DNA from: Scardovia wiggsiae F0424
Lineage (GTDB): Bacteria; Actinomycetota; Actinomycetes; Actinomycetales; Bifidobacteriaceae
DNA length: 64,000 nucleotides
NCBI RefSeq assembly: GCF_000269605.1
Contig: NZ_AKCI01000001.1
Span: 62,001-126,000 of the forward strand
Reading direction: 5' to 3'
The position numbers and the translations under genes were made by a program. The notes beneath the pieces were generated by a model. That model was not told the origin of the DNA, did not search any database, and worked only from the letters and a program-made list of their open reading frames with translations. The number at the start of each line of letters is the position of its first letter. Within the stretch, counting starts at the first letter, position 1. Of this stretch, positions 1 to 64,000 are shown piece after piece.

Positions 1-1
1 G

Positions 2-421
2 GGCTTCAGCGTTATCGCAGATAAATGGCATCGCCCGACTGACGTTATTATGGCGGTATTCCTTGTAACCGGGCTGGCATTGCTTACTCTCGCTTTTACG
101 CGCGGTACTGGCATGGACATGCCCGGCAGGCGGACGGCATCTGCCAGTATCCAGATATGTGCAACGGTTATGGTCACGGCGGGGGCCATGATGCTTGCCT
201 ACGCAGCATACATGGTATGGCAGCTGTGGGATTATATCCTTTTCCAGCCGGTCGGCTTTACTGTACAGATAAATATTACGGCTATTTTTGCGATCTGCGG
301 ATGTGCGCTGATATCTTTCGGTGTCCTGTCTGCACTGCGTCAGGCGACAGCTTCCCCGCTGTCCCGTGCGGGGATGGTAGGCGCGCCTCCGGCTCCACCG
401 TCTTCGCCATGGTACAGATAA
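2..421 (+). CDS. C-terminal part of a PAP2-family membrane phosphatase (5' truncated by window edge)
   Basis: The reading frame is open from the first bases of the window, so the gene starts upstream. The residues just before the first internal Met read AxxWHRPTDV, which resembles the last PAP2 phosphatase motif (SRxxxxxHxxxD) as it appears in actinobacterial lipid phosphatases. After this come at least three hydrophobic segments (window residues about 17-35, 53-77 and 86-103) and a short Pro/Ala-rich tail. The family dephosphorylates lipid phosphates such as undecaprenyl pyrophosphate at the membrane. Only the end of the domain is visible, so substrate and exact family remain uncertain. A start at the internal ATG at position 50 is less likely because it would cut the motif. 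Confidence 0.55.
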   Translation, partial: GFSVIADKWHRPTDVIMAVFLVTGLALLTLAFTRGTGMDMPGRRTASASIQICATVMVTAGAMMLAYAAYMVWQLWDYILFQPVGFTVQINITAIFAICGCALISFGVLSALRQATASPLSRAGMVGAPPAPPSSPWYR

Positions 422-577
422 GGCTATAGGAATAAGATAAAGCCAAGCGAACCGAGGCAGCCGGATTGTATGCCGGTTTGCGGGGTACCCCGGTACCTGT
501 CACGCCGTTCTTGTCGATATATGTGTTATAGTACTTTTCAGTAAGTGTGGTGTTACAGTGCCGTGAAAGGGGTCTGG

Positions 578-3547
578 ATGGCAGGGAACAAGCTTGTGAT
601 TGTGGAGTCGCCGACAAAAGCACGCAAAATTGGCGGGTATCTTGGCGACGGCTATACGGTTATGGCATCGGTGGGGCACATCCGGGACCTTGCACAGCCG
701 TCTGAAGTCCCTGCAGCAGATAAGGAAAAATACGGCAAGTTTGGTGTAGATGTTGATGACGGGTTCCTGCCGTACTATGTTGTCGGCCAGGATAAGAAGA
801 AGACAGTCACCCAGCTGCGCAAAGCCCTGAAAGATGCTGATGAATTATATCTGGCAACTGATGAGGACCGCGAGGGGGAGGCGATTGCCTGGCATCTGGT
901 ACAGACCCTGAAGCCGAAAGTACCTGTTAAGCGTATGGTTTTCCATGAGATCACAAAGAGTGCCATTGAAGACTCGCTGGAAAAAACCCGTGATGTTGAT
1001 CTGAACATGGTTGATGCCCAGGAAACCAGAAGGGTGCTTGACCGCCTGTACGGCTATGAGTTGTCGCCTGTGCTGTGGCGCAAGGTCAAAACAGGACTTT
1101 CTGCGGGACGCGTGCAGTCTGTGGCTACGCGGCTGATAGTTGAGCGTGAGCGTGAGCGTATGGCGTTTGTCCGGACACCGTACTGGGATGTTATCGCTAC
1201 AGTGGCTGTAGGCAACGGTGTCGGCAGGGATTCTGAGGGGAATGCAGTGCCCGGCGATAATGCCGTTGATACGTCGTTCAATACGCGCCTGGTGTCATTA
1301 GGCGGGCGGCGTATTGCCGGGTCAAAAGATTTTGGCAGTGATGGGAAACCTTCGCAGGCAATGGCGAAGGATAATGCCATGGTATTAAGCGAGGCTGATG
1401 CGCAGCGCATTGCTGATGCTGTGCAGGGGCAGGATTTTACAGTTATATCTATGGAATCAAAGCCATACCGCCGCCGCCCTGTACCGCCGTTTACCACGTC
1501 AACTCTGCAGCAGGCTGCGGGCAACCGTCTCGGGATGTCATCGCGCAGCACTATGCGGGCTGCGCAGGGACTATATGAAAATGGGTATATCACATATATG
1601 CGTACGGATTCTGTCACATTATCGGGTGAAGCCATCCGTGCCGCCCGGCAGCAGGTCAGTGAAAAATGGGGGGACAAATACCTGTCGGAAAAGCCTAAGC
1701 AGTATGCTACAACTTCCGCCGGTGCCCAGGAGGCGCACGAGGCCATCCGCCCGTCAGGGGCACATTTCCGCAAGCCTGAGTCGCTTGAGGGGAAAGTGCC
1801 TGCGGAACAGCTGAAACTGTACCGCCTTATCTGGCAGCGTACCCTTGCTTCACAGATGGCTGATGCCACGGGGTCAACTGCCACAGTGAGGCTGAGTGCT
1901 GCTGCAGGGCTGGATGGGGAGGCTGTTTTTCAGGCTTCAGGAACAGTCATTGACTTCCTGGGGTTCCTGAGGGCTTATGGCGATGGCGGGCATAAAACAG
2001 GGGCTGGGAGCAGCGTCGGGAGATCCGCCCAGGGGGCTTCTGCTTCTTCAGAAAGCCGTTCTGATGATAATGAAGTGCTGCCCATTATGGATACGGGTGA
2101 TATCCTCCATGCCCTGGATGCGGAACCTTCCGGACACGAAACGCAGCCGCCGGCGCGGTACACAGAAGCATCGCTGGTGAAGACCCTTGAGGCGAAAGAG
2201 ATCGGACGCCCTTCCACGTATGCAAGCATTATTTCTACAATTATTGACCGCGGATATGTGTATGAGAGGGGGCGGGCGCTGATCCCTTCATGGCTGGCTT
2301 TTGCTGTGACAAAACTGCTCGAACAGAATTTCCCGCAGTACGTTGATTATGAGTTCACTGCACACATGGAAAACGGGCTGGACGCTATTGCGCAGGGAGG
2401 GCAGTCCGGTAAGGAATGGCTGGCTGATTTCTATTTCGGCAGCGGATCCGGATCAGCCAGGAATGCCCGGGAAGCCAGTGAAGGCTTGCAGAAACAGGTA
2501 GCACAGCTGGGTGATATTGATGCCCGGGAGATCAATACTATTGTGATTGGGGACGGGCTCCAGGTACGCGTCGGGCGGTATGGCCCATATCTCGAAGATA
2601 CGAAGGATGCTGATGCGGAAGGTAAGCCGAAGCGGGCGTCTTTGCCTGATACCATGGCTCCCGATGAACTGACCGTAGAGGCAGGGCATGACCTTATCAG
2701 CAGCGGTTCCTCCGGACCTCGTGAGCTTGGCACAGACCCTGAAACGGGAGGGACGGTCGAAGTCCGTTCCGGGCGCTTCGGGCCTTATGCGGCGCTGGTT
2801 GTTGAAGGCGAAGATAAGCCTAAAATGGCGTCGCTGTTTAAGACAATGTCCCCGGAGTCGGTCACTCTGGATGACGCCCTGAAACTGCTTCGGCTTCCGC
2901 GGGTCGTTGGTACTGTTGAAGAAACAGATCCCGGATCCGATGAGGCCAAAGAAGTTGAAGTCCTGGCGAATAATGGGCGGTATGGCCCGTATCTGTCGAA
3001 AACCCTTCCGGGCGGAAAAACGGAGACCCGCTCCCTTGCCAGCGAGGATGATATTTTTACAGTTGATATTGATAAGGCGAAAGAGCTGTTTGCGCAGTCC
3101 AAATACGGGCGCCGTACACGGGGTGCCACGAAGCCTCCGCTCCGCGAGCTGGGTACTGATCCGGAAAATGGTAAGGCCGTAACGATCAAAGACGGGTTTT
3201 ACGGTGTTTATATTACGGATGGGGAAACGAACCGGACCCTTCCCAAACAGTATACAGCAGAATCGATCGAGCCTGAAGAGGCTTTCAGGCTTCTTGCGGA
3301 AAAGCGTGCTGCGGGGCCGTCAAAACGGCGCGGCAGGAAACGCGGCACTGCGAAATCCGGTTCCGGCCCGCGTGCGGTGAAGGCGAAGGCCGGTTCTTCT
3401 GCACGTGCCGCGAGGGCCGGAAGGTCTTCGGGCGTGAAATCAGGCAGGAGTTTGGCTGCCGCCGCGCAAAGCGCCTCGTCCGTAAAGGCTACTGCGGCTG
3501 ATGCGTCCGGTGTATCCGGGCGGAGCACAGCGGGGAGACGGACATGA
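578..3547 (+). CDS. topA: DNA topoisomerase I (type IA)
   Basis: 989 aa. Type IA topoisomerase that relaxes negative supercoils by transient single-strand cleavage. The N-terminus [14 protein letters not shown] opens the TOPRIM domain, and the acidic DxDxEGE-like stretch [14 protein letters not shown] follows. The catalytic tyrosine is Tyr340 in [10 protein letters not shown]. The C-terminal part carries several GRYGPY/GRFGPY repeats (topoisomerase C-terminal repeat) instead of zinc fingers, and ends in a basic Lys/Ala/Arg/Ser tail, as is usual in actinobacteria. The ATG at 578 is preferred over an in-frame start 33 bases earlier because AAAGGGG lies 6 bases upstream of it. Its stop overlaps tmk in an ATGA. 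A Gly/Asp/Asn-rich insertion near residues 215-260 and a Ser-rich one near 475-500 are longer than I expect for the family. Confidence 0.97.
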
Positions 3548-4284
3548 GCCCGGGGAGTGCAGGGGATATGGGAAGCCTGGGAAGGCAGCCTGCACAGCCG
3601 GAGTACCCGGGGTACTTTATTTCTTTTGAAGGTGTGGATGGCGTTGGGAAGTCAACGCAGGTAAGGCGCCTGGAAAGGTATCTCGGATCCGCGGGATACG
3701 ATGTGCTGGTGACCCGGGAACCGGGAGGCACCGCGATAGGTGAGCAGATCCGCGGCATACTCCTTCATGGTGAAGATGAATCGCCGCGGACCGAGGCACT
3801 GCTGTATGCAGCATCCCGCGCACAGCATGTTGCGCAGAAGATCCGTCCCGCGCTGGATGATGGCTGTATGGTGATAAGCGACCGCTATATTGACAGTTCG
3901 CTGGCGTACCAGGCGGGCGGGCGTAAGCTGGCCCTGGAAGACGTCCGTTCTATTAATGCATGGGCAACAGGGGATCTGTGGCCTGTACGTACATATCTGC
4001 TGGATATGAGTTTTGAAGATTCAAAGAAAAGGCTTTCAGGGGAGCCTGACCGGCTGGAGTCTTCAGGCTCCGGGTTCTTTGAACGTACCAGGCGGGCATT
4101 CCTGTCCCTGGCTGAGGATGAACCGGACAGGTTTATGGTGGTTGACGCTTCAATGCCTGCAGATATTGTGTGGGAAGTTATCCAGGCGGATATTGATGCG
4201 CTGCTTGGCGGCAGCGTAACAGGCAAAAATGCACTGAAAGGGGATGCTCAGGTTGAGACAGGAAGAGATGGGGCAGGAAGATGA
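3544..4284 (+). CDS. tmk: thymidylate kinase
   Basis: 246 aa. Phosphorylates dTMP to dTDP for DNA synthesis. It shows the P-loop [11 protein letters not shown], the TREPGGT motif and the [11 protein letters not shown] motif of dTMP kinases. The start overlaps the topA stop (ATGA), and its own stop overlaps holB in the same way, so the three genes are probably translationally coupled. About 25 residues precede the kinase core, and the C-terminus has a short Gly/Asp-rich tail. An internal Met at residue 9 is possible but has no better ribosome binding site. Confidence 0.95.
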
Positions 4285-5576
4285 GTGTCTGGGACTCCAT
4301 CATCGGGCAGCAGCCGACTGTGGACCTGCTGAGCCGCCTTGCAGGCGCACCGCAGTCGTGGGAGGGCGGCGATAAGGAAAGCCTTCACAGCGGTAGCAAG
4401 GATATTTCTGATCAGGGGATTTCTCAGGAGGAATCTAAGGAGGGGGACAGGGACGGCTTTAAGGGAGACGCTGGGGAAAGCGTGAGGGGAACCTTGAGAA
4501 GAGGAAGGATCGCGCAGTCGTGGCTGATATGCGGGGCGCCCGGATCCGGCCGCTCCCGGGTTGCGCGTGCATTTGCGGCTGCCCTTGAATGCCCCCGGCA
4601 TGGCTGCGGAGAGTGCGCTGTCTGCAGGCAGGTCATGCGGGATGAGCATCCTGATGTTACCGTGCTTGCAACAGACCGTGTAACTATATCAATCGATGAA
4701 GTGCGCAAACTTGTTGCAGATTCTGAGCAGATGCCTTCCACAACACCCTGGCGCATCATTATTATTGAAGATGTTGACAGGATGCTTGAACGCACGACGA
4801 ATGTGCTGCTCAAAGAAGTCGAAGAACCGGCAGAGCGGACTATATGGCTGTTATGCGCCCCAAGTTCGGAGGATGTCCTCCCTACCATACGCAGCCGGAC
4901 ACGCATAGTTAACCTGGCTGTGCCGCAGACTGCAGCGGTAGCCAAGTTCCTGCGAAGCACAGCTGGGGCTGATGAGGCGCTGGCAAAGCGGTGCGCCCGC
5001 CTGGCGCAAGGCCATATCGGCATTGCGCGCCTCTATGCAACAGACGACCAGGCGCTCGCGGACAGGGATGAGATCGTTGTAGGGGTGCTCGGGATGAGGC
5101 GCGCATCCGATGCCGTCCTCCTGGCCTCGTCAATGGTTGACAGTGCGCAGGGCCAGGCTAAAACCGGCGTTGACCGTGCCGTCGCCCAGGAGGAGGCAAA
5201 TTTCTGCGAAATTAATGGCCTTGCACCAGGCGACAAGATCCCGGCTGCCTTGAGGCCTGCTTTCAATGCTATTGGCAAAAAAGAGGATATCCGCCGCCGC
5301 ACTGTGCGGCTTTCGCGTGATGTGCTGGACCGTTTCCTGAATACTATTGCAAGCGTATACCGTGATATTTCTGTCCTGCAGAATAATGCTGAGGATACTG
5401 CAGGGATCGTCAACCTTGAGAACCGCACTGCTATTGCCGATATGTCCGCGCGGATATCCCGCGCCCGTACTGTAGCAAATCTCCATGCTATTGATGCTGC
5501 GCGCCGCCGTCTGCTCCACAACGGTTCCCAGCAGCTTGTCCTTGAATCCCTGCTGGCCTCCCTGGTTGTTTACTGA
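4281..5576 (+). CDS. holB: DNA polymerase III delta' subunit (clamp loader)
   Basis: 431 aa. Clamp-loader subunit related to DnaX. It starts [17 protein letters not shown], typical of actinobacterial HolB. The P-loop reads GAPGSGRS, with Arg where an active ATPase would have Lys, which fits the non-hydrolysing delta' subunit. A four-Cys zinc module ([12 protein letters not shown]) follows, then the SIDEVRKL segment and the IIIEDVDRM Walker B region with the SRTR arginine finger near residue 212. Between the first helix and the P-loop there is a roughly 50-residue polar insertion rich in Gly, Asp, Glu and Ser (about residues 27-77). It overlaps tmk by ATGA. The first palindromic repeat of this window lies 71 bases after its stop. 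Confidence 0.93.
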
Positions 5577-5647
5577 TTATCCGTATATCGTGCGTCCTGT
5601 ATCACACAGTTTGTTATAACACGGCAATCTGCATGACTGCGCAGCTG

Positions 5648-5731
5648 CTGGTGGTAAAACACGCAGATACAGAAATGGAAATTGTGGAAAACGCCGGAAC
5701 TGTATTTTGTATCTGCGTGTTTTACCACCAG
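5648..5731. repeat. 84-bp palindromic repeat element, copy A (inverted orientation)
   Basis: One of three 84-bp copies in the window. Each has 24-bp inverted ends starting CTGGTGGTAAAACACG and a 36-bp centre. Here the ends pair perfectly. The centre matches the other two copies only when reverse-complemented, so this copy is inverted relative to them. It lies between holB and the PEBP gene and has no U-tract, so it is not a plain terminator. It resembles a MITE or REP-like element. No clear target-site duplication is visible. Confidence 0.85.
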
Positions 5732-5908
5732 CATTAGTTTCCCCTGCTGCACGTCACCTTTTGTGTGTCAGGATTTGTGCGTTAGAATGGGGAAGATAAG
5801 GAAGCGGTGGGTCCGCCCGAACAGCGGGGTGGCCGCTGAACATGCGGTTAAACTGTACAATACCACCCCCCATCGCAGCCTCCAGCCCTGGCCATAAAGG
5901 AGTATCCA
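5732..5908 (+). promoter_or_regulatory. intergenic stretch with a possible promoter for the PEBP gene
   Basis: TTGTGT (about 5760-5765) and TAGAAT (about 5782-5787) are separated by 16 bases and could form a sigma70-type promoter. The gene follows about 120 bases later. The leader is GC-rich with several CCGC/GCGG segments, but I could not fold a known riboswitch in it. Nothing else is supported here. Confidence 0.35.
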
Positions 5909-6460
5909 ATGAAAGTTTCTGCCGATTTTACAACGATCCCTGATGCGTACGCCAAACATGCGCCTGAGGAGAACCTGACCGGTGGTGTCCCGGTGGTGTC
6001 ATTCCCCTTCTATATCAGCGATATTGCCCCTCAGGCCCGGTATGTGCACTGGGAATTCGTTGATGATGATGCGATCCCGGTTTCCGGTTTCCAGTGGATA
6101 CACTGGTCTGTGGCGAACCTTCCCCTTGATGCGCTGATGTATGATTTCAATGATTCCCGCGCGCTGCAGATCCCGGAAGATTTTTCCCGGCAGCTCCCCG
6201 CGCTGATCCCCGAAGCTGTGCAGGGGCGTAATTCTGCGGCTTCACCTATGGCCGGCGTTAAGGACCCTGCAGTCAGCCAGCGGTATAACGGCCCCCAGCC
6301 TCCGGATAAACAGCATGACTATATGCTTGCCGTTTATGCTACGTCCCGCCCTTTGCAGGGGCTCCGTGAAGGGTTCTGGCTTAATGAGCTGCGCAATGGG
6401 CTGCGCAAAAGCAGTGATGTGGTGGATTCTGCGGTAATCTGGCTGGCGGGCGAGGCGTAA
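5909..6460 (+). CDS. YbhB/YbcL-family PEBP-like protein
   Basis: 183 aa. Member of the phosphatidylethanolamine-binding protein (PEBP/RKIP) fold. Visible hallmarks are the VDDDAIPVSGFQWIHWSVANLP segment with its conserved Asp, Pro and His residues, and the later YNGPQPPDKQHDYM segment that completes the anion pocket. There is no signal peptide, so it is cytoplasmic. Bacterial members have no well-established substrate. The start has the ribosome site AAGGAG 7 bases upstream. It appears monocistronic, preceded by a repeat element and followed by a 316-base gap. Confidence 0.88.
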   Translation: MKVSADFTTIPDAYAKHAPEENLTGGVPVVSFPFYISDIAPQARYVHWEFVDDDAIPVSGFQWIHWSVANLPLDALMYDFNDSRALQIPEDFSRQLPALIPEAVQGRNSAASPMAGVKDPAVSQRYNGPQPPDKQHDYMLAVYATSRPLQGLREGFWLNELRNGLRKSSDVVDSAVIWLAGEA

Positions 6461-6776
6461 GGCACTAAGTGCAGGGGTGGATTTCTGCGCATCTTCACAT
6501 CTGTGCCCTTTCATATCTATGCGCCCTCCGCATCCATTGTGTCATCCATTCGTCCGCACAGTGGACGCTGTCCGTCACAGTCCGTGCGTTATAGGAGGCT
6601 TATGCGGTATAGTTCGTAAAAGGATATGCGGATCTAGCATAAAGGCTCCTCCTGTGGGGGAGCCCGCTGCATGCATATACAATACGCACCCGTAATGCAT
6701 ACCGTACGCATAGTACGCATACACGATCACGACCAGGGGATCACGGGGGAGACCCGGTACCCGGATAAGGAGGACA
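6461..6776. other. 316-bp gene-free stretch with a strong hairpin
   Basis: No credible gene. A 9-bp stem with a 3-base loop (GGCTCCTCC / GGGGGAGCC, 6644-6664) is the main structure. It lacks a U-tract on the plus strand but would have TTT on the minus strand. The rest contains alternating CGTACGCAT-like segments. The promoter for the downstream dipeptidase is presumably here, but I cannot place it. Confidence 0.4.
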
Positions 6777-8315
6777 ATGGCCTGCACCACTATACTTGTC
6801 GGCAAGAATGCCAGTTACGACGGCTCAACAATGATCGCCCGCAATGAGGACTCGCCTAACGGCGAGTTCACCCCAAAAGAGTTTGTCGTAGTGAATCCTG
6901 AAGAGCAGCCCCGGCATTACCGTTCGGTGATCAGCCATGTGGAGATCGACCTTCCGGATGATCCGCTGCGGTATACTGCTGTCCCTGATTCCCTGCGCAA
7001 AATCGGTATCTGGGGATCTCACGGGGTCAATGAATGCAATGTAGCTATCAGCAATACGGAAACTATTACGACGAATGAACGCGTGCTTGGGGCAGACCCG
7101 CTTGTTGAGCTGCAGAAAGCAGCCGGCAGGGAAGGCGAGGCGGATTACAGGCCTGAGATACCCGGCGGCATCGGTGAGGAAGATATCCTCACCCTCGTTT
7201 TGCCGTATGCCCATACTGCCCGCGAGGGTGTGAAACGGTATGGCGAGATCCTGCGCGATTACGGTACTTATGAGATGAACGGTATTGCGATCAGTGATGT
7301 TGATGAGATCTGGTGGGTGGAAACTGTCGGCGGGCATCACTGGATGGCGCGGCGCGTGCCGGATGACTGCTATGTGACTATGCCGAACCAGCTGGGCATT
7401 GATGAGTTCGATTTTGATGATGCTTTTGGCGATCAGGAAGAGTTTATGTGCTCAGATGACCTGCTGGATTTTGTGCGCAGCAACCATCTGGATCTGTCTG
7501 TGGAACAGGGCTCGCTGTTCAACCCGCGCTGGGCGTTCGGATCCCATTCCGATGCCGACCATGTGTACAATACTCCGCGGGCATGGTATATCCAGCGCTG
7601 CTTCAACCCTCTGGATGCTTCATGGGATGGGGAAGATGCTGATTTTACCCCGCGCAGTGACGACATCCCATGGTGCCGCCAGCCTGAACGCAGGATCACT
7701 GTTGAAGACGTCAAGTATGCGCTGAGCTCGCATTTCCAGGGGACTGCTTTTGATCCTTATGGAAAGCTGGGCACCGAGGCTACACGCACACAGTTCCGGC
7801 CTATCGGGATCAACCGCACGAACCATCTGTGTGTTATCCAGCTGCGGCCTTATGCCCCTGAAATTTCGCGGGCTATCCAGTGGACATGTTTCAGCTCCAA
7901 TGTGTTCAATGCGATGGTGCCGCTGTATACCAACATCACGGAATCCCCCGAATACTACCGTGGCGCGGGCGAGGCTCCGGATACGGGTAATTTCTATTGG
8001 GCGAACCGTATTATTGCAGCGCTTGCTGATGCGCAGTTCAACGATAATACGGCGAATATTGACCGGTATGTGGAGAAGCTTGGCGGGTTATCGCACAGGA
8101 TGATAGCCGATACGGATGCGCTGGTGGGGGAGCTTATCAGTTCCGGCGCTGTATCTGCTGATGATATGGCTGATGGAAAGGTCCATGAGATCCTGAATAA
8201 GGCGAATGAGGATTTCTCCCATATCGTCAAAACAGAAACTGATGATCTGCTTGCTAAGGTGCTGTACACAACGAGTATGGGCATGAAGAACGGTTTCCAC
8301 CTGTCGGACCATTAA
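6777..8315 (+). CDS. pepD: C69-family dipeptidase (PepD-like)
   Basis: 512 aa. Ntn-hydrolase dipeptidase of MEROPS family C69, which cleaves a broad range of dipeptides in the cytoplasm. The N-terminus MACTTILVGKNASYDGST is diagnostic: Cys3 is the candidate nucleophile exposed after processing. The RNEDSPNGEF stretch and the SWGSHGVNECNV-like region also fit the lactobacillar and bifidobacterial PepD group. Length is usual for the family. The start is set by AAGGAGG 5 bases upstream of the ATG at 6777. There is no signal peptide. It stands alone, 168 bases before fhs. Confidence 0.93.
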   Translation: MACTTILVGKNASYDGSTMIARNEDSPNGEFTPKEFVVVNPEEQPRHYRSVISHVEIDLPDDPLRYTAVPDSLRKIGIWGSHGVNECNVAISNTETITTNERVLGADPLVELQKAAGREGEADYRPEIPGGIGEEDILTLVLPYAHTAREGVKRYGEILRDYGTYEMNGIAISDVDEIWWVETVGGHHWMARRVPDDCYVTMPNQLGIDEFDFDDAFGDQEEFMCSDDLLDFVRSNHLDLSVEQGSLFNPRWAFGSHSDADHVYNTPRAWYIQRCFNPLDASWDGEDADFTPRSDDIPWCRQPERRITVEDVKYALSSHFQGTAFDPYGKLGTEATRTQFRPIGINRTNHLCVIQLRPYAPEISRAIQWTCFSSNVFNAMVPLYTNITESPEYYRGAGEAPDTGNFYWANRIIAALADAQFNDNTANIDRYVEKLGGLSHRMIADTDALVGELISSGAVSADDMADGKVHEILNKANEDFSHIVKTETDDLLAKVLYTTSMGMKNGFHLSDH

Positions 8316-8483
8316 ATCCGCTGAAGGCCGGTGTGCCGGCTGATGCTGGAGGCACTGAAAGAGCTAAGGCGTGTCTGGCCTGACAGGATTGCCGGAGATG
8401 CCGTTGTGATGGATGCGTTAAAATCTGGAGGCATTTAGGGATGCCGGGAATGTTCCGGGCGCTGGAAACGTTAAGGAGTGAAA

Positions 8484-10343
8484 ATGGCTGTATCAGATAT
8501 GGGGCAGGAACGGATGGATCCGCTTGGCACCGGGACAGATCCGTTAAGTGAGCTGTTGGATGCCGGGGTAAAACTGTCAGGTACTGTAGCGGATCCATTG
8601 GATACGCCCGCTTATAGGGCCATCTTTTCCAGCTTCCCTGATTTCGCGCGCTTTGTCGTTCCATACGGGCAGCTGGGGAAAATCGATGCTTTCGGGTACC
8701 TGGATTTTCTGCGTTCGTCAGACGGGCATGGCCTCCCGCGCAAACGCAAGCACGGCAAAGTCATCCTTGTAACCGCAGACACCCCGCTGAAAGCTTCGCG
8801 CGGTGAAGGCAAGACAACGGCTACTATTGCGCTGATTGATGCACTGCGTGCGCGCGGCGTAGATGCAGCAGCCGTACTGCGGCAGCCAAGTATGGGCATT
8901 ACGGCAGCGGGGTCCAAAGGCGGGGCATCGGGCGGCGGCAAGGCGAGCCTTTCCCATGCGGAACTCGCTGATTGGGGTCTGACGGGGGAAATGGCGCGCA
9001 TCGCTGATGCGCAGAACCTCCTTGTGGCATTCTGCGAGAAGGCAGTGGACGATGGTGTGCTTGATACAGTGATGATCCCGCGCGTATCAGAGACACCGTC
9101 ACGCTCACTGCGCAGCATTGCGGTTGATAGCGGGAAGCTCCCCGAGCGTACGGTCATTACACCTGCGAGCGAGCTCATGCAGATCGTAGTACTCTCGCGC
9201 AGCGAGAGTGAGCTGAAAACCCGCATCCGCGCCATGCTTGGCGGAGCCAGGGACGGCATTCCCGTGCAGGTGGGGGATTTCGTGGATGCGGACCGCATAG
9301 TGCGTGTAATCGGGAATGCCGTCCAGCCAGCCTCCATGGAGACGGCACAGGGCAGCCCCGTGTATGTGCACTGCGGCCCGTTTGCTAACGTATCGCTGGG
9401 TATCCCGGGGCTGGCTGCCGTTGACCTGGCGTGCGCACTGCATGATGTGGTTGTTGTGGAGGCTGGCTATGGCGCGGATGCCGGTGCCCAGAAGTGGCTT
9501 GATATAGCTGCGCGTGAGTACGGCGCACCATGGCCTTCTGCCGCAGTGGTGGTTACGCGCGCAACTACATGGCGTGATGATCCCGCGCTCCAGTGGCGTT
9601 ACCCGTTCCACGTCAGCCGTCTTGAATCCTTAGGTATCCCTGCTTTCCCTCTGATCAATCTGTGGGATGGCGAGGATGGCGAGGTTCCTGCCCTTCGTGA
9701 AACGGTGTCAGCTCTTCATTTCCGTGACCCCATAATCGGCAACCTGTTCCGCGATGGGGGCGAGGGGATAGAATCCCAGCTTGGCGTTTTCCTTGATGCT
9801 CTTGCGGTCCCGGGTGATCCGGCTCAATCGGTCCGATCTGTTCAGCCCGCCAACAGCCAAGCGCAGAATAACTCTCAGCCTGCGGAGATTTTCCCGTCTC
9901 CTGAGCCGTCTTCTAAACTGTCTCCATCTTCCGGGCTTTCCGAGGCATCTAAGTTTTCTGGGAATTCCCAGCCCTCCGAGCCCTCCATCCCTTCCCGGCT
10001 TTCTGCTCCCGGCCGTTCCAGCCGCAAAGGCATACCGCTGCTGGACAATCTCCGCTGGATTATTTCCCATGCCTACGGTGTCCCTGCAGGACGGGTGATC
10101 CTTAAGGATGGTTTTGAAGATTCCCTTGAATCTGCGCGCAGCTTGTGCAATCAGGCTGGTATCTCTATTGATGACCTTGCGGTGTGTGCGGTGAAATCTC
10201 CTGCCACGATGACCGACGATGATTCCCTCCCTGAGGATCAGCGGACAGTCACCCTCAAAAAAGTAACTGTGAATATGGGCGCCGGTATTGTAAGTGTTAA
10301 CCTCACTACTTCGCTTACCACTCCTATGCCCAAAATCGTGTAG
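8484..10343 (+). CDS. fhs: formate-tetrahydrofolate ligase with a Ser/Pro-rich insertion
   Basis: 619 aa. ATP-dependent ligation of formate to tetrahydrofolate in one-carbon metabolism. The ATP loop reads TPLKASRGEGKTTATIALI, with a two-residue insertion relative to the canonical TPxGEGKTT. The second motif is LRQPSMGITAAGSKGGASGGG, matching RxPSxGPxFGxKGGAAGGG of the family in its divergent bifidobacterial form. Between about residues 447 and 520 lies a linker very rich in Ser, Pro, Gln and Asn that splits the conserved C-terminal part. The conserved sequence resumes at LLDNLRWIISHAYG and ends MGAGIVSVNLTTSLTTPMPKIV. The ATG at 8484 has AAGGAG 5 bases upstream. An in-frame GTG two codons earlier lies in the ribosome site itself. 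Confidence 0.85.
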   Translation: MAVSDMGQERMDPLGTGTDPLSELLDAGVKLSGTVADPLDTPAYRAIFSSFPDFARFVVPYGQLGKIDAFGYLDFLRSSDGHGLPRKRKHGKVILVTADTPLKASRGEGKTTATIALIDALRARGVDAAAVLRQPSMGITAAGSKGGASGGGKASLSHAELADWGLTGEMARIADAQNLLVAFCEKAVDDGVLDTVMIPRVSETPSRSLRSIAVDSGKLPERTVITPASELMQIVVLSRSESELKTRIRAMLGGARDGIPVQVGDFVDADRIVRVIGNAVQPASMETAQGSPVYVHCGPFANVSLGIPGLAAVDLACALHDVVVVEAGYGADAGAQKWLDIAAREYGAPWPSAAVVVTRATTWRDDPALQWRYPFHVSRLESLGIPAFPLINLWDGEDGEVPALRETVSALHFRDPIIGNLFRDGGEGIESQLGVFLDALAVPGDPAQSVRSVQPANSQAQNNSQPAEIFPSPEPSSKLSPSSGLSEASKFSGNSQPSEPSIPSRLSAPGRSSRKGIPLLDNLRWIISHAYGVPAGRVILKDGFEDSLESARSLCNQAGISIDDLAVCAVKSPATMTDDDSLPEDQRTVTLKKVTVNMGAGIVSVNLTTSLTTPMPKIV

Positions 10344-10507
10344 TGCTTTCCGTCCGTAGCAATCCCGTTCGCGGTATGGCCCTGTCTTGGCGTATTCCGT
10401 CTGTGAGGCTGTACAACACGCACAACACGTGTGATTTTGCGTATGTCAGGATGTTGAGTATAGTAAGAATTCGGTTCTTGATTGAACCGCTGTGACTGTG
10501 TCACATT

Positions 10508-10581
10508 GCCCCTTTAGCTCAGCTGGCTAGAGCAGCGGACTCTTAATCCGCGTGTCCAGGGTTCGAGTCCCTGAGGGGGCA
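10508..10581 (+). tRNA. tRNA-Lys (anticodon CTT)
   Basis: 74 nt. Folds as a full cloverleaf: acceptor stem GCCCCTT/AGGGGGC, D arm GCTC/GAGC, anticodon stem GCGGA/TCCGC with loop CTCTTAA (anticodon CTT at 10542-10544), and T arm CAGGG/CCCTG. Discriminator base is A. CCA is not encoded. The downstream tail resembles that of the second tRNA-Lys at 32229. Confidence 0.97.
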
Positions 10582-10602
10582 CTTTGATAAGCTGTATGAA
10601 AT

Positions 10603-10636
10603 CCTTGGAAACGTTAGTGTTCCGGGGTTTTTCTTT
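10603..10636 (+). terminator. intrinsic terminator after tRNA-Lys(CTT)
   Basis: Stem CCTTGGAA / TTCCGGGG (10603-10610 with 10620-10627, including two G-U pairs), followed by TTTTTCTTTT. Confidence 0.75.
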
Positions 10637-11048
10637 TCCCTGTTCCTGTGGCGTGCCCATGTTTTGCCCACATTTCCCTGATATCATCGCATCCAGGGCA
10701 TGGGTAATTATACTAAAATATCACCGAATAAATTCGCGTATATTAAGGTAATTTGCCTATTCCCAATAAATTTTTTAATGAAGTTTGGTGAACATGTGCT
10801 CTAACCCAAGGAATAGAGTATTTGTAGAAACCTGCATTCAGGAGTGTAATGCTTACTGTATTTTTCTTTCTCCAGTGTTTAAGCCAGAGAGATTCTATTG
10901 CCAAGAGTACCTGAGAGAATATGCTGACTGCTCGAAAAGGGCTTATGCCTGCGTTTGAATAGCTGATTTGCTGTAAGCAGGGTTATACGCATACGGGTAA
11001 TGGTGCGTACGTGTCCGTTCAAATGAGGCACGTACGCACGTATCCGGC
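10637..11048. other. gene-free stretch with a 3' hairpin for the minus-strand lipoprotein
   Basis: No gene is supported. The stretch is A+T-rich in its first half. At about 11008-11039 a near-perfect inverted repeat (GTGCGTACGTG and CACGTACGCAC, 11 bp) sits just past the stop of the minus-strand lipoprotein. It may end that transcript, although there is no U-tract. Confidence 0.45.
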
Positions 11049-11504
11049 TCATTGTTGTTTGCTCATTTTGATGGTAGTGGTTACTCCCAGTGCTGTTTGC
11101 TTATATGTAAGCTGGCCTTTCGTATAAGTAAATTTTTTAGTAGAGTCCCGTGAAGCAAGAAGGGCAGTCTTCATGGTTTCCGTATCGCCTTTGCTTGTCC
11201 AGCTGTAATCGCCCGCATTTGTGGGAGGCTCATATGTACCTTTCCAGTACAGGCTTGTTGAATCGCTGGTCACCCAGTTGATTGTGATGGTATTGCCCTC
11301 AATAGTTGCTTCCATATGCTGCTGTGCACTGGCGGGATTGGTTTCTTTCCATTTGCCGGTCAAATCAGCGGGTTTTGGTGTCTCTGCTTTTTGGGATTGA
11401 GTGGAGGCACCATTTGAAGTTCCACCAGTATTGCCGCATGCAGATAACCCGGCACAGGCCAAGATAAAAGCGACAGCCACAGTGATTAGTTTTTTAGTTT
11501 TCAT
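11049..11504 (-). CDS. small secreted lipoprotein, function unknown
   Basis: 151 aa. The signal peptide MKTKKLITVAVAFILACAG leads to the lipobox LSAC with Cys23, so the mature protein should be lipid-anchored outside the membrane. A Ser/Gln/Thr-rich linker is followed by a compact domain starting LTGKWKETNPAS. This looks like the lipocalin-like or DUF5640-type small beta domains often seen in Gram-positive lipoproteins, but the assignment is weak. AAGGAAAGG precedes the ATG. It is transcribed divergently from the TetR gene, with repeat copy B between them. Confidence 0.8.
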   Translation of the reverse strand: MKTKKLITVAVAFILACAGLSACGNTGGTSNGASTQSQKAETPKPADLTGKWKETNPASAQQHMEATIEGNTITINWVTSDSTSLYWKGTYEPPTNAGDYSWTSKGDTETMKTALLASRDSTKKFTYTKGQLTYKQTALGVTTTIKMSKQQ

Positions 11505-11644
11505 AACCTTTCCTTCTTATTAATTTTTTAGATTATTATATTTTGTTTTGCCCATCGTTAAGCAGTGAGTACTCTTAAAATACCGCGGGTGTAAGCCAAA
11601 TATCAACTCAGGTGTGTCTGTGCATTGCCGCTTCTTCCACTCCG

Positions 11645-11728
11645 CTGGTGGTAAAACACGCAGATACAAAATCCGTTTTGCCGGTTTTCCACATTTCCTG
11701 TTTTTATATCTGCGTGTTTTACCACCAG
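11645..11728. repeat. 84-bp palindromic repeat element, copy B
   Basis: Same 84-bp length and ends as copies A and C. The right arm has a mismatch (TATATCTGCG in place of TGTATCTGCG). The centre aligns directly with copy C. It lies between two divergent genes, upstream of the TetR promoter, so it cannot serve simply as a terminator for either. Confidence 0.85.
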
Positions 11729-11774
11729 ATGTTTCAGAGTGTTTCGGTTCGGCCCATAATTTCTGTAAAAACCC

Positions 11775-11803
11775 TTGTGTAAAAAACATAACAGTGTTAT
11801 GAT
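11775..11803 (+). promoter_or_regulatory. sigma70-type promoter of the TetR-ABC exporter operon
   Basis: TTGTGT (11775-11780) and TATGAT (11798-11803) are separated by 17 bases. The -10 box lies inside the first operator palindrome, so a bound repressor would block it. Confidence 0.7.
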
Positions 11804-11829
11804 GTTGTCTGTTTCATAACACTGTTATG
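11787..11829. promoter_or_regulatory. paired TetR operators
   Basis: CATAACAGTGTTATG (11787-11801) and CATAACACTGTTATG (11815-11829) are 15-bp palindromes, inverted copies of each other with centres 28 bp apart. The first overlaps the -10 box and the second the start of the transcript. The layout is typical of TetR self-regulation. Binding by the adjacent regulator is inference. Confidence 0.8.
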
Positions 11830-11854
11830 GACTATTGCATGGGGACTGGTGCAA

Positions 11855-12904
11855 ATGTCCGTAACAGGCTTGTATGAAAAGGCAAAAGTACAGAGCATAA
11901 AGGGGCAGGCAGATATGGCGGAACAGCTGGCTGAAGTATATGGGAGTACGGCAGCTGAGAATACGGCGGATACAGTTGCTAGTAGTACGGCGGATACAGT
12001 TGCTGGCACTACGGCAGCTACAGCAGCTGGGAGCACAGTATCTGAGCGCATAGTAACTCAAACGGCTTTGGACGGGAATACAGTAACAGGGAGTACAGCG
12101 TCTGGGGACAAGGGTACAGCGTCCGGGGACAAGGGTACAGCGTCCGGGGGCAGGGGCGCAGCAGCCGGGGGCAGGGATGCAGCAGCCGAGAACACGCTGG
12201 CCGAGGGGGCACCCCCCAGAGGGACGGTCGCTGAGGGTACGCTCGCCGATGCGGCACGGGAAGAATTCCTGGCATACGGCTATATGAATGCATCAATGCG
12301 CCGGATCGCTGCGGCTGCAGGATGCACAACAGGTACGCTGTATTACAGGTTCAGGGATAAGGGCGAGCTTTTCCGCTACCTGGTTGATGATGCCGCGAAT
12401 GAATTTATGGAGCTGTATAAGAATGCCAATGAAGAGTTCTCCGAACTGCCCCCGTCAAGCCAGATATCCTGTATGGCAATGTATTCGCATCAGCATCTGG
12501 ATGAAATGCTCGGTATCATATATCGGAATTTTGATGCATTCAAACTTATTGTGAGCTGCGGCGCCGGTTCCGGTTATGAGGATTATATCGACAGGCTCGC
12601 CCGCATGGAAGAGGAGAGCACGGTAGCCTTCATCGGGACTTTGAAAGATGCAGGCAGGGACGTGCCGGAAATCAGGCAGGAACTGTGCCATATGCTGTCG
12701 AATGCGTTATTTAATGGGATATTTGAAACTGTTGCCCACGGTTTCTCCTACACGCAGGCACGGGACTATGTCCATGGACTGGAACGGTTCTTCACTGCAG
12801 GGTGGTATGAGCTTCTCGGCATGGCCGTTCCGGAGAGTGGCAGGCAGAAAAGTAACGGGCAGGATAATCAGGACAGACAGGACAGAAAGGATAAAGGGGT
12901 CTGA
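11855..12904 (+). CDS. TetR-family regulator with a long repeat-built N-terminal extension
   Basis: 349 aa, compared with about 190-220 for the family. The helix-turn-helix domain starts only near residue 125 (LADAAREEFLAYGYMNASMRRIAAAAGCTTGTLYYRFRDK...). Ahead of it is a low-complexity Ala/Thr/Gly stretch encoded by three 24-bp tandem units (11963-12034) and four 21-bp units (12095-12178), the latter giving SGDKGTA-like heptads. The first 25 residues look like the natural N-terminus, which suggests repeat expansion inside the gene. The start is probably the ATG at 11855 (GGGGAC upstream); a GTG at 11849 is possible. The gene is separated by one base from the ABC gene and likely represses the shared promoter. 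Confidence 0.88.
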   Translation: MSVTGLYEKAKVQSIKGQADMAEQLAEVYGSTAAENTADTVASSTADTVAGTTAATAAGSTVSERIVTQTALDGNTVTGSTASGDKGTASGDKGTASGGRGAAAGGRDAAAENTLAEGAPPRGTVAEGTLADAAREEFLAYGYMNASMRRIAAAAGCTTGTLYYRFRDKGELFRYLVDDAANEFMELYKNANEEFSELPPSSQISCMAMYSHQHLDEMLGIIYRNFDAFKLIVSCGAGSGYEDYIDRLARMEEESTVAFIGTLKDAGRDVPEIRQELCHMLSNALFNGIFETVAHGFSYTQARDYVHGLERFFTAGWYELLGMAVPESGRQKSNGQDNQDRQDRKDKGV

Positions 12905-12905
12905 T

Positions 12906-14825
12906 ATGGCCGATACATCTATGAAAATAGCCGGAAGCAGCAGCGTAGGCCTTCCGCGGGGTGCAGGCCTTCCGCAGGGTAAAAAGTCGGCTGCGGGCTG
13001 GCTTATGTATTTTGCCGGAAAACATAAAATAATGTATAGCGCTTCTGTTTTTACAGCATTGCTGGGAGTATTGTGCGGCCTGGCGCCGTACTTCATCATG
13101 GGGACCATGGTAGCTGAACTGCTGCGCGGCAACCGAAATTATCCGTACTACCTGGCGATGTGCCTGTGGATGCTGGCCTTATGGCTGTGCAGGGTCATTT
13201 TCCATGAAATATCAACCGGGCTGTCGCATACGGCAACATTCAGCGTCCTTGCTGATATCAGGCAGGCGTTGTGCGATAAATTGTACAGGCTTCCGCTGGG
13301 GTTTGTGGTGGAACGTTCGTCAGGCGAGCTCAAGAGCACTATTGTAGAGCGTGTTGACAGTATAGAGACCGCCCTGGCACATATCCTGCCGGAATTTACG
13401 GCCAACCTGGCTGGCCCGCTGTGTGTTGTCATCTATATTTTTACCCTCGACTGGCGTATGGGGCTGGCCAGCCTGCTGACTATCCCTGTTGGGGCTGTGG
13501 CGTACGTAACTATGATGTCAGGGTATAAAGAGAAGTACAGCAATACCATTGTGAAGACTAAGGCGCTCAACGACATTGCCGTTGAATACATCAATGGCGT
13601 CCAGGTCATCAAGGCTTTTGGCAAGGTGAGAAGTTCATACAGTAAGTTTGTACGTGCAGCCAGGGAAGGTGCGGACTGTTTTATCGGCTGGATGCGCAGC
13701 TGCATCACTTCTTCCAATATTTTCCATGTTGCCCTTCCTGCAACGCTTATAGGCATCCTTCCCATCGGAGGCCTGCTGTACCGGACCGGCACTTTGCCTG
13801 CATCTGTTTTTATCCTTATCATTATTATGTCTTTCGGCATTATTACGCCGATCATGGCCTGTGTCGCCCATCTTGAAGATATCGCTAAAGTCGGTACGAT
13901 AACCGGTGAGGTGGCAGATATACTGGAACAGCCTGAATTGCAGCGGCCGATTGAGCTGGATAAAGATGTAAAGGAAAAGCTGAAGGATGCATCTGTCTCG
14001 GTAGACCACGTCCATTTTTCATACAACGACTGTGAAGTCCTCCATGATGTCAGTGCCCGGATGCCGCAGGGAAGCGTCAATGCCTTTGTAGGCCCTTCAG
14101 GAAGCGGAAAGTCAACGATTGCGAAACTTATCGCAGGCCTGTGGGATGTGAAAGACGGATCCATAAAAGTAGGGGGAGCAGATATCCGTGATATCCCGCT
14201 GAATGATTATAACAGGCTTATCGCATATGTTTCCCAGGATAATTACCTGTTTAATATGAGCGTCAGGGAGAACCTGCGTCTGGGCGACCCTGCTGCTTCA
14301 GATGAGCGCATAGAGCAGATAACACGGCTGTGCGGCTGCCATGATTTTATTATGGGGCTTGAGGACGGCTACGATACTGTTGTCGGGGATACCGGCGGGC
14401 ATTTGTCAGGAGGGGAGCGCCAGCGTATTGCCATTGCCAGGGCTATGCTTAAGGATGCGCCTATTGTGATCCTTGACGAAGCTACGGCGTACACCGATCC
14501 TGAGAATGAAGCGGTTATCCAGGCGGCGCTCGCCCGCCTTGTCCATGGCAAAACTGTTATTATGATTGCCCATCGGCTGTCGACCGTCATGAATGCTGAT
14601 CAGATATTTGTTGTAGAAGGCGGCCGTATCCGCGCCCAGGGGACCCACAGTGAACTTCTGGCGGGTGACAGCCTGTACCGCGCGATGTGGCAGGCGCATA
14701 TATCTGTCCATGATACCTACGATGACCCGTCTCCGGACGGCAGCGGCGCCGCTGCGGACACTGCAGCTGTGGGCAGCCTGCCTGATGCTGGTCCGTCTGT
14801 TTTGGAAGGTGGTAAAAATGATTAA
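12906..14825 (+). CDS. ABC exporter half-transporter 1 (membrane + ATPase)
   Basis: 639 aa. A six-helix membrane domain (about residues 25-310) is fused to a nucleotide-binding domain. Motifs: Walker A GPSGSGKST, Q-loop YVSQDN, signature LSGGERQR, Walker B APIVILDEATAYTDPENE with the catalytic Glu, and H-loop AHRLST. With the next gene it should form a heterodimeric exporter; ATAYTDPENE is common in the IrtAB/YbtPQ-like and Firmicute TetR-linked exporter group. The substrate is not evident. The ATG at 12906 has AAAGGGG upstream; longer in-frame starts lie inside the TetR gene. The N-terminal 35 residues are polar. Confidence 0.92.
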   Translation: MADTSMKIAGSSSVGLPRGAGLPQGKKSAAGWLMYFAGKHKIMYSASVFTALLGVLCGLAPYFIMGTMVAELLRGNRNYPYYLAMCLWMLALWLCRVIFHEISTGLSHTATFSVLADIRQALCDKLYRLPLGFVVERSSGELKSTIVERVDSIETALAHILPEFTANLAGPLCVVIYIFTLDWRMGLASLLTIPVGAVAYVTMMSGYKEKYSNTIVKTKALNDIAVEYINGVQVIKAFGKVRSSYSKFVRAAREGADCFIGWMRSCITSSNIFHVALPATLIGILPIGGLLYRTGTLPASVFILIIIMSFGIITPIMACVAHLEDIAKVGTITGEVADILEQPELQRPIELDKDVKEKLKDASVSVDHVHFSYNDCEVLHDVSARMPQGSVNAFVGPSGSGKSTIAKLIAGLWDVKDGSIKVGGADIRDIPLNDYNRLIAYVSQDNYLFNMSVRENLRLGDPAASDERIEQITRLCGCHDFIMGLEDGYDTVVGDTGGHLSGGERQRIAIARAMLKDAPIVILDEATAYTDPENEAVIQAALARLVHGKTVIMIAHRLSTVMNADQIFVVEGGRIRAQGTHSELLAGDSLYRAMWQAHISVHDTYDDPSPDGSGAAADTAAVGSLPDAGPSVLEGGKND

Positions 14826-16560
14826 AACCATGCGTAAATTCTTTGCGTTCTGTTCTCCCGAAAACCGCAGGAAGTTTTATATTTCTGTCGTGTACGGTGT
14901 CCTTCTGTCTCTCCTTGAGGCCATGAAAATACCCGCGGTTTACATTATGATTGATGCGCTTGTTAAGGGCCAGGTCACTATTATTACCTGCCTTGTGAGT
15001 GGCGGGATAATACTGGCGAGCATCATCCTGTCGGTTCTGGGAAAAAACCGCGACGTCATGCTGCAGTGTGAAGCCGGTTATGGCACATGTGCTGATAAGC
15101 GTATAGAGATCGCCGAGCATATGCGCTATATGCCTATGGGGTATTTTAACGATAATACATTGGGATATATTACATCGGTAGCTACGAATACCATGGAAAA
15201 CCTCGCAGGCATCGCTACAAAAGTTGTTATGATCATAACGCAGGGCCTGCTGACAACAGCCCTTATCATCGTGATGACTGTTTTCTTCGACTGGCGTGTG
15301 GCGCTTATCGCTGCCGCAGGCCTGCTGATATTCCTTGCGGTCAATGCGCTTCTCCAGAAAAGCTCAGTCGGCATTGCAGAAGAAAAAGAGGATGCAGATA
15401 CGCAGCTGGTATCTGAAGTGCTTGAATATGTTCAGGGCATGGGCGAAGTCAAAGCTTACTCGCTGTATACAGGTACGAACAGGAAGCTGTCCGGATCCAT
15501 CCGGAGGGCGCAGAAGGCGAATGTTGCTATGGAGATGAGGTTCCTGCCTATTATGGGGCTCCAGTCATTCGTTACTAAGGCAACGGGTGTGTGCATGTCC
15601 GCAGCATCCGTCTACTGGTATATAAATTCTTCAATGTCATTAAGTATGTGCATTATGATGCTGGTCTGCTCGTTTATGTTCTTCTCCAGCTTGGACTCGG
15701 CAGGGAGCATGTCCGCGCTGATGAGAACTGTCAATATTGCGGTCGATAAGGCCAATGCGATACTCGCCGTTGAAACTCTGGATACCCGGGGAGATCAGAT
15801 AATGCCGCCGGACCACACTATCGATATCAGCCATATACGCTTTGCTTACGGAGACCGCCCTGTTATCAATGATGTATCCCTGCATATCCCGGAAAATACA
15901 ACGACCGCGATAGTCGGCCCCAGCGGGTCAGGCAAAACTACGCTATGCACTCTTATGGCACGGTTCTGGGATGTCAGCAGCGGGGCGATCACTCTCGGAG
16001 GCAGCGATATCAAAGATTATGATATGGACTCCCTGATGGCGAATTTCAGCTTCGTTTTCCAGGATGTATACCTTTTCGAAGATACTGTTGCCAATAATAT
16101 CCGGTTCGGAGATCCTGATGCCCCGATGGGTGAGGTCATTGCCGCAGCAAAGAAAGCCTGCTGCCATGACTTCATCATGGCCATCCCGCAGGGGTACGAT
16201 ACCGTTATAGGCGAAGGCGGCGCGTCACTGTCAGGGGGCGAAAGGCAGAGGGTATCTATTGCCCGGGCAATGATGAAAGATGCCCCTGTTGTGATCCTTG
16301 ATGAAGCAACAGCTAATGTAGACCCCGAAAATGAGCAGGACCTTGTCCGCGCTGTAGAAGCGCTTACCCGCAACAAGACGATCATTATGATAGCCCATCG
16401 CCTCAAAACAGTACGCCATGCAGATAATATCGTTGTCCTTGATAAAGGGGAGGTCGTCCAGCAGGGGACGCACGAGCAGCTTATGGCGCAGGAAGGCGGA
16501 AACAATATTTATAAGAGGTTCATTGATGACAGGAAAGAGGCCGTGAACTGGAAGATATAA
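14818..16560 (+). CDS. ABC exporter half-transporter 2 (membrane + ATPase)
   Basis: 580 aa. Same architecture as its upstream partner: a membrane domain (about 15-300), then an NBD with Walker A GPSGSGKTT, signature LSGGERQR, Walker B APVVILDEATANVDPENE and H-loop AHRLKT. Both NBDs keep the catalytic Glu, so neither site looks degenerate. The start overlaps the previous gene by 8 bases, with GGAAGGTGG upstream, giving strong coupling. It ends the TetR-controlled operon. An efflux or drug-resistance role is a guess from the TetR link. Confidence 0.92.
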   Translation: MIKTMRKFFAFCSPENRRKFYISVVYGVLLSLLEAMKIPAVYIMIDALVKGQVTIITCLVSGGIILASIILSVLGKNRDVMLQCEAGYGTCADKRIEIAEHMRYMPMGYFNDNTLGYITSVATNTMENLAGIATKVVMIITQGLLTTALIIVMTVFFDWRVALIAAAGLLIFLAVNALLQKSSVGIAEEKEDADTQLVSEVLEYVQGMGEVKAYSLYTGTNRKLSGSIRRAQKANVAMEMRFLPIMGLQSFVTKATGVCMSAASVYWYINSSMSLSMCIMMLVCSFMFFSSLDSAGSMSALMRTVNIAVDKANAILAVETLDTRGDQIMPPDHTIDISHIRFAYGDRPVINDVSLHIPENTTTAIVGPSGSGKTTLCTLMARFWDVSSGAITLGGSDIKDYDMDSLMANFSFVFQDVYLFEDTVANNIRFGDPDAPMGEVIAAAKKACCHDFIMAIPQGYDTVIGEGGASLSGGERQRVSIARAMMKDAPVVILDEATANVDPENEQDLVRAVEALTRNKTIIMIAHRLKTVRHADNIVVLDKGEVVQQGTHEQLMAQEGGNNIYKRFIDDRKEAVNWKI

Positions 16561-16754
16561 GTGTGCAGTATTTCGGATCCCTGCGGCATTCCTTCTAGTG
16601 CCCGGTGCGTTTGTCGGGAAGAGGGAGAGGACAGTATTTAGCGGTTAGCTGTCCGGGTTGTTTTATATTACTGATTGGGCTGTTTGCGTTACAATGGATA
16701 ATTACCGTACTTACCGGAACAGCCATGCATCAGTATAGGGATCGGAGGCAGCAG

Positions 16755-17906
16755 ATGAAGACATCATGCATCCGTCGCTGCGCACAGGCCATCATCACTG
16801 CTGCACTGTGCTGTGTGCCGGCTTCCTGCGGCGCACAGCACAGCGGGCCTGCACGGCCGGATGCTTACAGTCAGCAAACCCAGGGGCAGCGCTCAGCAAA
16901 GGCAGATAAACGGAAAGCAGAAGAACGGGCCCGCGCTGCAGCCCGGGCACAGTACAACGCTCAGGCTGCACAGATCAATGGAAGCAACCGCAAAAACCTC
17001 ACAGGGGATATAACTTTCCGTGAAACGCCTTCCGGATATTCGCAGCAGGTACCTGAAAGCCAGCGGGGGAGTGTGGAAAAGGTATCGTATACAGCGACGT
17101 ATCAGGGCAAAACATATAACAAATCCGCCCTTGTCTATCTGCCGGCCGGCTATGGTACAAATACATGGCAGAAATATAACGTTATGTACATCCTCCACGG
17201 GTATGGCGGGGGCTTTACTGCATATCTGGGAGGCGAGGGGCGCAACAGTACTGCGGAGATCAAACTGCTGCTTGACCATATGGTTGCCGATAAGATTATC
17301 AACCCTGCGATCTTTGTGTTCCCTGAATACTATCCAGACCGCAGTTTCAAAACGGACAGCTACATCACTGACGGACCGCTCGTCAAAGCATTTGTCCGGG
17401 ATGAATTCACCAAAGCCCTTGTACCCGCTGTGGAAAGTCGCTACCGTACATATTTGCAGGCAACGGACGATGCAGAACTGAAGGCTTCTCGCGCGCACCG
17501 CGCGTTCGGCGGGTTTTCTATGGGCGGTGCTGCTGCATGGTATGCATTCCAATATGGACTCGCTTATGCACAGTATTTCCTTCCTGCTGCGCAAAGCAGC
17601 TGGGCGTTATATCCGCATGGCGGGCTGACTGATCCTGACGGGACGGCCCGGGCGCTCAGGGATGCGGCAGCGGCCCAGGGGATCAGGAAGGATGGTTTTA
17701 CTATCGCAGGCGGTTCAGGGACGGCTGATATCACATCGCTGTATATGCGCCGGCAGATAGATTCGATGAGGCGGTATCCGGGCACTTTCACCGCAGCAAA
17801 CCTCGAATTTGGTGTGGCCGCCGGTGCCGGGCACACCCGTGAGGCGCTGGTCAATGTGCTGTATAATAATCTGCCGTTCATGTTTGTCAATACAGATCCC
17901 AAGTAA
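16755..17906 (+). CDS. secreted alpha/beta-hydrolase (esterase D-like), probable lipoprotein
   Basis: 383 aa. The N-terminus MKTSCIRRCAQAIITAALCC with the lipobox-like PASC (Cys23) suggests export and lipid anchoring. A polar Gln/Ala/Lys-rich linker follows, then an esterase domain: LVYLPAGY, YILHGYGGG (oxyanion region), the nucleophile elbow GGFSMGG with Ser, and a late GAGHTREAL His. This matches the putative-esterase / feruloyl-esterase family, which removes acyl or feruloyl groups from glycans. The ATG at 16755 has GGAGG 6 bases upstream; the open frame extends further but without a ribosome site. The target is unknown. Confidence 0.85.
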   Translation: MKTSCIRRCAQAIITAALCCVPASCGAQHSGPARPDAYSQQTQGQRSAKADKRKAEERARAAARAQYNAQAAQINGSNRKNLTGDITFRETPSGYSQQVPESQRGSVEKVSYTATYQGKTYNKSALVYLPAGYGTNTWQKYNVMYILHGYGGGFTAYLGGEGRNSTAEIKLLLDHMVADKIINPAIFVFPEYYPDRSFKTDSYITDGPLVKAFVRDEFTKALVPAVESRYRTYLQATDDAELKASRAHRAFGGFSMGGAAAWYAFQYGLAYAQYFLPAAQSSWALYPHGGLTDPDGTARALRDAAAAQGIRKDGFTIAGGSGTADITSLYMRRQIDSMRRYPGTFTAANLEFGVAAGAGHTREALVNVLYNNLPFMFVNTDPK

Positions 17907-18130
17907 TAAGTAATATAAGGCTTTCAGACGGTAGAGGATACGGTCTTAGCGATATAAACCTGCTCCTCGGCGCCCGGCCTCTGCTGCCGTGCAGCAGCTT
18001 TCTTTGTCTTTTTGGTAAGGGCCAGTCGCCTGGCCTCGGATGCCCTGTTTGCGCAGCCATCCCTTTTGGAAGGAAGGGCAGGCAGGATCAGGGCTGAAGA
18101 AAGGCGCCGGCTGGCAGTAAGGTAAATACT

Positions 18131-18907
18131 ATGACCGCATACATGGACCGCAAAGACCTGACGAACCGTGATATCCCGGCTGAACGCAGGCGTCAGATCA
18201 TAGATAACGTCCGCAGGGTACTCGACACTATTGCGGCCGCTGAGCAGCAGTCCGGCCGGCCGGAAGGCGCTGTCCGGCTCCTGGCGGCGGTAAAAACGCG
18301 CGATGTTGGGGAAATCATGGCTGCTGTGGATGCGGGCGTGCCCATGATAGGTGAAAACCGACCGCAGGAAGCGGTAGCTGTAGGCGGTATCCTGGCGGAA
18401 GAATTCAGCCGCCGGGGGATCGCGGTCCCTTTCCATCTTATCGGCCAGCTGCAAAGCAATAAGATCAATAAAATACTTCCCTATGTAGATACGGTAGAGT
18501 CGGTTGATTCTGCAAAGCTTGCCGGAAAACTCTCGACCCGGGCAGTGGCGGCACAGAAGCATCTGGATATTTTCCTTGAAGTCAATGTGTCAGGTGAATC
18601 ATCAAAATCAGGGTGTGCACCTGAGCGGGCACAGGATATCGCTGGAGAGATCGCAGGGCTTCCGGGGCTTACCCTTGTCGGGCTTATGGCTGTAGGCGCC
18701 CATGTTGATGACAGAGCCCAGGTCAGCAGAGGATATGAACGGCTCAGGGCTTTGCGTGACGCAGTTGCTGCCTCCGGCAGTGAGGGTACGGAAACGTGTA
18801 CGCAGCTGTCAATGGGTATGAGCGGTGATTATCAGCTTGCCATAGCTGCCGGTGCAACTGTTGTCCGGCTTGGGACAGCTATTTTTGGCAAGCGCGCATA
18901 TAAGTAA
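18131..18907 (+). CDS. YggS/PROSC-family pyridoxal-phosphate homeostasis protein
   Basis: 258 aa. Single-domain alanine-racemase-fold protein that carries PLP and buffers the vitamin B6 pool. The PLP lysine lies in LLAAVKTR. The family motifs IGENRPQEA, FHLIGQLQSNKINK, SMGMSGDY and VRLGTAIFG are present, the last two binding the phosphate. The start is either the ATG at 18131 or the Met four codons later. It stands alone between the esterase and the FAH gene. Confidence 0.93.
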   Translation: MTAYMDRKDLTNRDIPAERRRQIIDNVRRVLDTIAAAEQQSGRPEGAVRLLAAVKTRDVGEIMAAVDAGVPMIGENRPQEAVAVGGILAEEFSRRGIAVPFHLIGQLQSNKINKILPYVDTVESVDSAKLAGKLSTRAVAAQKHLDIFLEVNVSGESSKSGCAPERAQDIAGEIAGLPGLTLVGLMAVGAHVDDRAQVSRGYERLRALRDAVAASGSEGTETCTQLSMGMSGDYQLAIAAGATVVRLGTAIFGKRAYK

Positions 18908-18996
18908 ATATAAATAAAGTATAGAATTATAAACGAATATCAGTCCATATATATCAGCCGGCACTTGCGTTCGTGCGCTCCGGCTATCCTGTAACC

Positions 18997-19800
18997 ATGA
19001 GGATCGCGCGTTTTAACCATGATGATACAGTGTCTTACGCTTTTGTCCAGAAAGACGATAATGACGGCAAAGATTATCTTGTCGAACTTGACGGATATCC
19101 CCTGGGTGCACAGCCGGTTTCGCCTACGGGACGGCGGTTTGCTGCCGATGGTGACGGCATACGGCTGCTGTCCCCTGTGATCCCGTCGAAAGTATATGGC
19201 CTGGCGAAGAATTATAAGGATCCGTCAGCAAACATAGCCGGCAGCGATGCTTCTGGGCAGTTTCCGGTTATTTTTACCAAACCGGCAACATCAGTGATAG
19301 GCCCGGATGACCCTATTGTCCTTCCTGCATTTTCCCGGAGTATGAATTACGAACCCGAGCTTGCCGTTGTCATAGGCCGGATCGCAAAAAATGTTTCTGC
19401 TGCGGATGCCATGTCTTATGTGCTGGGGTACACCTGCGTCAATGATGCGACCCTGCTTGATATCCAGGCTGAGGATCCGACATGGACCCGCGCGAAAGGA
19501 TTTGATGCCTCATGCCCTCTCGGCCCGTGGATCGAAACAGACATCAATTACGCGGATGCCCATATATCTTTCAGGCTCAACGGTAGGGAAATCCCGGAAG
19601 CAGAGGGGACTACTGCAAACCTGGTCTGTCCCATCCCCGAGCAGATCGCAGAGATATCACGGTTCTCCACGCTGCTTCCCGGGGATGTTATCATGACAGG
19701 AACCCCTTATGCGGCCGGGACGGTGAAGCCGGGGGATGAAACGGTTGTAACGGTTGAGGGGATAGGATCCCTGCGCAATATTGTTGTGCAGGGGGACTAA
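18997..19800 (+). CDS. fumarylacetoacetate hydrolase (FAH) family protein
   Basis: 267 aa. Mg-dependent C-C hydrolase or decarboxylase fold. Motifs include GLAKNYKDP, FTKPATSVIGPDDPI, the metal-binding YEPELAVVIG, and the following YTCVNDATLLDIQ. The end GDVIMTGTP is also typical. Actinobacterial relatives are annotated as acylpyruvases or 2-hydroxyhepta-2,4-diene-1,7-dioate isomerases, but specificity cannot be told from sequence alone. The ATG at 18997 (MRIARFNHDD) is preferred over an in-frame GTG at 18973. An A+T-rich promoter-like stretch lies at 18905-18940. hom starts 38 bases later. Confidence 0.88.
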   Translation: MRIARFNHDDTVSYAFVQKDDNDGKDYLVELDGYPLGAQPVSPTGRRFAADGDGIRLLSPVIPSKVYGLAKNYKDPSANIAGSDASGQFPVIFTKPATSVIGPDDPIVLPAFSRSMNYEPELAVVIGRIAKNVSAADAMSYVLGYTCVNDATLLDIQAEDPTWTRAKGFDASCPLGPWIETDINYADAHISFRLNGREIPEAEGTTANLVCPIPEQIAEISRFSTLLPGDVIMTGTPYAAGTVKPGDETVVTVEGIGSLRNIVVQGD

Positions 19801-19837
19801 GCCGTTAAGGCTGATTGAAAGTCACGGGAGGCCAGCT

Positions 19838-20989
19838 ATGTCTTTTGCAGCAGCAATCGCGTCCGCACTTCCATCTGGGTCCGATAGAGGGCGCGGCGCC
19901 GTCTGCGGCGGCGTTATGCGTGTTGCCCTTCTAGGGGCGGGCACTGTCGGATCCCAGGTTGCGAAAATCCTCATCCAGCAGGGGGAATACCTTGACAGGC
20001 GGATCGGTGCCCATCTGGAGCTGGCGGGTATCGCCTGCCGGCATCCGGAGAAGGCCGCTTTCCCGTGGATTGAACGCAGCCTTCTGACTACAGATGCTGA
20101 AAGGCTGTGCGCCGAAGCAGATATCGTTATTGAGCTGATAGGCGGGATAGAGCCCGCCCGCAGTCTGATACTCACTGCTTTTGACCATGGCGCATCAGTA
20201 GTCACGGCGAATAAAGCCCTTCTTGCACTGCATGGGGATAAGTTGTTCGCGGCTGCTGCAATGCATGATGCTGATCTGTATTGCGAAGCAGCAGTAGCGG
20301 GGGCCGTCCCCGTGGTGCGGGCATTGCGGCAGTCGCTTGCCGGGGACGCGGTAAAGCGAATTTTTGGTATCGTTAACGGGACAACGAATTACATCCTTGA
20401 TGAAATGGCTGTGAGGGGGGTAAGTTTTGATGAAGCCCTGCGGTCCGCTCAGGAGAAAGGTTTCGCTGAGGCTGACCCCATGAATGATATTGACGGGTAT
20501 GATTCGGCTGCAAAAGCTGCTATTATGGCCAGCCTGGCATTCCATCGGTATGTGTCCCAGAATGATGTAAACATATCAGGGATCCGCAGCATCACACAGG
20601 ATGATATCAGGGATGCAGCAGATAAGGGGCGTGTGATAAAGCTCCTGGCAGCAGCTGAGCGGTCTGATGCCGGTATCCGGGCATATGTGCGCCCGGTGCT
20701 TGTGCCCGGCAGCCACCAGCTTGCGGGCGTCCGCGGGAGCTTCAATGCGGTCTGGGTAGAAGCAGAGGCAGCCGGGCAGCTGATGTTTTATGGGCGCGGG
20801 GCCGGCGGTGCCCCGACAGCTTCTGCGGTGGTCGGGGATCTTGTTACTGTTGCGGGCAACCGTCTCCAGGGCAAAGCTGACCCTTCCATCCCTCTGCATT
20901 CTAACGTGCCCGTACTGCCGGTGCCCGAAAACCGTTTTCGCCGGGGGGATGGGGCTTTCCCTCTGCTTGAGGATCTGGAACGTATCTGA
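19838..20989 (+). CDS. hom: homoserine dehydrogenase lacking the ACT domain
   Basis: 383 aa. NAD(P)-dependent reduction of aspartate semialdehyde to homoserine in the threonine/methionine pathway. The Rossmann motif LLGAGTVGSQV, the VTANKALLALHG segment, GIVNGTTNYIL and the catalytic stretch EKGFAEADPMNDIDGYDSAAKAA are intact, and the catalytic domain ends at GAPTASAVVGDLV. The usual C-terminal ACT domain, which senses threonine in relatives of about 430-440 aa, is absent: only about 45 residues follow and thrB starts 13 bases later. A 25-residue N-terminal extension precedes the Rossmann fold. The ATG at 19838 has GGGAGG upstream. Confidence 0.93.
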   Translation: MSFAAAIASALPSGSDRGRGAVCGGVMRVALLGAGTVGSQVAKILIQQGEYLDRRIGAHLELAGIACRHPEKAAFPWIERSLLTTDAERLCAEADIVIELIGGIEPARSLILTAFDHGASVVTANKALLALHGDKLFAAAAMHDADLYCEAAVAGAVPVVRALRQSLAGDAVKRIFGIVNGTTNYILDEMAVRGVSFDEALRSAQEKGFAEADPMNDIDGYDSAAKAAIMASLAFHRYVSQNDVNISGIRSITQDDIRDAADKGRVIKLLAAAERSDAGIRAYVRPVLVPGSHQLAGVRGSFNAVWVEAEAAGQLMFYGRGAGGAPTASAVVGDLVTVAGNRLQGKADPSIPLHSNVPVLPVPENRFRRGDGAFPLLEDLERI

Positions 20990-21002
20990 CAGAGGAGGCA
21001 TA

Positions 21003-22178
21003 ATGGCTATTTCATTCGACGCAGTATCAGTGTCAGTCCCCGCGACTACGGCAAACCTTGGTTCCGGCTTCGATTCCGCCGGCCTGGCTCTCGGCCTTTA
21101 TGATGATGCGACTTTTGAGCTTCTCCCTTCTGCTGATGTTGAGGTGGATATCCACGGCGAGGGGGCTGATACTCTTCCGCGTGATTCGCATAACCTTATG
21201 GTCAGGGCTTTTTATGAGTCATGCGATACTTTTAATATCCCCCCGATGGGTATCCGCCTTGCTGCCAACAACCGTATCCCCCAGAAGCGGGGCCTGGGGT
21301 CATCCGCATCGGCTATAGTTTCCGGCGTGTGCGCTGCCGCAGCTTTTGGCGGGTATGATATAGCAGACAGGGATGTGCAGGATGCCGTTTTCTCCAGCGC
21401 TTCACGCATAGAAGGGCACCCTGATAATGTTGCGCCTGCAGTCTACGGCGGGCTTACCCTGTCGTGGAAGTCCGTCCGTTCCGTAGGGTCGGAGGCAGAC
21501 GGCCCCACCTCTTTCCCATCTTCTGCTGATCGGCCTGCGGGCAGCGGAGTATCGGGTGTATCGGGCATAGCAGGCGGTCCGGAGGATGGGTCGTTTGCGG
21601 GCTATGGCCTGGATCCCGAAGATGCGGCGCAGGAAGATGCTTCCCATACCGGCTCCTGCACAGGGCAGTTTTATTCAGTCCGCTATCCCGTCAGCAGCCA
21701 GATATCTGTGTATGTTTTTATCCCTGATTTTGAGCTGTCCACCGAAGAAGCACGTTCCGCGCTTCCCTTTTCTGTCCCGTTTTCTGATGCGGCGGCTAAT
21801 CTTGGGCGTGCAGCCCTCCTGCCTTATGTACTGTCAGATGCGCCCAATACCGGGGCATTGTATCGCAGTGCAGGGGCTCCGGAGGAAGGCAGCAGCTGCG
21901 GAACGTCCATGCATCAGGTACTTTTTGATGCTACTGAGGACCGGCTCCATCAGCAGTACCGCGGCGGGCTGATGCCGGAATCATATGGGCTTGTAAAAGC
22001 ATTGCGGGCCCATGGGTTTGCAGCATGCATTTCAGGAGCGGGGCCCTGCGTGCTTGTCCTGGACCGGGATGATGGGGAAGGTATTGCTGACACCGGGTTC
22101 AGCGCAGTACAGCAGGACCGCTGGCGTATGCAGAAGATGTCCGTCGCCCCACGTGGCGCAGTGGTCCGGACAGCATGA
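21003..22178 (+). CDS. thrB: homoserine kinase with a low-complexity insertion
   Basis: 391 aa. GHMP-family kinase phosphorylating homoserine for threonine synthesis. Motifs: VSVPATTANLGSGFDSAGLAL, the ATP loop PQKRGLGSSASA and GHPDNVAPAVYGG. Family members usually have about 300-350 residues. The excess here is an insertion rich in Gly, Ser, Asp and Glu (about residues 160-215). The start at 21003 has GAGGAGG immediately upstream. It forms an operon with hom and, by ATGA overlap, with the Maf/Nudix gene. Confidence 0.94.
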   Translation: MAISFDAVSVSVPATTANLGSGFDSAGLALGLYDDATFELLPSADVEVDIHGEGADTLPRDSHNLMVRAFYESCDTFNIPPMGIRLAANNRIPQKRGLGSSASAIVSGVCAAAAFGGYDIADRDVQDAVFSSASRIEGHPDNVAPAVYGGLTLSWKSVRSVGSEADGPTSFPSSADRPAGSGVSGVSGIAGGPEDGSFAGYGLDPEDAAQEDASHTGSCTGQFYSVRYPVSSQISVYVFIPDFELSTEEARSALPFSVPFSDAAANLGRAALLPYVLSDAPNTGALYRSAGAPEEGSSCGTSMHQVLFDATEDRLHQQYRGGLMPESYGLVKALRAHGFAACISGAGPCVLVLDRDDGEGIADTGFSAVQQDRWRMQKMSVAPRGAVVRTA

Positions 22179-23728
22179 ATCAGGTATGGGATACAGCATT
22201 GGGAGGCTTCGGCATGAAAGAAGACCGGGAAACCTGGGAAAAACAGAATATGGGGCACGGATCCGGCAGCAATACGGTGCCGAAGCCCGGGCAAGGGCTG
22301 CCCGGAAGGATTCCTGTACCGGTCATCCTTGCATCCCAGTCGCCATCCCGCAGGTCCCTGCTCCTTGATGCAGGGATACGTCCTGCCATCAGCGTTTCCC
22401 ATGTTGATGAAGACGCAGCCCTGGATACTGCCGCGCAGGAGCTCGGGACCGGTCCGGGACAGATACCTGCGCCGCAGCGTGTGCAGATACTCGCTGATGC
22501 CAAAGCTTTCGCCGTCGCGCAGGTCTATTCGAATATCCATGCTGCTGTGCTCAGTTCAACGGGCGATATCGAATACTGCAGGCCGTTTGGATTGGACGCG
22601 GCAGGAGGCTCCGGCAGCGGTTCCCCCGGCTCAGTGCTTACCCGGGAAACCCTGAAAAGCTATCTGGATGCGCATCCCGGGCTCGCTGCTTCTGCAGCCC
22701 TGTACGGCGCGGGCCCAGTCATTATCGGTTCAGACTCCCTTTTTGAAATCAGCGGGGATATTTACGGCAAGCCGCATACCCCTGAAACAGCAAGGCTCCG
22801 GCTTCAGCAGATGCGGGGTGTCGGCGGTGTGCTGTGGACGGGGCACACTGTTACTGATCTGTTTACGGGCAAAGTGCAGCGCGCCGTCAGCAAGTCTGCC
22901 GTCCATTTTGCGGATTATACGGATGATGATATAGACAGCTATATTGCTACGGGGGAACCGCTGGAAGTTGCCGGATGCTTCACTCTGGAAGGGATAGGGT
23001 CGGCGTTTATCAGTTCCGTTGAGGGAAGTCCCAGCGGGGTGATGGGCCTGAGCATCCCCCACGTGAAAAAGCTTGTCAACAGCCTCGGGCTGGAATGGCG
23101 GGACCTGTGGAATATGGCGAAAAGCCGGAGTGCGCAGGAACAGGGGTCCCGCGATTATCTGAGCGGGCAGGACCGGCGTGCTGCTGCAGAAGTCCCTGAC
23201 GATAATATTACTCAACCGGGTGATGGCTGGATACCCTGTGTGTGCGGCCACAAACACTGGGGGCTCAATGGCGCTGCGGGGGTCATGCTTGTGCGTACCG
23301 ATCCCGGTACCGGCAGGCCGACGCATATCGTTATGCAGCATCGTGCAGCGTGGAGTGCTGAAGGCGGGACATGGGGCATCCCCGGCGGCGCTTTGTCCGA
23401 CGGTGAGAATGCTGTAGAAGGAGCCCTCCGTGAAAGCTGGGAAGAAGCAGGCATCCCGGCCGGCGATATCCAGGTCATAGGCGCGTACTGCGAAGACCAT
23501 GGCCCGTGGAGCTATACCACTGTTATTGCGCGCGAAAAACCAGGCTGCCGGGTGGAGCCTTATACCCGTGATGATGAAAGCAGCGAGATCCTATGGATCC
23601 CTGTTGATAAAATCCCTGATATCAGGCTCCTCTCAGCATTCAGGCATGACTGGCCCTATTTCTCACAGCTTATCGGCCGGCTGACAGCTGAAGGTACCCA
23701 TACAGATACACGTGAGGCAGGCGAATGA
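22175..23728 (+). CDS. fused Maf nucleotide pyrophosphatase and Nudix hydrolase
   Basis: 517 aa. The N-terminal Maf domain (about residues 48-315) starts VPVILASQSPSRRSLLLDAG, with the catalytic Asp in VIIGSDSLFE; Maf proteins hydrolyse non-canonical or modified NTPs. The C-terminal Nudix domain (about 360-500) has the Nudix box GALSDGENAVEGALRESWEEAG. Fusing the two gives a double house-cleaning enzyme, a combination I recall in bifidobacteria. The Maf part has an insertion around residues 120-160 (a Gly/Ser-rich segment), and about 47 extra residues precede it. ATGA overlaps link it to thrB before and to the alkyltransferase after. Exact substrates are unknown. Confidence 0.9.
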   Translation: MNQVWDTALGGFGMKEDRETWEKQNMGHGSGSNTVPKPGQGLPGRIPVPVILASQSPSRRSLLLDAGIRPAISVSHVDEDAALDTAAQELGTGPGQIPAPQRVQILADAKAFAVAQVYSNIHAAVLSSTGDIEYCRPFGLDAAGGSGSGSPGSVLTRETLKSYLDAHPGLAASAALYGAGPVIIGSDSLFEISGDIYGKPHTPETARLRLQQMRGVGGVLWTGHTVTDLFTGKVQRAVSKSAVHFADYTDDDIDSYIATGEPLEVAGCFTLEGIGSAFISSVEGSPSGVMGLSIPHVKKLVNSLGLEWRDLWNMAKSRSAQEQGSRDYLSGQDRRAAAEVPDDNITQPGDGWIPCVCGHKHWGLNGAAGVMLVRTDPGTGRPTHIVMQHRAAWSAEGGTWGIPGGALSDGENAVEGALRESWEEAGIPAGDIQVIGAYCEDHGPWSYTTVIAREKPGCRVEPYTRDDESSEILWIPVDKIPDIRLLSAFRHDWPYFSQLIGRLTAEGTHTDTREAGE

Positions 23729-24069
23729 GCGGGGTTTTTAATGAGCGCGTGTATAAAGAGGTCATGAAGATACCGCGCGGGAAAGTTGCTACATATGGCC
23801 AGATTGCTGCGCTGGCGGGTAAGCCGAGAAATGCGCGTGCTGTCGGTTATGCCCTCCACGCGAATCCCCGGCAGGGTGTGGTCCCATGCCACAGGGTAGT
23901 GTTCCGGGACGGCTCCCTGGCGCCGGGCTTTGCTTTCGGCGGCCCTGAGGAACAACGCGAACTGCTTGAAAATGAAGGTGTCCGGTTTATCCCTCCTGCA
24001 GAAGGCAAGCCTAATGCCGGGGCAGAAGGATGGCGCGTAGATCTGGACCAGTGCCAGTGGGAAGCATAA
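23725..24069 (+). CDS. short O6-alkylguanine-DNA alkyltransferase-like protein
   Basis: 114 aa. Contains only the DNA-binding C-terminal domain of methylguanine methyltransferases. It keeps the reactive cysteine in VVPCHRVV, so it is not an alkyltransferase-like (ATL) protein, in which Cys is replaced. GKVATYGQIAALAG and the asparagine hinge region NARAVGYAL are clear. Full Ogt proteins have about 150-180 residues; the N-terminal domain is absent. It is the last gene of the hom-thrB-Maf run, joined by ATGA. Suicidal repair of alkylated guanine is the family role. Confidence 0.88.
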   Translation: MSGVFNERVYKEVMKIPRGKVATYGQIAALAGKPRNARAVGYALHANPRQGVVPCHRVVFRDGSLAPGFAFGGPEEQRELLENEGVRFIPPAEGKPNAGAEGWRVDLDQCQWEA

Positions 24070-24284
24070 CAGCTTTTGCTCACCCCCGCCGCAAGTGCAG
24101 CGCGGGGCGGTATCAGGCCGGTATCTGCGCAATCAGCCGCAGCAAAATCTGTATCAAGGCTGTAGTGCTTCTGTAAAACTCCTCACAGGGCTGAAAACGC
24201 ATGGGTATAGCGTATAGTTTTACTCATAGGTTTAATTGGAGTTTAGGTTTTCATAGAGACAGTAAGATCATGGAGCGTATAGAT

Positions 24285-26366
24285 ATGCCCGTATCCGCAG
24301 ATGATATGGCAATCAGCCGTATCGAAGAAGCAGCAGAAACACCTTATCAGGCAGAGCTTTTGGCTGAGGCGGTCAAGGGGAGGTTCGGAAGGGCTTTCGA
24401 TAATAATTTCTCTTATTATGGGCGGCTTGGTTACTCGTATAAGAAGCCCGGGACCTCTTTTGCGCTGTGGGCTCCAACGGCGTACCGTGTAACGCTCAAC
24501 CTGTATCCGTCTGAAACGGTATCATTCCCTGCGCGAACAGTGGAAATGTCCCGCACTGGCCGCGGCGTATGGCGGGCTTACGTGGATGGCGACCTTAACA
24601 GCACAGTATATGACTTCAGCCTTGAGTTTTTTGATGGAAGGCATACTTTGTCGCCGGACCCCTACGCCCGTGCTGCTGTTGTCAACGGGCAGAAATCTGT
24701 AGTCTTATCCCCGGAGTCAATGGCCCCTGGCGGGTTCCCGTCCCATCCGCGGGAAACCTCCCTCCGTGCCGTAAGATCCATACCTTCTGCAGCTTGCCGG
24801 GAAGACACCATCGTTGAAATGCATATCAGGGATTTCACTATATCGGAAACGTCAGGCGTGACCCCATCCCTGCGCGGCACATTCCTGGGCGCTGCAGAAC
24901 CCGGTACGCGGACCCCCAATGGAAGCCCGACAGGATTTGATTACCTGAAATCCCAAGGTATCCGCTATGTCCAGATACTCCCTATGTATGATTTTGGGAG
25001 CATAGATGAAGCCCGGCAGCACCGCAGGTTTGACAGCCAGTATAACTGGGGCTACGACCCGGTCAATTATAATGTTCCGGAAGGCTCGTATTCCAGTGAC
25101 CCGTTTGATCCGCGCGTCCGCATCGTTGAGATGAAAAAAATGGTCAATACTTTCCAGGAAGCCGGGATCCGGGTGATCATGGATGTGGTGTACAACCATG
25201 TGTACAACGCTGATATGCATCCTTTCGGTCTTACTGTACCCGGTTATTTCTTCCGTACAAACAGTGACGGCACTATGGCTGACGGGACCGGCTGCGGCAA
25301 TGATGTGGCATCGGAGCGTGCAATGGCCCGTAAGTATATTGTTGATTCTGTGCTTTACTGGGCCAGGGAATACCATCTTGACGGCTTCCGTTTTGACCTT
25401 ATGGGGAACCTCGACATTGATACCATGAACGCAGTCCGTAAAAGCCTCAGCAGCATTGACCCCGCCATAATCGTGCTGGGGGAGGGCTGGGACCTCAATA
25501 CGCCTCTTGCCGCGGACCGCAAGGCTACGCAGGGTAACGCCCGGACACTTGAAGGGGTATCATTTTTCAATGATACTTTGCGGGATGCGATCAAAGGTGA
25601 TACATTCAACTCCCATTCACGGGGATTCGCTGCCGGACGTGAGGGTGCTGAAAAAGTTATCGCCAGCGAAATGCTGGGCGGGTATTATAAGCCGCATTAT
25701 TTCCGTGATGCTTCCCAGCGTGTGCAGTATGTGGAAGTCCATGATAATTACACCCTTTTTGACAAGTTGCAGCTGAGTATGCCGCAGGAAGATATATTCC
25801 GGCTGCATAGGCGCTGCGACCTTGCAACATCGATGGTGCTCCTGTCGCTGGGGATCCCCGAGATCCAGCTTGGCCAGGAATTCCTGCGCACAAAGGACGG
25901 TGTCGGGAACAGCTACAGTTCTCCGGACACCATCAATTCTGTTGACTGGCTGCGGGCCGAAAAATTCCGCAGCAGTGTAGAATATATCCGCGGACTGATC
26001 AGTTTCCGTCGGAGCTGCCCTTATTTCCGCATGACGGATTACGGCGAGATAGCCAAACATGCCCGCATCCTCAAGCAGGATGAAGGTGTTGTAGCACTGG
26101 GGTTTTTTGACAGCACAGGGAAGTATGATTCGTACGTCCTTGCTTTTAATGCAAGTGATGAGCGCAGGCGCATTCCCGGCATTGAGTCCGGCGCATGGCA
26201 GATCGTAGCAAGCGGGGGAAAGGTATGGGGTTCCGGATCTGCGCCGCATATCCCCCCTGCGGGAAGGTATTATCTTAATATAGATAATACCTGTATTGCA
26301 GAGCCCCTGGATACGCTGATCCTGCGGTCGGCTTTCAAAGGGGTCCGCGACAAAGGCAGGAAGTAA
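24285..26366 (+). CDS. pulA: type I pullulanase / glycogen debranching enzyme (GH13)
   Basis: About 693 aa, cytoplasmic. Hydrolyses alpha-1,6 branches of alpha-glucans. Order: a CBM48-like domain (FALWAPTAYRVTLNLY), the signature YNWGYDPVNYNVPEGSYS of type I pullulanases, then the GH13 barrel with Asp371 (nucleophile, DGFRFDLMG), Glu400 (acid/base, LGEGWD) and the EVHDNYT motif. A C-terminal beta domain ends the protein. There is no signal peptide. The start is uncertain: the frame opens at 24201, a Met lies at 24270, and the ATG at 24285 has GGAGCG 7 bases upstream and follows an A+T-rich promoter-like stretch. No other glycogen genes are nearby. Confidence 0.92.
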   Translation: MPVSADDMAISRIEEAAETPYQAELLAEAVKGRFGRAFDNNFSYYGRLGYSYKKPGTSFALWAPTAYRVTLNLYPSETVSFPARTVEMSRTGRGVWRAYVDGDLNSTVYDFSLEFFDGRHTLSPDPYARAAVVNGQKSVVLSPESMAPGGFPSHPRETSLRAVRSIPSAACREDTIVEMHIRDFTISETSGVTPSLRGTFLGAAEPGTRTPNGSPTGFDYLKSQGIRYVQILPMYDFGSIDEARQHRRFDSQYNWGYDPVNYNVPEGSYSSDPFDPRVRIVEMKKMVNTFQEAGIRVIMDVVYNHVYNADMHPFGLTVPGYFFRTNSDGTMADGTGCGNDVASERAMARKYIVDSVLYWAREYHLDGFRFDLMGNLDIDTMNAVRKSLSSIDPAIIVLGEGWDLNTPLAADRKATQGNARTLEGVSFFNDTLRDAIKGDTFNSHSRGFAAGREGAEKVIASEMLGGYYKPHYFRDASQRVQYVEVHDNYTLFDKLQLSMPQEDIFRLHRRCDLATSMVLLSLGIPEIQLGQEFLRTKDGVGNSYSSPDTINSVDWLRAEKFRSSVEYIRGLISFRRSCPYFRMTDYGEIAKHARILKQDEGVVALGFFDSTGKYDSYVLAFNASDERRRIPGIESGAWQIVASGGKVWGSGSAPHIPPAGRYYLNIDNTCIAEPLDTLILRSAFKGVRDKGRK

Positions 26367-26396
26367 GATTTTCCCAGGCTGGCAGAACGGGGTGAT

Positions 26397-27482
26397 ATGG
26401 GCATAGCAGTAACCGTCTGGTGCATTATCGGTGCAGCATTCATCGCAGCATTCATCGCCATGTCTTTCATTGAGCGGCGTACGCCGTTCTACGGATTTTT
26501 TGCTGCATCAGTACTGGGGGTAGTACTGTTGGTATACAGTATTGTGCTTCTCAATTATGATCCCCGCAGTCCCTGGATCAACCCGGTGAGAATTCTTTTC
26601 GTCATACTGGTCATAGCTGTATCCATTGGACCTGCAGCTGTGGGGATCACATGTATTATTTCAGGGATAAGGCTGATCCGGAGGGAAGGGGCAAACTGGC
26701 ATAATTTTCTTTCCATAGGGCTTGGCGTGGCAATTGGCGCAGATTTTGCCCTGATATTTGCGCTGCCCCAGTTAAGGGGTTGGCTTGCTGAAAAAGGGTG
26801 GCTGGCTTTTATCCTTAGCGGTTTTGAAATTGTCAGTTTTTATGTAGTCATGGTCGTCATCTCATATCTGATTACTTTATGGCTCAACAGCATCAACATC
26901 CCCACACATAAGCTTGACTATATTATTATCCTGGGGTGCGGTGTGATAGGCGGCGCGGTCCCGCCGCTTCTGGAATCCAGGATCAGGAAAGGCATCGCAG
27001 TATTTGAGCGTAATCCGCACAGCATACTTGTGATGTCAGGCGGCCGCGGCCCGGGGGAAGATATCGCTGAGGCGGAAGCCATGCAGAAGTGGGCTGTAGC
27101 CCATAATGTTGATCCTGCGCGCATACTGGTGGAGGACAGGTCGAGGAATACGCAGCAGAATATCAGGTTTTCCAAAAAGCTTATCAGCGAAGATGCTGCA
27201 ATAAGGTACCCGGGGAAACGGCTGGATCCAGGCGCCGGGCGCCGTACGAAGATCCGGGTTGCCGTGGTGACCAGCAGATACCATTTGCTGCGCGGGCTGC
27301 TTTTGGCGAGGGATGAGCATCTGGACTGCATTGGTTATGGGGCGCGTACCAAGCTGTATTTCTCCATAAATGCTTTTGTGCGCGAATTTGTGGGATATCT
27401 GAGTATCCATAAAAAATTCCATCTGATCACGGTATCTGCAATAGTGCTTCTTTATACAGCGTTCCTGCTGATTTCCATGTAG
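26397..27482 (+). CDS. membrane protein with a DUF218 (YdcF/ElyC/SanA-like) domain
   Basis: 361 aa. About six hydrophobic helices in the first 175 residues are followed by a DUF218 domain: YIIILGCGVIGGAVPPLLESRI, MSGGRGPGEDIAEAEAMQKWA, and RNTQQNIRFSK with VVTSRYHLLRG. A final helix closes the protein. DUF218 proteins of the SanA/ElyC type affect envelope integrity in other bacteria; the precise reaction is not settled. GGGG lies shortly before the ATG. It follows pulA by 30 bases and may share its transcript. Confidence 0.85.
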   Translation: MGIAVTVWCIIGAAFIAAFIAMSFIERRTPFYGFFAASVLGVVLLVYSIVLLNYDPRSPWINPVRILFVILVIAVSIGPAAVGITCIISGIRLIRREGANWHNFLSIGLGVAIGADFALIFALPQLRGWLAEKGWLAFILSGFEIVSFYVVMVVISYLITLWLNSINIPTHKLDYIIILGCGVIGGAVPPLLESRIRKGIAVFERNPHSILVMSGGRGPGEDIAEAEAMQKWAVAHNVDPARILVEDRSRNTQQNIRFSKKLISEDAAIRYPGKRLDPGAGRRTKIRVAVVTSRYHLLRGLLLARDEHLDCIGYGARTKLYFSINAFVREFVGYLSIHKKFHLITVSAIVLLYTAFLLISM

Positions 27483-27700
27483 GGGCCCTGATAATTTTCT
27501 CATATTGGCTGTTGGCTATTTGCTGCTGGCTATCTGTTATTGTGCCGTTGCTGTACGTTCTATATATCAGGATCACGTGTTTATCCGTTTTGTGTTTTCT
27601 TTCTTTTCGGATGCTGGCCGTTATCTGGCTGGGGAGGCTATATGCGTGGCTGTTTTCAGCGGGACCGCATTCACAGGAAAATTTAAGGGAATTGAGGATA
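27483..27700. other. gene-free stretch before the structured RNA candidate
   Basis: Two overlapping frames here would encode short hydrophobic peptides (from 27505 and 27512), but neither has a ribosome site and they run into the hairpins downstream. I do not call them genes. Confidence 0.4.
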
Positions 27701-27825
27701 ATAGAAGTATCAGACCCCCAGTCTGATGTAAGAAATTATACGCACCGACCCTCTTTGTTTTACTCTCTTATGGTGCGTTTGGCCCTTCTGTCTGGATAAC
27801 AGCCAGAAGGGCTTTTTATTTTATT
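27701..27825 (+). ncRNA. candidate structured RNA ending in a terminator
   Basis: Three consecutive helices: ATCAGAC/GTCTGAT with loop CCCCA (27709-27727), ACGCACC/GGTGCGT (27740-27746 with 27772-27778), and the terminator stem GCCCTTCTG/CAGAAGGGC (27782-27790 with 27804-27812). This looks like a small RNA or a leader with attenuator. No known riboswitch class was recognised. It could also simply be the 3' end of the upstream transcript. Confidence 0.4.
27782..27825 (+). terminator. strong intrinsic terminator
   Basis: 9-bp perfect stem GCCCTTCTG / CAGAAGGGC followed by TTTTTATTTTATTT. Confidence 0.9.
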
Positions 27826-27987
27826 TATGTCGGGTAAGGCCTGATTTATACAGAGCAGTTCCCTCAGCCCTTATGCTTCTGCGAAGATATAGTCCCAGGC
27901 AGGCTCTTGGCGACCAATGGTCCATAGAGGTGCTGGCCAGGATCCCTCTCCATATTTCTGCACCTCTGTGGTCTGCTTCCTGGCCTT

Positions 27988-28071
27988 CTGGTGGTAAAAC
28001 ACGCAGATACAAACTTGATTTTCCCGGTTTTCTGCAATTTCCATTTTTGTATCTGCGTATTTTACCACCAG
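27988..28071. repeat. 84-bp palindromic repeat element, copy C
   Basis: Same length, ends and centre orientation as copy B. The right arm has one change (TGCGTATTTT in place of TGCGTGTTTT). It lies after the terminator and upstream of the RclA-like gene. Confidence 0.85.
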
Positions 28072-28173
28072 GGTCCCTGTGGCTTAAAACGGCAGGCCTC
28101 AATTTCGGCGGCAGCGAACACTGCAATATATGCTGTGCCGGGAAAGTTGACTGTATTGCGGCATTTCGCCCGG

Positions 28174-28203
28174 TACTGATAAAACCAGATACTGATAAAA
28201 CCA
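28174..28203 (+). promoter_or_regulatory. two 14-bp direct repeats before the RclA-like gene
   Basis: TACTGATAAAACCA occurs twice (28174-28187 and 28190-28203), period 16, immediately before the ribosome site. A TTGACT box lies at 28147. The repeats could bind an activator or repressor, or carry the -10 region; I cannot decide. Confidence 0.45.
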
Positions 28204-28221
28204 TGGAAAGGTACTTGTGCT

Positions 28222-29547
28222 ATGCGTGAATACGACCTCATCGTCATAGGGTTTGGCAAAGCAGGCAAAACATTGGCTGCCAGACAGGCTGCGGCCGGCA
28301 AGAAGGTTGTCCTCATTGAAAAAAGCTCTGCGATGTATGGCGGGACGTGCATCAACATTGCCTGCATCCCGACTAAAACTATGCTTGTTGCTGCCGAGAA
28401 GGGGCTGGGGTTTGATGAGGTCATGGCTCAGAGGTCTGCTGTGGTTTCCCGGCTCAATAAGAAGAATTATGCCGCGGTATCCGGTACTGCTGACGTCATT
28501 GACGCACGGGCGCGGTTCGTATCCAACAAGGTGGTTGAGGTCTCCGCAGGGGCAGATACGGAGCTGCTCACCGCTGCGGCTATCGTCATCAATACCGGCG
28601 CTGTCCCTGTGATACCAGATATCCCGGGGCTGGCAGGATCCGCGTATGCTTATGATTCCACCGGGATCCAGGGCCTCAGCTCGCGTCCCGGCAGGCTGGG
28701 GATCATCGGCGGAGGGCATATCGGCCTTGAGTTTGCGGGTATTTTCAATAAGCTTGGGACCGAGGTGACGGTGTTTGTTAACGGTCCCGGTATCCTCAGG
28801 GGGACTGAACCTGAAATCGCCGATCTCGCATATTCGTATATGAAGGAAGACGGGATCCGCTTTGAACTGGACTCCGCTGTTGCATCTGTGGAAGACTCAC
28901 GGGGTGCCGCTGTGCTCTCAACCAACAAAGGCGATTTTACGTTTGATGCAGTGCTTTATGCGGTCGGCCGGCGCCCTAATATTGATGGGCTCGGGCTTGA
29001 GGCTACAGATATTGAACTGACTGACAGCGGGGCGATCAAAACTGACAGGTTCCTCCAGACAGCTGTCCCCGGAGTGTTTGCCGCTGGGGATGTCAATGGG
29101 GGTCTGCAATTTACGTACATATCCCTTGATGATTTCCGGATAATCAACGCTTATCTCAGCCGGGCAGGGCAGGGCGGGCAGACGTACAGCCTTGCTGACC
29201 GGAAGAATATCCCCACGGCTACATTTATTACCCCTCCGCTGGCGCATATAGGCCTTACCGAAGCGCAGGCGCAGGGACAGGGGCTTGATTACAGGACAAA
29301 AACGCTTCCTGTTGCATCTATGCCGCGCGCGCACGTCAATAATGATCTCAGGGGAATGTTCAAAGCCATTATCAGCAGGGGAGACGGGCGCATCCTTGGC
29401 GCAACGCTTTTCGGCAGCCAGGCACACGAACTTATTAACCTCATCAAGATGGCGATGGATAACAACATACCGGCAGAGTATCTCGCCAGCCAGGTGTTCA
29501 CCCATCCTACGATGGCTGAGAATTTCAACGACCTTTTTGCGGCCTGA
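28222..29547 (+). CDS. RclA-like pyridine nucleotide-disulfide oxidoreductase
   Basis: 441 aa. Flavoprotein of the class I disulfide reductase family. The N-terminal FAD motif is VIGFGKAGKTLA. The redox pair Cys43/Cys48 sits in GGTCINIACIPTK, matching E. coli RclA rather than lipoamide dehydrogenase. The NADP-type second motif IIGGGHIGLEFA and the final HPTMAENFNDLF are also present. RclA protects against hypochlorous acid and other reactive chlorine species; that role here is inference. GGAAAGG precedes the ATG by 10 bases. It converges with the TetR gene 18 bases downstream. Confidence 0.88.
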   Translation: MREYDLIVIGFGKAGKTLAARQAAAGKKVVLIEKSSAMYGGTCINIACIPTKTMLVAAEKGLGFDEVMAQRSAVVSRLNKKNYAAVSGTADVIDARARFVSNKVVEVSAGADTELLTAAAIVINTGAVPVIPDIPGLAGSAYAYDSTGIQGLSSRPGRLGIIGGGHIGLEFAGIFNKLGTEVTVFVNGPGILRGTEPEIADLAYSYMKEDGIRFELDSAVASVEDSRGAAVLSTNKGDFTFDAVLYAVGRRPNIDGLGLEATDIELTDSGAIKTDRFLQTAVPGVFAAGDVNGGLQFTYISLDDFRIINAYLSRAGQGGQTYSLADRKNIPTATFITPPLAHIGLTEAQAQGQGLDYRTKTLPVASMPRAHVNNDLRGMFKAIISRGDGRILGATLFGSQAHELINLIKMAMDNNIPAEYLASQVFTHPTMAENFNDLFAA

Positions 29548-29565
29548 TACAGGAGCTTAGGTAAG

Positions 29566-30270
29566 TTACACTGTATCCCAGCCGTGCAGCAGGGCATTGA
29601 GGCCGGTCTCAAACAGGTGGGAGAAGGACCATCCGGCTGTATCCATGGGTTTCAGCAGATCTGTAAGGGTTTCCTTTTCACGCGGGCCGGCAGCGGCGAG
29701 CATCCCGGCAAGGCCTTCGTCTATGTCCTTTGCGGCGCCGCCCGCAGGAGGGGCAACTTCAGCGGCAGCAACGCCTCCCACGTACATAGTGACCATATTG
29801 ATCATTCCGAGTGCGTTGCCCGGCAGGGGGACCCCCAGATCGGCTATCTGTACCAGCAGCCGGGCCGCGGATGCGAACTCGTTCGCTGTACTCATCGGAT
29901 GTGTCAGGACAAGGATAACTGCGTTAGGATGGCTGTGCAGGATATCCATGAGACAATGGGCATACAGGCTGAAAACTGTTTTCCAGTCCGTGTTCCCGGC
30001 AGTAAAGCTCTCCTCTGACAAGGCGGATGTGCATCGGTCGAAAACTTCCTGCCAGATGATTTCTGCAACCCCATCCAGCAGAGCGGCTTTATCCGGGATA
30101 TGGCGGTAAAAAGCGGCCTGGGAAACACCGAGCCGCTTGCCGAGCGTGCGGAGGGAAAGGGCATCAAAACCTTTCTCATCAACGAGGGTGAGCGCCTCGC
30201 GGAGGATGCTTTCACGCGTCAGATGCCCGCGTTTTAAATCGCTGCCCTTTCTTTCCCCTGTATCGCCCAT
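29566..30270 (-). CDS. TetR-family regulator (TetR_C-type)
   Basis: 234 aa. N-terminal helix-turn-helix: LTRESILREALTLVDEKGFDALSLRTLGKRLGVSQAAFYRHIPDK, close to the TetR(A/B) group. The C-terminal half is the ligand-binding domain (about 75-230). It is the last gene of the minus-strand operon with the ABC-2 transporter, 10 bases after the permease, and so probably controls it. GTTAAC palindromes upstream of the ATPase gene are candidate operators. Confidence 0.88.
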   Translation of the reverse strand: MGDTGERKGSDLKRGHLTRESILREALTLVDEKGFDALSLRTLGKRLGVSQAAFYRHIPDKAALLDGVAEIIWQEVFDRCTSALSEESFTAGNTDWKTVFSLYAHCLMDILHSHPNAVILVLTHPMSTANEFASAARLLVQIADLGVPLPGNALGMINMVTMYVGGVAAAEVAPPAGGAAKDIDEGLAGMLAAAGPREKETLTDLLKPMDTAGWSFSHLFETGLNALLHGWDTV

Positions 30271-30280
30271 GCCTACGCTC

Positions 30281-31054
30281 CTATTCCATTTTCCTGGTAT
30301 CTACCCCCATAATGCATCTTATTATACAGACAGCTACGAGGACGGCAAGGAATATCAGCAGCATCCCGATCTGTCCGCCAACATCGCCTATGCCCGCCGA
30401 ATCCAGGCTGACCTTATGGACTGCGTCAAGCGCCCAGTATGCAGGGGATATTTTTGACACAGGCCGGGCCCAGCCGGGGAACCCTGAGGTCGAGCCGATA
30501 GCGCCGCCGATCCCTGCCATCAGCATCCCGACAAGGCTTGCCAGGGCTAGTGCTGTGTTTTCGGACCGGATCCACAGGGACAGCACCACTCCGAATGCGG
30601 TAAGGACTGCAGAGAATACAAGTGCCACTATGACAAGCGCTGCTATGCTCCCGTTGGGGCGGTAACCATACAGGAGGCTTCCCGCAGCCAGCACTACAAT
30701 AAGCTGCACAGCCTGGATCAGATAAATGACTACCGTTTTCCCCATGATGATATCTGCCGGTGTGGCTGCGGTCGACCGGAGCCGGGGCCATGTCCCCCAG
30801 GTGTGTTCATCAAAGAATGACTGGACGATGAACTGCACAGAGAGGAAAGAGAACAGGACCGCCATCCCTGGAACTACCTGTTCCGCACCCGTTGCCGAAG
30901 CATATCCTTCTGAGATAAGCAGGGTTTTGGAAGAAGGTATCAGGAACGGTGTGAGCATCAGCGGTATTATAGTCATTAGGATTGTAGGTATGGGATCGCG
31001 CAGCTGGATCAGCAGGTTGAGCCTGGCTATAGCCATAAAACGTTTGATTTTCAT
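30281..31054 (-). CDS. ABC-2 type permease
   Basis: 257 aa, about six transmembrane helices. It carries the ABC-2 pattern: a first helix after a basic N-terminus, a large loop with SEGYASATGAEQVVPGMAVLF, and a central helix pair followed by FPGWARPVSKISPAYWALDAVH. Partner of the ATPase gene: its ATG shares a base with the ATPase stop (TAATG), preceded by AAGGAG. Such exporters often carry drugs or lipids; the substrate is unknown. Confidence 0.9.
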   Translation of the reverse strand: MKIKRFMAIARLNLLIQLRDPIPTILMTIIPLMLTPFLIPSSKTLLISEGYASATGAEQVVPGMAVLFSFLSVQFIVQSFFDEHTWGTWPRLRSTAATPADIIMGKTVVIYLIQAVQLIVVLAAGSLLYGYRPNGSIAALVIVALVFSAVLTAFGVVLSLWIRSENTALALASLVGMLMAGIGGAIGSTSGFPGWARPVSKISPAYWALDAVHKVSLDSAGIGDVGGQIGMLLIFLAVLVAVCIIRCIMGVDTRKME

Positions 31055-31998
31055 TATTTCTCCTTTATTTCTTCGTCTGCAGTTTTTTCTGTACCGACGA
31101 TATTCAGATACACGCTTTCCAGCGAAGGGCGGACTATACGGATGTCGCTGACTGCGGAATCGTCAACCTGAGGGTCTGCGAGCAGCCTGGCGATGGCGCG
31201 CCCGGGATCTTCTGCCGGCCCTTCCGCTGTCAGATGCCCTTCTTCTTCGCGCCATCCGCTGGCATCAGGCAGAGTGCCGGAAGCGAAGGAAACGTGTATC
31301 GAAGAATCCGAATACCTGCTGATGAGGTCGGGGATAGTGCCTGAAGCAGCAATCGTACCTTCGTTGAGGATGGCGATAGCCGCATTGAGCTTTTCAAATT
31401 CGGTCAGGTAATGCGACGTGTACACGACGGCCGTGCCTTCATCCGCAAGGGAGCGGACCATGTGCAATATCCTGTTGCGTGCCTCGACATCAGCACCTAC
31501 TGTAGGTTCGTCGAGGAAGGCAACGCGGGGATGGTGCATTAATGCCATGCCTGTGTGCAGCCGCCGTTTCTGGCCGCCGGACAGGTTCCCTGCGTTTTGC
31601 TTCGTCTGGTTTTCCAGCCCCAGCGCCTCGATGATCTCATGGGCCCGCTGCACTGATTTTGCGGCGGATATCCCCTGTATCCGGCCTATGCTGGTGAGGT
31701 TCTGTTCAACAGAAAGATGGGGATAAACGGCGATGTCCTGCGGGGCGTAGCCGATATACCGTCCGATACTCCTGCGGGAAGGGTCTTTGCCGCAGATGCG
31801 GATCTGCCCCGAGTCGGGGCAGAGCATCCCGCACATAATGGTGATCAGTGTGGATTTGCCGGCGCCGTTCTTTCCCAGCAGGCCGAGTATCTGTCCGGGA
31901 CGGACTTTCAGGTCCACGCCGCGCAGGACTTTTGTGCTCCCGTATGACTTCTGTACGCCTGTAAGGTTTATGGCTTCGTCCGATGGATCTGTATCCAT
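31054..31998 (-). CDS. ABC transporter ATP-binding protein (drug-export type)
   Basis: 314 aa. Walker A LLGKNGAGKST, Q-loop YAPQDI, signature NLSGGQKRRL, Walker B RVAFLDEPTVGAD and H-loop TSHYL are intact. The C-terminal 80 residues form the extra domain of the DrrA/CcmA-type ATPases. The ATG at 31998 (MDTDPSDEA) has GGAGG 8 bases upstream; an in-frame TTG at 32013 overlaps that site and is less likely. It leads the ATPase-permease-TetR operon. Confidence 0.92.
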   Translation of the reverse strand: MDTDPSDEAINLTGVQKSYGSTKVLRGVDLKVRPGQILGLLGKNGAGKSTLITIMCGMLCPDSGQIRICGKDPSRRSIGRYIGYAPQDIAVYPHLSVEQNLTSIGRIQGISAAKSVQRAHEIIEALGLENQTKQNAGNLSGGQKRRLHTGMALMHHPRVAFLDEPTVGADVEARNRILHMVRSLADEGTAVVYTSHYLTEFEKLNAAIAILNEGTIAASGTIPDLISRYSDSSIHVSFASGTLPDASGWREEEGHLTAEGPAEDPGRAIARLLADPQVDDSAVSDIRIVRPSLESVYLNIVGTEKTADEEIKEK

Positions 31999-32027
31999 GT
32001 GTCTAGCCTCCAATCGATGTTTACAGT

Positions 32028-32055
32028 GTTAACTTATGTAGTTAACGATGTTAAC
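32028..32055. promoter_or_regulatory. GTTAAC palindrome cluster, candidate operator of the ABC-2/TetR operon
   Basis: GTTAAC occurs at 32028, 32041 and 32050. The last is within a perfect 10-bp palindrome (ATGTTAACAT). The first two flank a 7-base spacer. The cluster lies 30-57 bases upstream of the ATPase start, where its promoter should be. Control by the operon's own TetR is inference. Confidence 0.6.
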
Positions 32056-32119
32056 ATTGGTAGTCCCGATACGGGCGCTGCCGGCGTGTCGCGCTTGATT
32101 TTTTGGGAGGGAGCGGATC

Positions 32120-32188
32120 ATGGCTTACTCAAATACAGCAGGAATAATGCCTGAGCCGATGATTGTCGGCATGCCCAACTCGCCATAG
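32120..32188 (+). CDS. possible 22-residue small protein
   Basis: MAYSNTAGIMPEPMIVGMPN plus two residues. It is too short for usual gene calling. It is preceded by GGGAGGGAGCGG, one of the best ribosome sites in the window, and lies between the ABC operon promoter and tRNA-Lys. It has no membrane segment. It could be a leader peptide or a chance frame. Confidence rests only on the ribosome site and the open frame. Confidence 0.3.
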   Translation: MAYSNTAGIMPEPMIVGMPNSP

Positions 32189-32228
32189 TGGCAAAAATCG
32201 CAAGTGCGATGTACAATATTTTCCTGTT

Positions 32229-32300
32229 GCCCCTCTAGCTCAACGGCAGAGCAGCGTCCTTTTAAGTCGTGGGTTCAGGGTTCGAATCCCTGGGGGGGCA
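32229..32300 (+). tRNA. tRNA-Lys (anticodon TTT)
   Basis: 72 nt. Acceptor GCCCCTC/GGGGGGC, D arm GCTC/GAGC, anticodon loop CTTTTAA (anticodon TTT), T arm CAGGG/CCCTG, discriminator A, no CCA. The anticodon stem GCGTC/GTCGT has a T-T mismatch in the fourth pair. The downstream tail is homologous to that of tRNA-Lys(CTT). Confidence 0.95.
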
Positions 32301-32320
32301 CTTCGATAAGCTATATAAAA

Positions 32321-32357
32321 GCCTTGAAGATATTAGTATTCTGGGGCTTTTTCTTTC
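32321..32357 (+). terminator. intrinsic terminator after tRNA-Lys(TTT)
   Basis: An imperfect GCCTTGAA... / ...TTCTGGGGC stem with G-U pairs, followed by TTTTTCTTT. It aligns with the terminator after the other tRNA-Lys. Confidence 0.7.
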
Positions 32358-32655
32358 CCCCGGTCATGCGATGCCTGTGTTTTGCCATATTCTGCCCGCT
32401 TTCCGATACTTGCCGCAGTTTTATGCCGTAGTGTGTTGCGCTTCTCTCCGTGATCCCTGGTGGGCCTGCTAACCTTGGAAAATATATAAAATTCAGGCGG
32501 GTTTTTCTCAGCTTGCTGTCAGTTCCGTATAAAAAACACAGCTATTTTTCACTGATTCTCCAAAAAAGTGCGGGGGTTAGGCTATACTGATGGATACAAC
32601 TTAAGAAACAACTTAAAATATCGTGTTTACTGACACATGCATTATAAGGAGAGTC
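32358..32655. promoter_or_regulatory. upstream region of the surface-protein gene
   Basis: A TATACT box at about 32583 is a likely -10 without a convincing -35. Two direct repeats ACAACTTAA (about 32597 and 32609) follow and could be regulatory. No gene is supported in this stretch. Confidence 0.4.
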
Positions 32656-34341
32656 ATGTTTTCTAAGGATAACAAAGTGAGCATGAAGCGCCGTGTTTTC
32701 GCTGCGGCTGCTGCAATGCTTGTTACCAGTGCACTGGTGGTTCCGGCCGCTGCTTATGCTGCCGATAACGATCAGTACACTCCTGCTGACGTGCCGGACG
32801 AGTTGACAACAGCTGTTGATGAGGCAAAGAATGCTGGCATTACTGTAACGCAGTCTGAAGATGTCAAGCAGCCGAACCAGTCCGCATCAGATAAGGATTA
32901 TGCCGCTCAGGTAAAAGCATTGAAAGAGCTTATTGAGAAGGCCAAGGCTAATACTGAGGCCTGCACTCAGGCCCAAGGGCTTGCAAAGAAAATCAATGAT
33001 CGGGTTGATGAGCTGAAGGCACAGTATCCGAAAGCCAATGTTACGACCCGCAGCGTCACTGCTTCCGATCTTGCCGAATATGAGCGTCAGGCGAACAATG
33101 CCGGCGCTGAGAATGAAGCCGCTCTGAACAAATACACAACAGAGAAGGCTGAAGTTGACCGTCATAATGCTGATACCAAGCGTGTTGAGGACAATCTGAA
33201 GAATCACTCCCTGTATAAGGATGAAGCTTCCGGAATTTATGTTACCGGCCAGTGGAACCCCACAGGTCATGGCCTTGGTTACTACAGCAAGCTCACTGCA
33301 CATCTGGTTGATGCTGCAAAGAAAGGTACTGTACTGTTCAAGGAAACAGGATGGGTGCCGGGCTCTTCTGCAGTCAAGGATGCTAATACCAAGGTTATCG
33401 TCAATCCGACGAAGGCAAGCATCCCTAACGGTGTGAATGATTCCACGATCAGCTCCGGTACTCCTACAGCGCTTCTTACCAATGTTAAGGTGGGTACTAC
33501 TTTCACTATTACTAATGCTGCTGAAGACGATCACGGCACTATGTATGATGTGAAGATCACTGTTACTGCTATTGACCGCTCCAACCTCAAACCGGGTACC
33601 GAAACTGCCGATAAGAGTGTAAATCTTGTTGTTGGTTATGAGAATGGCTCAGGCAAGCATCGCGGCATCCTCTTCGATTATATGAATGCCAATGATATTA
33701 CCATCAGTGCAACGTTCCTTGACAAGAGCGGAAACCCGGTACGCTCCCTGCAGGCATTTGCTGTTGGCGATGTGGATTTCCACCAGTCATCTACCGTTAC
33801 CTTCAACCAGAGCAACCTTGATGTTATGAATCCGCCGAACAGCCAGCTTACCTGCTCAGGCAAGCGCTGCACCGCTAATTTCATGAATAACGTTGACGGT
33901 TTCAATGAGGCTCCTAAGGGGACTTTCGCAGCTTCCGGTGTCGGCACCTCGCTGACATACAAGCATGAAGCTCCGAATGCTATTGCCCGTGATCTTACTG
34001 AGTTCGGCCTCTTCGGTACTGGAGCAAGCCTCGCATCTGATAAGATCGAGTATCTCCCGGATCCTGATCTGAACCTGGTCAAGGTTTCTGAACCGACCTG
34101 CCCAGCTGCCCTCACTGCAGCATGGCATAAGAACCTGGTCAAGGTCCCTCCAACCCCGCCAACACCACCGACTCCTCCAACGCCGAATACTCCGCCGGCT
34201 CCTCCTGCGACCCCAAAGAAGCCGCAGAAGAAGCTTGCCCGTACCGGTGTCGGTACCTTTGGGGTTGCAGCGGTTTCGGTTATCCTGCTTCTTGCAGCTG
34301 CCGGCGTGCTGACTGTGAAGATCCGCGCAGCGAAAGAGTAG
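32656..34341 (+). CDS. sortase-anchored surface adhesin, antigen I/II (GbpC/Spa)-like
   Basis: 561 aa. Signal peptide MFSKDNKVSMKRRVFAAAAA... ending near AYA-AD. Residues about 45-190 form an Ala/Glu/Lys-rich helical region reminiscent of the A-region of streptococcal antigen I/II. Residues about 200-480 resemble the GbpC/Spa lectin-like domain: FTITNA near the middle, then ITISATFLDKSGNPVRSLQAFAVGDVDF. Two Cys lie in LTCSGKRCTANF. The C-terminus has a Pro-Thr repeat stalk, the sorting motif LARTG, a hydrophobic helix and a basic tail, so it should be sortase-linked to the wall. AAGGAGAG precedes the ATG at 32656. The domain match is from memory and moderate. Confidence 0.82.
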   Translation: MFSKDNKVSMKRRVFAAAAAMLVTSALVVPAAAYAADNDQYTPADVPDELTTAVDEAKNAGITVTQSEDVKQPNQSASDKDYAAQVKALKELIEKAKANTEACTQAQGLAKKINDRVDELKAQYPKANVTTRSVTASDLAEYERQANNAGAENEAALNKYTTEKAEVDRHNADTKRVEDNLKNHSLYKDEASGIYVTGQWNPTGHGLGYYSKLTAHLVDAAKKGTVLFKETGWVPGSSAVKDANTKVIVNPTKASIPNGVNDSTISSGTPTALLTNVKVGTTFTITNAAEDDHGTMYDVKITVTAIDRSNLKPGTETADKSVNLVVGYENGSGKHRGILFDYMNANDITISATFLDKSGNPVRSLQAFAVGDVDFHQSSTVTFNQSNLDVMNPPNSQLTCSGKRCTANFMNNVDGFNEAPKGTFAASGVGTSLTYKHEAPNAIARDLTEFGLFGTGASLASDKIEYLPDPDLNLVKVSEPTCPAALTAAWHKNLVKVPPTPPTPPTPPTPNTPPAPPATPKKPQKKLARTGVGTFGVAAVSVILLLAAAGVLTVKIRAAKE

Positions 34342-34364
34342 GATACTCGGCATATATATCTTGA

Positions 34365-34403
34365 TGGGATGCCCAGCCTTAGTAAAGAGTGGGGCGGGGC
34401 ATC
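34365..34403 (+). terminator. probable terminator hairpin of the surface-protein gene
   Basis: The GGGATGCCC / GGGGCATCCC stem lies 25 bases after the stop. There is no U-tract, so its strength is uncertain. Confidence 0.45.
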
Positions 34404-34471
34404 CCCGCCGGGTTGATGCAAAACTTAATATTTAAGTTAATTTAGGAGACTAAAACAACCTCTCCTTATGT

Positions 34472-34508
34472 AATTGGGGCTTCGCCAGTCAGGCGTTGCC
34501 CCAATTTT
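34472..34508. terminator. bidirectional terminator between converging genes
   Basis: AATTGGGGC-TT-CGCC pairs with GGCG-TT-GCCCCAATT around a five-base loop. T-runs follow on the plus strand, and the A-T ends favour use on both strands. Confidence 0.85.
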
Positions 34509-34515
34509 GTTTACT

Positions 34516-36447
34516 TTATTTTTGTAAAATCTCTGATAATCTTGCCATTACACTAGGTATAGTTTCTGGGTAATTCTTTTGGGTTGATTTTATCGAATCC
34601 CTCAGATCCTCTTTTTGAGGAGATTCTGCTATGTCCGGAGATATCTTTGAAAGAACTTTATACTCACTTGTAAGGCATGATCGTAATGCCAAGTAATTTA
34701 TAGTATCAAAAACTCCACGTATTTTATCTATTAGTTGTTGGTCAATCTTTCCATCCGAAAAGATTGAGTCAATTATTATTTTAACAATATGGTCGTTAAG
34801 ATAATAACCAATATCATAATAATCAATATCTTTAGAGATACTCCCAATAAGAGAAGTTTGAAAATCTGAAGGCTTTTTAAGCTTATCAAGTTCCATCGTT
34901 TTACGTTGTATAATAGATTTATACAGCTCATATTTAACAACTATCGGGCTAACATCATATCTCCTATGAGAATAAGCGCAGGTATATATTAAGTGTCTGA
35001 TAATCTGCTCAATAGGTAGAAATTCCAATATTGCTTTAAGTAGTACCAAGTCTGTTATGTTTTGCTCATTAAGAAGGTGTAGCAACTCTGTCCCGTCTTT
35101 GTTATATGTCAACTTAATATAGTTTTCCTTTACTTTCCATACTTGCCATCCCCGAGCTTGCCATGGATAAGTAAGAAGAAATTCGCCTGCTGTTTCAAGG
35201 TAGTCTGATTCAATGGCCTTTTGGGTTTCCTGAAGTACTTTTTCAGCTCCTTGGGTTGCCGTTTGAATATTTCCGTTTTTACCGATATCGATTGCCTTTT
35301 TGAGTGTTTCGTGTAACTCTATTATTTTCTTCGGGTCAGCGTCAGCATTATGAAGATAAGCTTTGTTGTAGCACTGGGTCATCTTGGATAACAATGTATC
35401 TATTTGCTGTTTCGGGTTAGGATCCTCTTTTGGGTAGGGTACGAGTACTTTCTCAGAATACTCTTTCCCCCAAGACGCGTAGATATTTAAGCATAACTCA
35501 GTATTTCTCTTATATTGACCATCTATGAATTCGAGTAATTCCTGAGACCGATCCTCAATTTTCAAAGTAGATAAAACTTTCCATTTATTCTCAAAATATC
35601 TTTTAATACAAAGAATACGATCGCTTATTATAGATGAGTTATCGTTACGGAATACTGTTTTTTGCTCATCATTATTCATAAATAAGGTGCGGTAAGTGAC
35701 TTTCTTCTCACTATCATTCAATATCGTATACAGGTAAATAAATTTTTCGTCTTCCTGAAATAAATTAATCCTTTTCTCAATTAATTCTATTGGATCTTCG
35801 TTGTTTTTGTAATTTTCGATATAATGAATGAGTGTTTCACAAAATTCTTTTTTATAAGAATCATCAATCATATTGTCGGTTTTGTCGCGCTCCGATTGCA
35901 ACATATCGCTCCGTGACCATAGGAGACTTAAACAGTCATTTGCACTGAGAATAAGGCTAAATAAACAGAATAAATATGTTACATACCAAAAAGACAAAAG
36001 TAGTGAGTTAATGTCAATACTACTAAATTGAGGTTTATGAGGTAAAAGTACAAGCTTATCCTTTGGTATAAAATATTTCGACAATGGTATAATATAAAGG
36101 AGTAAAAGGCTTCCCCGAAACTCTTTACTAGAAATTAATGAATATCCGGGTTTTTTAGATAGACGAAAAAGGTTGCGATTTATTCCAAGGTAATAAGCAT
36201 TCTTCACGTTCGTAGAAGCAAACGAATTGAAAAATGTAACAGTAAAGGCAATTAGTGCCGTAAGCCCAACTAAGTATGTAAGTAATGTAACTGAGTTATC
36301 TGCGAGAAAACGATGGCTACCAGGTTGAGTATAAACATTGTAAAGAACTATGGTAAATAGGAAAACAATGATAAAAAAGCTTATATTAATATGATTTATG
36401 ATAAGCGCCTTTAACCGTTCGATGTTATGGCTAATTATTCGTTTCAC
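34516..36447 (-). CDS. A+T-rich membrane protein of unknown function
   Basis: 643 aa. I do not recognise a family. Four hydrophobic segments occupy the first third (about residues 18-42, 55-80, 110-128 and 145-168). A long, mainly helical, Lys/Glu/Asp/Ile-rich cytoplasmic part follows to the end. Base and codon use (many ATA, TTA, AAA, AAT codons) differ sharply from the neighbours, which suggests recent acquisition. The GTG at 36447 is chosen because GGGGAGG lies 8 bases upstream; an ATG 16 codons earlier would begin with a run of six Ile and has no ribosome site. It follows the AAC(3)-like gene by 44 bases and is probably cotranscribed. Confidence 0.75.
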   Translation of the reverse strand: MKRIISHNIERLKALIINHINISFFIIVFLFTIVLYNVYTQPGSHRFLADNSVTLLTYLVGLTALIAFTVTFFNSFASTNVKNAYYLGINRNLFRLSKKPGYSLISSKEFRGSLLLLYIIPLSKYFIPKDKLVLLPHKPQFSSIDINSLLLSFWYVTYLFCLFSLILSANDCLSLLWSRSDMLQSERDKTDNMIDDSYKKEFCETLIHYIENYKNNEDPIELIEKRINLFQEDEKFIYLYTILNDSEKKVTYRTLFMNNDEQKTVFRNDNSSIISDRILCIKRYFENKWKVLSTLKIEDRSQELLEFIDGQYKRNTELCLNIYASWGKEYSEKVLVPYPKEDPNPKQQIDTLLSKMTQCYNKAYLHNADADPKKIIELHETLKKAIDIGKNGNIQTATQGAEKVLQETQKAIESDYLETAGEFLLTYPWQARGWQVWKVKENYIKLTYNKDGTELLHLLNEQNITDLVLLKAILEFLPIEQIIRHLIYTCAYSHRRYDVSPIVVKYELYKSIIQRKTMELDKLKKPSDFQTSLIGSISKDIDYYDIGYYLNDHIVKIIIDSIFSDGKIDQQLIDKIRGVFDTINYLALRSCLTSEYKVLSKISPDIAESPQKEDLRDSIKSTQKNYPETIPSVMARLSEILQK

Positions 36448-36491
36448 TAGTATGGCCTCCCCTATTTTCCGATGGATAATAATTATTATAA

Positions 36492-37328
36492 TCACATATT
36501 CTGCATTTCGCGGTCTTTGTTTCTGTAGTACTCACGCGCACGGCTGACCAGTGTGCGAATAGGGAAAGTGATGATGCGCGCGCCATTGAGTTTTACGGAA
36601 CGGATAGCCGAAGGGTCAGTATCCATGAAATGGTGTCCGAACGCAGTGAAATCATCATACTTATCAAGATCAACGCTATCGTATGTTATCCATTTTACTG
36701 AGGCTTTGCGCTGGTCAGTATCTGTTTTGCCCACTGGCGCAGTCTCCCGGATAAGAGGCCTTCCGATAGTGGATTCGGCATAATGGATAGCGGTGCAGGT
36801 ATCAAATCCTGTGCCGAGGAACAGCACTTTTCCATCCAGCTGATAAAGCTTATCAAGCGGGCTGCCTTCGCCAAACGGCATATCATATGTGCAAGTTTCG
36901 CATATCCAGTCGGCATGTTTGCCCCAGGCAGCCATAGAATACAGAGGGTGGAGGCTGCGCCTGGTATTGTGGAGCGTACGGAAGTATTCGGGTATCCTGC
37001 CGAGGCCATGCACCGGTGTAAGATCCGGGTCAAAGGCGGGGAGTGCGTCATGCACAGAGGATATAAGCGAAGGGTCAACCGGCGGAAACTCCCACCCCTC
37101 GGGACTGGACAGGTCAGTACTTTGCGCAGGCATGATGATGTCGCCGTCAGTCAGTACCTCCTTCAATACGCTGACAACAGTCTGTTCCCCTCCGGGGATG
37201 AATCCAAAAGCGCTCATCCTGGTATGTACGATGCAGGAATCGGTCGGCTGCAGGCCGATGGACAGGAGGGCTTTATGCAGCTGGCTGTCGGAGGTTACGG
37301 TAGTAATAGTCTGCTGTTCCCACGCCAT
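36492..37328 (-). CDS. AAC(3)-family aminoglycoside N-acetyltransferase-like protein
   Basis: 278 aa. Members transfer acetyl from acetyl-CoA to the 3-amino group of aminoglycosides, though many chromosomal ones act on other amines. Family features: CIVHTRMSAFGFIPGGEQTVV near the start, the IIMPAQSTD strand, HPLYSMAAWG, and FGEGSPLDKLYQLDGKVLFLG with the following HYAE. AAGGAGG precedes the ATG. Base composition is like the chromosome, unlike the gene after it. Antibiotic resistance is not established by sequence. Confidence 0.85.
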   Translation of the reverse strand: MAWEQQTITTVTSDSQLHKALLSIGLQPTDSCIVHTRMSAFGFIPGGEQTVVSVLKEVLTDGDIIMPAQSTDLSSPEGWEFPPVDPSLISSVHDALPAFDPDLTPVHGLGRIPEYFRTLHNTRRSLHPLYSMAAWGKHADWICETCTYDMPFGEGSPLDKLYQLDGKVLFLGTGFDTCTAIHYAESTIGRPLIRETAPVGKTDTDQRKASVKWITYDSVDLDKYDDFTAFGHHFMDTDPSAIRSVKLNGARIITFPIRTLVSRAREYYRNKDREMQNM

Positions 37329-37485
37329 GCTGGCCCTCCTTTTGCCCGATATTTATAAGTACGGTTAAAAACAGGTGAATAACTGGCCGGGTATGCCGAT
37401 ACCGGTTTATCCTGTCAGCTTACCGCGATATCAGTATAGAATGTGAACTTACCATGCACAGTAAACCAATCGGATTTGTATGCGA

Positions 37486-37902
37486 TTATATCAGGTTGCT
37501 GTGGTATTCGGTTCGACCGGCGAGAACGTTATTGTAGAAGCACTGCTTATTGTCAATGTAGGCGATTGAATCGTTAATTTCTTTCAGCCTGGCATGCAGC
37601 GCCTTATATTTTTCGTCAAGCATTCGTTTTCGTTCGGGGATGGACGATTTTCCCCTCATGCACAGCTCCATGTAATGCCGCATTTCTGCGAGGCTCAGCC
37701 CGCAGCGGCGCAGGCAGCCGAGCCCCTCGATCCAGGCAATATCGCGTTCAGTGAAGACCCGATGGTTATGTTCGTTGCGCTGCAGATTGGGTACAAGACC
37801 TTCATTACAGTAAAACTTTAATGTCTCGTATTTCATGCCTGTGCGTTCGCACGTCTCCTTCATTGTATACAGATGGCTCTGTTCGTCTGTTGCTCTTGAC
37901 AT
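37486..37902 (-). CDS. MerR-family regulator
   Basis: 138 aa. Winged helix-turn-helix: YTMKETCERTGMKYETLKFYCNEGLVPNLQRNEHNHRVF, then the dimerisation helix (about residues 80-115). The C-terminus has a single Cys, so no metal-binding pair is seen; it resembles AdhR/NmlR-like regulators of aldehyde or thiol stress. It is divergent from the aldo-keto reductase gene. The palindrome between them fits a MerR operator. Confidence 0.9.
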   Translation of the reverse strand: MSRATDEQSHLYTMKETCERTGMKYETLKFYCNEGLVPNLQRNEHNHRVFTERDIAWIEGLGCLRRCGLSLAEMRHYMELCMRGKSSIPERKRMLDEKYKALHARLKEINDSIAYIDNKQCFYNNVLAGRTEYHSNLI

Positions 37903-38006
37903 AACTTTCTCCGGATTCCGTAATCATACCGTGATTCTGTGCGGTTCATTATCGCACGTCCGCTCTGGCGGATTTTACCAGTAGTCTGGTTCTGGCGTGT
38001 CGTAAT

Positions 38007-38037
38007 TTGACCGGTAGCTGCTACCGGCATATATATT
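38007..38037 (+). promoter_or_regulatory. MerR-type promoter and operator of the aldo-keto reductase gene
   Basis: TTGACC (38007-38012) and TATATT (38032-38037) are separated by 19 bases, the stretched spacing typical of MerR control. The perfect dyad CCGGTAGCTGCTACCGG (38011-38027) lies between them. An alternative -10 TATATA at 38030 would give 17 bases. Confidence 0.75.
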
Positions 38038-38081
38038 ATGAATTATCAATTGGACAGTGTGAATCATTGAAAGGAACTATC

Positions 38082-38942
38082 GTGGAGCATATCACCCTTA
38101 GTAATGGTACTAAAATACCGAAGATAGGCTACGGCGTTTTCCAGATCGGCAAGGACGACTGCGCGCGCTGTGTACGGGAGGCTATTGAGATTGGTTACCG
38201 CCATATCGATACTGCACAGTCATATTTCAATGAATCCGAGGTAGGCGATGGCATCAAGGCCAGCGGTATTAGCCGTAGAGATCTGTTTGTCACCACCAAA
38301 GTATGGATTGACAACTACGGTTATGAAAACACGCTCAAATCTATTGATGCTTCACTAAAAAAGCTTAAGACCGACTATCTGGATCTCGTGCTGCTTCACC
38401 AACCGTTTGCCGATTACTACAGTGCATGGCACGCGCTGGAAAAGCTGTACAGGGATGGTGTCGTACGCGCTATCGGAGTAAGCAATTTCTATCCGGACCG
38501 GCTGGCGGATATGGTTGCCTTCAACGAGATTGCTCCGATGGTCAACCAAGTTGAGACCAACCCTCTTAACCAGCAGATTGCTGCGCATGAGAACATGGTT
38601 GCACGCGGGGTGGTGCAGGAAGCGTGGGCACCGTTTGGCGAAGGCAAATCCGGCTTATTTGACAATCCGACGCTCAAGGCTATAGGCGGGCAGTACGGTA
38701 AGTCGGCCGCGCAAGTTATCCTGCGCTGGCTTATGCAGCGCGGTATTGTGGCTTTGCCGAAATCTACCCATACGGAGCGTATGGCTCAGAACCTTGATAT
38801 TTTCGACTTCACGCTTACGGCTGACGACATGGCAGCTATCACTGCGCTTGATACTGGGACCAGCCTGTTCTTTGATCACCGTACCCCCGAGGCCGTGGAC
38901 CGGTTCATCGGTTATGTCAAGGAACGTGCCGGCCGTGAATGA
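38082..38942 (+). CDS. aldo/keto reductase
   Basis: 286 aa. NADPH-dependent carbonyl reductase of the TIM-barrel AKR superfamily, AKR5-like. The catalytic tetrad is visible: Asp and Tyr in HIDTAQSYFNE, Lys in TTKVW and His in LLHQP. The NADPH site motifs near the C-terminus include LPKSTHTERMAQN. The GTG at 38082 has AAAGGA upstream and gives the usual family length; an in-frame ATG at 38007 lies inside the promoter. Divergent MerR regulation suggests induction by aldehydes or electrophiles, as inference. Confidence 0.92.
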   Translation: MEHITLSNGTKIPKIGYGVFQIGKDDCARCVREAIEIGYRHIDTAQSYFNESEVGDGIKASGISRRDLFVTTKVWIDNYGYENTLKSIDASLKKLKTDYLDLVLLHQPFADYYSAWHALEKLYRDGVVRAIGVSNFYPDRLADMVAFNEIAPMVNQVETNPLNQQIAAHENMVARGVVQEAWAPFGEGKSGLFDNPTLKAIGGQYGKSAAQVILRWLMQRGIVALPKSTHTERMAQNLDIFDFTLTADDMAAITALDTGTSLFFDHRTPEAVDRFIGYVKERAGRE

Positions 38943-39241
38943 ATCACTGCGGCCAGCCAGCAGTACCCAGTGGTAACATCATGTGCAAAATTCAAGAAAT
39001 ATCTGTATGGGAGAAAATACCGCTGCCATGATGGCAATCATGGGACGTCGGCCTGTTCGCCGGTTGCGCTGGTGGAGCAGATACCTGTCCTGCCAGTGCT
39101 GCCAGCACCGGGGGCCAGCCCAACTCCGCTGTAAGCCAGCCGGTTTATCTTCGCCACTGGATAATATCTGCACGGACGCCGTGCCCATAGCCTGACATGA
39201 ATCAATCTGTTTTTGGATATATTGCTATTTGGCAATAAAGA
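38943..39241. other. gene-free stretch after the aldo-keto reductase gene
   Basis: No gene is supported. GTGCTG/CAGCAC (about 39097-39109) and several GGC/GCC-rich segments could form hairpins ending the reductase transcript, but no U-tract follows. Confidence 0.4.
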
Positions 39242-39271
39242 AGCCCTTTTCCTTCAGGCGAGAAAAGGGCT
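39242..39271 (-). terminator. terminator of tRNA-Ser
   Basis: AGCCCTTTTC / GAAAAGGGCT, a 10-bp perfect stem. On the minus strand it is followed by TCTTTATT. Confidence 0.85.
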
Positions 39272-39275
39272 GGAG

Positions 39276-39360
39276 CGGAGGATACGAGATTCGAACTCGT
39301 GAGGGCTTGCACCCAACACGCTTTCCAAGCGTGCGCCATAGACCACTAGGCGAATCCTCC
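39276..39360 (-). tRNA. tRNA-Ser (anticodon GGA)
   Basis: 85 nt with a long variable arm. Acceptor GGAGGAT/ATCCTCC, anticodon stem CACGC/GCGTG with loop TTGGAAA (anticodon GGA at 39326-39324), discriminator G. The T arm carries the GTTCGAATC pattern. CCA is not encoded. Confidence 0.96.
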
Positions 39361-39647
39361 ATGTCTGTGCGACCTCTAAACTTTAACACACGCCGTCGAA
39401 TTCGCTAGCGGGTTTAGGCCATTCGTGTCTTATGCACTCGGGAGGGGATAGTCATCCTTGCAAGGCCTTGTCTTGCAGCCTTTATGCGATTTTTGCCATG
39501 CTTGCTTTCGTCCCGTTCTTCTTAAATTTATCGTTTATACGCACCCTCCGGCGGTAAAAAACAGGAGGCTCCAGCGAAGCGCAGGCAGACCACGACGGTA
39601 ACTGCATCCGCGTATTACCGCGCGCCCCGTGCCCGCGGACCTCGGGC
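39361..39647. other. gene-free stretch between glf and tRNA-Ser
   Basis: Contains the 3' region of glf and the upstream region of the tRNA. A CCTCC / GGAGG pair flanks GGCGGTAAAAAACA around 39545-39570. It only faintly recalls the 84-bp element ends and is not counted as a copy. No gene was seen. Confidence 0.35.
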
Positions 39648-40856
39648 CTATTCTGCCAGCAGCGGTGCGACCTGCCCGTCATAAGCGGCCAGGGCGCTGC
39701 TGATCACCTGATGCATATCGTAATATGCATAAGTGCCGAGCCGCCCGCCGAAAACGACCTGAGGCTCTTCGGCTGCTTTTGCCTTGTACTGCGCGTAGAG
39801 AGTGCGGTCTTCGTCGGTGTTGATGGGATAGTACGGCTCATCGCCGCGCTCGGCAAAGCGTGAATACTCTTCCCAGACAACAGTCTCATTATGGTTCTGC
39901 CTGTCGTACCGTTCGGGGTTGAAATTCTTGTATTCGATAGCGCGGGTGTACGGTACATCGGAATCAGCATAGTTCATTACTGCACAGCCGAAGTGGTCAT
40001 CTTCCGCATAGCGCTTTTCCTTAAAATCAACAGTACGCCACTTGAGCTCACCAAGCTCATAATCGAAATAACGGTCAACAGGGCCTGTGTAAATAACGGG
40101 GACACGGCCTACGAGCGCTTTCTTGTTATATGGCTGGCTTTCATCGAAGAAATCAACGCCAAGCGACACGGTGATGCGGGGATCATCGATCATGCGCTCA
40201 AACCATGCTGTGTACCCGTCAGCCGGCAGCCCCTCCCACGTGTCTTTGAAGTAGCGGTTATTATAGGTGAACCGTACGGGCAGGCGGCGGATAATAGATG
40301 CGGGCAGTTCGCTTGGATCCGTCTGCCACTGCTTGGCCGTATAGTTGCGGATGAAAGCGTCATACAGCGGCTGCCCGATAAGCTTTTTGCCCTGCTCGTC
40401 AAGGTTTTTCGGGTCAACATCAGCGTATTCACCAGCCTGCTTTTCAATCTCAGCCTTTGCTTCTGCGGGCGTATACGACGCATGGAAAAACTGGTTGATG
40501 GTCCCCAGGTTCACCGGCAGGGGGAAGACTTCGCCGGCATGTGTGGTATACACACGATGCACGTAATCGGTAAACTCAGTGAAACGGTTTACATATTTCC
40601 ATACGCGCTCATTGCTAGTGTGGAACAGATGCGCACCGTATTTGTGGATTTCAGCACCGGTCTTTTCATCGAAATATGAGTAAGCATTACCCCCAATATG
40701 GCTGCGGATATCAATAATATGTACTCGTTTGCCGGTATGCTCCACCACTTGCTGGGCTATCGTCAGGCCAAAAAGCCCTGCCCCTACGATTACAATATCA
40801 GCGTTGATTCCGTCAGTCTCCGCGCCGGCGTCAGCAGTATTTACATCATGAACCAT
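39648..40856 (-). CDS. glf: UDP-galactopyranose mutase
   Basis: 402 aa. FAD enzyme that interconverts UDP-galactopyranose and UDP-galactofuranose for cell-wall or exopolysaccharide galactofuranose. FAD motif IVIVGAGLFGLTIA, IGGNAYSY, KYGAHLFHT, the NYTAKQWQTDP segment, and the C-terminal GRLGTYAYYDMHQVI are all characteristic. The start at 40856 has AAGGAAGG upstream; an in-frame ATG 7 codons earlier lacks one. It is monocistronic. rmlB and gtrA nearby also point to surface glycan synthesis. Confidence 0.96.
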   Translation of the reverse strand: MVHDVNTADAGAETDGINADIVIVGAGLFGLTIAQQVVEHTGKRVHIIDIRSHIGGNAYSYFDEKTGAEIHKYGAHLFHTSNERVWKYVNRFTEFTDYVHRVYTTHAGEVFPLPVNLGTINQFFHASYTPAEAKAEIEKQAGEYADVDPKNLDEQGKKLIGQPLYDAFIRNYTAKQWQTDPSELPASIIRRLPVRFTYNNRYFKDTWEGLPADGYTAWFERMIDDPRITVSLGVDFFDESQPYNKKALVGRVPVIYTGPVDRYFDYELGELKWRTVDFKEKRYAEDDHFGCAVMNYADSDVPYTRAIEYKNFNPERYDRQNHNETVVWEEYSRFAERGDEPYYPINTDEDRTLYAQYKAKAAEEPQVVFGGRLGTYAYYDMHQVISSALAAYDGQVAPLLAE

Positions 40857-41090
40857 ATTGGGTGCCTTCCTTTTCATATCGGTTAAAGGTCTGCCATCAT
40901 TCTAGCTTATGCGATGTATGCGCTGTGCCGGGGCATGTGCAGGTGAGGATGCGAAAAGCTGCACGGTGGTTGCACGGTTGCCGCCTGGCGTAATCGGCAT
41001 GAGGAAGTTGTAGACTTGTAAGGGCTGATACGGCCACGTACGCAAACTAAAAAACGCCATAAACTGTTGAGCTTATTAAGGAGGCCGGAA

Positions 41091-41831
41091 GTGTCAAAAG
41101 AAAGGCTGGCAGCTTTCACAGATGCAGTCCTTGCAATCATTATGACGATTATCGTGCTTGAACTGCCTAAGCCTGATCCGGTAACGCCGGCAGGGCTGTG
41201 GGGCCTCCAGGCAAGTTTTTTCTCCTACGCCCTGTCATTTTTCTGGCTGGGTGCCATGTGGGCGGGGATACACAATGAGTGGAATTCAGTTAAAGAGATC
41301 ACCAGTGCTGTTATATGGCGGGTCCTGATACTCCTCTTTTTTGTTTCGCTTTTCCCCTATGCCACATTGCTTGTAGCCGGCAATTTCTTCAATAGGACAG
41401 CACAGGGGTTTTATGGCATTGTCGTGGTGCTTGCCACCCTGTTGAATATGTGGCTGAGCAGGGGGCTTGCTGCCATACCGGCAAATGCCGCAATCACAGA
41501 CAGTGTTGATTTCCGGCTCAGCTGGCTCAGTGTCGATCTGGCAGTCAAGGCGCTTGGTTTTGTTCTCGCAGTAACAGTTTTCCCGCCGGCGATGATGATT
41601 GCGGTGCTTGTGACTTCGTTTATGATTGCGATGCCAGCGCATTTCTGGGAGGAGCGTCGGCGCAGGAAAGCCCGTGAAGGGGTAAAGGGAAAAGCGGAGA
41701 AAACAGCAAAGTCCAGGAAGACTAATAAAAATGCGCAGGAAGTGCCGGAGGAAGATGCAGGAACCGGACCGGCAGCAATAGCAGGAGTAGAAGGGAACGG
41801 AACAGGGGGCCGGCAGGATGGGCTCGGATAA
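41091..41831 (+). CDS. TMEM175-family membrane protein (potassium-channel-like)
   Basis: 246 aa. The RLAAFTDAVLAIIMTIIVLEL segment carries the FSD-like motif (here FTD) that defines the TMEM175/DUF1211 family, whose prokaryotic members can act as potassium channels. Six hydrophobic helices span about residues 8-195. A basic tail (WEERRRRKAREGVKGK) and a Gly/Glu-rich end follow. The GTG at 41091 has AAGGAGG 6 bases upstream. Overlaps rmlB by 14 bases. Confidence 0.85.
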   Translation: MSKERLAAFTDAVLAIIMTIIVLELPKPDPVTPAGLWGLQASFFSYALSFFWLGAMWAGIHNEWNSVKEITSAVIWRVLILLFFVSLFPYATLLVAGNFFNRTAQGFYGIVVVLATLLNMWLSRGLAAIPANAAITDSVDFRLSWLSVDLAVKALGFVLAVTVFPPAMMIAVLVTSFMIAMPAHFWEERRRRKAREGVKGKAEKTAKSRKTNKNAQEVPEEDAGTGPAAIAGVEGNGTGGRQDGLG

Positions 41832-42867
41832 GCAGTTCCGCCGTATCCTTGTGACGGGCGGTGCAGGGTTCATCGGCGCAAATTTCGTCCGGCATGTTGC
41901 AGACAGGCATCCTGAAGTGGAGATCACAGTCCTGGATGCGCTTACTTACGCCGGCAATATCCATAACCTTGACGGCGTGCGCGGGCAGATCACTTTTGTT
42001 GAAGGCGATATCCGCGATGCAAAAACGGTGGATGAGGCGGTAGCAGGCCAGGACGCAGTTGTCCATTTTGCTGCCGAATCGCATAATGATAATGCCATCT
42101 TCGACCCTCAGCCTTTTATCTCGACGAATATTGAGGGCACTTTTAGGCTTCTGCAGGCTGTACGTAAATATGATGTGCGGTTCCACCATATTTCTACGGA
42201 CGAAGTATTTGGGGATATGCCGTTGTCCAGTACAGCGAAGTTTACTGAGGACAGCCCGTACCGGCCGTCAAGCCCCTATGCGGCGTCAAAGGCAGCTTCT
42301 GACCAGCTCGTACGCGCGTGGGTGAGGACATACGGTGTAAAAGCCACTATTTCCAACTGTTCCAATAATTACGGCCCCTGGCAGCATGTGGAAAAATTCA
42401 TCCCCCGGCAGATCACGAATGTGCTGTGCGGGCTCCCGGTGCAGATTTATGGCGACGGACGTGCTGTGCGCGACTGGATCGCTGTGGAAGACCAGTGTTC
42501 TGCTGTCTGGGCAGTGCTGGAACGCGGGCGGATCGGTGAAACGTATATCGTCAGTGCAGGCGGGGAGTGTTCCAATATTGAGATAGCTCGTATGATCCTG
42601 CAGACCATGGGTAGGAGCGGGGACCATCCTGATGCGGGTATTGAATTTGTCAGAGACCGTCCGGGTGCGGACCAGAGATATGCCATGGATGCATCCAGGA
42701 TCCGCCGGCAATTGGGATGGGAACCGCAGTCCACTAATTTTGAGCAGGGGCTGGCGAAAACGGTAGAGTGGTATGAGGAACATCGCAGCTGGTGGGAAGC
42801 CGTGAAAGGTGAAACCGAACAGCATTATGCGGATATGGCCCGCCGTCAGGATAGCAGTGGACAGTGA
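41818..42867 (+). CDS. rmlB: dTDP-glucose 4,6-dehydratase
   Basis: 349 aa. Second step of dTDP-rhamnose synthesis. Rossmann motif LVTGGAGFIGANFVRH, the ISTDEVFGDMP segment, the catalytic YxxxK in SPYAASKAASD, and NCSNNYGPWQHVEKFIPRQI are hallmarks. It is not accompanied by rmlA, rmlC or rmlD, which must lie elsewhere if the pathway is complete. It starts inside the end of the TMEM175-like gene. Confidence 0.94.
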   Translation: MGSDKQFRRILVTGGAGFIGANFVRHVADRHPEVEITVLDALTYAGNIHNLDGVRGQITFVEGDIRDAKTVDEAVAGQDAVVHFAAESHNDNAIFDPQPFISTNIEGTFRLLQAVRKYDVRFHHISTDEVFGDMPLSSTAKFTEDSPYRPSSPYAASKAASDQLVRAWVRTYGVKATISNCSNNYGPWQHVEKFIPRQITNVLCGLPVQIYGDGRAVRDWIAVEDQCSAVWAVLERGRIGETYIVSAGGECSNIEIARMILQTMGRSGDHPDAGIEFVRDRPGADQRYAMDASRIRRQLGWEPQSTNFEQGLAKTVEWYEEHRSWWEAVKGETEQHYADMARRQDSSGQ

Positions 42868-43100
42868 TACCCTTATCCGAACGAGGGCTGCAGATGCTGC
42901 AGTGCCTGCCGTACCGCGCCGCTGCATAGTCGCGGTATGCAGGTATAGTAAATAAGTTGCTGACGCAGGCATAGAGACCGTGTCAGGCCGGCCGGATCAG
43001 AGGCTGGCGGAAGACCGTAGTCTGCATAGCCCGCCCGGCAAGCGTAAACACATCTTCTGCTGCAGAAAGCCTGCAGCCTTTAGTCCGAAGGAGGTGGGTG

Positions 43101-43397
43101 ATGTCTGCGCATAAGTATGAGTTAATGCTGATCGCTGATCCGGAATTGGATGATAATGCTTTGAAAAAGCTTATTGATCAGTATCTTGAAACAGTCACCA
43201 ATGAAAAGGGCACTGTAGAAAATATCGATATCTGGGGCCGCCGCAAGCTCGCATATGAGATTGACGGCAAAACCGAAGGCGCGTATGCTGTCGTTGAATA
43301 TACCAGCGAACCTGCATCAAGCGCTGAGCTGGATCGTCTTCTTAACCTTAATGAATCCATTGTCCGTACGAAAATACTTCGTAAGGATGCCGAGTAG
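43101..43397 (+). CDS. rpsF: 30S ribosomal protein S6
   Basis: 98 aa. Starts MSAHKYELMLIADPELD; the central GRRKLAYEIDGKTEGAYAVVEY is typical of S6. The ATG at 43101 is set by AAGGAGG 6 bases upstream; a GTG just before it is in frame but too close. First gene of the rpsF-ssb-rpsR-rplI operon, the usual order. S6 binds S18 and 16S rRNA in the small subunit. Confidence 0.98.
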   Translation: MSAHKYELMLIADPELDDNALKKLIDQYLETVTNEKGTVENIDIWGRRKLAYEIDGKTEGAYAVVEYTSEPASSAELDRLLNLNESIVRTKILRKDAE

Positions 43398-43464
43398 ATC
43401 CTGCCGGAAACAGATATACGCAAAGTAAGCATATTAAATAATTCGCGAATTGAGGTAAGTCATC

Positions 43465-44103
43465 ATGGCTGGAGAAACGCCGATCACAATAGTTGGAAAT
43501 CTTACTGCTGATCCGGAACTCCGCACAACGGGCAATGGCGGTACAGTAGTGAACTTCACTATCGCATCAACACCTCGGACCTACAACCGCAACAGCGGGC
43601 AGTGGGAAGACGGGGATGCGCTATTCCTGCGCTGCTCCTGCTGGGATTCCCAGTACAGCCCGATGGCAACGAATATTTCCCAGTCGTTGTCCAAAGGCAT
43701 GCGCGTTATTGCACAGGGCAATCTGACGCAGCGTTCCTATCAGACGCAGTCAGGTGAGAGCCGCACAGTCGTTGAACTCCGCGTTAATGAGATCGGGCCT
43801 GCGCTGAGCCGCAACACGGCACAGGTGCAGCGCAATGCGAGCAGCAGCGGTTTCTCCGGCGGCAGTTCCAACAGCGGCGGCTTCAGCGGCGGGAACCGCG
43901 GAGGATACCAGGGCGGCGCTACCCAGGCGAATGCTTCCAATGCGAATTCCGGTGGTTTTTCAGGCAACGGCGGCGGCTTCGCCTCCCAGGGGGGCGATCC
44001 GTGGGCAAATTCATCTGATACCGATTCATTCAATTCCGGTGCCGCTTTCGGTTCCGGTAATGATTTCGGATCAAATGATGAATTCGCAGATCCTGAATTT
44101 TAA
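43465..44103 (+). CDS. ssb: single-stranded DNA-binding protein
   Basis: 212 aa. N-terminal OB fold: ITIVGNLTADPELRTTGNGGTVVNFTIAS, then WEDGDALFLRCSCWDSQ. A Gly/Ser/Asn-rich linker (about 118-190) follows, and the acidic tip ends DEFADPEF, the partner-binding tail of bacterial SSB (compare DDDIPF). It sits between rpsF and rpsR as in most bacteria. Confidence 0.97.
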   Translation: MAGETPITIVGNLTADPELRTTGNGGTVVNFTIASTPRTYNRNSGQWEDGDALFLRCSCWDSQYSPMATNISQSLSKGMRVIAQGNLTQRSYQTQSGESRTVVELRVNEIGPALSRNTAQVQRNASSSGFSGGSSNSGGFSGGNRGGYQGGATQANASNANSGGFSGNGGGFASQGGDPWANSSDTDSFNSGAAFGSGNDFGSNDEFADPEF

Positions 44104-44165
44104 GGTTTACGTCCGGGAATCCGGGAATTTAGATTTTATAAAGTTTGATAAAAAGGAGTGTGCAT

Positions 44166-44423
44166 ATGTCACGCAAAAGGCCTCAGCCTCCAGTAAAGCC
44201 TTTTAAGAAAAAGCCGAATCCATTGAAAACGGCTAAAGTTACTGAAATTGATTATAAAGATGTAGCGCTTCTGCGCAAGTTCATCTCTGACCGCGGTAAG
44301 ATCCGTTCACGCCGTATTACAGGGGTAACGGTCCAGGAGCAGCGTAAGATCGCACGCGCAATCAAGAATGCCCGTGAGATGGCTCTTCTTCCATACAGCT
44401 CAACAGGCCGTTCTTCAAGGTAG
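44166..44423 (+). CDS. rpsR: 30S ribosomal protein S18
   Basis: 85 aa. [26 protein letters not shown] and [20 protein letters not shown] are S18 signatures. No zinc cysteines, so the zinc-independent form. The ATG at 44166 has AAGGAG 8 bases upstream; a longer in-frame start is rejected. Confidence 0.97.
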
Positions 44424-44431
44424 GTGATCAC

Positions 44432-44896
44432 ATGGGAAAGAATGTAAAAGTTATCCTGCGCGAAGATGTGTCCGAACTGGGCCAGCCCGGGGATACCATT
44501 GAGGTAAAAGCCGGTTATGCCCGCAACTTCCTGATCCCCCAGGGTGCAGCCTTTATGTGGTCTGAGAAGGCGGGAAAGCAGATCGAGCAGATGCAGCGCG
44601 CCCGCCGTGCCAAAGCCCTTCAGACCCGTGAAGATGCAGTTGCAGCAAAGGCAGCTGTTGAAGGTACTGTTGTTGAGATTGCTGCCAAGGTATCTGAATC
44701 AGGCAAGCTTTTCGGCAGCATCAGCACAGATAAGGTCGCTCAGGCGCTGTCTGCAGCAGTTGCCGAAGCCGGTTCTGTTGACCCTAAGAACATTACAGTC
44801 GAAAGCATTAAGGCAACAGGCGAATACCCTGCATCCGTAAAGCTTCATCCGGAGATCTCCGCGCAGTTCACAGTGCGGGTGACCGAGGAAAAGTAA
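44432..44896 (+). CDS. rplI: 50S ribosomal protein L9
   Basis: 154 aa. N-terminal [32 protein letters not shown] is the L9 rRNA-binding domain. A long central helix (about 45-80) joins the C-terminal domain [17 protein letters not shown]. Last gene of the S6-SSB-S18-L9 operon and followed by a terminator. Confidence 0.98.
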
Positions 44897-44934
44897 ATAC
44901 GGTTTATCCAGCAGCTGATGCGGCTGGAGATATG

Positions 44935-44972
44935 GGGCTGTCGGTACGTATGCCGGCAGCCCTTAATTTATT
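44935..44972 (+). terminator. terminator of the rpsF-ssb-rpsR-rplI operon
   Basis: GGGCTGTCGG / CCGGCAGCCC, a 10-bp stem with one G-U pair, followed by TTAATTTATT. Confidence 0.8.
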
Positions 44973-45018
44973 GCTGGTTTTATGTATTTGCTCAGGGGGT
45001 GGTGCTTGAATAATATGT

Positions 45019-45522
45019 GTGAAAAAGTTTGAACAGATCATAAAGTTCGGGATCGTCGGAGTTCTCGCTTTCCTTATTGATGCAGGCCTTCTTTATGCCC
45101 TGGTGCGTTTCCTGTACTGGAATGCAGTCCCGGCTTCAATAGTATCTTTTATTGTATCGCTGATTTTTAATTATCTTGCCAGTATGAAATATGTATTCGT
45201 CCACCGCGATGATATGGCCCGGTGGATGGAAATCGTGATATTCGTTGTATCGTCTGTTATCGGGCTGCTTATTAATGCATTCATCATATGGATAGGCACC
45301 GCAGTAATCATCAGCCCCTCAATGCAGCAGACCGACCCTTTGTGGTATCAGATATATACTATGGGCAGCAAGCTTGTGGCAACAGCAGTAGTCATGATAT
45401 GGAATTTCGTTATCCGCAAGTGGCTTTTAGATGCGCCCTCCCCGGGTGCTGAAATCAACAAGAAATCTTTCGCGTACAGGATCGGTCAATGGTCTTTAAG
45501 CCATGGGCCTCAAGGCCTGTGA
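45019..45522 (+). CDS. GtrA-family membrane protein
   Basis: 167 aa, four transmembrane helices. KFGIVGVLAFLIDAGLLYALV and FNYLASMKYVF, with a final helix and NFVIRKWL, fit GtrA. The family is proposed to flip or support flipping of prenyl-linked sugars for wall or O-antigen glycosylation. The GTG start at 45019 has only a distant GGGGGTGG, so the exact start is uncertain. Stands alone after the ribosomal operon. Confidence 0.85.
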   Translation: MKKFEQIIKFGIVGVLAFLIDAGLLYALVRFLYWNAVPASIVSFIVSLIFNYLASMKYVFVHRDDMARWMEIVIFVVSSVIGLLINAFIIWIGTAVIISPSMQQTDPLWYQIYTMGSKLVATAVVMIWNFVIRKWLLDAPSPGAEINKKSFAYRIGQWSLSHGPQGL

Positions 45523-45621
45523 CGGATGCCTTATAATTGATACAGGCGTCTGGCGCCGGATGTATCGGCAGCAGCTTTGCCGGTGCTTCGTAGCAGCCAG
45601 CAAATCTATAAAGGAGGCAAT

Positions 45622-45972
45622 ATGCCAGTGATCCATACACACGTCAGCGTGACGACAACCCCTGAACAGCGTGAAGCATTGAAAAATGCTTACGGTGAGG
45701 CTATCTCCATCCTTCCGGGCAAATCTGAGGGATGGCTGATGTGCCCGTTCGAAGACGGGATGCCGATCTATTTTGCCGGTGATGATAAGGAACCGGCAGC
45801 ATACGTGGAAATCAATGCTTTCGGGCGGTCCCCTGTCAGCTCTGATACATGGGAAAGGCTCGGCCAGGCTGTGATGAAAGCTGTACATGAGACGCTGGGG
45901 ATCAGCGAAGACCGTATGTATATCAGGTATACTGCAACCGCAGACTGGGGATGGAACGGCGGTAATTTCTAG
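45622..45972 (+). CDS. MIF-like tautomerase-superfamily protein
   Basis: 116 aa. Pro2, the catalytic base of the superfamily, follows the initiator Met (MPVIHTHVSV). Length and the end MYIRYTATADWGWNGGNF match macrophage-migration-inhibitory-factor-like proteins rather than the 62-residue 4-oxalocrotonate tautomerases. AAAGGAGG precedes the ATG. Separated by 3 bases from the histidine phosphatase, so probably coexpressed. Substrate unknown. Confidence 0.85.
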   Translation: MPVIHTHVSVTTTPEQREALKNAYGEAISILPGKSEGWLMCPFEDGMPIYFAGDDKEPAAYVEINAFGRSPVSSDTWERLGQAVMKAVHETLGISEDRMYIRYTATADWGWNGGNF

Positions 45973-45975
45973 CCT

Positions 45976-46635
45976 ATGGCATATACAACGATCCATCTGG
46001 TGCGCCACGGGCAGGTAGACAATCCCGGACATGTCGTGTATGAGCGTATGCCCGGGTTCCACCTGTCCGGCCGCGGCAGGCGCATGGCGGAAGCAACAGC
46101 CCGGTTCATAGCATCCCGCAGCGATATGTGCGCTGCTGCTGCGATATATTCCTCTCCGCTGGAACGTACGCAGGAAACGGCTGAGGCTATTATTGCAGCG
46201 GTCAATATGCAGCGCCGTACCGGCCCTCTGCCGCCTTTGCACCTGCATACAGACAGCCGCATTATTGAAGCAGGGAATGAGTTCCGCGGCAGGCGCATAG
46301 GCCATGGCGAGGGTGCCCTGTGGAAAAACGGCAACTGGCGGCTGATCCTGAACCTGTGGCGCCCCAGCTGGGGGGAATCGTATAAGGCTATTGCAGAACG
46401 TGTCTCGGATTTTGTTTATGAACAGGTTGACAGATATCCGGGGGGCAGCGTGATCGCTGTAACCCATGAATCTCCGATCTGGTCATTCCGGCATATGCTT
46501 GAAAAAGGCCGGCCTGAGCATAATATGCTCCTGCGCCGCACCGCTTTGGCGTCGGTGACATCACTGACCTTTGAAGCAGGGACGCACCGGGTCATGAATA
46601 TAGCTTACTGCGACCCCGCTGCAGGCATCAGCTGA
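45976..46635 (+). CDS. histidine-phosphatase (phosphoglycerate mutase-like) family protein
   Basis: 219 aa. The phosphohistidine motif is LVRHGQVDN (RHG with His). A second conserved His lies in AVTHESPI, and Arg/Glu residues in SPLERTQETAEAI complete the active site. Broad phosphatase roles are known for the superfamily; which one applies here is unclear. Starts 3 bases after the tautomerase stop. Confidence 0.87.
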   Translation: MAYTTIHLVRHGQVDNPGHVVYERMPGFHLSGRGRRMAEATARFIASRSDMCAAAAIYSSPLERTQETAEAIIAAVNMQRRTGPLPPLHLHTDSRIIEAGNEFRGRRIGHGEGALWKNGNWRLILNLWRPSWGESYKAIAERVSDFVYEQVDRYPGGSVIAVTHESPIWSFRHMLEKGRPEHNMLLRRTALASVTSLTFEAGTHRVMNIAYCDPAAGIS

Positions 46636-46735
46636 GCGGCCAGGCGCTGAGGGGAGCAGATGGGCTGCTGACGGCAGCGGACAGGGCAGCCGGCAAAACA
46701 GATAATACACGTATACATATGGTGATGCAGAAAAT

Positions 46736-47638
46736 ATGGAAAACAGGATGACCGGGCACTATACAGGGCAGGCTGCACAGGCAAATCCCCTGCGGACAGA
46801 GGCCCCTGCCGATATCATACAGAATCTCAGCGCGCAGGCATCTGTGAAAAAAGCTGCTGAAAACGGTGAAAGGCTGGAATCGCTGTGGCCGCTTGCCAAC
46901 AGGACCCAGCTGGACAATGACGTAAAATATAACGAAACGCTGCGCGTACGGCAGACCCGTGAATTTGCACAGCTTCTCGTCAGGGACTGTGATGTGACTG
47001 TTGCGGATGCTGAATATGTCTATGAAGGCGCTGAAGAGATCCCCGGCCGGCCTCAGCAGGCAGTAGATGCACTTATCCTCGCGAATGATATTTATGATGA
47101 TACCGCTGAGTTCAGCGAAAACCCTGACCCCGCAGTATTCCGTACTGTAATAGCGCGCATGGGCAGCCCCTTCAATGATGGGAACCGGGATGTCCTTGAT
47201 ACGGCAATCGATGAGTGCGAGGCCCTGATGGAAAACATCAGCAGGTCTGAGAGCCGCAGTTTTGCACAGCGGTTTGCCGTATCCCTGTACGCATATACAC
47301 AGGTCAGGCAGTGCGTTGCGGGCTTTACTCCGGATGATACTGCCCGGACTGTTGCGGTGCTTTTTGTCAATGAGTTCAATGAGCAGTGGTCGCTGCCGCG
47401 GATCTTCGTGAAATATGAATATCTCATGGTGCCGTTCATGCATCCGCAGGAGTCCTGGGATGCGCTTTCCCTGGCAGCAGCGGATGAGTGGGAGAAACAT
47501 ACTGCAGATATCCTGTGGGACCCTGTTGAGGCTAAACGTATAGCCAGGGAAGAGGATGAAAAGAAAAGCAGGGCTGCGCTTGCTGAGAAGTTTGAGCATG
47601 TCAAGGATGATCCCGGCAAACCGGAGGTTGAACTTTAA
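46736..47638 (+). CDS. acidic protein of unknown function
   Basis: 300 aa, not recognised. No signal peptide or membrane helix. The sequence is rich in Glu, Asp and Ala and looks mainly helical; residues 60-75 (NDVKYNETLRVRQTREF) and 195-240 (FAQRFAVSLYAYTQVRQC...) are the least polar parts. The C-terminus is strongly charged (AREEDEKKSRAALAEKFEHVKDDPGK). No good ribosome site precedes the ATG at 46736 or the Met four codons later. Codon use resembles the neighbours, and the plus frame is favoured over the long open minus frame. Confidence 0.65.
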   Translation: MENRMTGHYTGQAAQANPLRTEAPADIIQNLSAQASVKKAAENGERLESLWPLANRTQLDNDVKYNETLRVRQTREFAQLLVRDCDVTVADAEYVYEGAEEIPGRPQQAVDALILANDIYDDTAEFSENPDPAVFRTVIARMGSPFNDGNRDVLDTAIDECEALMENISRSESRSFAQRFAVSLYAYTQVRQCVAGFTPDDTARTVAVLFVNEFNEQWSLPRIFVKYEYLMVPFMHPQESWDALSLAAADEWEKHTADILWDPVEAKRIAREEDEKKSRAALAEKFEHVKDDPGKPEVEL

Positions 47639-47695
47639 CCCAGGCTGACTTGCAGGTCTGCGGGTCCGTTATGCGGTACCATCAGACTTTTGCGG

Positions 47696-48502
47696 CTAAT
47701 CGATGCTGTCAGATCCGGGAGGCCCCAGGGCAAGCCATTCTACGGCCGCGATGATGCTGAGTATAATACCTGTGAGAATAAGGATCACAAAAGTGGCGGC
47801 AAAAACCATTGGGGACTGGCGGGAAACATAGGCAGACTGGATCCATATCCCGATCCCTGCGCGGGCGCCTACATATTCTGCTGTCGTCGCTGTTATGAAA
47901 ATATACGTTGCTGATATCCTGATCCCGCTGAATATCTGGCGGGCTGCGACACGCATCTGCACATGCCATAAAGCCCAGCTGCGGGTAGCGCCGCAGGTCA
48001 GGGCAACATCGCTGAAATACTGCGGTACAGCCATAAGCCCGCGGCATGTCTGGACTGCAATGGGGAAGATACTGAATATCGCAACCAGTACTGCTTTCCC
48101 CGGGGGTTCATACCCGAACCAGATAACAAATAGCGGTGCTATAGTGATCAGAGGCAGGGCCTGGGCGCCTGCCAGCAGAGGGAATAATGCTGAGTACAGT
48201 ATTTTAGACGTATAGAGGCCAACCCCGCCGAGGATGCCCGCTATGATTGCAATAGCAAACCCTGCCACGGCCTCTGAGGCTGTAATATATGCTGCATAGG
48301 ATAAAGAATCCCAGTTCAGCACAGCAGATTCCAGGATCCGCGATGGTGAAGGGATATCGCGTCCCGGCAGGCTTCCCCAAGATACGGCTGCCTCCCATAC
48401 AGCCAGCAGAACTGTTATTACGGTAACCGGAGGTATGCATGCCAACAGCAGCGGGTGCTTTTTTGCCGCCAGTTTGCCGGGAGGTTTAATTGTAGATGCC
48501 AT
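47696..48502 (-). CDS. ABC transporter permease of the SsuC/TauC (BPD_transp_1) type
   Basis: 268 aa, about six helices. The EAA-type loop is PQYFSDVALTCGATRSWALWHVQMRVAARQIFSGIRIS, with GATRSW where aliphatic-sulfonate, nitrate and thiamine-precursor permeases have GAS. AQALPLITIAPLFVIWFG is also typical. No ATPase or binding protein adjoins it, so the partners must be coded elsewhere. The open frame ends 33 bases before the DUF805 gene's 3' end, on the same strand. Confidence 0.88.
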   Translation of the reverse strand: MASTIKPPGKLAAKKHPLLLACIPPVTVITVLLAVWEAAVSWGSLPGRDIPSPSRILESAVLNWDSLSYAAYITASEAVAGFAIAIIAGILGGVGLYTSKILYSALFPLLAGAQALPLITIAPLFVIWFGYEPPGKAVLVAIFSIFPIAVQTCRGLMAVPQYFSDVALTCGATRSWALWHVQMRVAARQIFSGIRISATYIFITATTAEYVGARAGIGIWIQSAYVSRQSPMVFAATFVILILTGIILSIIAAVEWLALGPPGSDSID

Positions 48503-48535
48503 AGAGGGAAACAGTACTAAAACTCAGATAGATTG

Positions 48536-49705
48536 TCAGCGGATATGCGCTCCGGAAGGGGAATAGACATTCTGAGGGGGCTGGAGCGGAGTCACAGGTG
48601 CAGGATATCCGTATCCTGGCTGCTGCAGGGGCTGAACAGGCTGATTCCCCGCGGCACCGTGCTGTATGCCGGCAGCCGGCAGGGAAGAAGGCTGCTGCGC
48701 ATAACCGTACTGGGTGCCTGCGGGCTGCCCTGCTCCGGCAGTATGCGGCGATGGTGCAGATGCCGTGGAAGAAGCACCACCGTTGGCCGAGGCAGCGGAA
48801 AAATTGCTGTAGGCCTGCCGGCCGTCCGTGCTGTATACAGGCATCCACCCGCCAGCGTTCTGCTGGGCAATCCGGGGAGCAGTATCTTTTGCTGTAGGCC
48901 TTGCCATCAATATCACATAGATAACTGCCAGGACCAGCATGAGAGCGAGGACAGCAAGCAGGCCGTCAGCAATTGCCCTGTACCAGAATGCCATTATGGA
49001 ATACTCGCCAAACCCGCGTGAATATGAGCCGCGTGAGTATGAGGAGTATGAACTGTATCCGTAATAGTTATCGAAACGGGACGTTCCCATGCCGGATGTA
49101 TCCGTAGCGGCCTTCATCAGAACGCTGAATAAAGCTATATCAAGAAGAAAACGGCATACATAGTACGTTATAGGGACCCAGTTATGAAGCCCGGAATCAT
49201 GTGCGCGGCGGAATGTCAGGGTCAGGCCGGGTATGAGGGTGCCGAGGTGGTACAGCACAATAAACAGGAATATGATATAGCTTAATGGCTGTATCCCCAT
49301 TGCAGGAATAAAAACGCTGAGGAAAGCGGGCAGCACAGCCAGGGCGCATACAGCGAGGAAATTGAACAGATAGGCCCACCAGAATTCTGAACGGGATGCC
49401 CTTCCTGAAATAACAGCATATTTTGTAAAGAACCTTTTAGCCGCGTAATACATTGACACTCCATACCACGGCTGGTTCCTTTCCGGTTCCTCGGGGAGCG
49501 CCTGCGAGGCAGAAGAACCCGGTGCTGCATTGAAGGGGACATACATCCCCTGCGGTTTCTGCACCGGGAACGGTGCATAGGATGACTGATATGGATAAGG
49601 ATCCGCAAAAGCAGGATTATGCAGCCCATATCCCGCTGGTGCTGATACCGGCTGCGATGCAGCCTGGCCGTATGGCCGTAACGGTGCCTGTGGTTCAAAC
49701 GTCAT
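48536..49705 (-). CDS. DUF805 membrane protein 1
   Basis: 389 aa. The DUF805 core (about residues 85-275) begins WYGVSMYYAAKRFFTKYAVISGRASRSEFWWAYLF and has the conserved TFRRAHDSGLHNW segment plus four to five hydrophobic helices. A Pro/Gln/Tyr-rich stretch precedes it, and an Ala/Gln/Pro/Gly-rich stretch follows. Paralogue of the next minus-strand gene 81 bases upstream. DUF805 function is unknown. Confidence 0.85.
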   Translation of the reverse strand: MTFEPQAPLRPYGQAASQPVSAPAGYGLHNPAFADPYPYQSSYAPFPVQKPQGMYVPFNAAPGSSASQALPEEPERNQPWYGVSMYYAAKRFFTKYAVISGRASRSEFWWAYLFNFLAVCALAVLPAFLSVFIPAMGIQPLSYIIFLFIVLYHLGTLIPGLTLTFRRAHDSGLHNWVPITYYVCRFLLDIALFSVLMKAATDTSGMGTSRFDNYYGYSSYSSYSRGSYSRGFGEYSIMAFWYRAIADGLLAVLALMLVLAVIYVILMARPTAKDTAPRIAQQNAGGWMPVYSTDGRQAYSNFSAASANGGASSTASAPSPHTAGAGQPAGTQYGYAQQPSSLPAAGIQHGAAGNQPVQPLQQPGYGYPAPVTPLQPPQNVYSPSGAHIR

Positions 49706-49786
49706 AGCATAGCCCTTCTGTGAAATGATAATATTGTGGAATCCTTATCCATATCCTTTTTGTTGTGTACCGGTTGAACAGTTCAG

Positions 49787-51025
49787 CTACTGCTGGGAAC
49801 TTTCTGCATCCGGATCGGCAGTCTGCCCTGACCCGGTATCAGTATTAGGCCCGGTAGATGATGGCTGCCCATACTGGTTCTGGGAAGGCTGTGCCGTACT
49901 GCTCAGCGGTGAAGGTGCAGATACCTGCTGGGAGGAGGGGGAGGGAGCCTGAGACGGTTGTGATGCCTGTGCCTGAGAGGCCGAAGCCTGGGGCTGCTGC
50001 GGAGAGAAGCCGGAGAAGCCTTGCTGTCCCTGCTGCTGAGCGGGCTGCTGCCTCTGTGCTGCCTGCTGGCCGAAGTTCTGCCCGTATCCCTGATACCCGT
50101 ACTGTGCCTGGTTCCCGGCAGGCTGCTGGAAACTCTGCTGCCCTGCCGCAGGCTGGTATGCCTGCTGCCCATAACCGGCCTGGGCGCCTGCCGGCGATCC
50201 GGCTGCCTGTGCGTGCGCAAGGAAATACTGAGGGTTGTCTTCAGGCTTATCGAAACGCTGGCCTTCAGCCTTTGACGGCAGGCACATGAAAACGATATAA
50301 GCGATGCGCAGGGCAAAGAGGAGGAGCCCGACTATTGCGGTATTCCCTGTAAAGCCCAGCATACTTGCTATAAATGGGGCGGTAACATCAATTGAATGGG
50401 CATACCCGTAGTAGCCAAGAATGGATGCCAGGGTGTTGATCGTTATGATAAAAATGATGATGCCGAGGATAATCTCTGCACACCAGTATCCCAGGAGCCA
50501 CCATCCGCTGTGGTTGCTGTCATGCAAACGCCTCACGGTAAGTGCCAGATTGGGGACGAGGATAGCAAGAAGGTAGATCCCATAAAGCATTATACCGCCA
50601 AGCCCCAGGACGCCCAAAGAAGTATAATCATAGTTTGGTGTCATGGTTGAAGCAATGATGCTGATAATCATCCACCATGCAAAAGAGACCAGTATGTTGA
50701 AAAGGACAATGAACCAATATTCCGAACGCGAAGCCCGCCCTGAGAATGTTGCATACTTCTTGAAGAAGCGCGCAACTGCCTTGGGGAAGGGGATGCCGTA
50801 CCACGGCAGCCCCAATGCAGGCTCAGCCTTTGGAGGGATATAAGTATTGTAATTATAATTTGACGGGTATCCGGGTTGAGATGCACCAGGCGCACCTGCA
50901 CCTGTATTCGTGCCCGTACCGGTGTTCTGCTGCGGCTGCTGGGCGTATGAAGGCTGTCCGTAAGGCTGCTGGCCATAAGATGGCTGGCCGTAGGGCTGCT
51001 GGCCGTCAGGCTGCTGATAAGTCAT
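49787..51025 (-). CDS. DUF805 membrane protein 2
   Basis: 412 aa. The N-terminus has repeated YGQQPYGQPSY units. The DUF805 core (about 75-275) starts LPWYGIPFPKAVARFFKKYATFSGRASRSEYW and contains LTVRRLHDSNHSGWW. The C-terminal 140 residues are very rich in Gln, Ala, Ser and Pro. It is the paralogue of the downstream gene, so the pair arose by tandem duplication. AAGGAAAAATT lies upstream of the ATG. It is divergent from gltX. Confidence 0.85.
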   Translation of the reverse strand: MTYQQPDGQQPYGQPSYGQQPYGQPSYAQQPQQNTGTGTNTGAGAPGASQPGYPSNYNYNTYIPPKAEPALGLPWYGIPFPKAVARFFKKYATFSGRASRSEYWFIVLFNILVSFAWWMIISIIASTMTPNYDYTSLGVLGLGGIMLYGIYLLAILVPNLALTVRRLHDSNHSGWWLLGYWCAEIILGIIIFIITINTLASILGYYGYAHSIDVTAPFIASMLGFTGNTAIVGLLLFALRIAYIVFMCLPSKAEGQRFDKPEDNPQYFLAHAQAAGSPAGAQAGYGQQAYQPAAGQQSFQQPAGNQAQYGYQGYGQNFGQQAAQRQQPAQQQGQQGFSGFSPQQPQASASQAQASQPSQAPSPSSQQVSAPSPLSSTAQPSQNQYGQPSSTGPNTDTGSGQTADPDAESSQQ

Positions 51026-51210
51026 AATTTTTCCTTATTGGTTGGGTATCGCCCGTATACATGATCTGTATGTAAGGATATGTATATAAGGCGTATGAAA
51101 TTTACACCAGCATTATATAAAAGGCGCACAACATTCGTCGAAGCGCAAAGGCACAATAGATACGTTGTACAGTCACTATTCATAAAAGATAAAGGTTTGG
51201 CAGGGAAATA

Positions 51211-52764
51211 ATGTCAGAAGTTTTGGAAAACACCGGGAGTGGGAAGGCTGATGGGGATAAGGCACGGCCTCAGATGCCTGCAAATATCCGTGTGCGTTTC
51301 TGCCCTTCCCCTACAGGGATCCCGCATGTAGGGATGGTGCGTACTGCGCTGTTCAACTGGGCTGAAGCCCGGCATACCCACGGCACTATGGTGTTCCGCA
51401 TTGAAGATACCGACAGTGCAAGGGACAGCGAGGAAAGCTATAACCAGATCATTGAGGCGCTCCAGTGGCTCGGGATCGACTGGGACGAGGGGGTCAATGT
51501 GGGCGGGCCGCATGCCCCTTACCGCCAGTCTGAGCGTATGGATATTTATGCTGATGTTGCCAAAAAACTCCTTGACGCAGGGTATGCCTATGAATCTTAT
51601 TCCACCCCGGAGGAGACCAGGGAGCGTAATATTGCTGCCGAGCGTCCGGCGGAGTTCGGTTATGACGGCTATGACCGGACCCTTACTGATGAACAGAAGC
51701 AGGCGTTCCGTGAAGAAGGGCGGGATCCGGCTCTGCGTATAAAAATGCCTGATGAAGATATCGTTTTTAATGACCTGATCCGCGGGGAGATCACTTTCAA
51801 AGCAGGCTCAGTGCCCGATTATGTGATTGTCCGCCCTAATGGCGACCCGCTGTATACCCTTACTAATCCAGTTGATGACGCCATGATGGACATCAATGTA
51901 GTACTGCGAGGCGAAGACCTTCTCAGCTCTACGCCGCGCCAGATCGTCCTGTACCGGTATCTTGCGGAGCTGGGGATCGCCGGGCAGATACCGCTGTTTG
52001 GCCATATGCCGTATGTTATGGGCGAAGGGAAGAAAAAGCTGTCAAAGCGTGACCCCGAATCCAACCTTTTCCTCCACAGGGACCACGGCTTCATCCGCGA
52101 AGGCCTTTTGAACTATCTTGCTTTGCTTGGATGGTCCATTGCTGCAGACCGCGATGTCTTCTCCATTGATGAATTCATAGAGAAGTTCGATGTCCGTGAT
52201 GTTAAAGCGAACCCGGCACATTTTGATCTGGATAAAGCTACTGCTATCAATGCTGAGCATATCCGCATGCTTGATCCGCAGGATTTCCTTAACCGTTCGG
52301 TACCGTACCTTTACCGCGACGGTGTTGCCAGCGCCGGTTCATGGGGCGGCCTGACTGAGCGCGAATGGAAGATATTGGGCGCTTCTGCAGGCCTTGTACA
52401 GACACGCGTCCGCCTGCTCGGCGAGGTGCCGGGAATGATGGAAGGCCTCCTCTCCACTGAGGAATATATGGAGCCGGATGATGATGCCCGTAAGCAGCTT
52501 AAAGATTCCGCTGGTGAAGTACTCGACGCTGCAGCTGCCGCCCTGAAGGGGATAAACGAAGCTGACTGGCATGCTGAGAAAATCCATGACGTGCTTGGCA
52601 AAGCTCTGGTTGAAGAGCTGGGATATAAGCCGAGGCTTGCTTTCGGCCCCGTGCGTATCGCCATTTCAGGGCGCAGGGTGTCGCCGCCGCTTTTTGAATC
52701 TATCGAGATCCTGGGCAAGGGGCTTACCCTTGCGCGACTCGCCCAGTTGCGCAAGCACCTCTAA
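51211..52764 (+). CDS. gltX: glutamyl-tRNA synthetase
   Basis: 517 aa. Class I synthetase charging tRNA-Glu. The HIGH-like motif is [20 protein letters not shown], and KMSKS is represented by [26 protein letters not shown] and the [23 protein letters not shown] segment are typical of the family. About 25 polar residues precede the catalytic core. A weak GGCAGGG site precedes the ATG. tRNA-Glu lies 68 bases downstream. Confidence 0.97.
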
Positions 52765-52832
52765 GTGTGTATACTCGCTTTTTGTGCCTGATGGGTAGCG
52801 TTACTGCTGCACACAGGTGCTAAAACTGAATC

Positions 52833-52905
52833 GCCCCTGTCGTATAGCGGTCTAGTACGTCGCCCTCTCACGGCGTTAACACCGGTTCAAATCCGGTCAG
52901 GGGTA
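52833..52905 (+). tRNA. tRNA-Glu (anticodon CTC)
   Basis: 73 nt. Acceptor GCCCCTG/CAGGGGT with the G1-T72 wobble usual for tRNA-Glu, anticodon loop CTCTCAC (CTC at 52867-52869), T arm ACCGG/CCGGT. Discriminator A, no CCA. Directly follows gltX. Confidence 0.95.
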
Positions 52906-52951
52906 CCCGTTTGTACATACCTGGTTCTAAAACTGATAGTGTACAAACCAT

Positions 52952-53026
52952 TGGGGTATGGTGTAATTGGCAACACAGGTGATTCTGGTTCATCCATTCT
53001 TGGTTCGAGTCCAGGTACCCCAGCCA
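52952..53026 (+). tRNA. tRNA-Gln (anticodon CTG) with encoded CCA
   Basis: 72 nt plus CCA at 53024-53026. Acceptor TGGGGTA/TACCCCA, anticodon stem GGTGA/TCATC with loop TTCTGGT (CTG at 52985-52987), discriminator G. It is the only tRNA of the window with encoded CCA. Confidence 0.95.
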
Positions 53027-53073
53027 TTCAGCTTAGGCCGCGCAGGCTTAAGCGGTTTTATAAAGATAAAAAT

Positions 53074-53097
53074 GCCTCCACGCCGGAGGCTTTTTTT
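53074..53097 (+). terminator. terminator after tRNA-Gln
   Basis: GCCTCC / GGAGGC with loop ACGCC, followed by seven T. Confidence 0.92.
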
Positions 53098-53111
53098 GAT
53101 ACCCTATTATT

Positions 53112-54503
53112 ATGGTCAGCGATATGGCGGTTGTATCAGATGTTTCTCAGGCTGCAGGAGCCCCGCGGCAGCTATCGGACGGCTCTGCAGCACCATTGTG
53201 CGATGCCTCGCACCTGTCTGTTTCTGCACGCCTTGGCCGGCTGCAGTTCCACAGATCCGGGAAATTCCGCATCCTCCAGTTTGCGGACATACAGGATGGC
53301 CCGCATGTGAATAAAGATACTGTCAGCCTTATCGCTGCTGCATGTGATTCGGCACGTCCCGATATCGTTATTTTTTCCGGCAACCAGATCGCGGGCTATG
53401 ATCCGGCGTATGCCGGCACTTTTATCAACCGGCCATGGGCTGCGAACTGGAAGGAGTCCTCACTTTCCGAGCAGGAGAGGCAGCGTAGCATGGAAGAGAC
53501 ATCCAGCCTGGTGCGGTCCAGTATCGCGCAGTTCCTCCAGCCCCTTATTGACCGTGATATCCCTTTTGCCGTAACGTATGGCACGCATGATTTCCAGTGC
53601 GGGCTCAATACTGCTGCTCTTGATGCTATCTACCGCGAATTCCCGGGATGTCTCAATCCGAAAGCTGTTGTTGCGGATCTCCGTGACCCTGAGCCTGTCC
53701 CTGCACAGGGTATGGACCGTCAGCACGTGTATGCATGCGAACCGGGGACCTTTGCGCTCACCGTTTCGGATACTGAAGGGAATGATACTTTAGGCATAAT
53801 GCTTGTCGATTCCGGTACATATGCGTTAGGCGGGGGGTATGGTTCCCCTTCGCTGGATGCTCTGGAGTTTATGCGCGGGTTTGCGCATCAGTCCCCGGCA
53901 AAGTCAATAGTTTTCCAGAACATCCCTGTACCGCAGTATTACGAGCTCCTGCGTGAGACTGCCCCTACGCGCGCCCATGCAGTCAGGGGGTACAGGGCTT
54001 TCGATCATGCCTATTATGAGATCGACCCTGATAAGACACTTCCCGACAGCTACCTGGGGGAGGGGATAAGCTGCCCGGACAAAGATTCGGGCGAATTCGA
54101 TATCATGGCCTCTTCCCACGGCTATTGTGCGATCTCAGCGGGACATGACCACCGCAATGGATTCGCAGGCGAATACAGGGGCATCCTTATGGTAGCCAAC
54201 CCTACATGCGGTTTCGGTTCTTACGGGCCTGCGCCGCAGAAACGCGCAGGGCGGCTGTTTGAGTTCGATATCAGGCACCCGTATGAGCCTCGGATACAGC
54301 TCCTCGAATTCGGGCAGATCGTGGGCAGGCCATCATCCAGGAAAGCATATTCTTTTGGCCCAAGCTATGTGCCGAGTTACGGACGCAGGGCTTATGACCT
54401 GCTGGGAAGGCATACGGGCTGGAAGAAAGCTGTACAGTTTATCAGGGATATTTTTTCGCGAAGCAGCAGGGAAAACGGCGGGGAAAAAGGCAGCGGCAAA
54501 TAG
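53112..54503 (+). CDS. metallophosphoesterase
   Basis: 463 aa. Calcineurin-like fold: ILQFADIQDGPHVNKD with the first metal Asp, VIFSGNQIAG in place of the usual GD motif, YGTHDF in place of GNHD/E, and AGHDHRNGF with the last metal His residues. These substitutions match a group I remember from bifidobacteria, where it is annotated as a phosphohydrolase; the substrate is unknown. The C-terminus is basic. The start is unclear: no ribosome site precedes the ATG at 53112 or the Met at 53124, and TATTAT just upstream could be a -10 box of a leaderless transcript. Confidence 0.85.
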   Translation: MVSDMAVVSDVSQAAGAPRQLSDGSAAPLCDASHLSVSARLGRLQFHRSGKFRILQFADIQDGPHVNKDTVSLIAAACDSARPDIVIFSGNQIAGYDPAYAGTFINRPWAANWKESSLSEQERQRSMEETSSLVRSSIAQFLQPLIDRDIPFAVTYGTHDFQCGLNTAALDAIYREFPGCLNPKAVVADLRDPEPVPAQGMDRQHVYACEPGTFALTVSDTEGNDTLGIMLVDSGTYALGGGYGSPSLDALEFMRGFAHQSPAKSIVFQNIPVPQYYELLRETAPTRAHAVRGYRAFDHAYYEIDPDKTLPDSYLGEGISCPDKDSGEFDIMASSHGYCAISAGHDHRNGFAGEYRGILMVANPTCGFGSYGPAPQKRAGRLFEFDIRHPYEPRIQLLEFGQIVGRPSSRKAYSFGPSYVPSYGRRAYDLLGRHTGWKKAVQFIRDIFSRSSRENGGEKGSGK

Positions 54504-54536
54504 CTGGTGCTGGAGGGCCTGAGCTGAGGGGGGGGG

Positions 54537-55826
54537 TCACAGGCCGGCGTGGGAGATGTCGTCGCTGAGATGCTTTGCTGCGCTTAATACGACAGGGGCA
54601 TACAGATGCCCGGGATGCTCGCCCATACGCTCTGAAGGCCCGGAAAGGTTGATTGCCGCTACGATCTGTCCTGACGCATTGCGGATCGGGGCGGCAACTG
54701 ATGATACACCCGTCTCCCGTTCGTCAACAGACTCGGCCCAGTCCCTGCGGCGTACATCTGCAAGCGCCTTATTGCCGAATCTGGCCCGGGACAGGAATCC
54801 GCGCAGGTTTTCGGAAGGCTCCCAGGCAAGCAGCACATGTGACGCAGCGCCTGCTGCGAGGGACAGGCGTGTCCCTACCGGGACGCTGTCGCGCAGCCCT
54901 GTCGTCCGTTCGACGGATGCGATGCAGATACGCTGCCCTTCATGCCTGCGGTAGATCTGTGCGGATTCCCCCGTCCTGTCATGCAGGGACTGGAGGATAG
55001 GTATCCCTGCAGCAATAAGGCGGTCATTGCCGGCGGCAACGGCAAGCTGGGCAAAGCGGGCACCCAGGACGAACCGCCCGTCATTATTGCGGTCAACGAA
55101 ATGGTGCACTTCAAGTGCAGTGGCTATGCGGTGCGCTGTGGGGCGCGAAAGCCCGCTGCGGTTAGTGAGCTCTACGAGTGTTGCCGGCCCCGTTTCCAGT
55201 GCTGCCAGCACTATTGCCGCCTTGTCAATGACCCCTACATTTGAGTGCAGGGCTTTGGCAATCGCTACAGTATCGGTATTCTGCAGTGTGCCCGCAGATG
55301 ACAGTGATTTTTCGCTGTGCCCTACCTGCTGCGGATCCTGGAAGATTGACAGTGCTGCCCGGGAACGCCGGAGATTAGCCCCTGCACGGGCTTTTTGTGG
55401 GATATTGCCGCCCTCATCTTCATCTTCACCGGCCAGGCCTCCATTATCCGCTGCGGCAGTTTCCCCTATGCTGCTGTGCAGGTCCGATATAATGCGGGCG
55501 CCAAGCGATCTTCCGTCATTCCTGTCAGACGCAGAGGATCCGGAACGCCTTCCGGGGGCTTCCCCTCCCTGCCGGTTTTCAGCAGTTTCTGACGGGATAC
55601 TTTCTGCGGGGGTTTCCGGAGAGGGTGCCTCTGTGCCGGACAGCCCTTTTTCCTCATCGTCATTGCCAAAATGGATCTCATAAACGGGTACAAAAGTTGA
55701 AGGGATAGTCCAGCCTGTTGTATTTGGGCGTAAATTGCGCATCGGTTTTCCGACGGGCCGCAGTAAAGCTACATCATCATCAATCTCAGCACGCCCAGCA
55801 GCCTTGTGAGGTTCATCAGCACTCAT
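54537..55826 (-). CDS. IclR-family regulator (LtbR-like) with a long N-terminal extension
   Basis: 429 aa, compared with about 240-260 in the family. The winged helix-turn-helix (about 197-255: VIDKAAIVLAALETGPATLVELTNRSGLSRPTAHRIATAL) and the IclR effector domain (about 265-425, with RHEGQRICIASVERTTGLR) are intact. The first 195 residues are a low-complexity Glu/Ser/Gly/Asp-rich stretch. In actinobacteria LtbR represses leuCD and tryptophan genes, and its gene lies divergent to leuC. Here the divergent gene is murA, and no leuCD is present. GAGG precedes the ATG. The 3' end converges with the metallophosphoesterase gene across a run of nine G. Confidence 0.87.
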   Translation of the reverse strand: MSADEPHKAAGRAEIDDDVALLRPVGKPMRNLRPNTTGWTIPSTFVPVYEIHFGNDDEEKGLSGTEAPSPETPAESIPSETAENRQGGEAPGRRSGSSASDRNDGRSLGARIISDLHSSIGETAAADNGGLAGEDEDEGGNIPQKARAGANLRRSRAALSIFQDPQQVGHSEKSLSSAGTLQNTDTVAIAKALHSNVGVIDKAAIVLAALETGPATLVELTNRSGLSRPTAHRIATALEVHHFVDRNNDGRFVLGARFAQLAVAAGNDRLIAAGIPILQSLHDRTGESAQIYRRHEGQRICIASVERTTGLRDSVPVGTRLSLAAGAASHVLLAWEPSENLRGFLSRARFGNKALADVRRRDWAESVDERETGVSSVAAPIRNASGQIVAAINLSGPSERMGEHPGHLYAPVVLSAAKHLSDDISHAGL

Positions 55827-56080
55827 AGGTACCTCGTCAGATATAGTGTATCAGCTGTCTCCCTTAATCTTGTCTCATAATGCGGACAAAATGCGGACAG
55901 AAATGTTGCCCGATTTATTCCAGTTTCACGAAGTGTGCACAGCGTATATGGCACAATAAAAATAGTGTGGACAGCTGCTGTTCCCATTTCGCCTGCAGAC
56001 GCATAAATGTGGATCCAGGAATACCCCCATTCCGGCAGATGTTGAAACAGATAATGTGTGAATTACCGTAAGGAGTGACA

Positions 56081-57412
56081 GTGAGCGCTGTAGAACCCGA
56101 GAAAGATGTCCTGCATGTTGTCGGCGGACGGCCGCTGAACGGCACGATCAAAGTGCGCGGAGCCAAAAACCTCGTCAGCAAAGCGATGGTCGCAGCATTA
56201 CTGGCACCCGGAAGGTCAGTCCTGAAAAATGTCCCGGAGATCCGTGACGTCCAGGTGGTTTCAGACCTCCTGCGGCTGCACGGTGTCAGCGTAGATGTCA
56301 ATGGGGACACCGGTGAAGTAGCTATTGATGCCCACCATGTAGAAATGCCTGCGGTGTCGGATGTGGAAACATTATCCGGCGCCTCGCGGATCCCCATCCT
56401 TTTTTCCGGGCCGCTCCTGCACAGGCTCGGTGAAGCATTCATCCCCTCATTGGGAGGCTGCCGTATTGGCGACCGCCCTATTGATTTCCATCTTGAGACC
56501 CTGCGCAAGCTCGGTGCGGATGTTGACAAAGAGCACGAAGACGGCATCCACATCACAGCACCGCATGGCCTGCAAGGGGCGAAAATACATCTCCCATACC
56601 CTTCGGTCGGTGCTACCGAACAGACTATCCTTGCAGCAGTCCTTGCAGAAGGCAAAACAGAGCTTTCCGGTGCAGCTGTTGAGCCCGAGATCATGGACCT
56701 TATCGCTATCCTTCAGAAAATGGGCGCGGTTATTTCAGTTGATGTTGACAGGACCATCCGTATTGAAGGTGTCAGGGAGCTCAAGGGGTATACCCATACT
56801 GCTCTGACGGACCGTATTGAAGTTGCCTCATGGGCTTCTGCCGCGCTGGCGACACGCGGGGACGTGTTCGTTAAAGGCGCTACCCAGCCTGAAATGATGA
56901 CTTTCCTCAACATATACCGCAAAGTGGGCGGCGAGTTTGATGTTACGGATGAAGGCATCCATTTCTGGCATCCCGGCGGGGACCTGCATGCCGTAGCCCT
57001 TGAGACAGATGTCCATCCAGGCTTTATGACTGACTGGCAGCAGCCGCTTGTAGTGGCGCTGACGCAGGCGAAGGGCCTGAGCATCGTGCATGAAACTGTT
57101 TATGAAAACCGCTTCGGGTTTACCAAGCCTCTTGTTGATATGGGCGCGACGATCCAGCTGTATAAAGAATGCCTGGGATCGCTTCCGTGCCGATTCAAAC
57201 AGCACAATTTTGAGCACTCTGCCGTGATATTCGGGCCAACGCCGTTGGCAGGCCAGGATATTGATGTCCCGGATCTGCGCGGCGGATTCTCCCACCTTAT
57301 TGCAGCCCTCGCTGCGCAGGGCGAATCCTCGGTACATGGCATATCGCTGATAGACCGCGGATATGCAGATTTCCGCGGGAAACTGGCTGCCCTTGGCGCA
57401 GGGATCGACTAG
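56081..57412 (+). CDS. murA: UDP-N-acetylglucosamine 1-carboxyvinyltransferase
   Basis: 443 aa. First committed step of peptidoglycan synthesis and target of fosfomycin. The N-terminal GRPLNGTIKVRGAKNLVSKAM resembles the KNxA substrate loop, with Val-Ser where KNAAL is usual. The catalytic loop SLGGCRIGDRPIDFH contains Cys127, so the enzyme should be fosfomycin-sensitive at that residue. DRIEVASW and LRGGFSHLIAALAA are also present. The GTG at 56081 has AAGGAG 5 bases upstream; an earlier in-frame GTG is part of that site. Confidence 0.96.
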   Translation: MSAVEPEKDVLHVVGGRPLNGTIKVRGAKNLVSKAMVAALLAPGRSVLKNVPEIRDVQVVSDLLRLHGVSVDVNGDTGEVAIDAHHVEMPAVSDVETLSGASRIPILFSGPLLHRLGEAFIPSLGGCRIGDRPIDFHLETLRKLGADVDKEHEDGIHITAPHGLQGAKIHLPYPSVGATEQTILAAVLAEGKTELSGAAVEPEIMDLIAILQKMGAVISVDVDRTIRIEGVRELKGYTHTALTDRIEVASWASAALATRGDVFVKGATQPEMMTFLNIYRKVGGEFDVTDEGIHFWHPGGDLHAVALETDVHPGFMTDWQQPLVVALTQAKGLSIVHETVYENRFGFTKPLVDMGATIQLYKECLGSLPCRFKQHNFEHSAVIFGPTPLAGQDIDVPDLRGGFSHLIAALAAQGESSVHGISLIDRGYADFRGKLAALGAGID

Positions 57413-57462
57413 GGGATAACCGCCCGGCTGGCAAATTCCTGCCCGCAGCGCACAATAAGAGT

Positions 57463-58407
57463 ATGGTTTCTCCAGGAAAAGTTTCGCCCGGAAGCAATGT
57501 CAGCCCGTTAAGCGATGAGCAGGTAGGACGGCTGGCGCGTACCCACAGGCTTGTAGATCCTACGCATCCTCTGCCGACGGGGCGGCGTACCGTCAATACC
57601 GTTGAAGTCAATGGGCAGAACCCCCGCGCAACTGCACGCCTGCTTGCCGGCACAGCATGGGTGGTCCGCGGGCGCACCAAGCTCAAAGCATGGGGTTTGG
57701 ACCATGTCCCTGAAAATGGTGTGTTCATCACTGCGGCGACCCATGTAACGCAATTCGATGTTTTTATCCCGATGATGTCGCTGTTCCACCAGGGGCGCAG
57801 GCCGCGGTATATGGCAAAAGCGGAACTGTCCAGATGGCCTGTCCTGGGCAGCTGGTTCAGGCTTGTAGGGATGCAGCCTGTAGAACGTCACAAAGGCGAA
57901 GCCCGTGCGATCGAAGAGGAATCCATCAGCATACTTTCAAGTGGGCGCCCGCTGACCGTGTGGCCCGAGGGGACAGTGACCCGCGACCCATACAGATGGC
58001 CGATGAGCCTCAAACCCGGCCTGGGGTATATCGCTCTGGAGGCTTCGCGCAGGCTTGGATATGAAATACCTTTATACTGCGCGGTTACATGGGGTGCAGC
58101 CAGCATCAACCATTTCTGGCCGTGGCCGCGTAAAAATGTTGTTATGTGCTTCGACTGCAGCCTCCCATACGGGGACCTCCTTAAAGATGCAGATTCTTGG
58201 GGCGCTCAGCCTCCCAAAGGGCTGATCATGGAACTGGTCAACCGCGTGCGCCAGCGGATGGAAAATATTATGGCCGAGATCAGGGGGGAGCGCCCGCCTG
58301 AAGAAGGCATGTGGGATTATCGGACGATGTCGCGCGTGCCCAGGCCTGAGCTGGGGATAGATGTATCCCTTGAGGCGCTGCCTGATGATGGGGACCCTCT
58401 GCGGTAG
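57463..58407 (+). CDS. plsC: 1-acylglycerol-3-phosphate acyltransferase
   Basis: 314 aa. LPLAT family, making phosphatidic acid for membrane lipids. The catalytic HX4D motif is THVTQFD, followed by RPRYMAKAEL, the WPEGTVTRDP motif and a PxxP-like region after it. There is a polar 45-residue N-terminal extension. The gene lies 50 bases after murA and precedes gpsA, which makes its glycerol-3-phosphate precursor. Confidence 0.9.
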   Translation: MVSPGKVSPGSNVSPLSDEQVGRLARTHRLVDPTHPLPTGRRTVNTVEVNGQNPRATARLLAGTAWVVRGRTKLKAWGLDHVPENGVFITAATHVTQFDVFIPMMSLFHQGRRPRYMAKAELSRWPVLGSWFRLVGMQPVERHKGEARAIEEESISILSSGRPLTVWPEGTVTRDPYRWPMSLKPGLGYIALEASRRLGYEIPLYCAVTWGAASINHFWPWPRKNVVMCFDCSLPYGDLLKDADSWGAQPPKGLIMELVNRVRQRMENIMAEIRGERPPEEGMWDYRTMSRVPRPELGIDVSLEALPDDGDPLR

Positions 58408-58576
58408 TAGCGCTTCCCGCACAGCATCAACTTTGTGGTTATGGTGTAGCAGTGGATGTTTTTCAGGCGTTATGTATGCAGCGTACTAAAATTGCTACAA
58501 GATATAAGACGCAGCGTGGAAGCCTTACTGTGGGCCCCATGCGCGGGAATTATACAGAATGAGGTGGTATGACGGT

Positions 58577-59575
58577 ATGGCATCAGTAACAGTTTTAGGT
58601 GCAGGCGCCTGGGGTACAGCTTTCGGGCAGGTCCTTGCAGATGCAGGCAACGACGTGACTATGTGGGCTATCGAGCCTGACATAGTTAATGCGATCAATA
58701 CATTGCATCAGAACCCTGTCAGGCTGCCTGTAGTAAACCGTCTTCCTGACGCTATGCATGCTACCCTTGGCCGCGAAGAAGCAGTGAAGGATGCTGAAAT
58801 CATTATTGTTGCGATTGCAGCGCAGTTCGCACGGCAGGCATTGGATGGGTTCAAAGGCCTGATCCCCCCGCACGCTGTTGTCGTTTCCCTGATGAAAGGT
58901 ATTGAGCGCTCAACGGATAAACGTATGGATCAGGTTGTGCGCGAGACCCTGGGCCTTCCTGCAGACCGTTTTGCGTGCCTGTCCGGGCCGAACCTCAGCA
59001 AGGAAGTCGCCCAGAGGCAGCCTGCTGCTGCAGTGGCTGCCAGTGAAAGCCACAGTACAGCGGTCAAAGTTGCGGGGATCGCGACAACTGGTTATTTCAA
59101 GGTATTTGCGTCAACAGATGTTATCGGTGTCGAGATGTGCGGATCGCTGAAGAATGTTGTTGCCCTTGCGGTAGGGATGTCGCGCGGAGCGGGTTTCGGT
59201 GAGAATACGGCAGCGATGATCGAGACGCGCGGCCTGGCTGAGCTTACACAGCTCGGGGTAGCTGCCGGCGCGCAGGCGCAGACCTTTGCAGGGCTTGCCG
59301 GGGTTGGCGACCTTGTTGCAACATGCGGATCCCCATTAAGCAGGAACTATACTTTTGGCGCCAACCTTGGCAGGGGCATGAGCGTGGACGAAGCAACGAA
59401 AGTTAGCAATGGCGTGGCTGAGGGCGTCCCTACGACCGCAGCTGTTGTGGCTCTCGGCGAAAAATATGGGGTCGATACGCCGCTTGCTTCCGCGATGTTC
59501 CGCGTGCTCAATGAGGGCATCTCCTGCGAAGAAATGCTTGCAGACCTTTTCGGCGATGATATGGTCGATGAATGA
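58577..59575 (+). CDS. gpsA: glycerol-3-phosphate dehydrogenase (NAD(P)+)
   Basis: 332 aa. Reduces dihydroxyacetone phosphate to glycerol-3-phosphate. N-terminal SVTVLGAGAWGTAFGQVLADAG is the nucleotide motif; SLMKGIE, LSGPNLSKEVA, and CGSLKNVVALAVG with the catalytic Lys are present. The ATG at 58577 has GAGGTGG 9 bases upstream; an in-frame ATG 6 codons earlier precedes that site. It supplies substrate for the lipid pathway of plsC. Confidence 0.96.
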   Translation: MASVTVLGAGAWGTAFGQVLADAGNDVTMWAIEPDIVNAINTLHQNPVRLPVVNRLPDAMHATLGREEAVKDAEIIIVAIAAQFARQALDGFKGLIPPHAVVVSLMKGIERSTDKRMDQVVRETLGLPADRFACLSGPNLSKEVAQRQPAAAVAASESHSTAVKVAGIATTGYFKVFASTDVIGVEMCGSLKNVVALAVGMSRGAGFGENTAAMIETRGLAELTQLGVAAGAQAQTFAGLAGVGDLVATCGSPLSRNYTFGANLGRGMSVDEATKVSNGVAEGVPTTAAVVALGEKYGVDTPLASAMFRVLNEGISCEEMLADLFGDDMVDE

Positions 59576-59635
59576 CCTCAGGGATATACAGGAATCAGTA
59601 AAACTACGGGAATAACTACAGGAATCGAGGGAAAA

Positions 59636-60925
59636 ATGCCGTTATCTCAGTCCAGCCAGCCGGGCCCGGTCCAGCCAGGCCAGCCGCAAAGGCTCCCGTC
59701 CCGGGATCCATCCGAGGGCGGGCCTTTCTCGGAGCTTCCGTTTTTACCTCCATCCTCCGGGCGTAAACGAATAGCTGTCCTTTATGGCGGGCGTGCAGAA
59801 GAGCATCCGATCTCGTGTATTTCAGCCGGGTATGTTCTGCAGCAGATGGATCCTGAAAAATATGAGGCTGTCCCCATTGGGATCACCCGCGAAGGTATCT
59901 GGATAACCGGCGGGGATGACCCCCGGCAGTGGAAACTGGGGGCAGGACAGCTTCCGGCTGTGGAAGAGGTCCACGGTTCCCGCAGAGTTGTCCTTGACGT
60001 ATCCCTGCAGGGGGACGGTTTTTTCGCCAAGGATGCGGAAACCGGCAGGCTTGGATCCCTGGGCCATATTGATGCTGTATTCCCGGTGCTGCACGGTACG
60101 TACGGGGAGGATGGGACCGTCCAGGGGCTGCTGTCAATGATGGGTGTGCCGTTTGTAGGTTGCGGTGTGCTTGCGTCTGCCGCATGCATGGATAAGCATT
60201 ATACGAAAGTCATACTTGAACAGGCCGGTATCCCGGTTGCCCCAGGGATCACTCTTGATACCCGCAGCTATGATGCCGGTTCCCGTTTTGAGCAGAACGG
60301 GTTCGACCTGCTTATGCAGGTTGAGGAGGCGGGGCTGGAATACCCTCTGTTCGTAAAGCCGTCGCGTTCAGGGTCGAGCTTTGGAGTTACGAAAATCGAT
60401 TATGATGATGACAGCCAGGCCCGTACACGGAAACTTGTTGAGGCGGTCTATGAAGCTTCGCAGCATGACTGGCGGGTGCTTGTAGAGCAGGGGATGGATG
60501 CCCGTGAAATTGAATGTGCGGTATTTTCCCCGCGCAGAGGGCAGGCCCCGCAGACGGCATTCCCGGGGGAAATAGTCCTTGACAAACCTGAAGAGGATAC
60601 ATTCTACGATTTTGACAGCAAATATATGGATGCCCAGGCTTCCCATGTTGAGATTCCTGCCCATCTGCCCCAGGATATCCTTGATAAGGTAAGGCAGGTT
60701 GCAGCGAAGGCTTTCACGGCAGTTGACGGGGAAGGGCTGAGCCGTGTTGATACGTTCGTTACGCCTGACGGCACAGTCATGGTCAATGAGATCAACACCC
60801 TGCCCGGGTTTACGTCGATCTCCATGTATGCCAAGGCCTGGGAAGCTACCGGTATCAGCAGCCGTGAACTTATCGGTTCCCTTATTGAAGGGGTCCTTCA
60901 GCGGCCTGTCAGTAAATCGGCATAA
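59636..60925 (+). CDS. ddl: D-alanine-D-alanine ligase
   Basis: 429 aa. ATP-grasp enzyme making the D-Ala-D-Ala dipeptide of peptidoglycan. KRIAVLYGGRAEEHPIS, LHGTYGEDGTVQGLL, the FVKPSRSGSSFGVTKI ATP-binding strand and VMVNEINTLPGFTSISMYAKAW are hallmarks. About 43 Pro/Ser/Gln-rich residues precede the enzyme core. CGAGGG lies shortly before the ATG. Ends the murA-plsC-gpsA-ddl cluster. Confidence 0.96.
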   Translation: MPLSQSSQPGPVQPGQPQRLPSRDPSEGGPFSELPFLPPSSGRKRIAVLYGGRAEEHPISCISAGYVLQQMDPEKYEAVPIGITREGIWITGGDDPRQWKLGAGQLPAVEEVHGSRRVVLDVSLQGDGFFAKDAETGRLGSLGHIDAVFPVLHGTYGEDGTVQGLLSMMGVPFVGCGVLASAACMDKHYTKVILEQAGIPVAPGITLDTRSYDAGSRFEQNGFDLLMQVEEAGLEYPLFVKPSRSGSSFGVTKIDYDDDSQARTRKLVEAVYEASQHDWRVLVEQGMDAREIECAVFSPRRGQAPQTAFPGEIVLDKPEEDTFYDFDSKYMDAQASHVEIPAHLPQDILDKVRQVAAKAFTAVDGEGLSRVDTFVTPDGTVMVNEINTLPGFTSISMYAKAWEATGISSRELIGSLIEGVLQRPVSKSA

Positions 60926-60972
60926 TGCATAACGGGCATAACATATAAGCCCGGGAGGGACTCCGGCATACA

Positions 60973-62379
60973 TTAGTTTTCGTGCCGGTCGGTGCGGTTT
61001 TCTTTGTCAGGCTCTGCAGTGCTGCCCTCCTGTTCCCCTGCCTCCCGGGGGCCGGAACTGCTTTTTGCCTCTAAGGACTTCCGCAGCGGCCGCCCTGATG
61101 ATGACGATATCTTCCTGCTTGAGCGTTTCCCCCCAGCACCCCTGCGCTGCCTGCGCACCTGTACGTGGGCGTCGTTGGGGATGATCCCTACTTTCTCCGG
61201 GTTAGCGTTGACTTCTATCTGCTGCATAACCTGGGGATTAGTATCAGCAACAGGTGCTCCCGGCATGTCAGGCGCCCGCCCGCTTTCTGTGCTTGCTGAC
61301 CCTGAGGCAGGATAGGGGTTCGCAGGGCGCTTCCTGCTGCGTGACTCCGCTGCAGAAACAAGTTTTTTCAATATCCTGTTGACATACGGGTCATTCCGGG
61401 CATCTTCGGAATTGTCTACTGCAACATGCCCGTCTTCTTTCCTGATGATTCCCGTACCTGGATGCGCATCAGCTGCATTTTTCGCAGCTTTTTCTGATGT
61501 GACAGGCCGGAGGGCGATAGTTTCCTGGCTGTCTTCAGCAGGGACGGGGACGGCCCCCTCAGCATCCCCGCTGTCCATAATGTAATCTTCGCCTGCAATT
61601 GCGCGGCACGCAGTGTCGGTGATCTGCGCAAAACCCACTCCGCGCGCTGCATAAAGCACGATTTCACCTGTGATGCCGTCTGGAGTAAACCCTGTAAAGC
61701 GCACCGAAGGGTTCGTCTTTTTAAGGCTTATATTTGCTGTCGCGCGCCCTACAAGCTCAAGGATTCGCTTGGTTGCCATAGATATATCAGTACCATTGCG
61801 CAGGACGAACGGGACAGTTGTGCACGCTGCGTTGTTTGCAGGAAGCTTTTCCAGCTGTGTTGAGTTGAGGACTGAGTTCGGTATCCACATCTCGTTGCCG
61901 CCGCGCTCTTTGATGATCGTATGGCGCCATGTGATATCCCTGACGCGCCCTGACGCATTGCTGACTTTTATGTTGTCCCCCGGCGAAATAACGTGGCTGA
62001 CCATCAGTGTAAAGCCGCCGATAAGGTTGGAGATCGTATCTTTCATACCGAAAGAAAGTGCAAGCCCTCCAACTCCCAGGGCTGTGAGGAGCGTACTTGG
62101 CGTAATGCCGAAAACCGGTTTGAGCACAACGAGCACGGCAAGGAACCATAATAATATGCGCAGGAAATTGATGAACAGCGATGCGCTTGGCAGGTTCGTT
62201 TTATCAAAAGCCTTAGTTGCAAGCCTTGCCGCAATTTTAATGATAAAAAATGCGACAATAAAAGTGACGGCAAGATAGATGATTTTTGACATATTCGCCC
62301 TGAGCCATCGGGTGATCGTCTCCCATGGCAGAGGAAGGTTCGCCGCTATTGCTGCACGGGTATGCTCAAACAGATCCAT
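60973..62379 (-). CDS. small-conductance mechanosensitive channel (MscS family)
   Basis: About 468 aa. Three transmembrane helices (about 25-50, 70-90 and 95-120) lead to the pore motif TALGVGGLALSFGMKDTISNLIGGF, then the beta domain with PGDNIKVSNASGRVRDITWRHT. After about residue 275 the chain is polar and mostly disordered, ending in a Ser/Arg/Lys-rich tail. The channel releases solutes on hypo-osmotic shock. The start is likely the Met at 62379 (MDLFEHTRAAI); the open frame reaches 62478, but that part is polar and Cys-rich without a ribosome site. Converges with ddl. Confidence 0.88.
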   Translation of the reverse strand: MDLFEHTRAAIAANLPLPWETITRWLRANMSKIIYLAVTFIVAFFIIKIAARLATKAFDKTNLPSASLFINFLRILLWFLAVLVVLKPVFGITPSTLLTALGVGGLALSFGMKDTISNLIGGFTLMVSHVISPGDNIKVSNASGRVRDITWRHTIIKERGGNEMWIPNSVLNSTQLEKLPANNAACTTVPFVLRNGTDISMATKRILELVGRATANISLKKTNPSVRFTGFTPDGITGEIVLYAARGVGFAQITDTACRAIAGEDYIMDSGDAEGAVPVPAEDSQETIALRPVTSEKAAKNAADAHPGTGIIRKEDGHVAVDNSEDARNDPYVNRILKKLVSAAESRSRKRPANPYPASGSASTESGRAPDMPGAPVADTNPQVMQQIEVNANPEKVGIIPNDAHVQVRRQRRGAGGKRSSRKISSSSGRPLRKSLEAKSSSGPREAGEQEGSTAEPDKENRTDRHEN

Positions 62380-62548
62380 ACCGGTATTGTGCCATAGTGC
62401 GGCAGCCTGCGGGTAAAAGCGGCCTGAATGTTTGCCAAGTATCTGCAATTGACTGCATGGGATAATGGTGCAGGACACGCTGTGAGCAGATTATTGCCCT
62501 CTTAGAAAAAAGTATATAATGTCAGCAAGGAAGGATGGTCGTGATAGT

Positions 62549-63343
62549 ATGAAGATCGGCTCCTCAGTTTCTATCGTATTCAAATATTTCGTGACCGGGA
62601 TAATGATATCTGCTGTCCTTTCTGCCACTGCCTGTACTCCCGCCCTTCCTGTAAAGGGTTTCAGCAATATCACGTTAGAGGGAGTTGTGGCGGCAATATC
62701 TGTTAATCCTCAGGCTTTTGGCCAGGGGATCGAAAATGTTAAGGAGGGCTATGTTGCGCTGATAAAGGAGAATGGCAATTATACAGTTATAAGGACCTCA
62801 GGCATGGCAGCTCAGGAACTCTTATGGACAAAGAAAGGGCTGTATTTTTCTGATCGTGACAGCGATTATTTTATTGGAAAGAAATCGGATGGCGGGTGGA
62901 TGAGCAAGAGGAAAGCTGATGGAAAGGTACCGTATCAGAATTTTCTTGTTGAGGACCGTGAAGGAGGCGCAGTAGCGGCTTTTGACTTGGGCTTTACTGA
63001 TAAGGTATCGAATCAGTTGAAGATCATACCAATGTTTTCCTCTCAGAAACCTTATACCATTACATCGCGTATCCTCAGTGCAGCTGCATTTTGCGGACCG
63101 AAACTTGTAGGTATTACTGCAGAAGAGAATAACTCTGACAAGGTCCATCCGGATATTGAAGCCAGAGATTATGTGACATTAAAAGATTTATCAAAAGATT
63201 CAGGGAATATCTCGGTTTATGATAGCGGCGGCAGGAGCTTTAATGTTATTAGTTACGGGAATGCAGTGTGCCGTACTTCTCAGCTTTTTTCCATTCTTTC
63301 AGAACGTGTATCAGAGACAACCGAAAAAACTGTTCCTTTTTAA
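62549..63343 (+). CDS. lipoprotein, N-terminal part of a frameshifted gene
   Basis: 264 aa as read. A hydrophobic start MKIGSSVSIVFKYFVTGIM leads to ATAC, a probable lipobox (Cys at about residue 29). The rest is an Asp/Lys-rich, probably beta domain of unknown function. The frame stops after ...TEKTVPF, but the sequence continues to code in another frame (KWNIISDEKQLIPIMYKDG) and then returns to this frame as SLVDNDTFVFAARQ. One extra T in the T-run near 63336-63340 and one missing base near 63405 would rejoin all three pieces. Confidence 0.6.
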   Translation: MKIGSSVSIVFKYFVTGIMISAVLSATACTPALPVKGFSNITLEGVVAAISVNPQAFGQGIENVKEGYVALIKENGNYTVIRTSGMAAQELLWTKKGLYFSDRDSDYFIGKKSDGGWMSKRKADGKVPYQNFLVEDREGGAVAAFDLGFTDKVSNQLKIIPMFSSQKPYTITSRILSAAAFCGPKLVGITAEENNSDKVHPDIEARDYVTLKDLSKDSGNISVYDSGGRSFNVISYGNAVCRTSQLFSILSERVSETTEKTVPF

Positions 63344-63802
63344 ATGGAATATTATTTCTGATGAGAAACAGCTTATTCCTATTATGTATAAAGACGGCGC
63401 CAGCTTAATCTGTCTAACGCCGGTATTTTCCAGGACAGATATTCACTTGTGGATAACGATACTTTCGTGTTCGCTGCGCGGCAGACAGGAAGCCTTTTCA
63501 GCATCGATGTGAATACCGGTGCTGTTAAAAAAAGGTTTAGCCCGGAAAACCTTCCCCTGACACGTGAGACTACCGATGAGGGAAACATTGCCTACTCCTT
63601 TCGTATAACTAAAAAGTATTTTTATATTTTGTTCGTGGGGTTTGGGGAACGGAACGGGCGGGCGCACATTACCGTTATCAATAAGAAAAGCTGGAAAATC
63701 GAGCGTACCATTACTTTTGATCAGACTTTGTCTGATTTGCTAAGAGGGGGAAACCGTAAAATGTCGTATGCTGATGGCTATGCGGTTGATCCTGAGCTAT
63801 AG
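63344..63802 (+). pseudogene. remnant of the same lipoprotein after two frameshifts
   Basis: Continuation of the gene that begins at 62549. The short middle piece (to about 63405) is read in one frame, and the final part (SLVDNDTFVFAARQTGSLFS..., ending ...ADGYAVDPEL) in the original frame. Whole length would be about 417 residues, with FSIDVNTGAVKK and later beta-strand patterns. The final piece has repeat-like strands such as HITVINKKSWKIERTITF, resembling a WD40 or beta-propeller secreted protein. Real decay and sequencing error are both possible. Confidence 0.55.
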
Positions 63803-63883
63803 TGTGTAAAGCACACGATCCTGATATGGATAAAATAGGGGAGCCCGATATAGAATTGTGCGGGACACTATGGGAGGCATGGT

Positions 63884-64000
63884 ATGGCAGGCACATCGCA
63901 TAACCCTCTGAGGCCCTCACGGCCGCTGAGGCAGTCAACTGTTTACCTGCTGTTCCTTCTTGTGCTGGCGGTGCTGGTTTTTACAATTACCCAGGTTTCA
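63884..64000 (+). CDS. start of a membrane-anchored or secreted protein (3' truncated by window edge)
   Basis: 39 residues visible: MAGTSHNPLRPSRPLRQSTV, then a hydrophobic stretch YLLFLLVLAVLVFTITQ. GGGAGG lies 6 bases before the ATG. The pattern suggests an uncleaved signal anchor. Function cannot be told. Confidence 0.6.
   Translation, partial: MAGTSHNPLRPSRPLRQSTVYLLFLLVLAVLVFTITQVS

Follow-up and report, generated by a model that had tools for sequence, protein, structure and literature searches.

A patchily distributed, horizontally exchanged membrane protein of actinobacteria with a possible role in anti-phage defence

In the genome of Scardovia wiggsiae F0424 (1.55 Mb, a single contig), an AT-rich gene for a large membrane protein, here designated P0001, lies directly behind a gene for an AAC(3)-type acetyltransferase. 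The arrangement raises the question whether the two genes form a small unit or whether the membrane protein gene was inserted behind the promoter of its neighbour, and what the encoded protein may do for the cell. We analysed the locus within a stretch of 64,000 nucleotides (the window; G000:C1:62001-126000) and traced relatives of P0001 in other genomes. The features of the locus and of the protein are collected in Table 1.

Table 1. Features at the P0001 locus and their positions in the window.
Feature	Position	Strand	Remarks
AAC(3)-type acetyltransferase, 278 aa, intact	36492..37328	-	PF02522 (Antibiotic_NAT), E 1.4e-68
AT-rich gap, AAC(3) stop to P0001 start	36448..36491		exactly 44 bases, 31.8% GC
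Ribosome-binding site AGGGGAGG	36456..36463	-	8 bases 5' of the P0001 GTG start; read from sequence
P0001 gene, 643-aa polytopic membrane protein	34516..36447	-	GTG start at 36447, TAA stop at 34516-34518, 643 codons
Membrane module, residues 20-180	35908..36390	-	TM helices about 20-39, 52-78, 108-126, 146-180
YLGIN motif, residues 86-90	36178..36192	-	predicted cytoplasmic loop between TM2 and TM3
All-helical cytoplasmic part, residues 181-643	34519..35907	-	predicted; without a conserved polar, catalytic-looking residue set
Hairpin AATTGGGGC...GCCCCAATT	34472..34506		between the convergent stops of the P0001 and surface-protein genes; read from sequence
MerR-type regulator, context	37486..37902	-	divergent from aldo/keto reductase
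Aldo/keto reductase, context	38007..38942	+	divergent from MerR-type regulator
glf, UDP-galactopyranose mutase, context	39648..40877	-	same strand as P0001, 3.2 kb upstream

The original prediction had described P0001 as an open reading frame of foreign composition behind a chromosome-like acetyltransferase gene, and both parts of this description were borne out. P0001 is not a chance reading frame, since a model built from its bifidobacterial relatives alone recovered it at E 4.4e-57. Among 325 ORFs (150 aa or longer) sampled from 464 kb of its own genome (the window plus 20 further stretches), none is richer in A+T than P0001, whose GC content is 33.4% as compared to 53.2 +/- 4.3%. Likewise, its codon usage is the third worst of 234 own-genome ORFs (z -4.64), whereas that of the acetyltransferase gene is typical of the genome (z +0.26). 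The GC content shifts at both borders, 100-bp bins ranging from 27 to 43% within the gene, from 41 to 61% in the acetyltransferase gene and from 56 to 58% in the surface-protein gene on the other side. Other AT-rich loci of this genome were also noted. A stretch of three genes with 35-43% GC (G000:C1:696876-699969; L068:16876-19969) encodes a HATPase_c protein of 391 aa, a receiver-like protein of 363 aa and a 185-aa protein and could represent a defence-type kinase/receiver pair, a PADLOC match being absent. A very AT-rich gene for a KAP-family NTPase of 599 aa (G000:C1:1400998-1402797; L077:998-2797) is defence-like and corresponds to the PADLOC candidate PDC-S49, and a gene for a 438-aa unknown protein (34.3% GC; G000:C1:851845-853161; L070:11845-13161) has the worst codon usage in the sampled genome.

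That acetyltransferase and membrane protein constitute one functional unit is suggested by their common orientation and their narrow spacing, a scan of the 44-base gap having found no terminator. However, the comparison with other genomes makes such a unit very improbable. An AAC(3)-like gene was found at none of the homologue loci, and a comparable AAC(3) (E <1e-10) is itself rare, occurring in one of 100 other genomes of the family, there on a short separate contig; moreover, the two genes are of opposite composition. We therefore regard the pairing as coincidental. The acetyltransferase belongs to the Antibiotic_NAT/AAC(3) family (PF02522; 231.3 bits, gathering cut-off 25), to which P0001 is unrelated. 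Its nearest solved proteins are the aminoglycoside N3-acetyltransferase 3e4f/3ijw, FrbF and YokD. Since its score against the AAC(3) equivalog NF033082 of NCBIfam (132.7 bits) lies below the cut-off of 270, we do not assign its substrate to the aminoglycosides. The second possibility raised originally, insertion of the membrane protein gene behind the acetyltransferase, gained support from composition, codon usage and the occurrence of the relatives as single genes. P0001 is best read as inserted at the end of the acetyltransferase transcription unit, before the convergent surface-protein gene and a probable terminator. The latter is the hairpin between the two convergent genes, which probably serves both of them; it was passed over by the terminator scan, as its loop exceeds the rule of the scan. 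Thus, the acetyltransferase is removed as a misleading lead, its adjacency being accidental. Repeat searches for attachment sites around a tRNA-Ser gene and P0001 yielded short, chance-like repeats only, which lends no support to the tRNA as the insertion point. The surface protein (32623-34341) has a sortase tail of the LARTG type, and its N-terminus weakly matches adhesin-P1; the protein is unmatched at the glf loci of both same-genus genomes. Further away, a block encoding a reductase, a TetR regulator and an ABC permease (28222-31054) shows 96-98% protein identity to a block of genome G021 situated on the opposite side of ssb, while glf is just 90% identical; this is probably a transferred or rearranged block.

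P0001 had been called unrecognised, and indeed it has no match above chance level in Pfam, NCBIfam, PADLOC, PHROGs or PDB. A housekeeping family, which would have spoken against the original prediction, was not found in these collections either. Profile searches of all members against Pfam, NCBIfam, PADLOC and PHROGs gave no match common to the family, PDB sequence searches returned nothing at E <0.001, and PADLOC-DB 2.0 provided no significant profile match for P0001 and none for its relatives. The best PADLOC hit, ShosT (E 0.005 over 108 residues), and matches to CSN3-like_C and GpA_ATPase were dismissed as chance, the relatives being without them. Whole-genome searches identified relatives in 12 other genomes of the same actinobacterial order: four in genus g13 (G084, G147, G136, G181), two in genus g10 (G024, G010), five in genus g34 of another family (G355, G967, G949, G237, G959), and one in G485. 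Within its own bacterial family the gene is present in 7 of 189 genomes and missing from 182, including both same-genus genomes. No relative apart from P0001 itself turned up among 396 genomes sampled across the phylum, nor in the sampled phage and plasmid records, viral contigs and genome-contig collection scans.

Membership was assessed with models built from subsets of the sequences. A model derived solely from the g34 and G485 proteins retrieved P0001 at E 5.5e-11, with none of the 601 decoy ORFs and none of the 260 shuffled sequences scoring as well. Using a model of eight core members, G485, G237, G959 and G949 were recovered at 4e-13 to 1.5e-8, while the best non-member ORF across all loci reached E 0.2. 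G237 and G959 are the most distant members: not significant with the bifidobacterial model, they reach 8e-10 and 6e-9 once the model includes G355 and G967. A 588-aa protein encoded behind glf in G001 was rejected as a member in the model search. Across lineages, the members share about 20-35% identity, and nine of them, P0001 included, are intact over 620-780 codons. As judged from these comparisons, the P0001 family is a previously unnamed group of divergent, exchangeable, single-gene membrane proteins of actinobacteria.

The layout of four N-terminal helices followed by a large cytoplasmic domain, as originally proposed, is reproduced by hydropathy analysis and by both AlphaFold2 models (mean pLDDT 66 and 71, pTM 0.46), which place four transmembrane helices within residues 20-180 and predict the rest of the protein as all-helical. 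Hydropathy peaks at residues 20-38, 55-73 and 149-167 account for three of the helices, and the fourth, at 108-126, is present in both models. The distribution of positive charges suggests that both termini and the loop comprising residues 79-107 are cytoplasmic. The membrane module is the better conserved part, with a mean BLOSUM62 score across the family of 0.77 for residues 52-180 as compared to 0.18 for residues 181-643. The most conserved positions are L62, Y86, F110, P121, W154 and L165, all but W154 being identical in every aligned member; Tyr86, which belongs to the YLGxN motif, is conserved in 11 of the 11 members having that column. In the cytoplasmic part mainly hydrophobic positions are retained, and it therefore does not look enzyme-like. 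Foldseek searches against the PDB and viral structures returned nothing at E <0.001. The best matches were alpha-solenoid proteins (armadillo, HEAT, TPR and designed helical repeats), none of them with E <0.08 and with TM-scores by query length of at most about 0.23; they would indicate only that P0001 is helical and nothing beyond.

The members sit singly at differing sites, and their neighbours differ by lineage. S. wiggsiae has the acetyltransferase and the surface protein, g10 has glf directly upstream together with GlfT2, and the g13 copies lie near tatD and a HipA_C kinase; for g34 the neighbours are serine dehydratase and Cthe_2159, and for G485 an M81 peptidase gene. Seven copies (G084, G147, G136, G181, G355, G967, G949) have a GC content 14-28 points below their surroundings, as has P0001, whereas the other five (G024, G010, G485, G237, G959) deviate from their flanks by just 4-9 points. 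In g34, all five members occupy one slot between corresponding chromosomal genes. In three of these genomes (G355, G967 and G949), flanking DNA is 86-88% and flanking proteins are 91-93% identical, the match stopping immediately past the terminator hairpin of the Cthe_2159 gene, whereas the slot proteins of G355 and G967 share 31% identity and that of G949 matches either one at 23-30% over a short stretch. Different alleles have thus replaced each other in one slot. In g13, the site is empty in G176, a related species, which has no member between the AAA_14-DUF4143 and HipA_C genes, and G084 is devoid of the AAA_14 gene. The proteins encoded next to the member agree at 91-94% between G084 and G147, the member itself at 49% in its N-terminal and 64% in its C-terminal part. 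The member DNA of G147 and G136 is a mosaic, with 92-93% identity in the N-terminal part that falls to 69-74% towards the 3' end. Four members are broken, one by an in-frame TGA (G147) and three as frameshift-split genes (G136, G181 and G959). Foreign GC content, patchy distribution, an empty site and allele replacement in a slot characterize the gene as a horizontally exchanged accessory gene.

The g13 interval between tatD and rsmI (L008:8616-14410; also L009, L007 and L054) is a variable mini-island that holds the HipA_C kinase, the P0001-family gene and the AAA_14-DUF4143 gene in varying combinations. A 694-aa protein with several C-terminal transmembrane helices and no family match (L018:10720-12804) is encoded 26 bases upstream of the split G181 homologue and is a possible partner. 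The accessory genes behind glf (Table 1; L019, L020 and L035) differ among several genera, and this region may be an insertion hotspot.

The original prediction had also suggested looking for homologues in defence islands or beside AAC(3)-like genes. The latter were found at no homologue locus; by a plain count of the neighbourhoods, defence-type genes adjoin the members in two lineages, g34 and g13. Random neighbours had been named as an argument against the prediction; indeed, the neighbours are mostly unrelated, yet in these two lineages the gene is surrounded by defence-type ones. In G237 and G959, the member is adjoined by a DUF262 gene (PADLOC PDC-M55C), whose product resembles HEC-05, SspE and PD-T4-2 and has a solved relative, 7p9k; the same slot also contains HEC-01A/B in G959 and a YoeB toxin gene in G237. 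In g13, the member lies between a gene for a CtkA-like HipA_C kinase and the AAA_14-DUF4143 gene, labelled by PADLOC as the candidates PDC-M03A and PDC-S01; all PDC and HEC entries are candidate-level labels. As DUF4143 genes are common in g13, with 7-15 per genome, their adjacency alone is a weak indication; in G181, one such gene lies 2.4 kb from the member. A HipA_C kinase as a fixed partner was discarded: it occurs in 11 genomes, of which just three also have the membrane protein gene. The P0001 locus itself and those of g10 and G485 revealed no defence-type neighbour. Together, the g34 slots (L085:3399-12121 and L086:5226-11252), bordered by serine dehydratase/amylosucrase-like genes on one side and by Cthe_2159 on the other, hold HEC-01A/B, DUF262 proteins, Phd/YoeB-type genes and P0001-family members and are likely a defence hotspot.

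We tentatively propose that P0001 serves anti-phage defence as a membrane effector that is encoded by a single, horizontally exchanged gene and acts in an abortive-infection-like manner; we give this reading somewhat less than an even chance. For a defence role, at which the original prediction had hinted, speak indirectly the foreign GC content, the patchiness, allele replacement in a slot, the defence-type neighbours, decay and the conserved membrane module in a protein lacking a catalytic residue set. Against it, P0001 matches no known defence family, its own locus lies outside any defence island, the PADLOC labels of the neighbours are at candidate level, the most convincing defence neighbours belong to the members most distant from P0001 (G237 and G959), five copies deviate little in GC from their flanks, and the phage, plasmid and viral sequences that were sampled lack the family. 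In its own locus, the gene would probably be transcribed by read-through from the acetyltransferase promoter. The variable cytoplasmic part may sense an infection cue or keep the protein inactive, and once triggered, the membrane module, which is conserved, would assemble so as to permeabilize or block the membrane, thereby halting phage production. We favour membrane disruption as the action because the membrane module is the conserved part; this mechanistic step is less secure than the defence role as such.

Much of the same genetic pattern, that is an allelic slot and mosaic divergence, would also be expected of an exchangeable competitive protein such as a superinfection exclusion factor, a bacteriocin immunity protein or a strain-variable self-recognition factor, which would act at the membrane by binding a foreign protein, instead of killing the infected cell. 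Conservation of the membrane module and the occurrence as a lone gene without an antitoxin would fit as well. We nevertheless consider this unlikely: the cytoplasmic part is very large for such a role (about 460 residues), bacteriocin or secretion genes were recognized beside none of the members, and two lineages have defence-type neighbours. Alternatively, P0001 could be a passenger, a decaying acquired gene of no present benefit, as the four broken relatives, the empty site and the low conservation might suggest. Nine members have, however, remained intact over their full length despite their low identity, with the five membrane-module residues present in all aligned members, and such long intact ORFs and invariant transmembrane core residues need selection; this makes a passenger still less probable than a competitive protein.

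A role in the cell envelope, e.g. in galactofuran metabolism, is brought to mind by glf, which lies on the same strand near P0001 and, accompanied by GlfT2, directly before the member in g10. It is the least probable of these three alternatives, as both same-genus genomes possess glf and lack a P0001-family gene, like the great majority of genomes of the family, and members of other lineages reside away from glf. As an unrelated accessory protein follows glf in G001, the position looks like a variable slot, and we tentatively read the proximity to glf in the source genome and in g10 as use of a common insertion slot.

An anti-phage effector would have counterparts among known systems. Defence hotspots carry single-gene abortive-infection and orphan genes, and to this day many of the genes found there count as hypothetical (Vassallo et al. 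2022, PMC9519451). Like these, the P0001-family genes are lone or small, patchy and found in fixed slots with defence genes; unlike them, they have no PADLOC match and are known from sequence alone, and their slots are chromosomal and show no prophage genes. KwaA of the Kiwa system forms a tetramer embedded in the membrane, where it senses infection (PMC12904381). P0001, as a polytopic inner-membrane protein with a proposed action at the membrane, may be compared to it as a working analogy; in contrast to KwaA, it has a very large cytoplasmic part and neither a sequence match nor a KwaB partner, PADLOC giving no KwaA match and gene lists and family scans no recognizable KwaB-like neighbour.

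Taken together, our data could point, with slightly less assurance than for P0001 itself, to an unnamed family of actinobacterial immunity proteins that reside in the membrane and are encoded by single genes; in these, a conserved four-helix membrane effector would be coupled to a hypervariable cytoplasmic sensor, and AT-rich single-gene allele cassettes would be swapped in fixed chromosomal slots. For the oral and gut members of this actinobacterial order, phage defence seems to be little charted. The family consists of hypothetical proteins only, yet it combines slot-wise allele replacement with defence-type neighbours and thereby provides a directly testable gene set, while the g34 slot, extending from the serine dehydratase/amylosucrase-like genes to Cthe_2159, can be mined for further genes.
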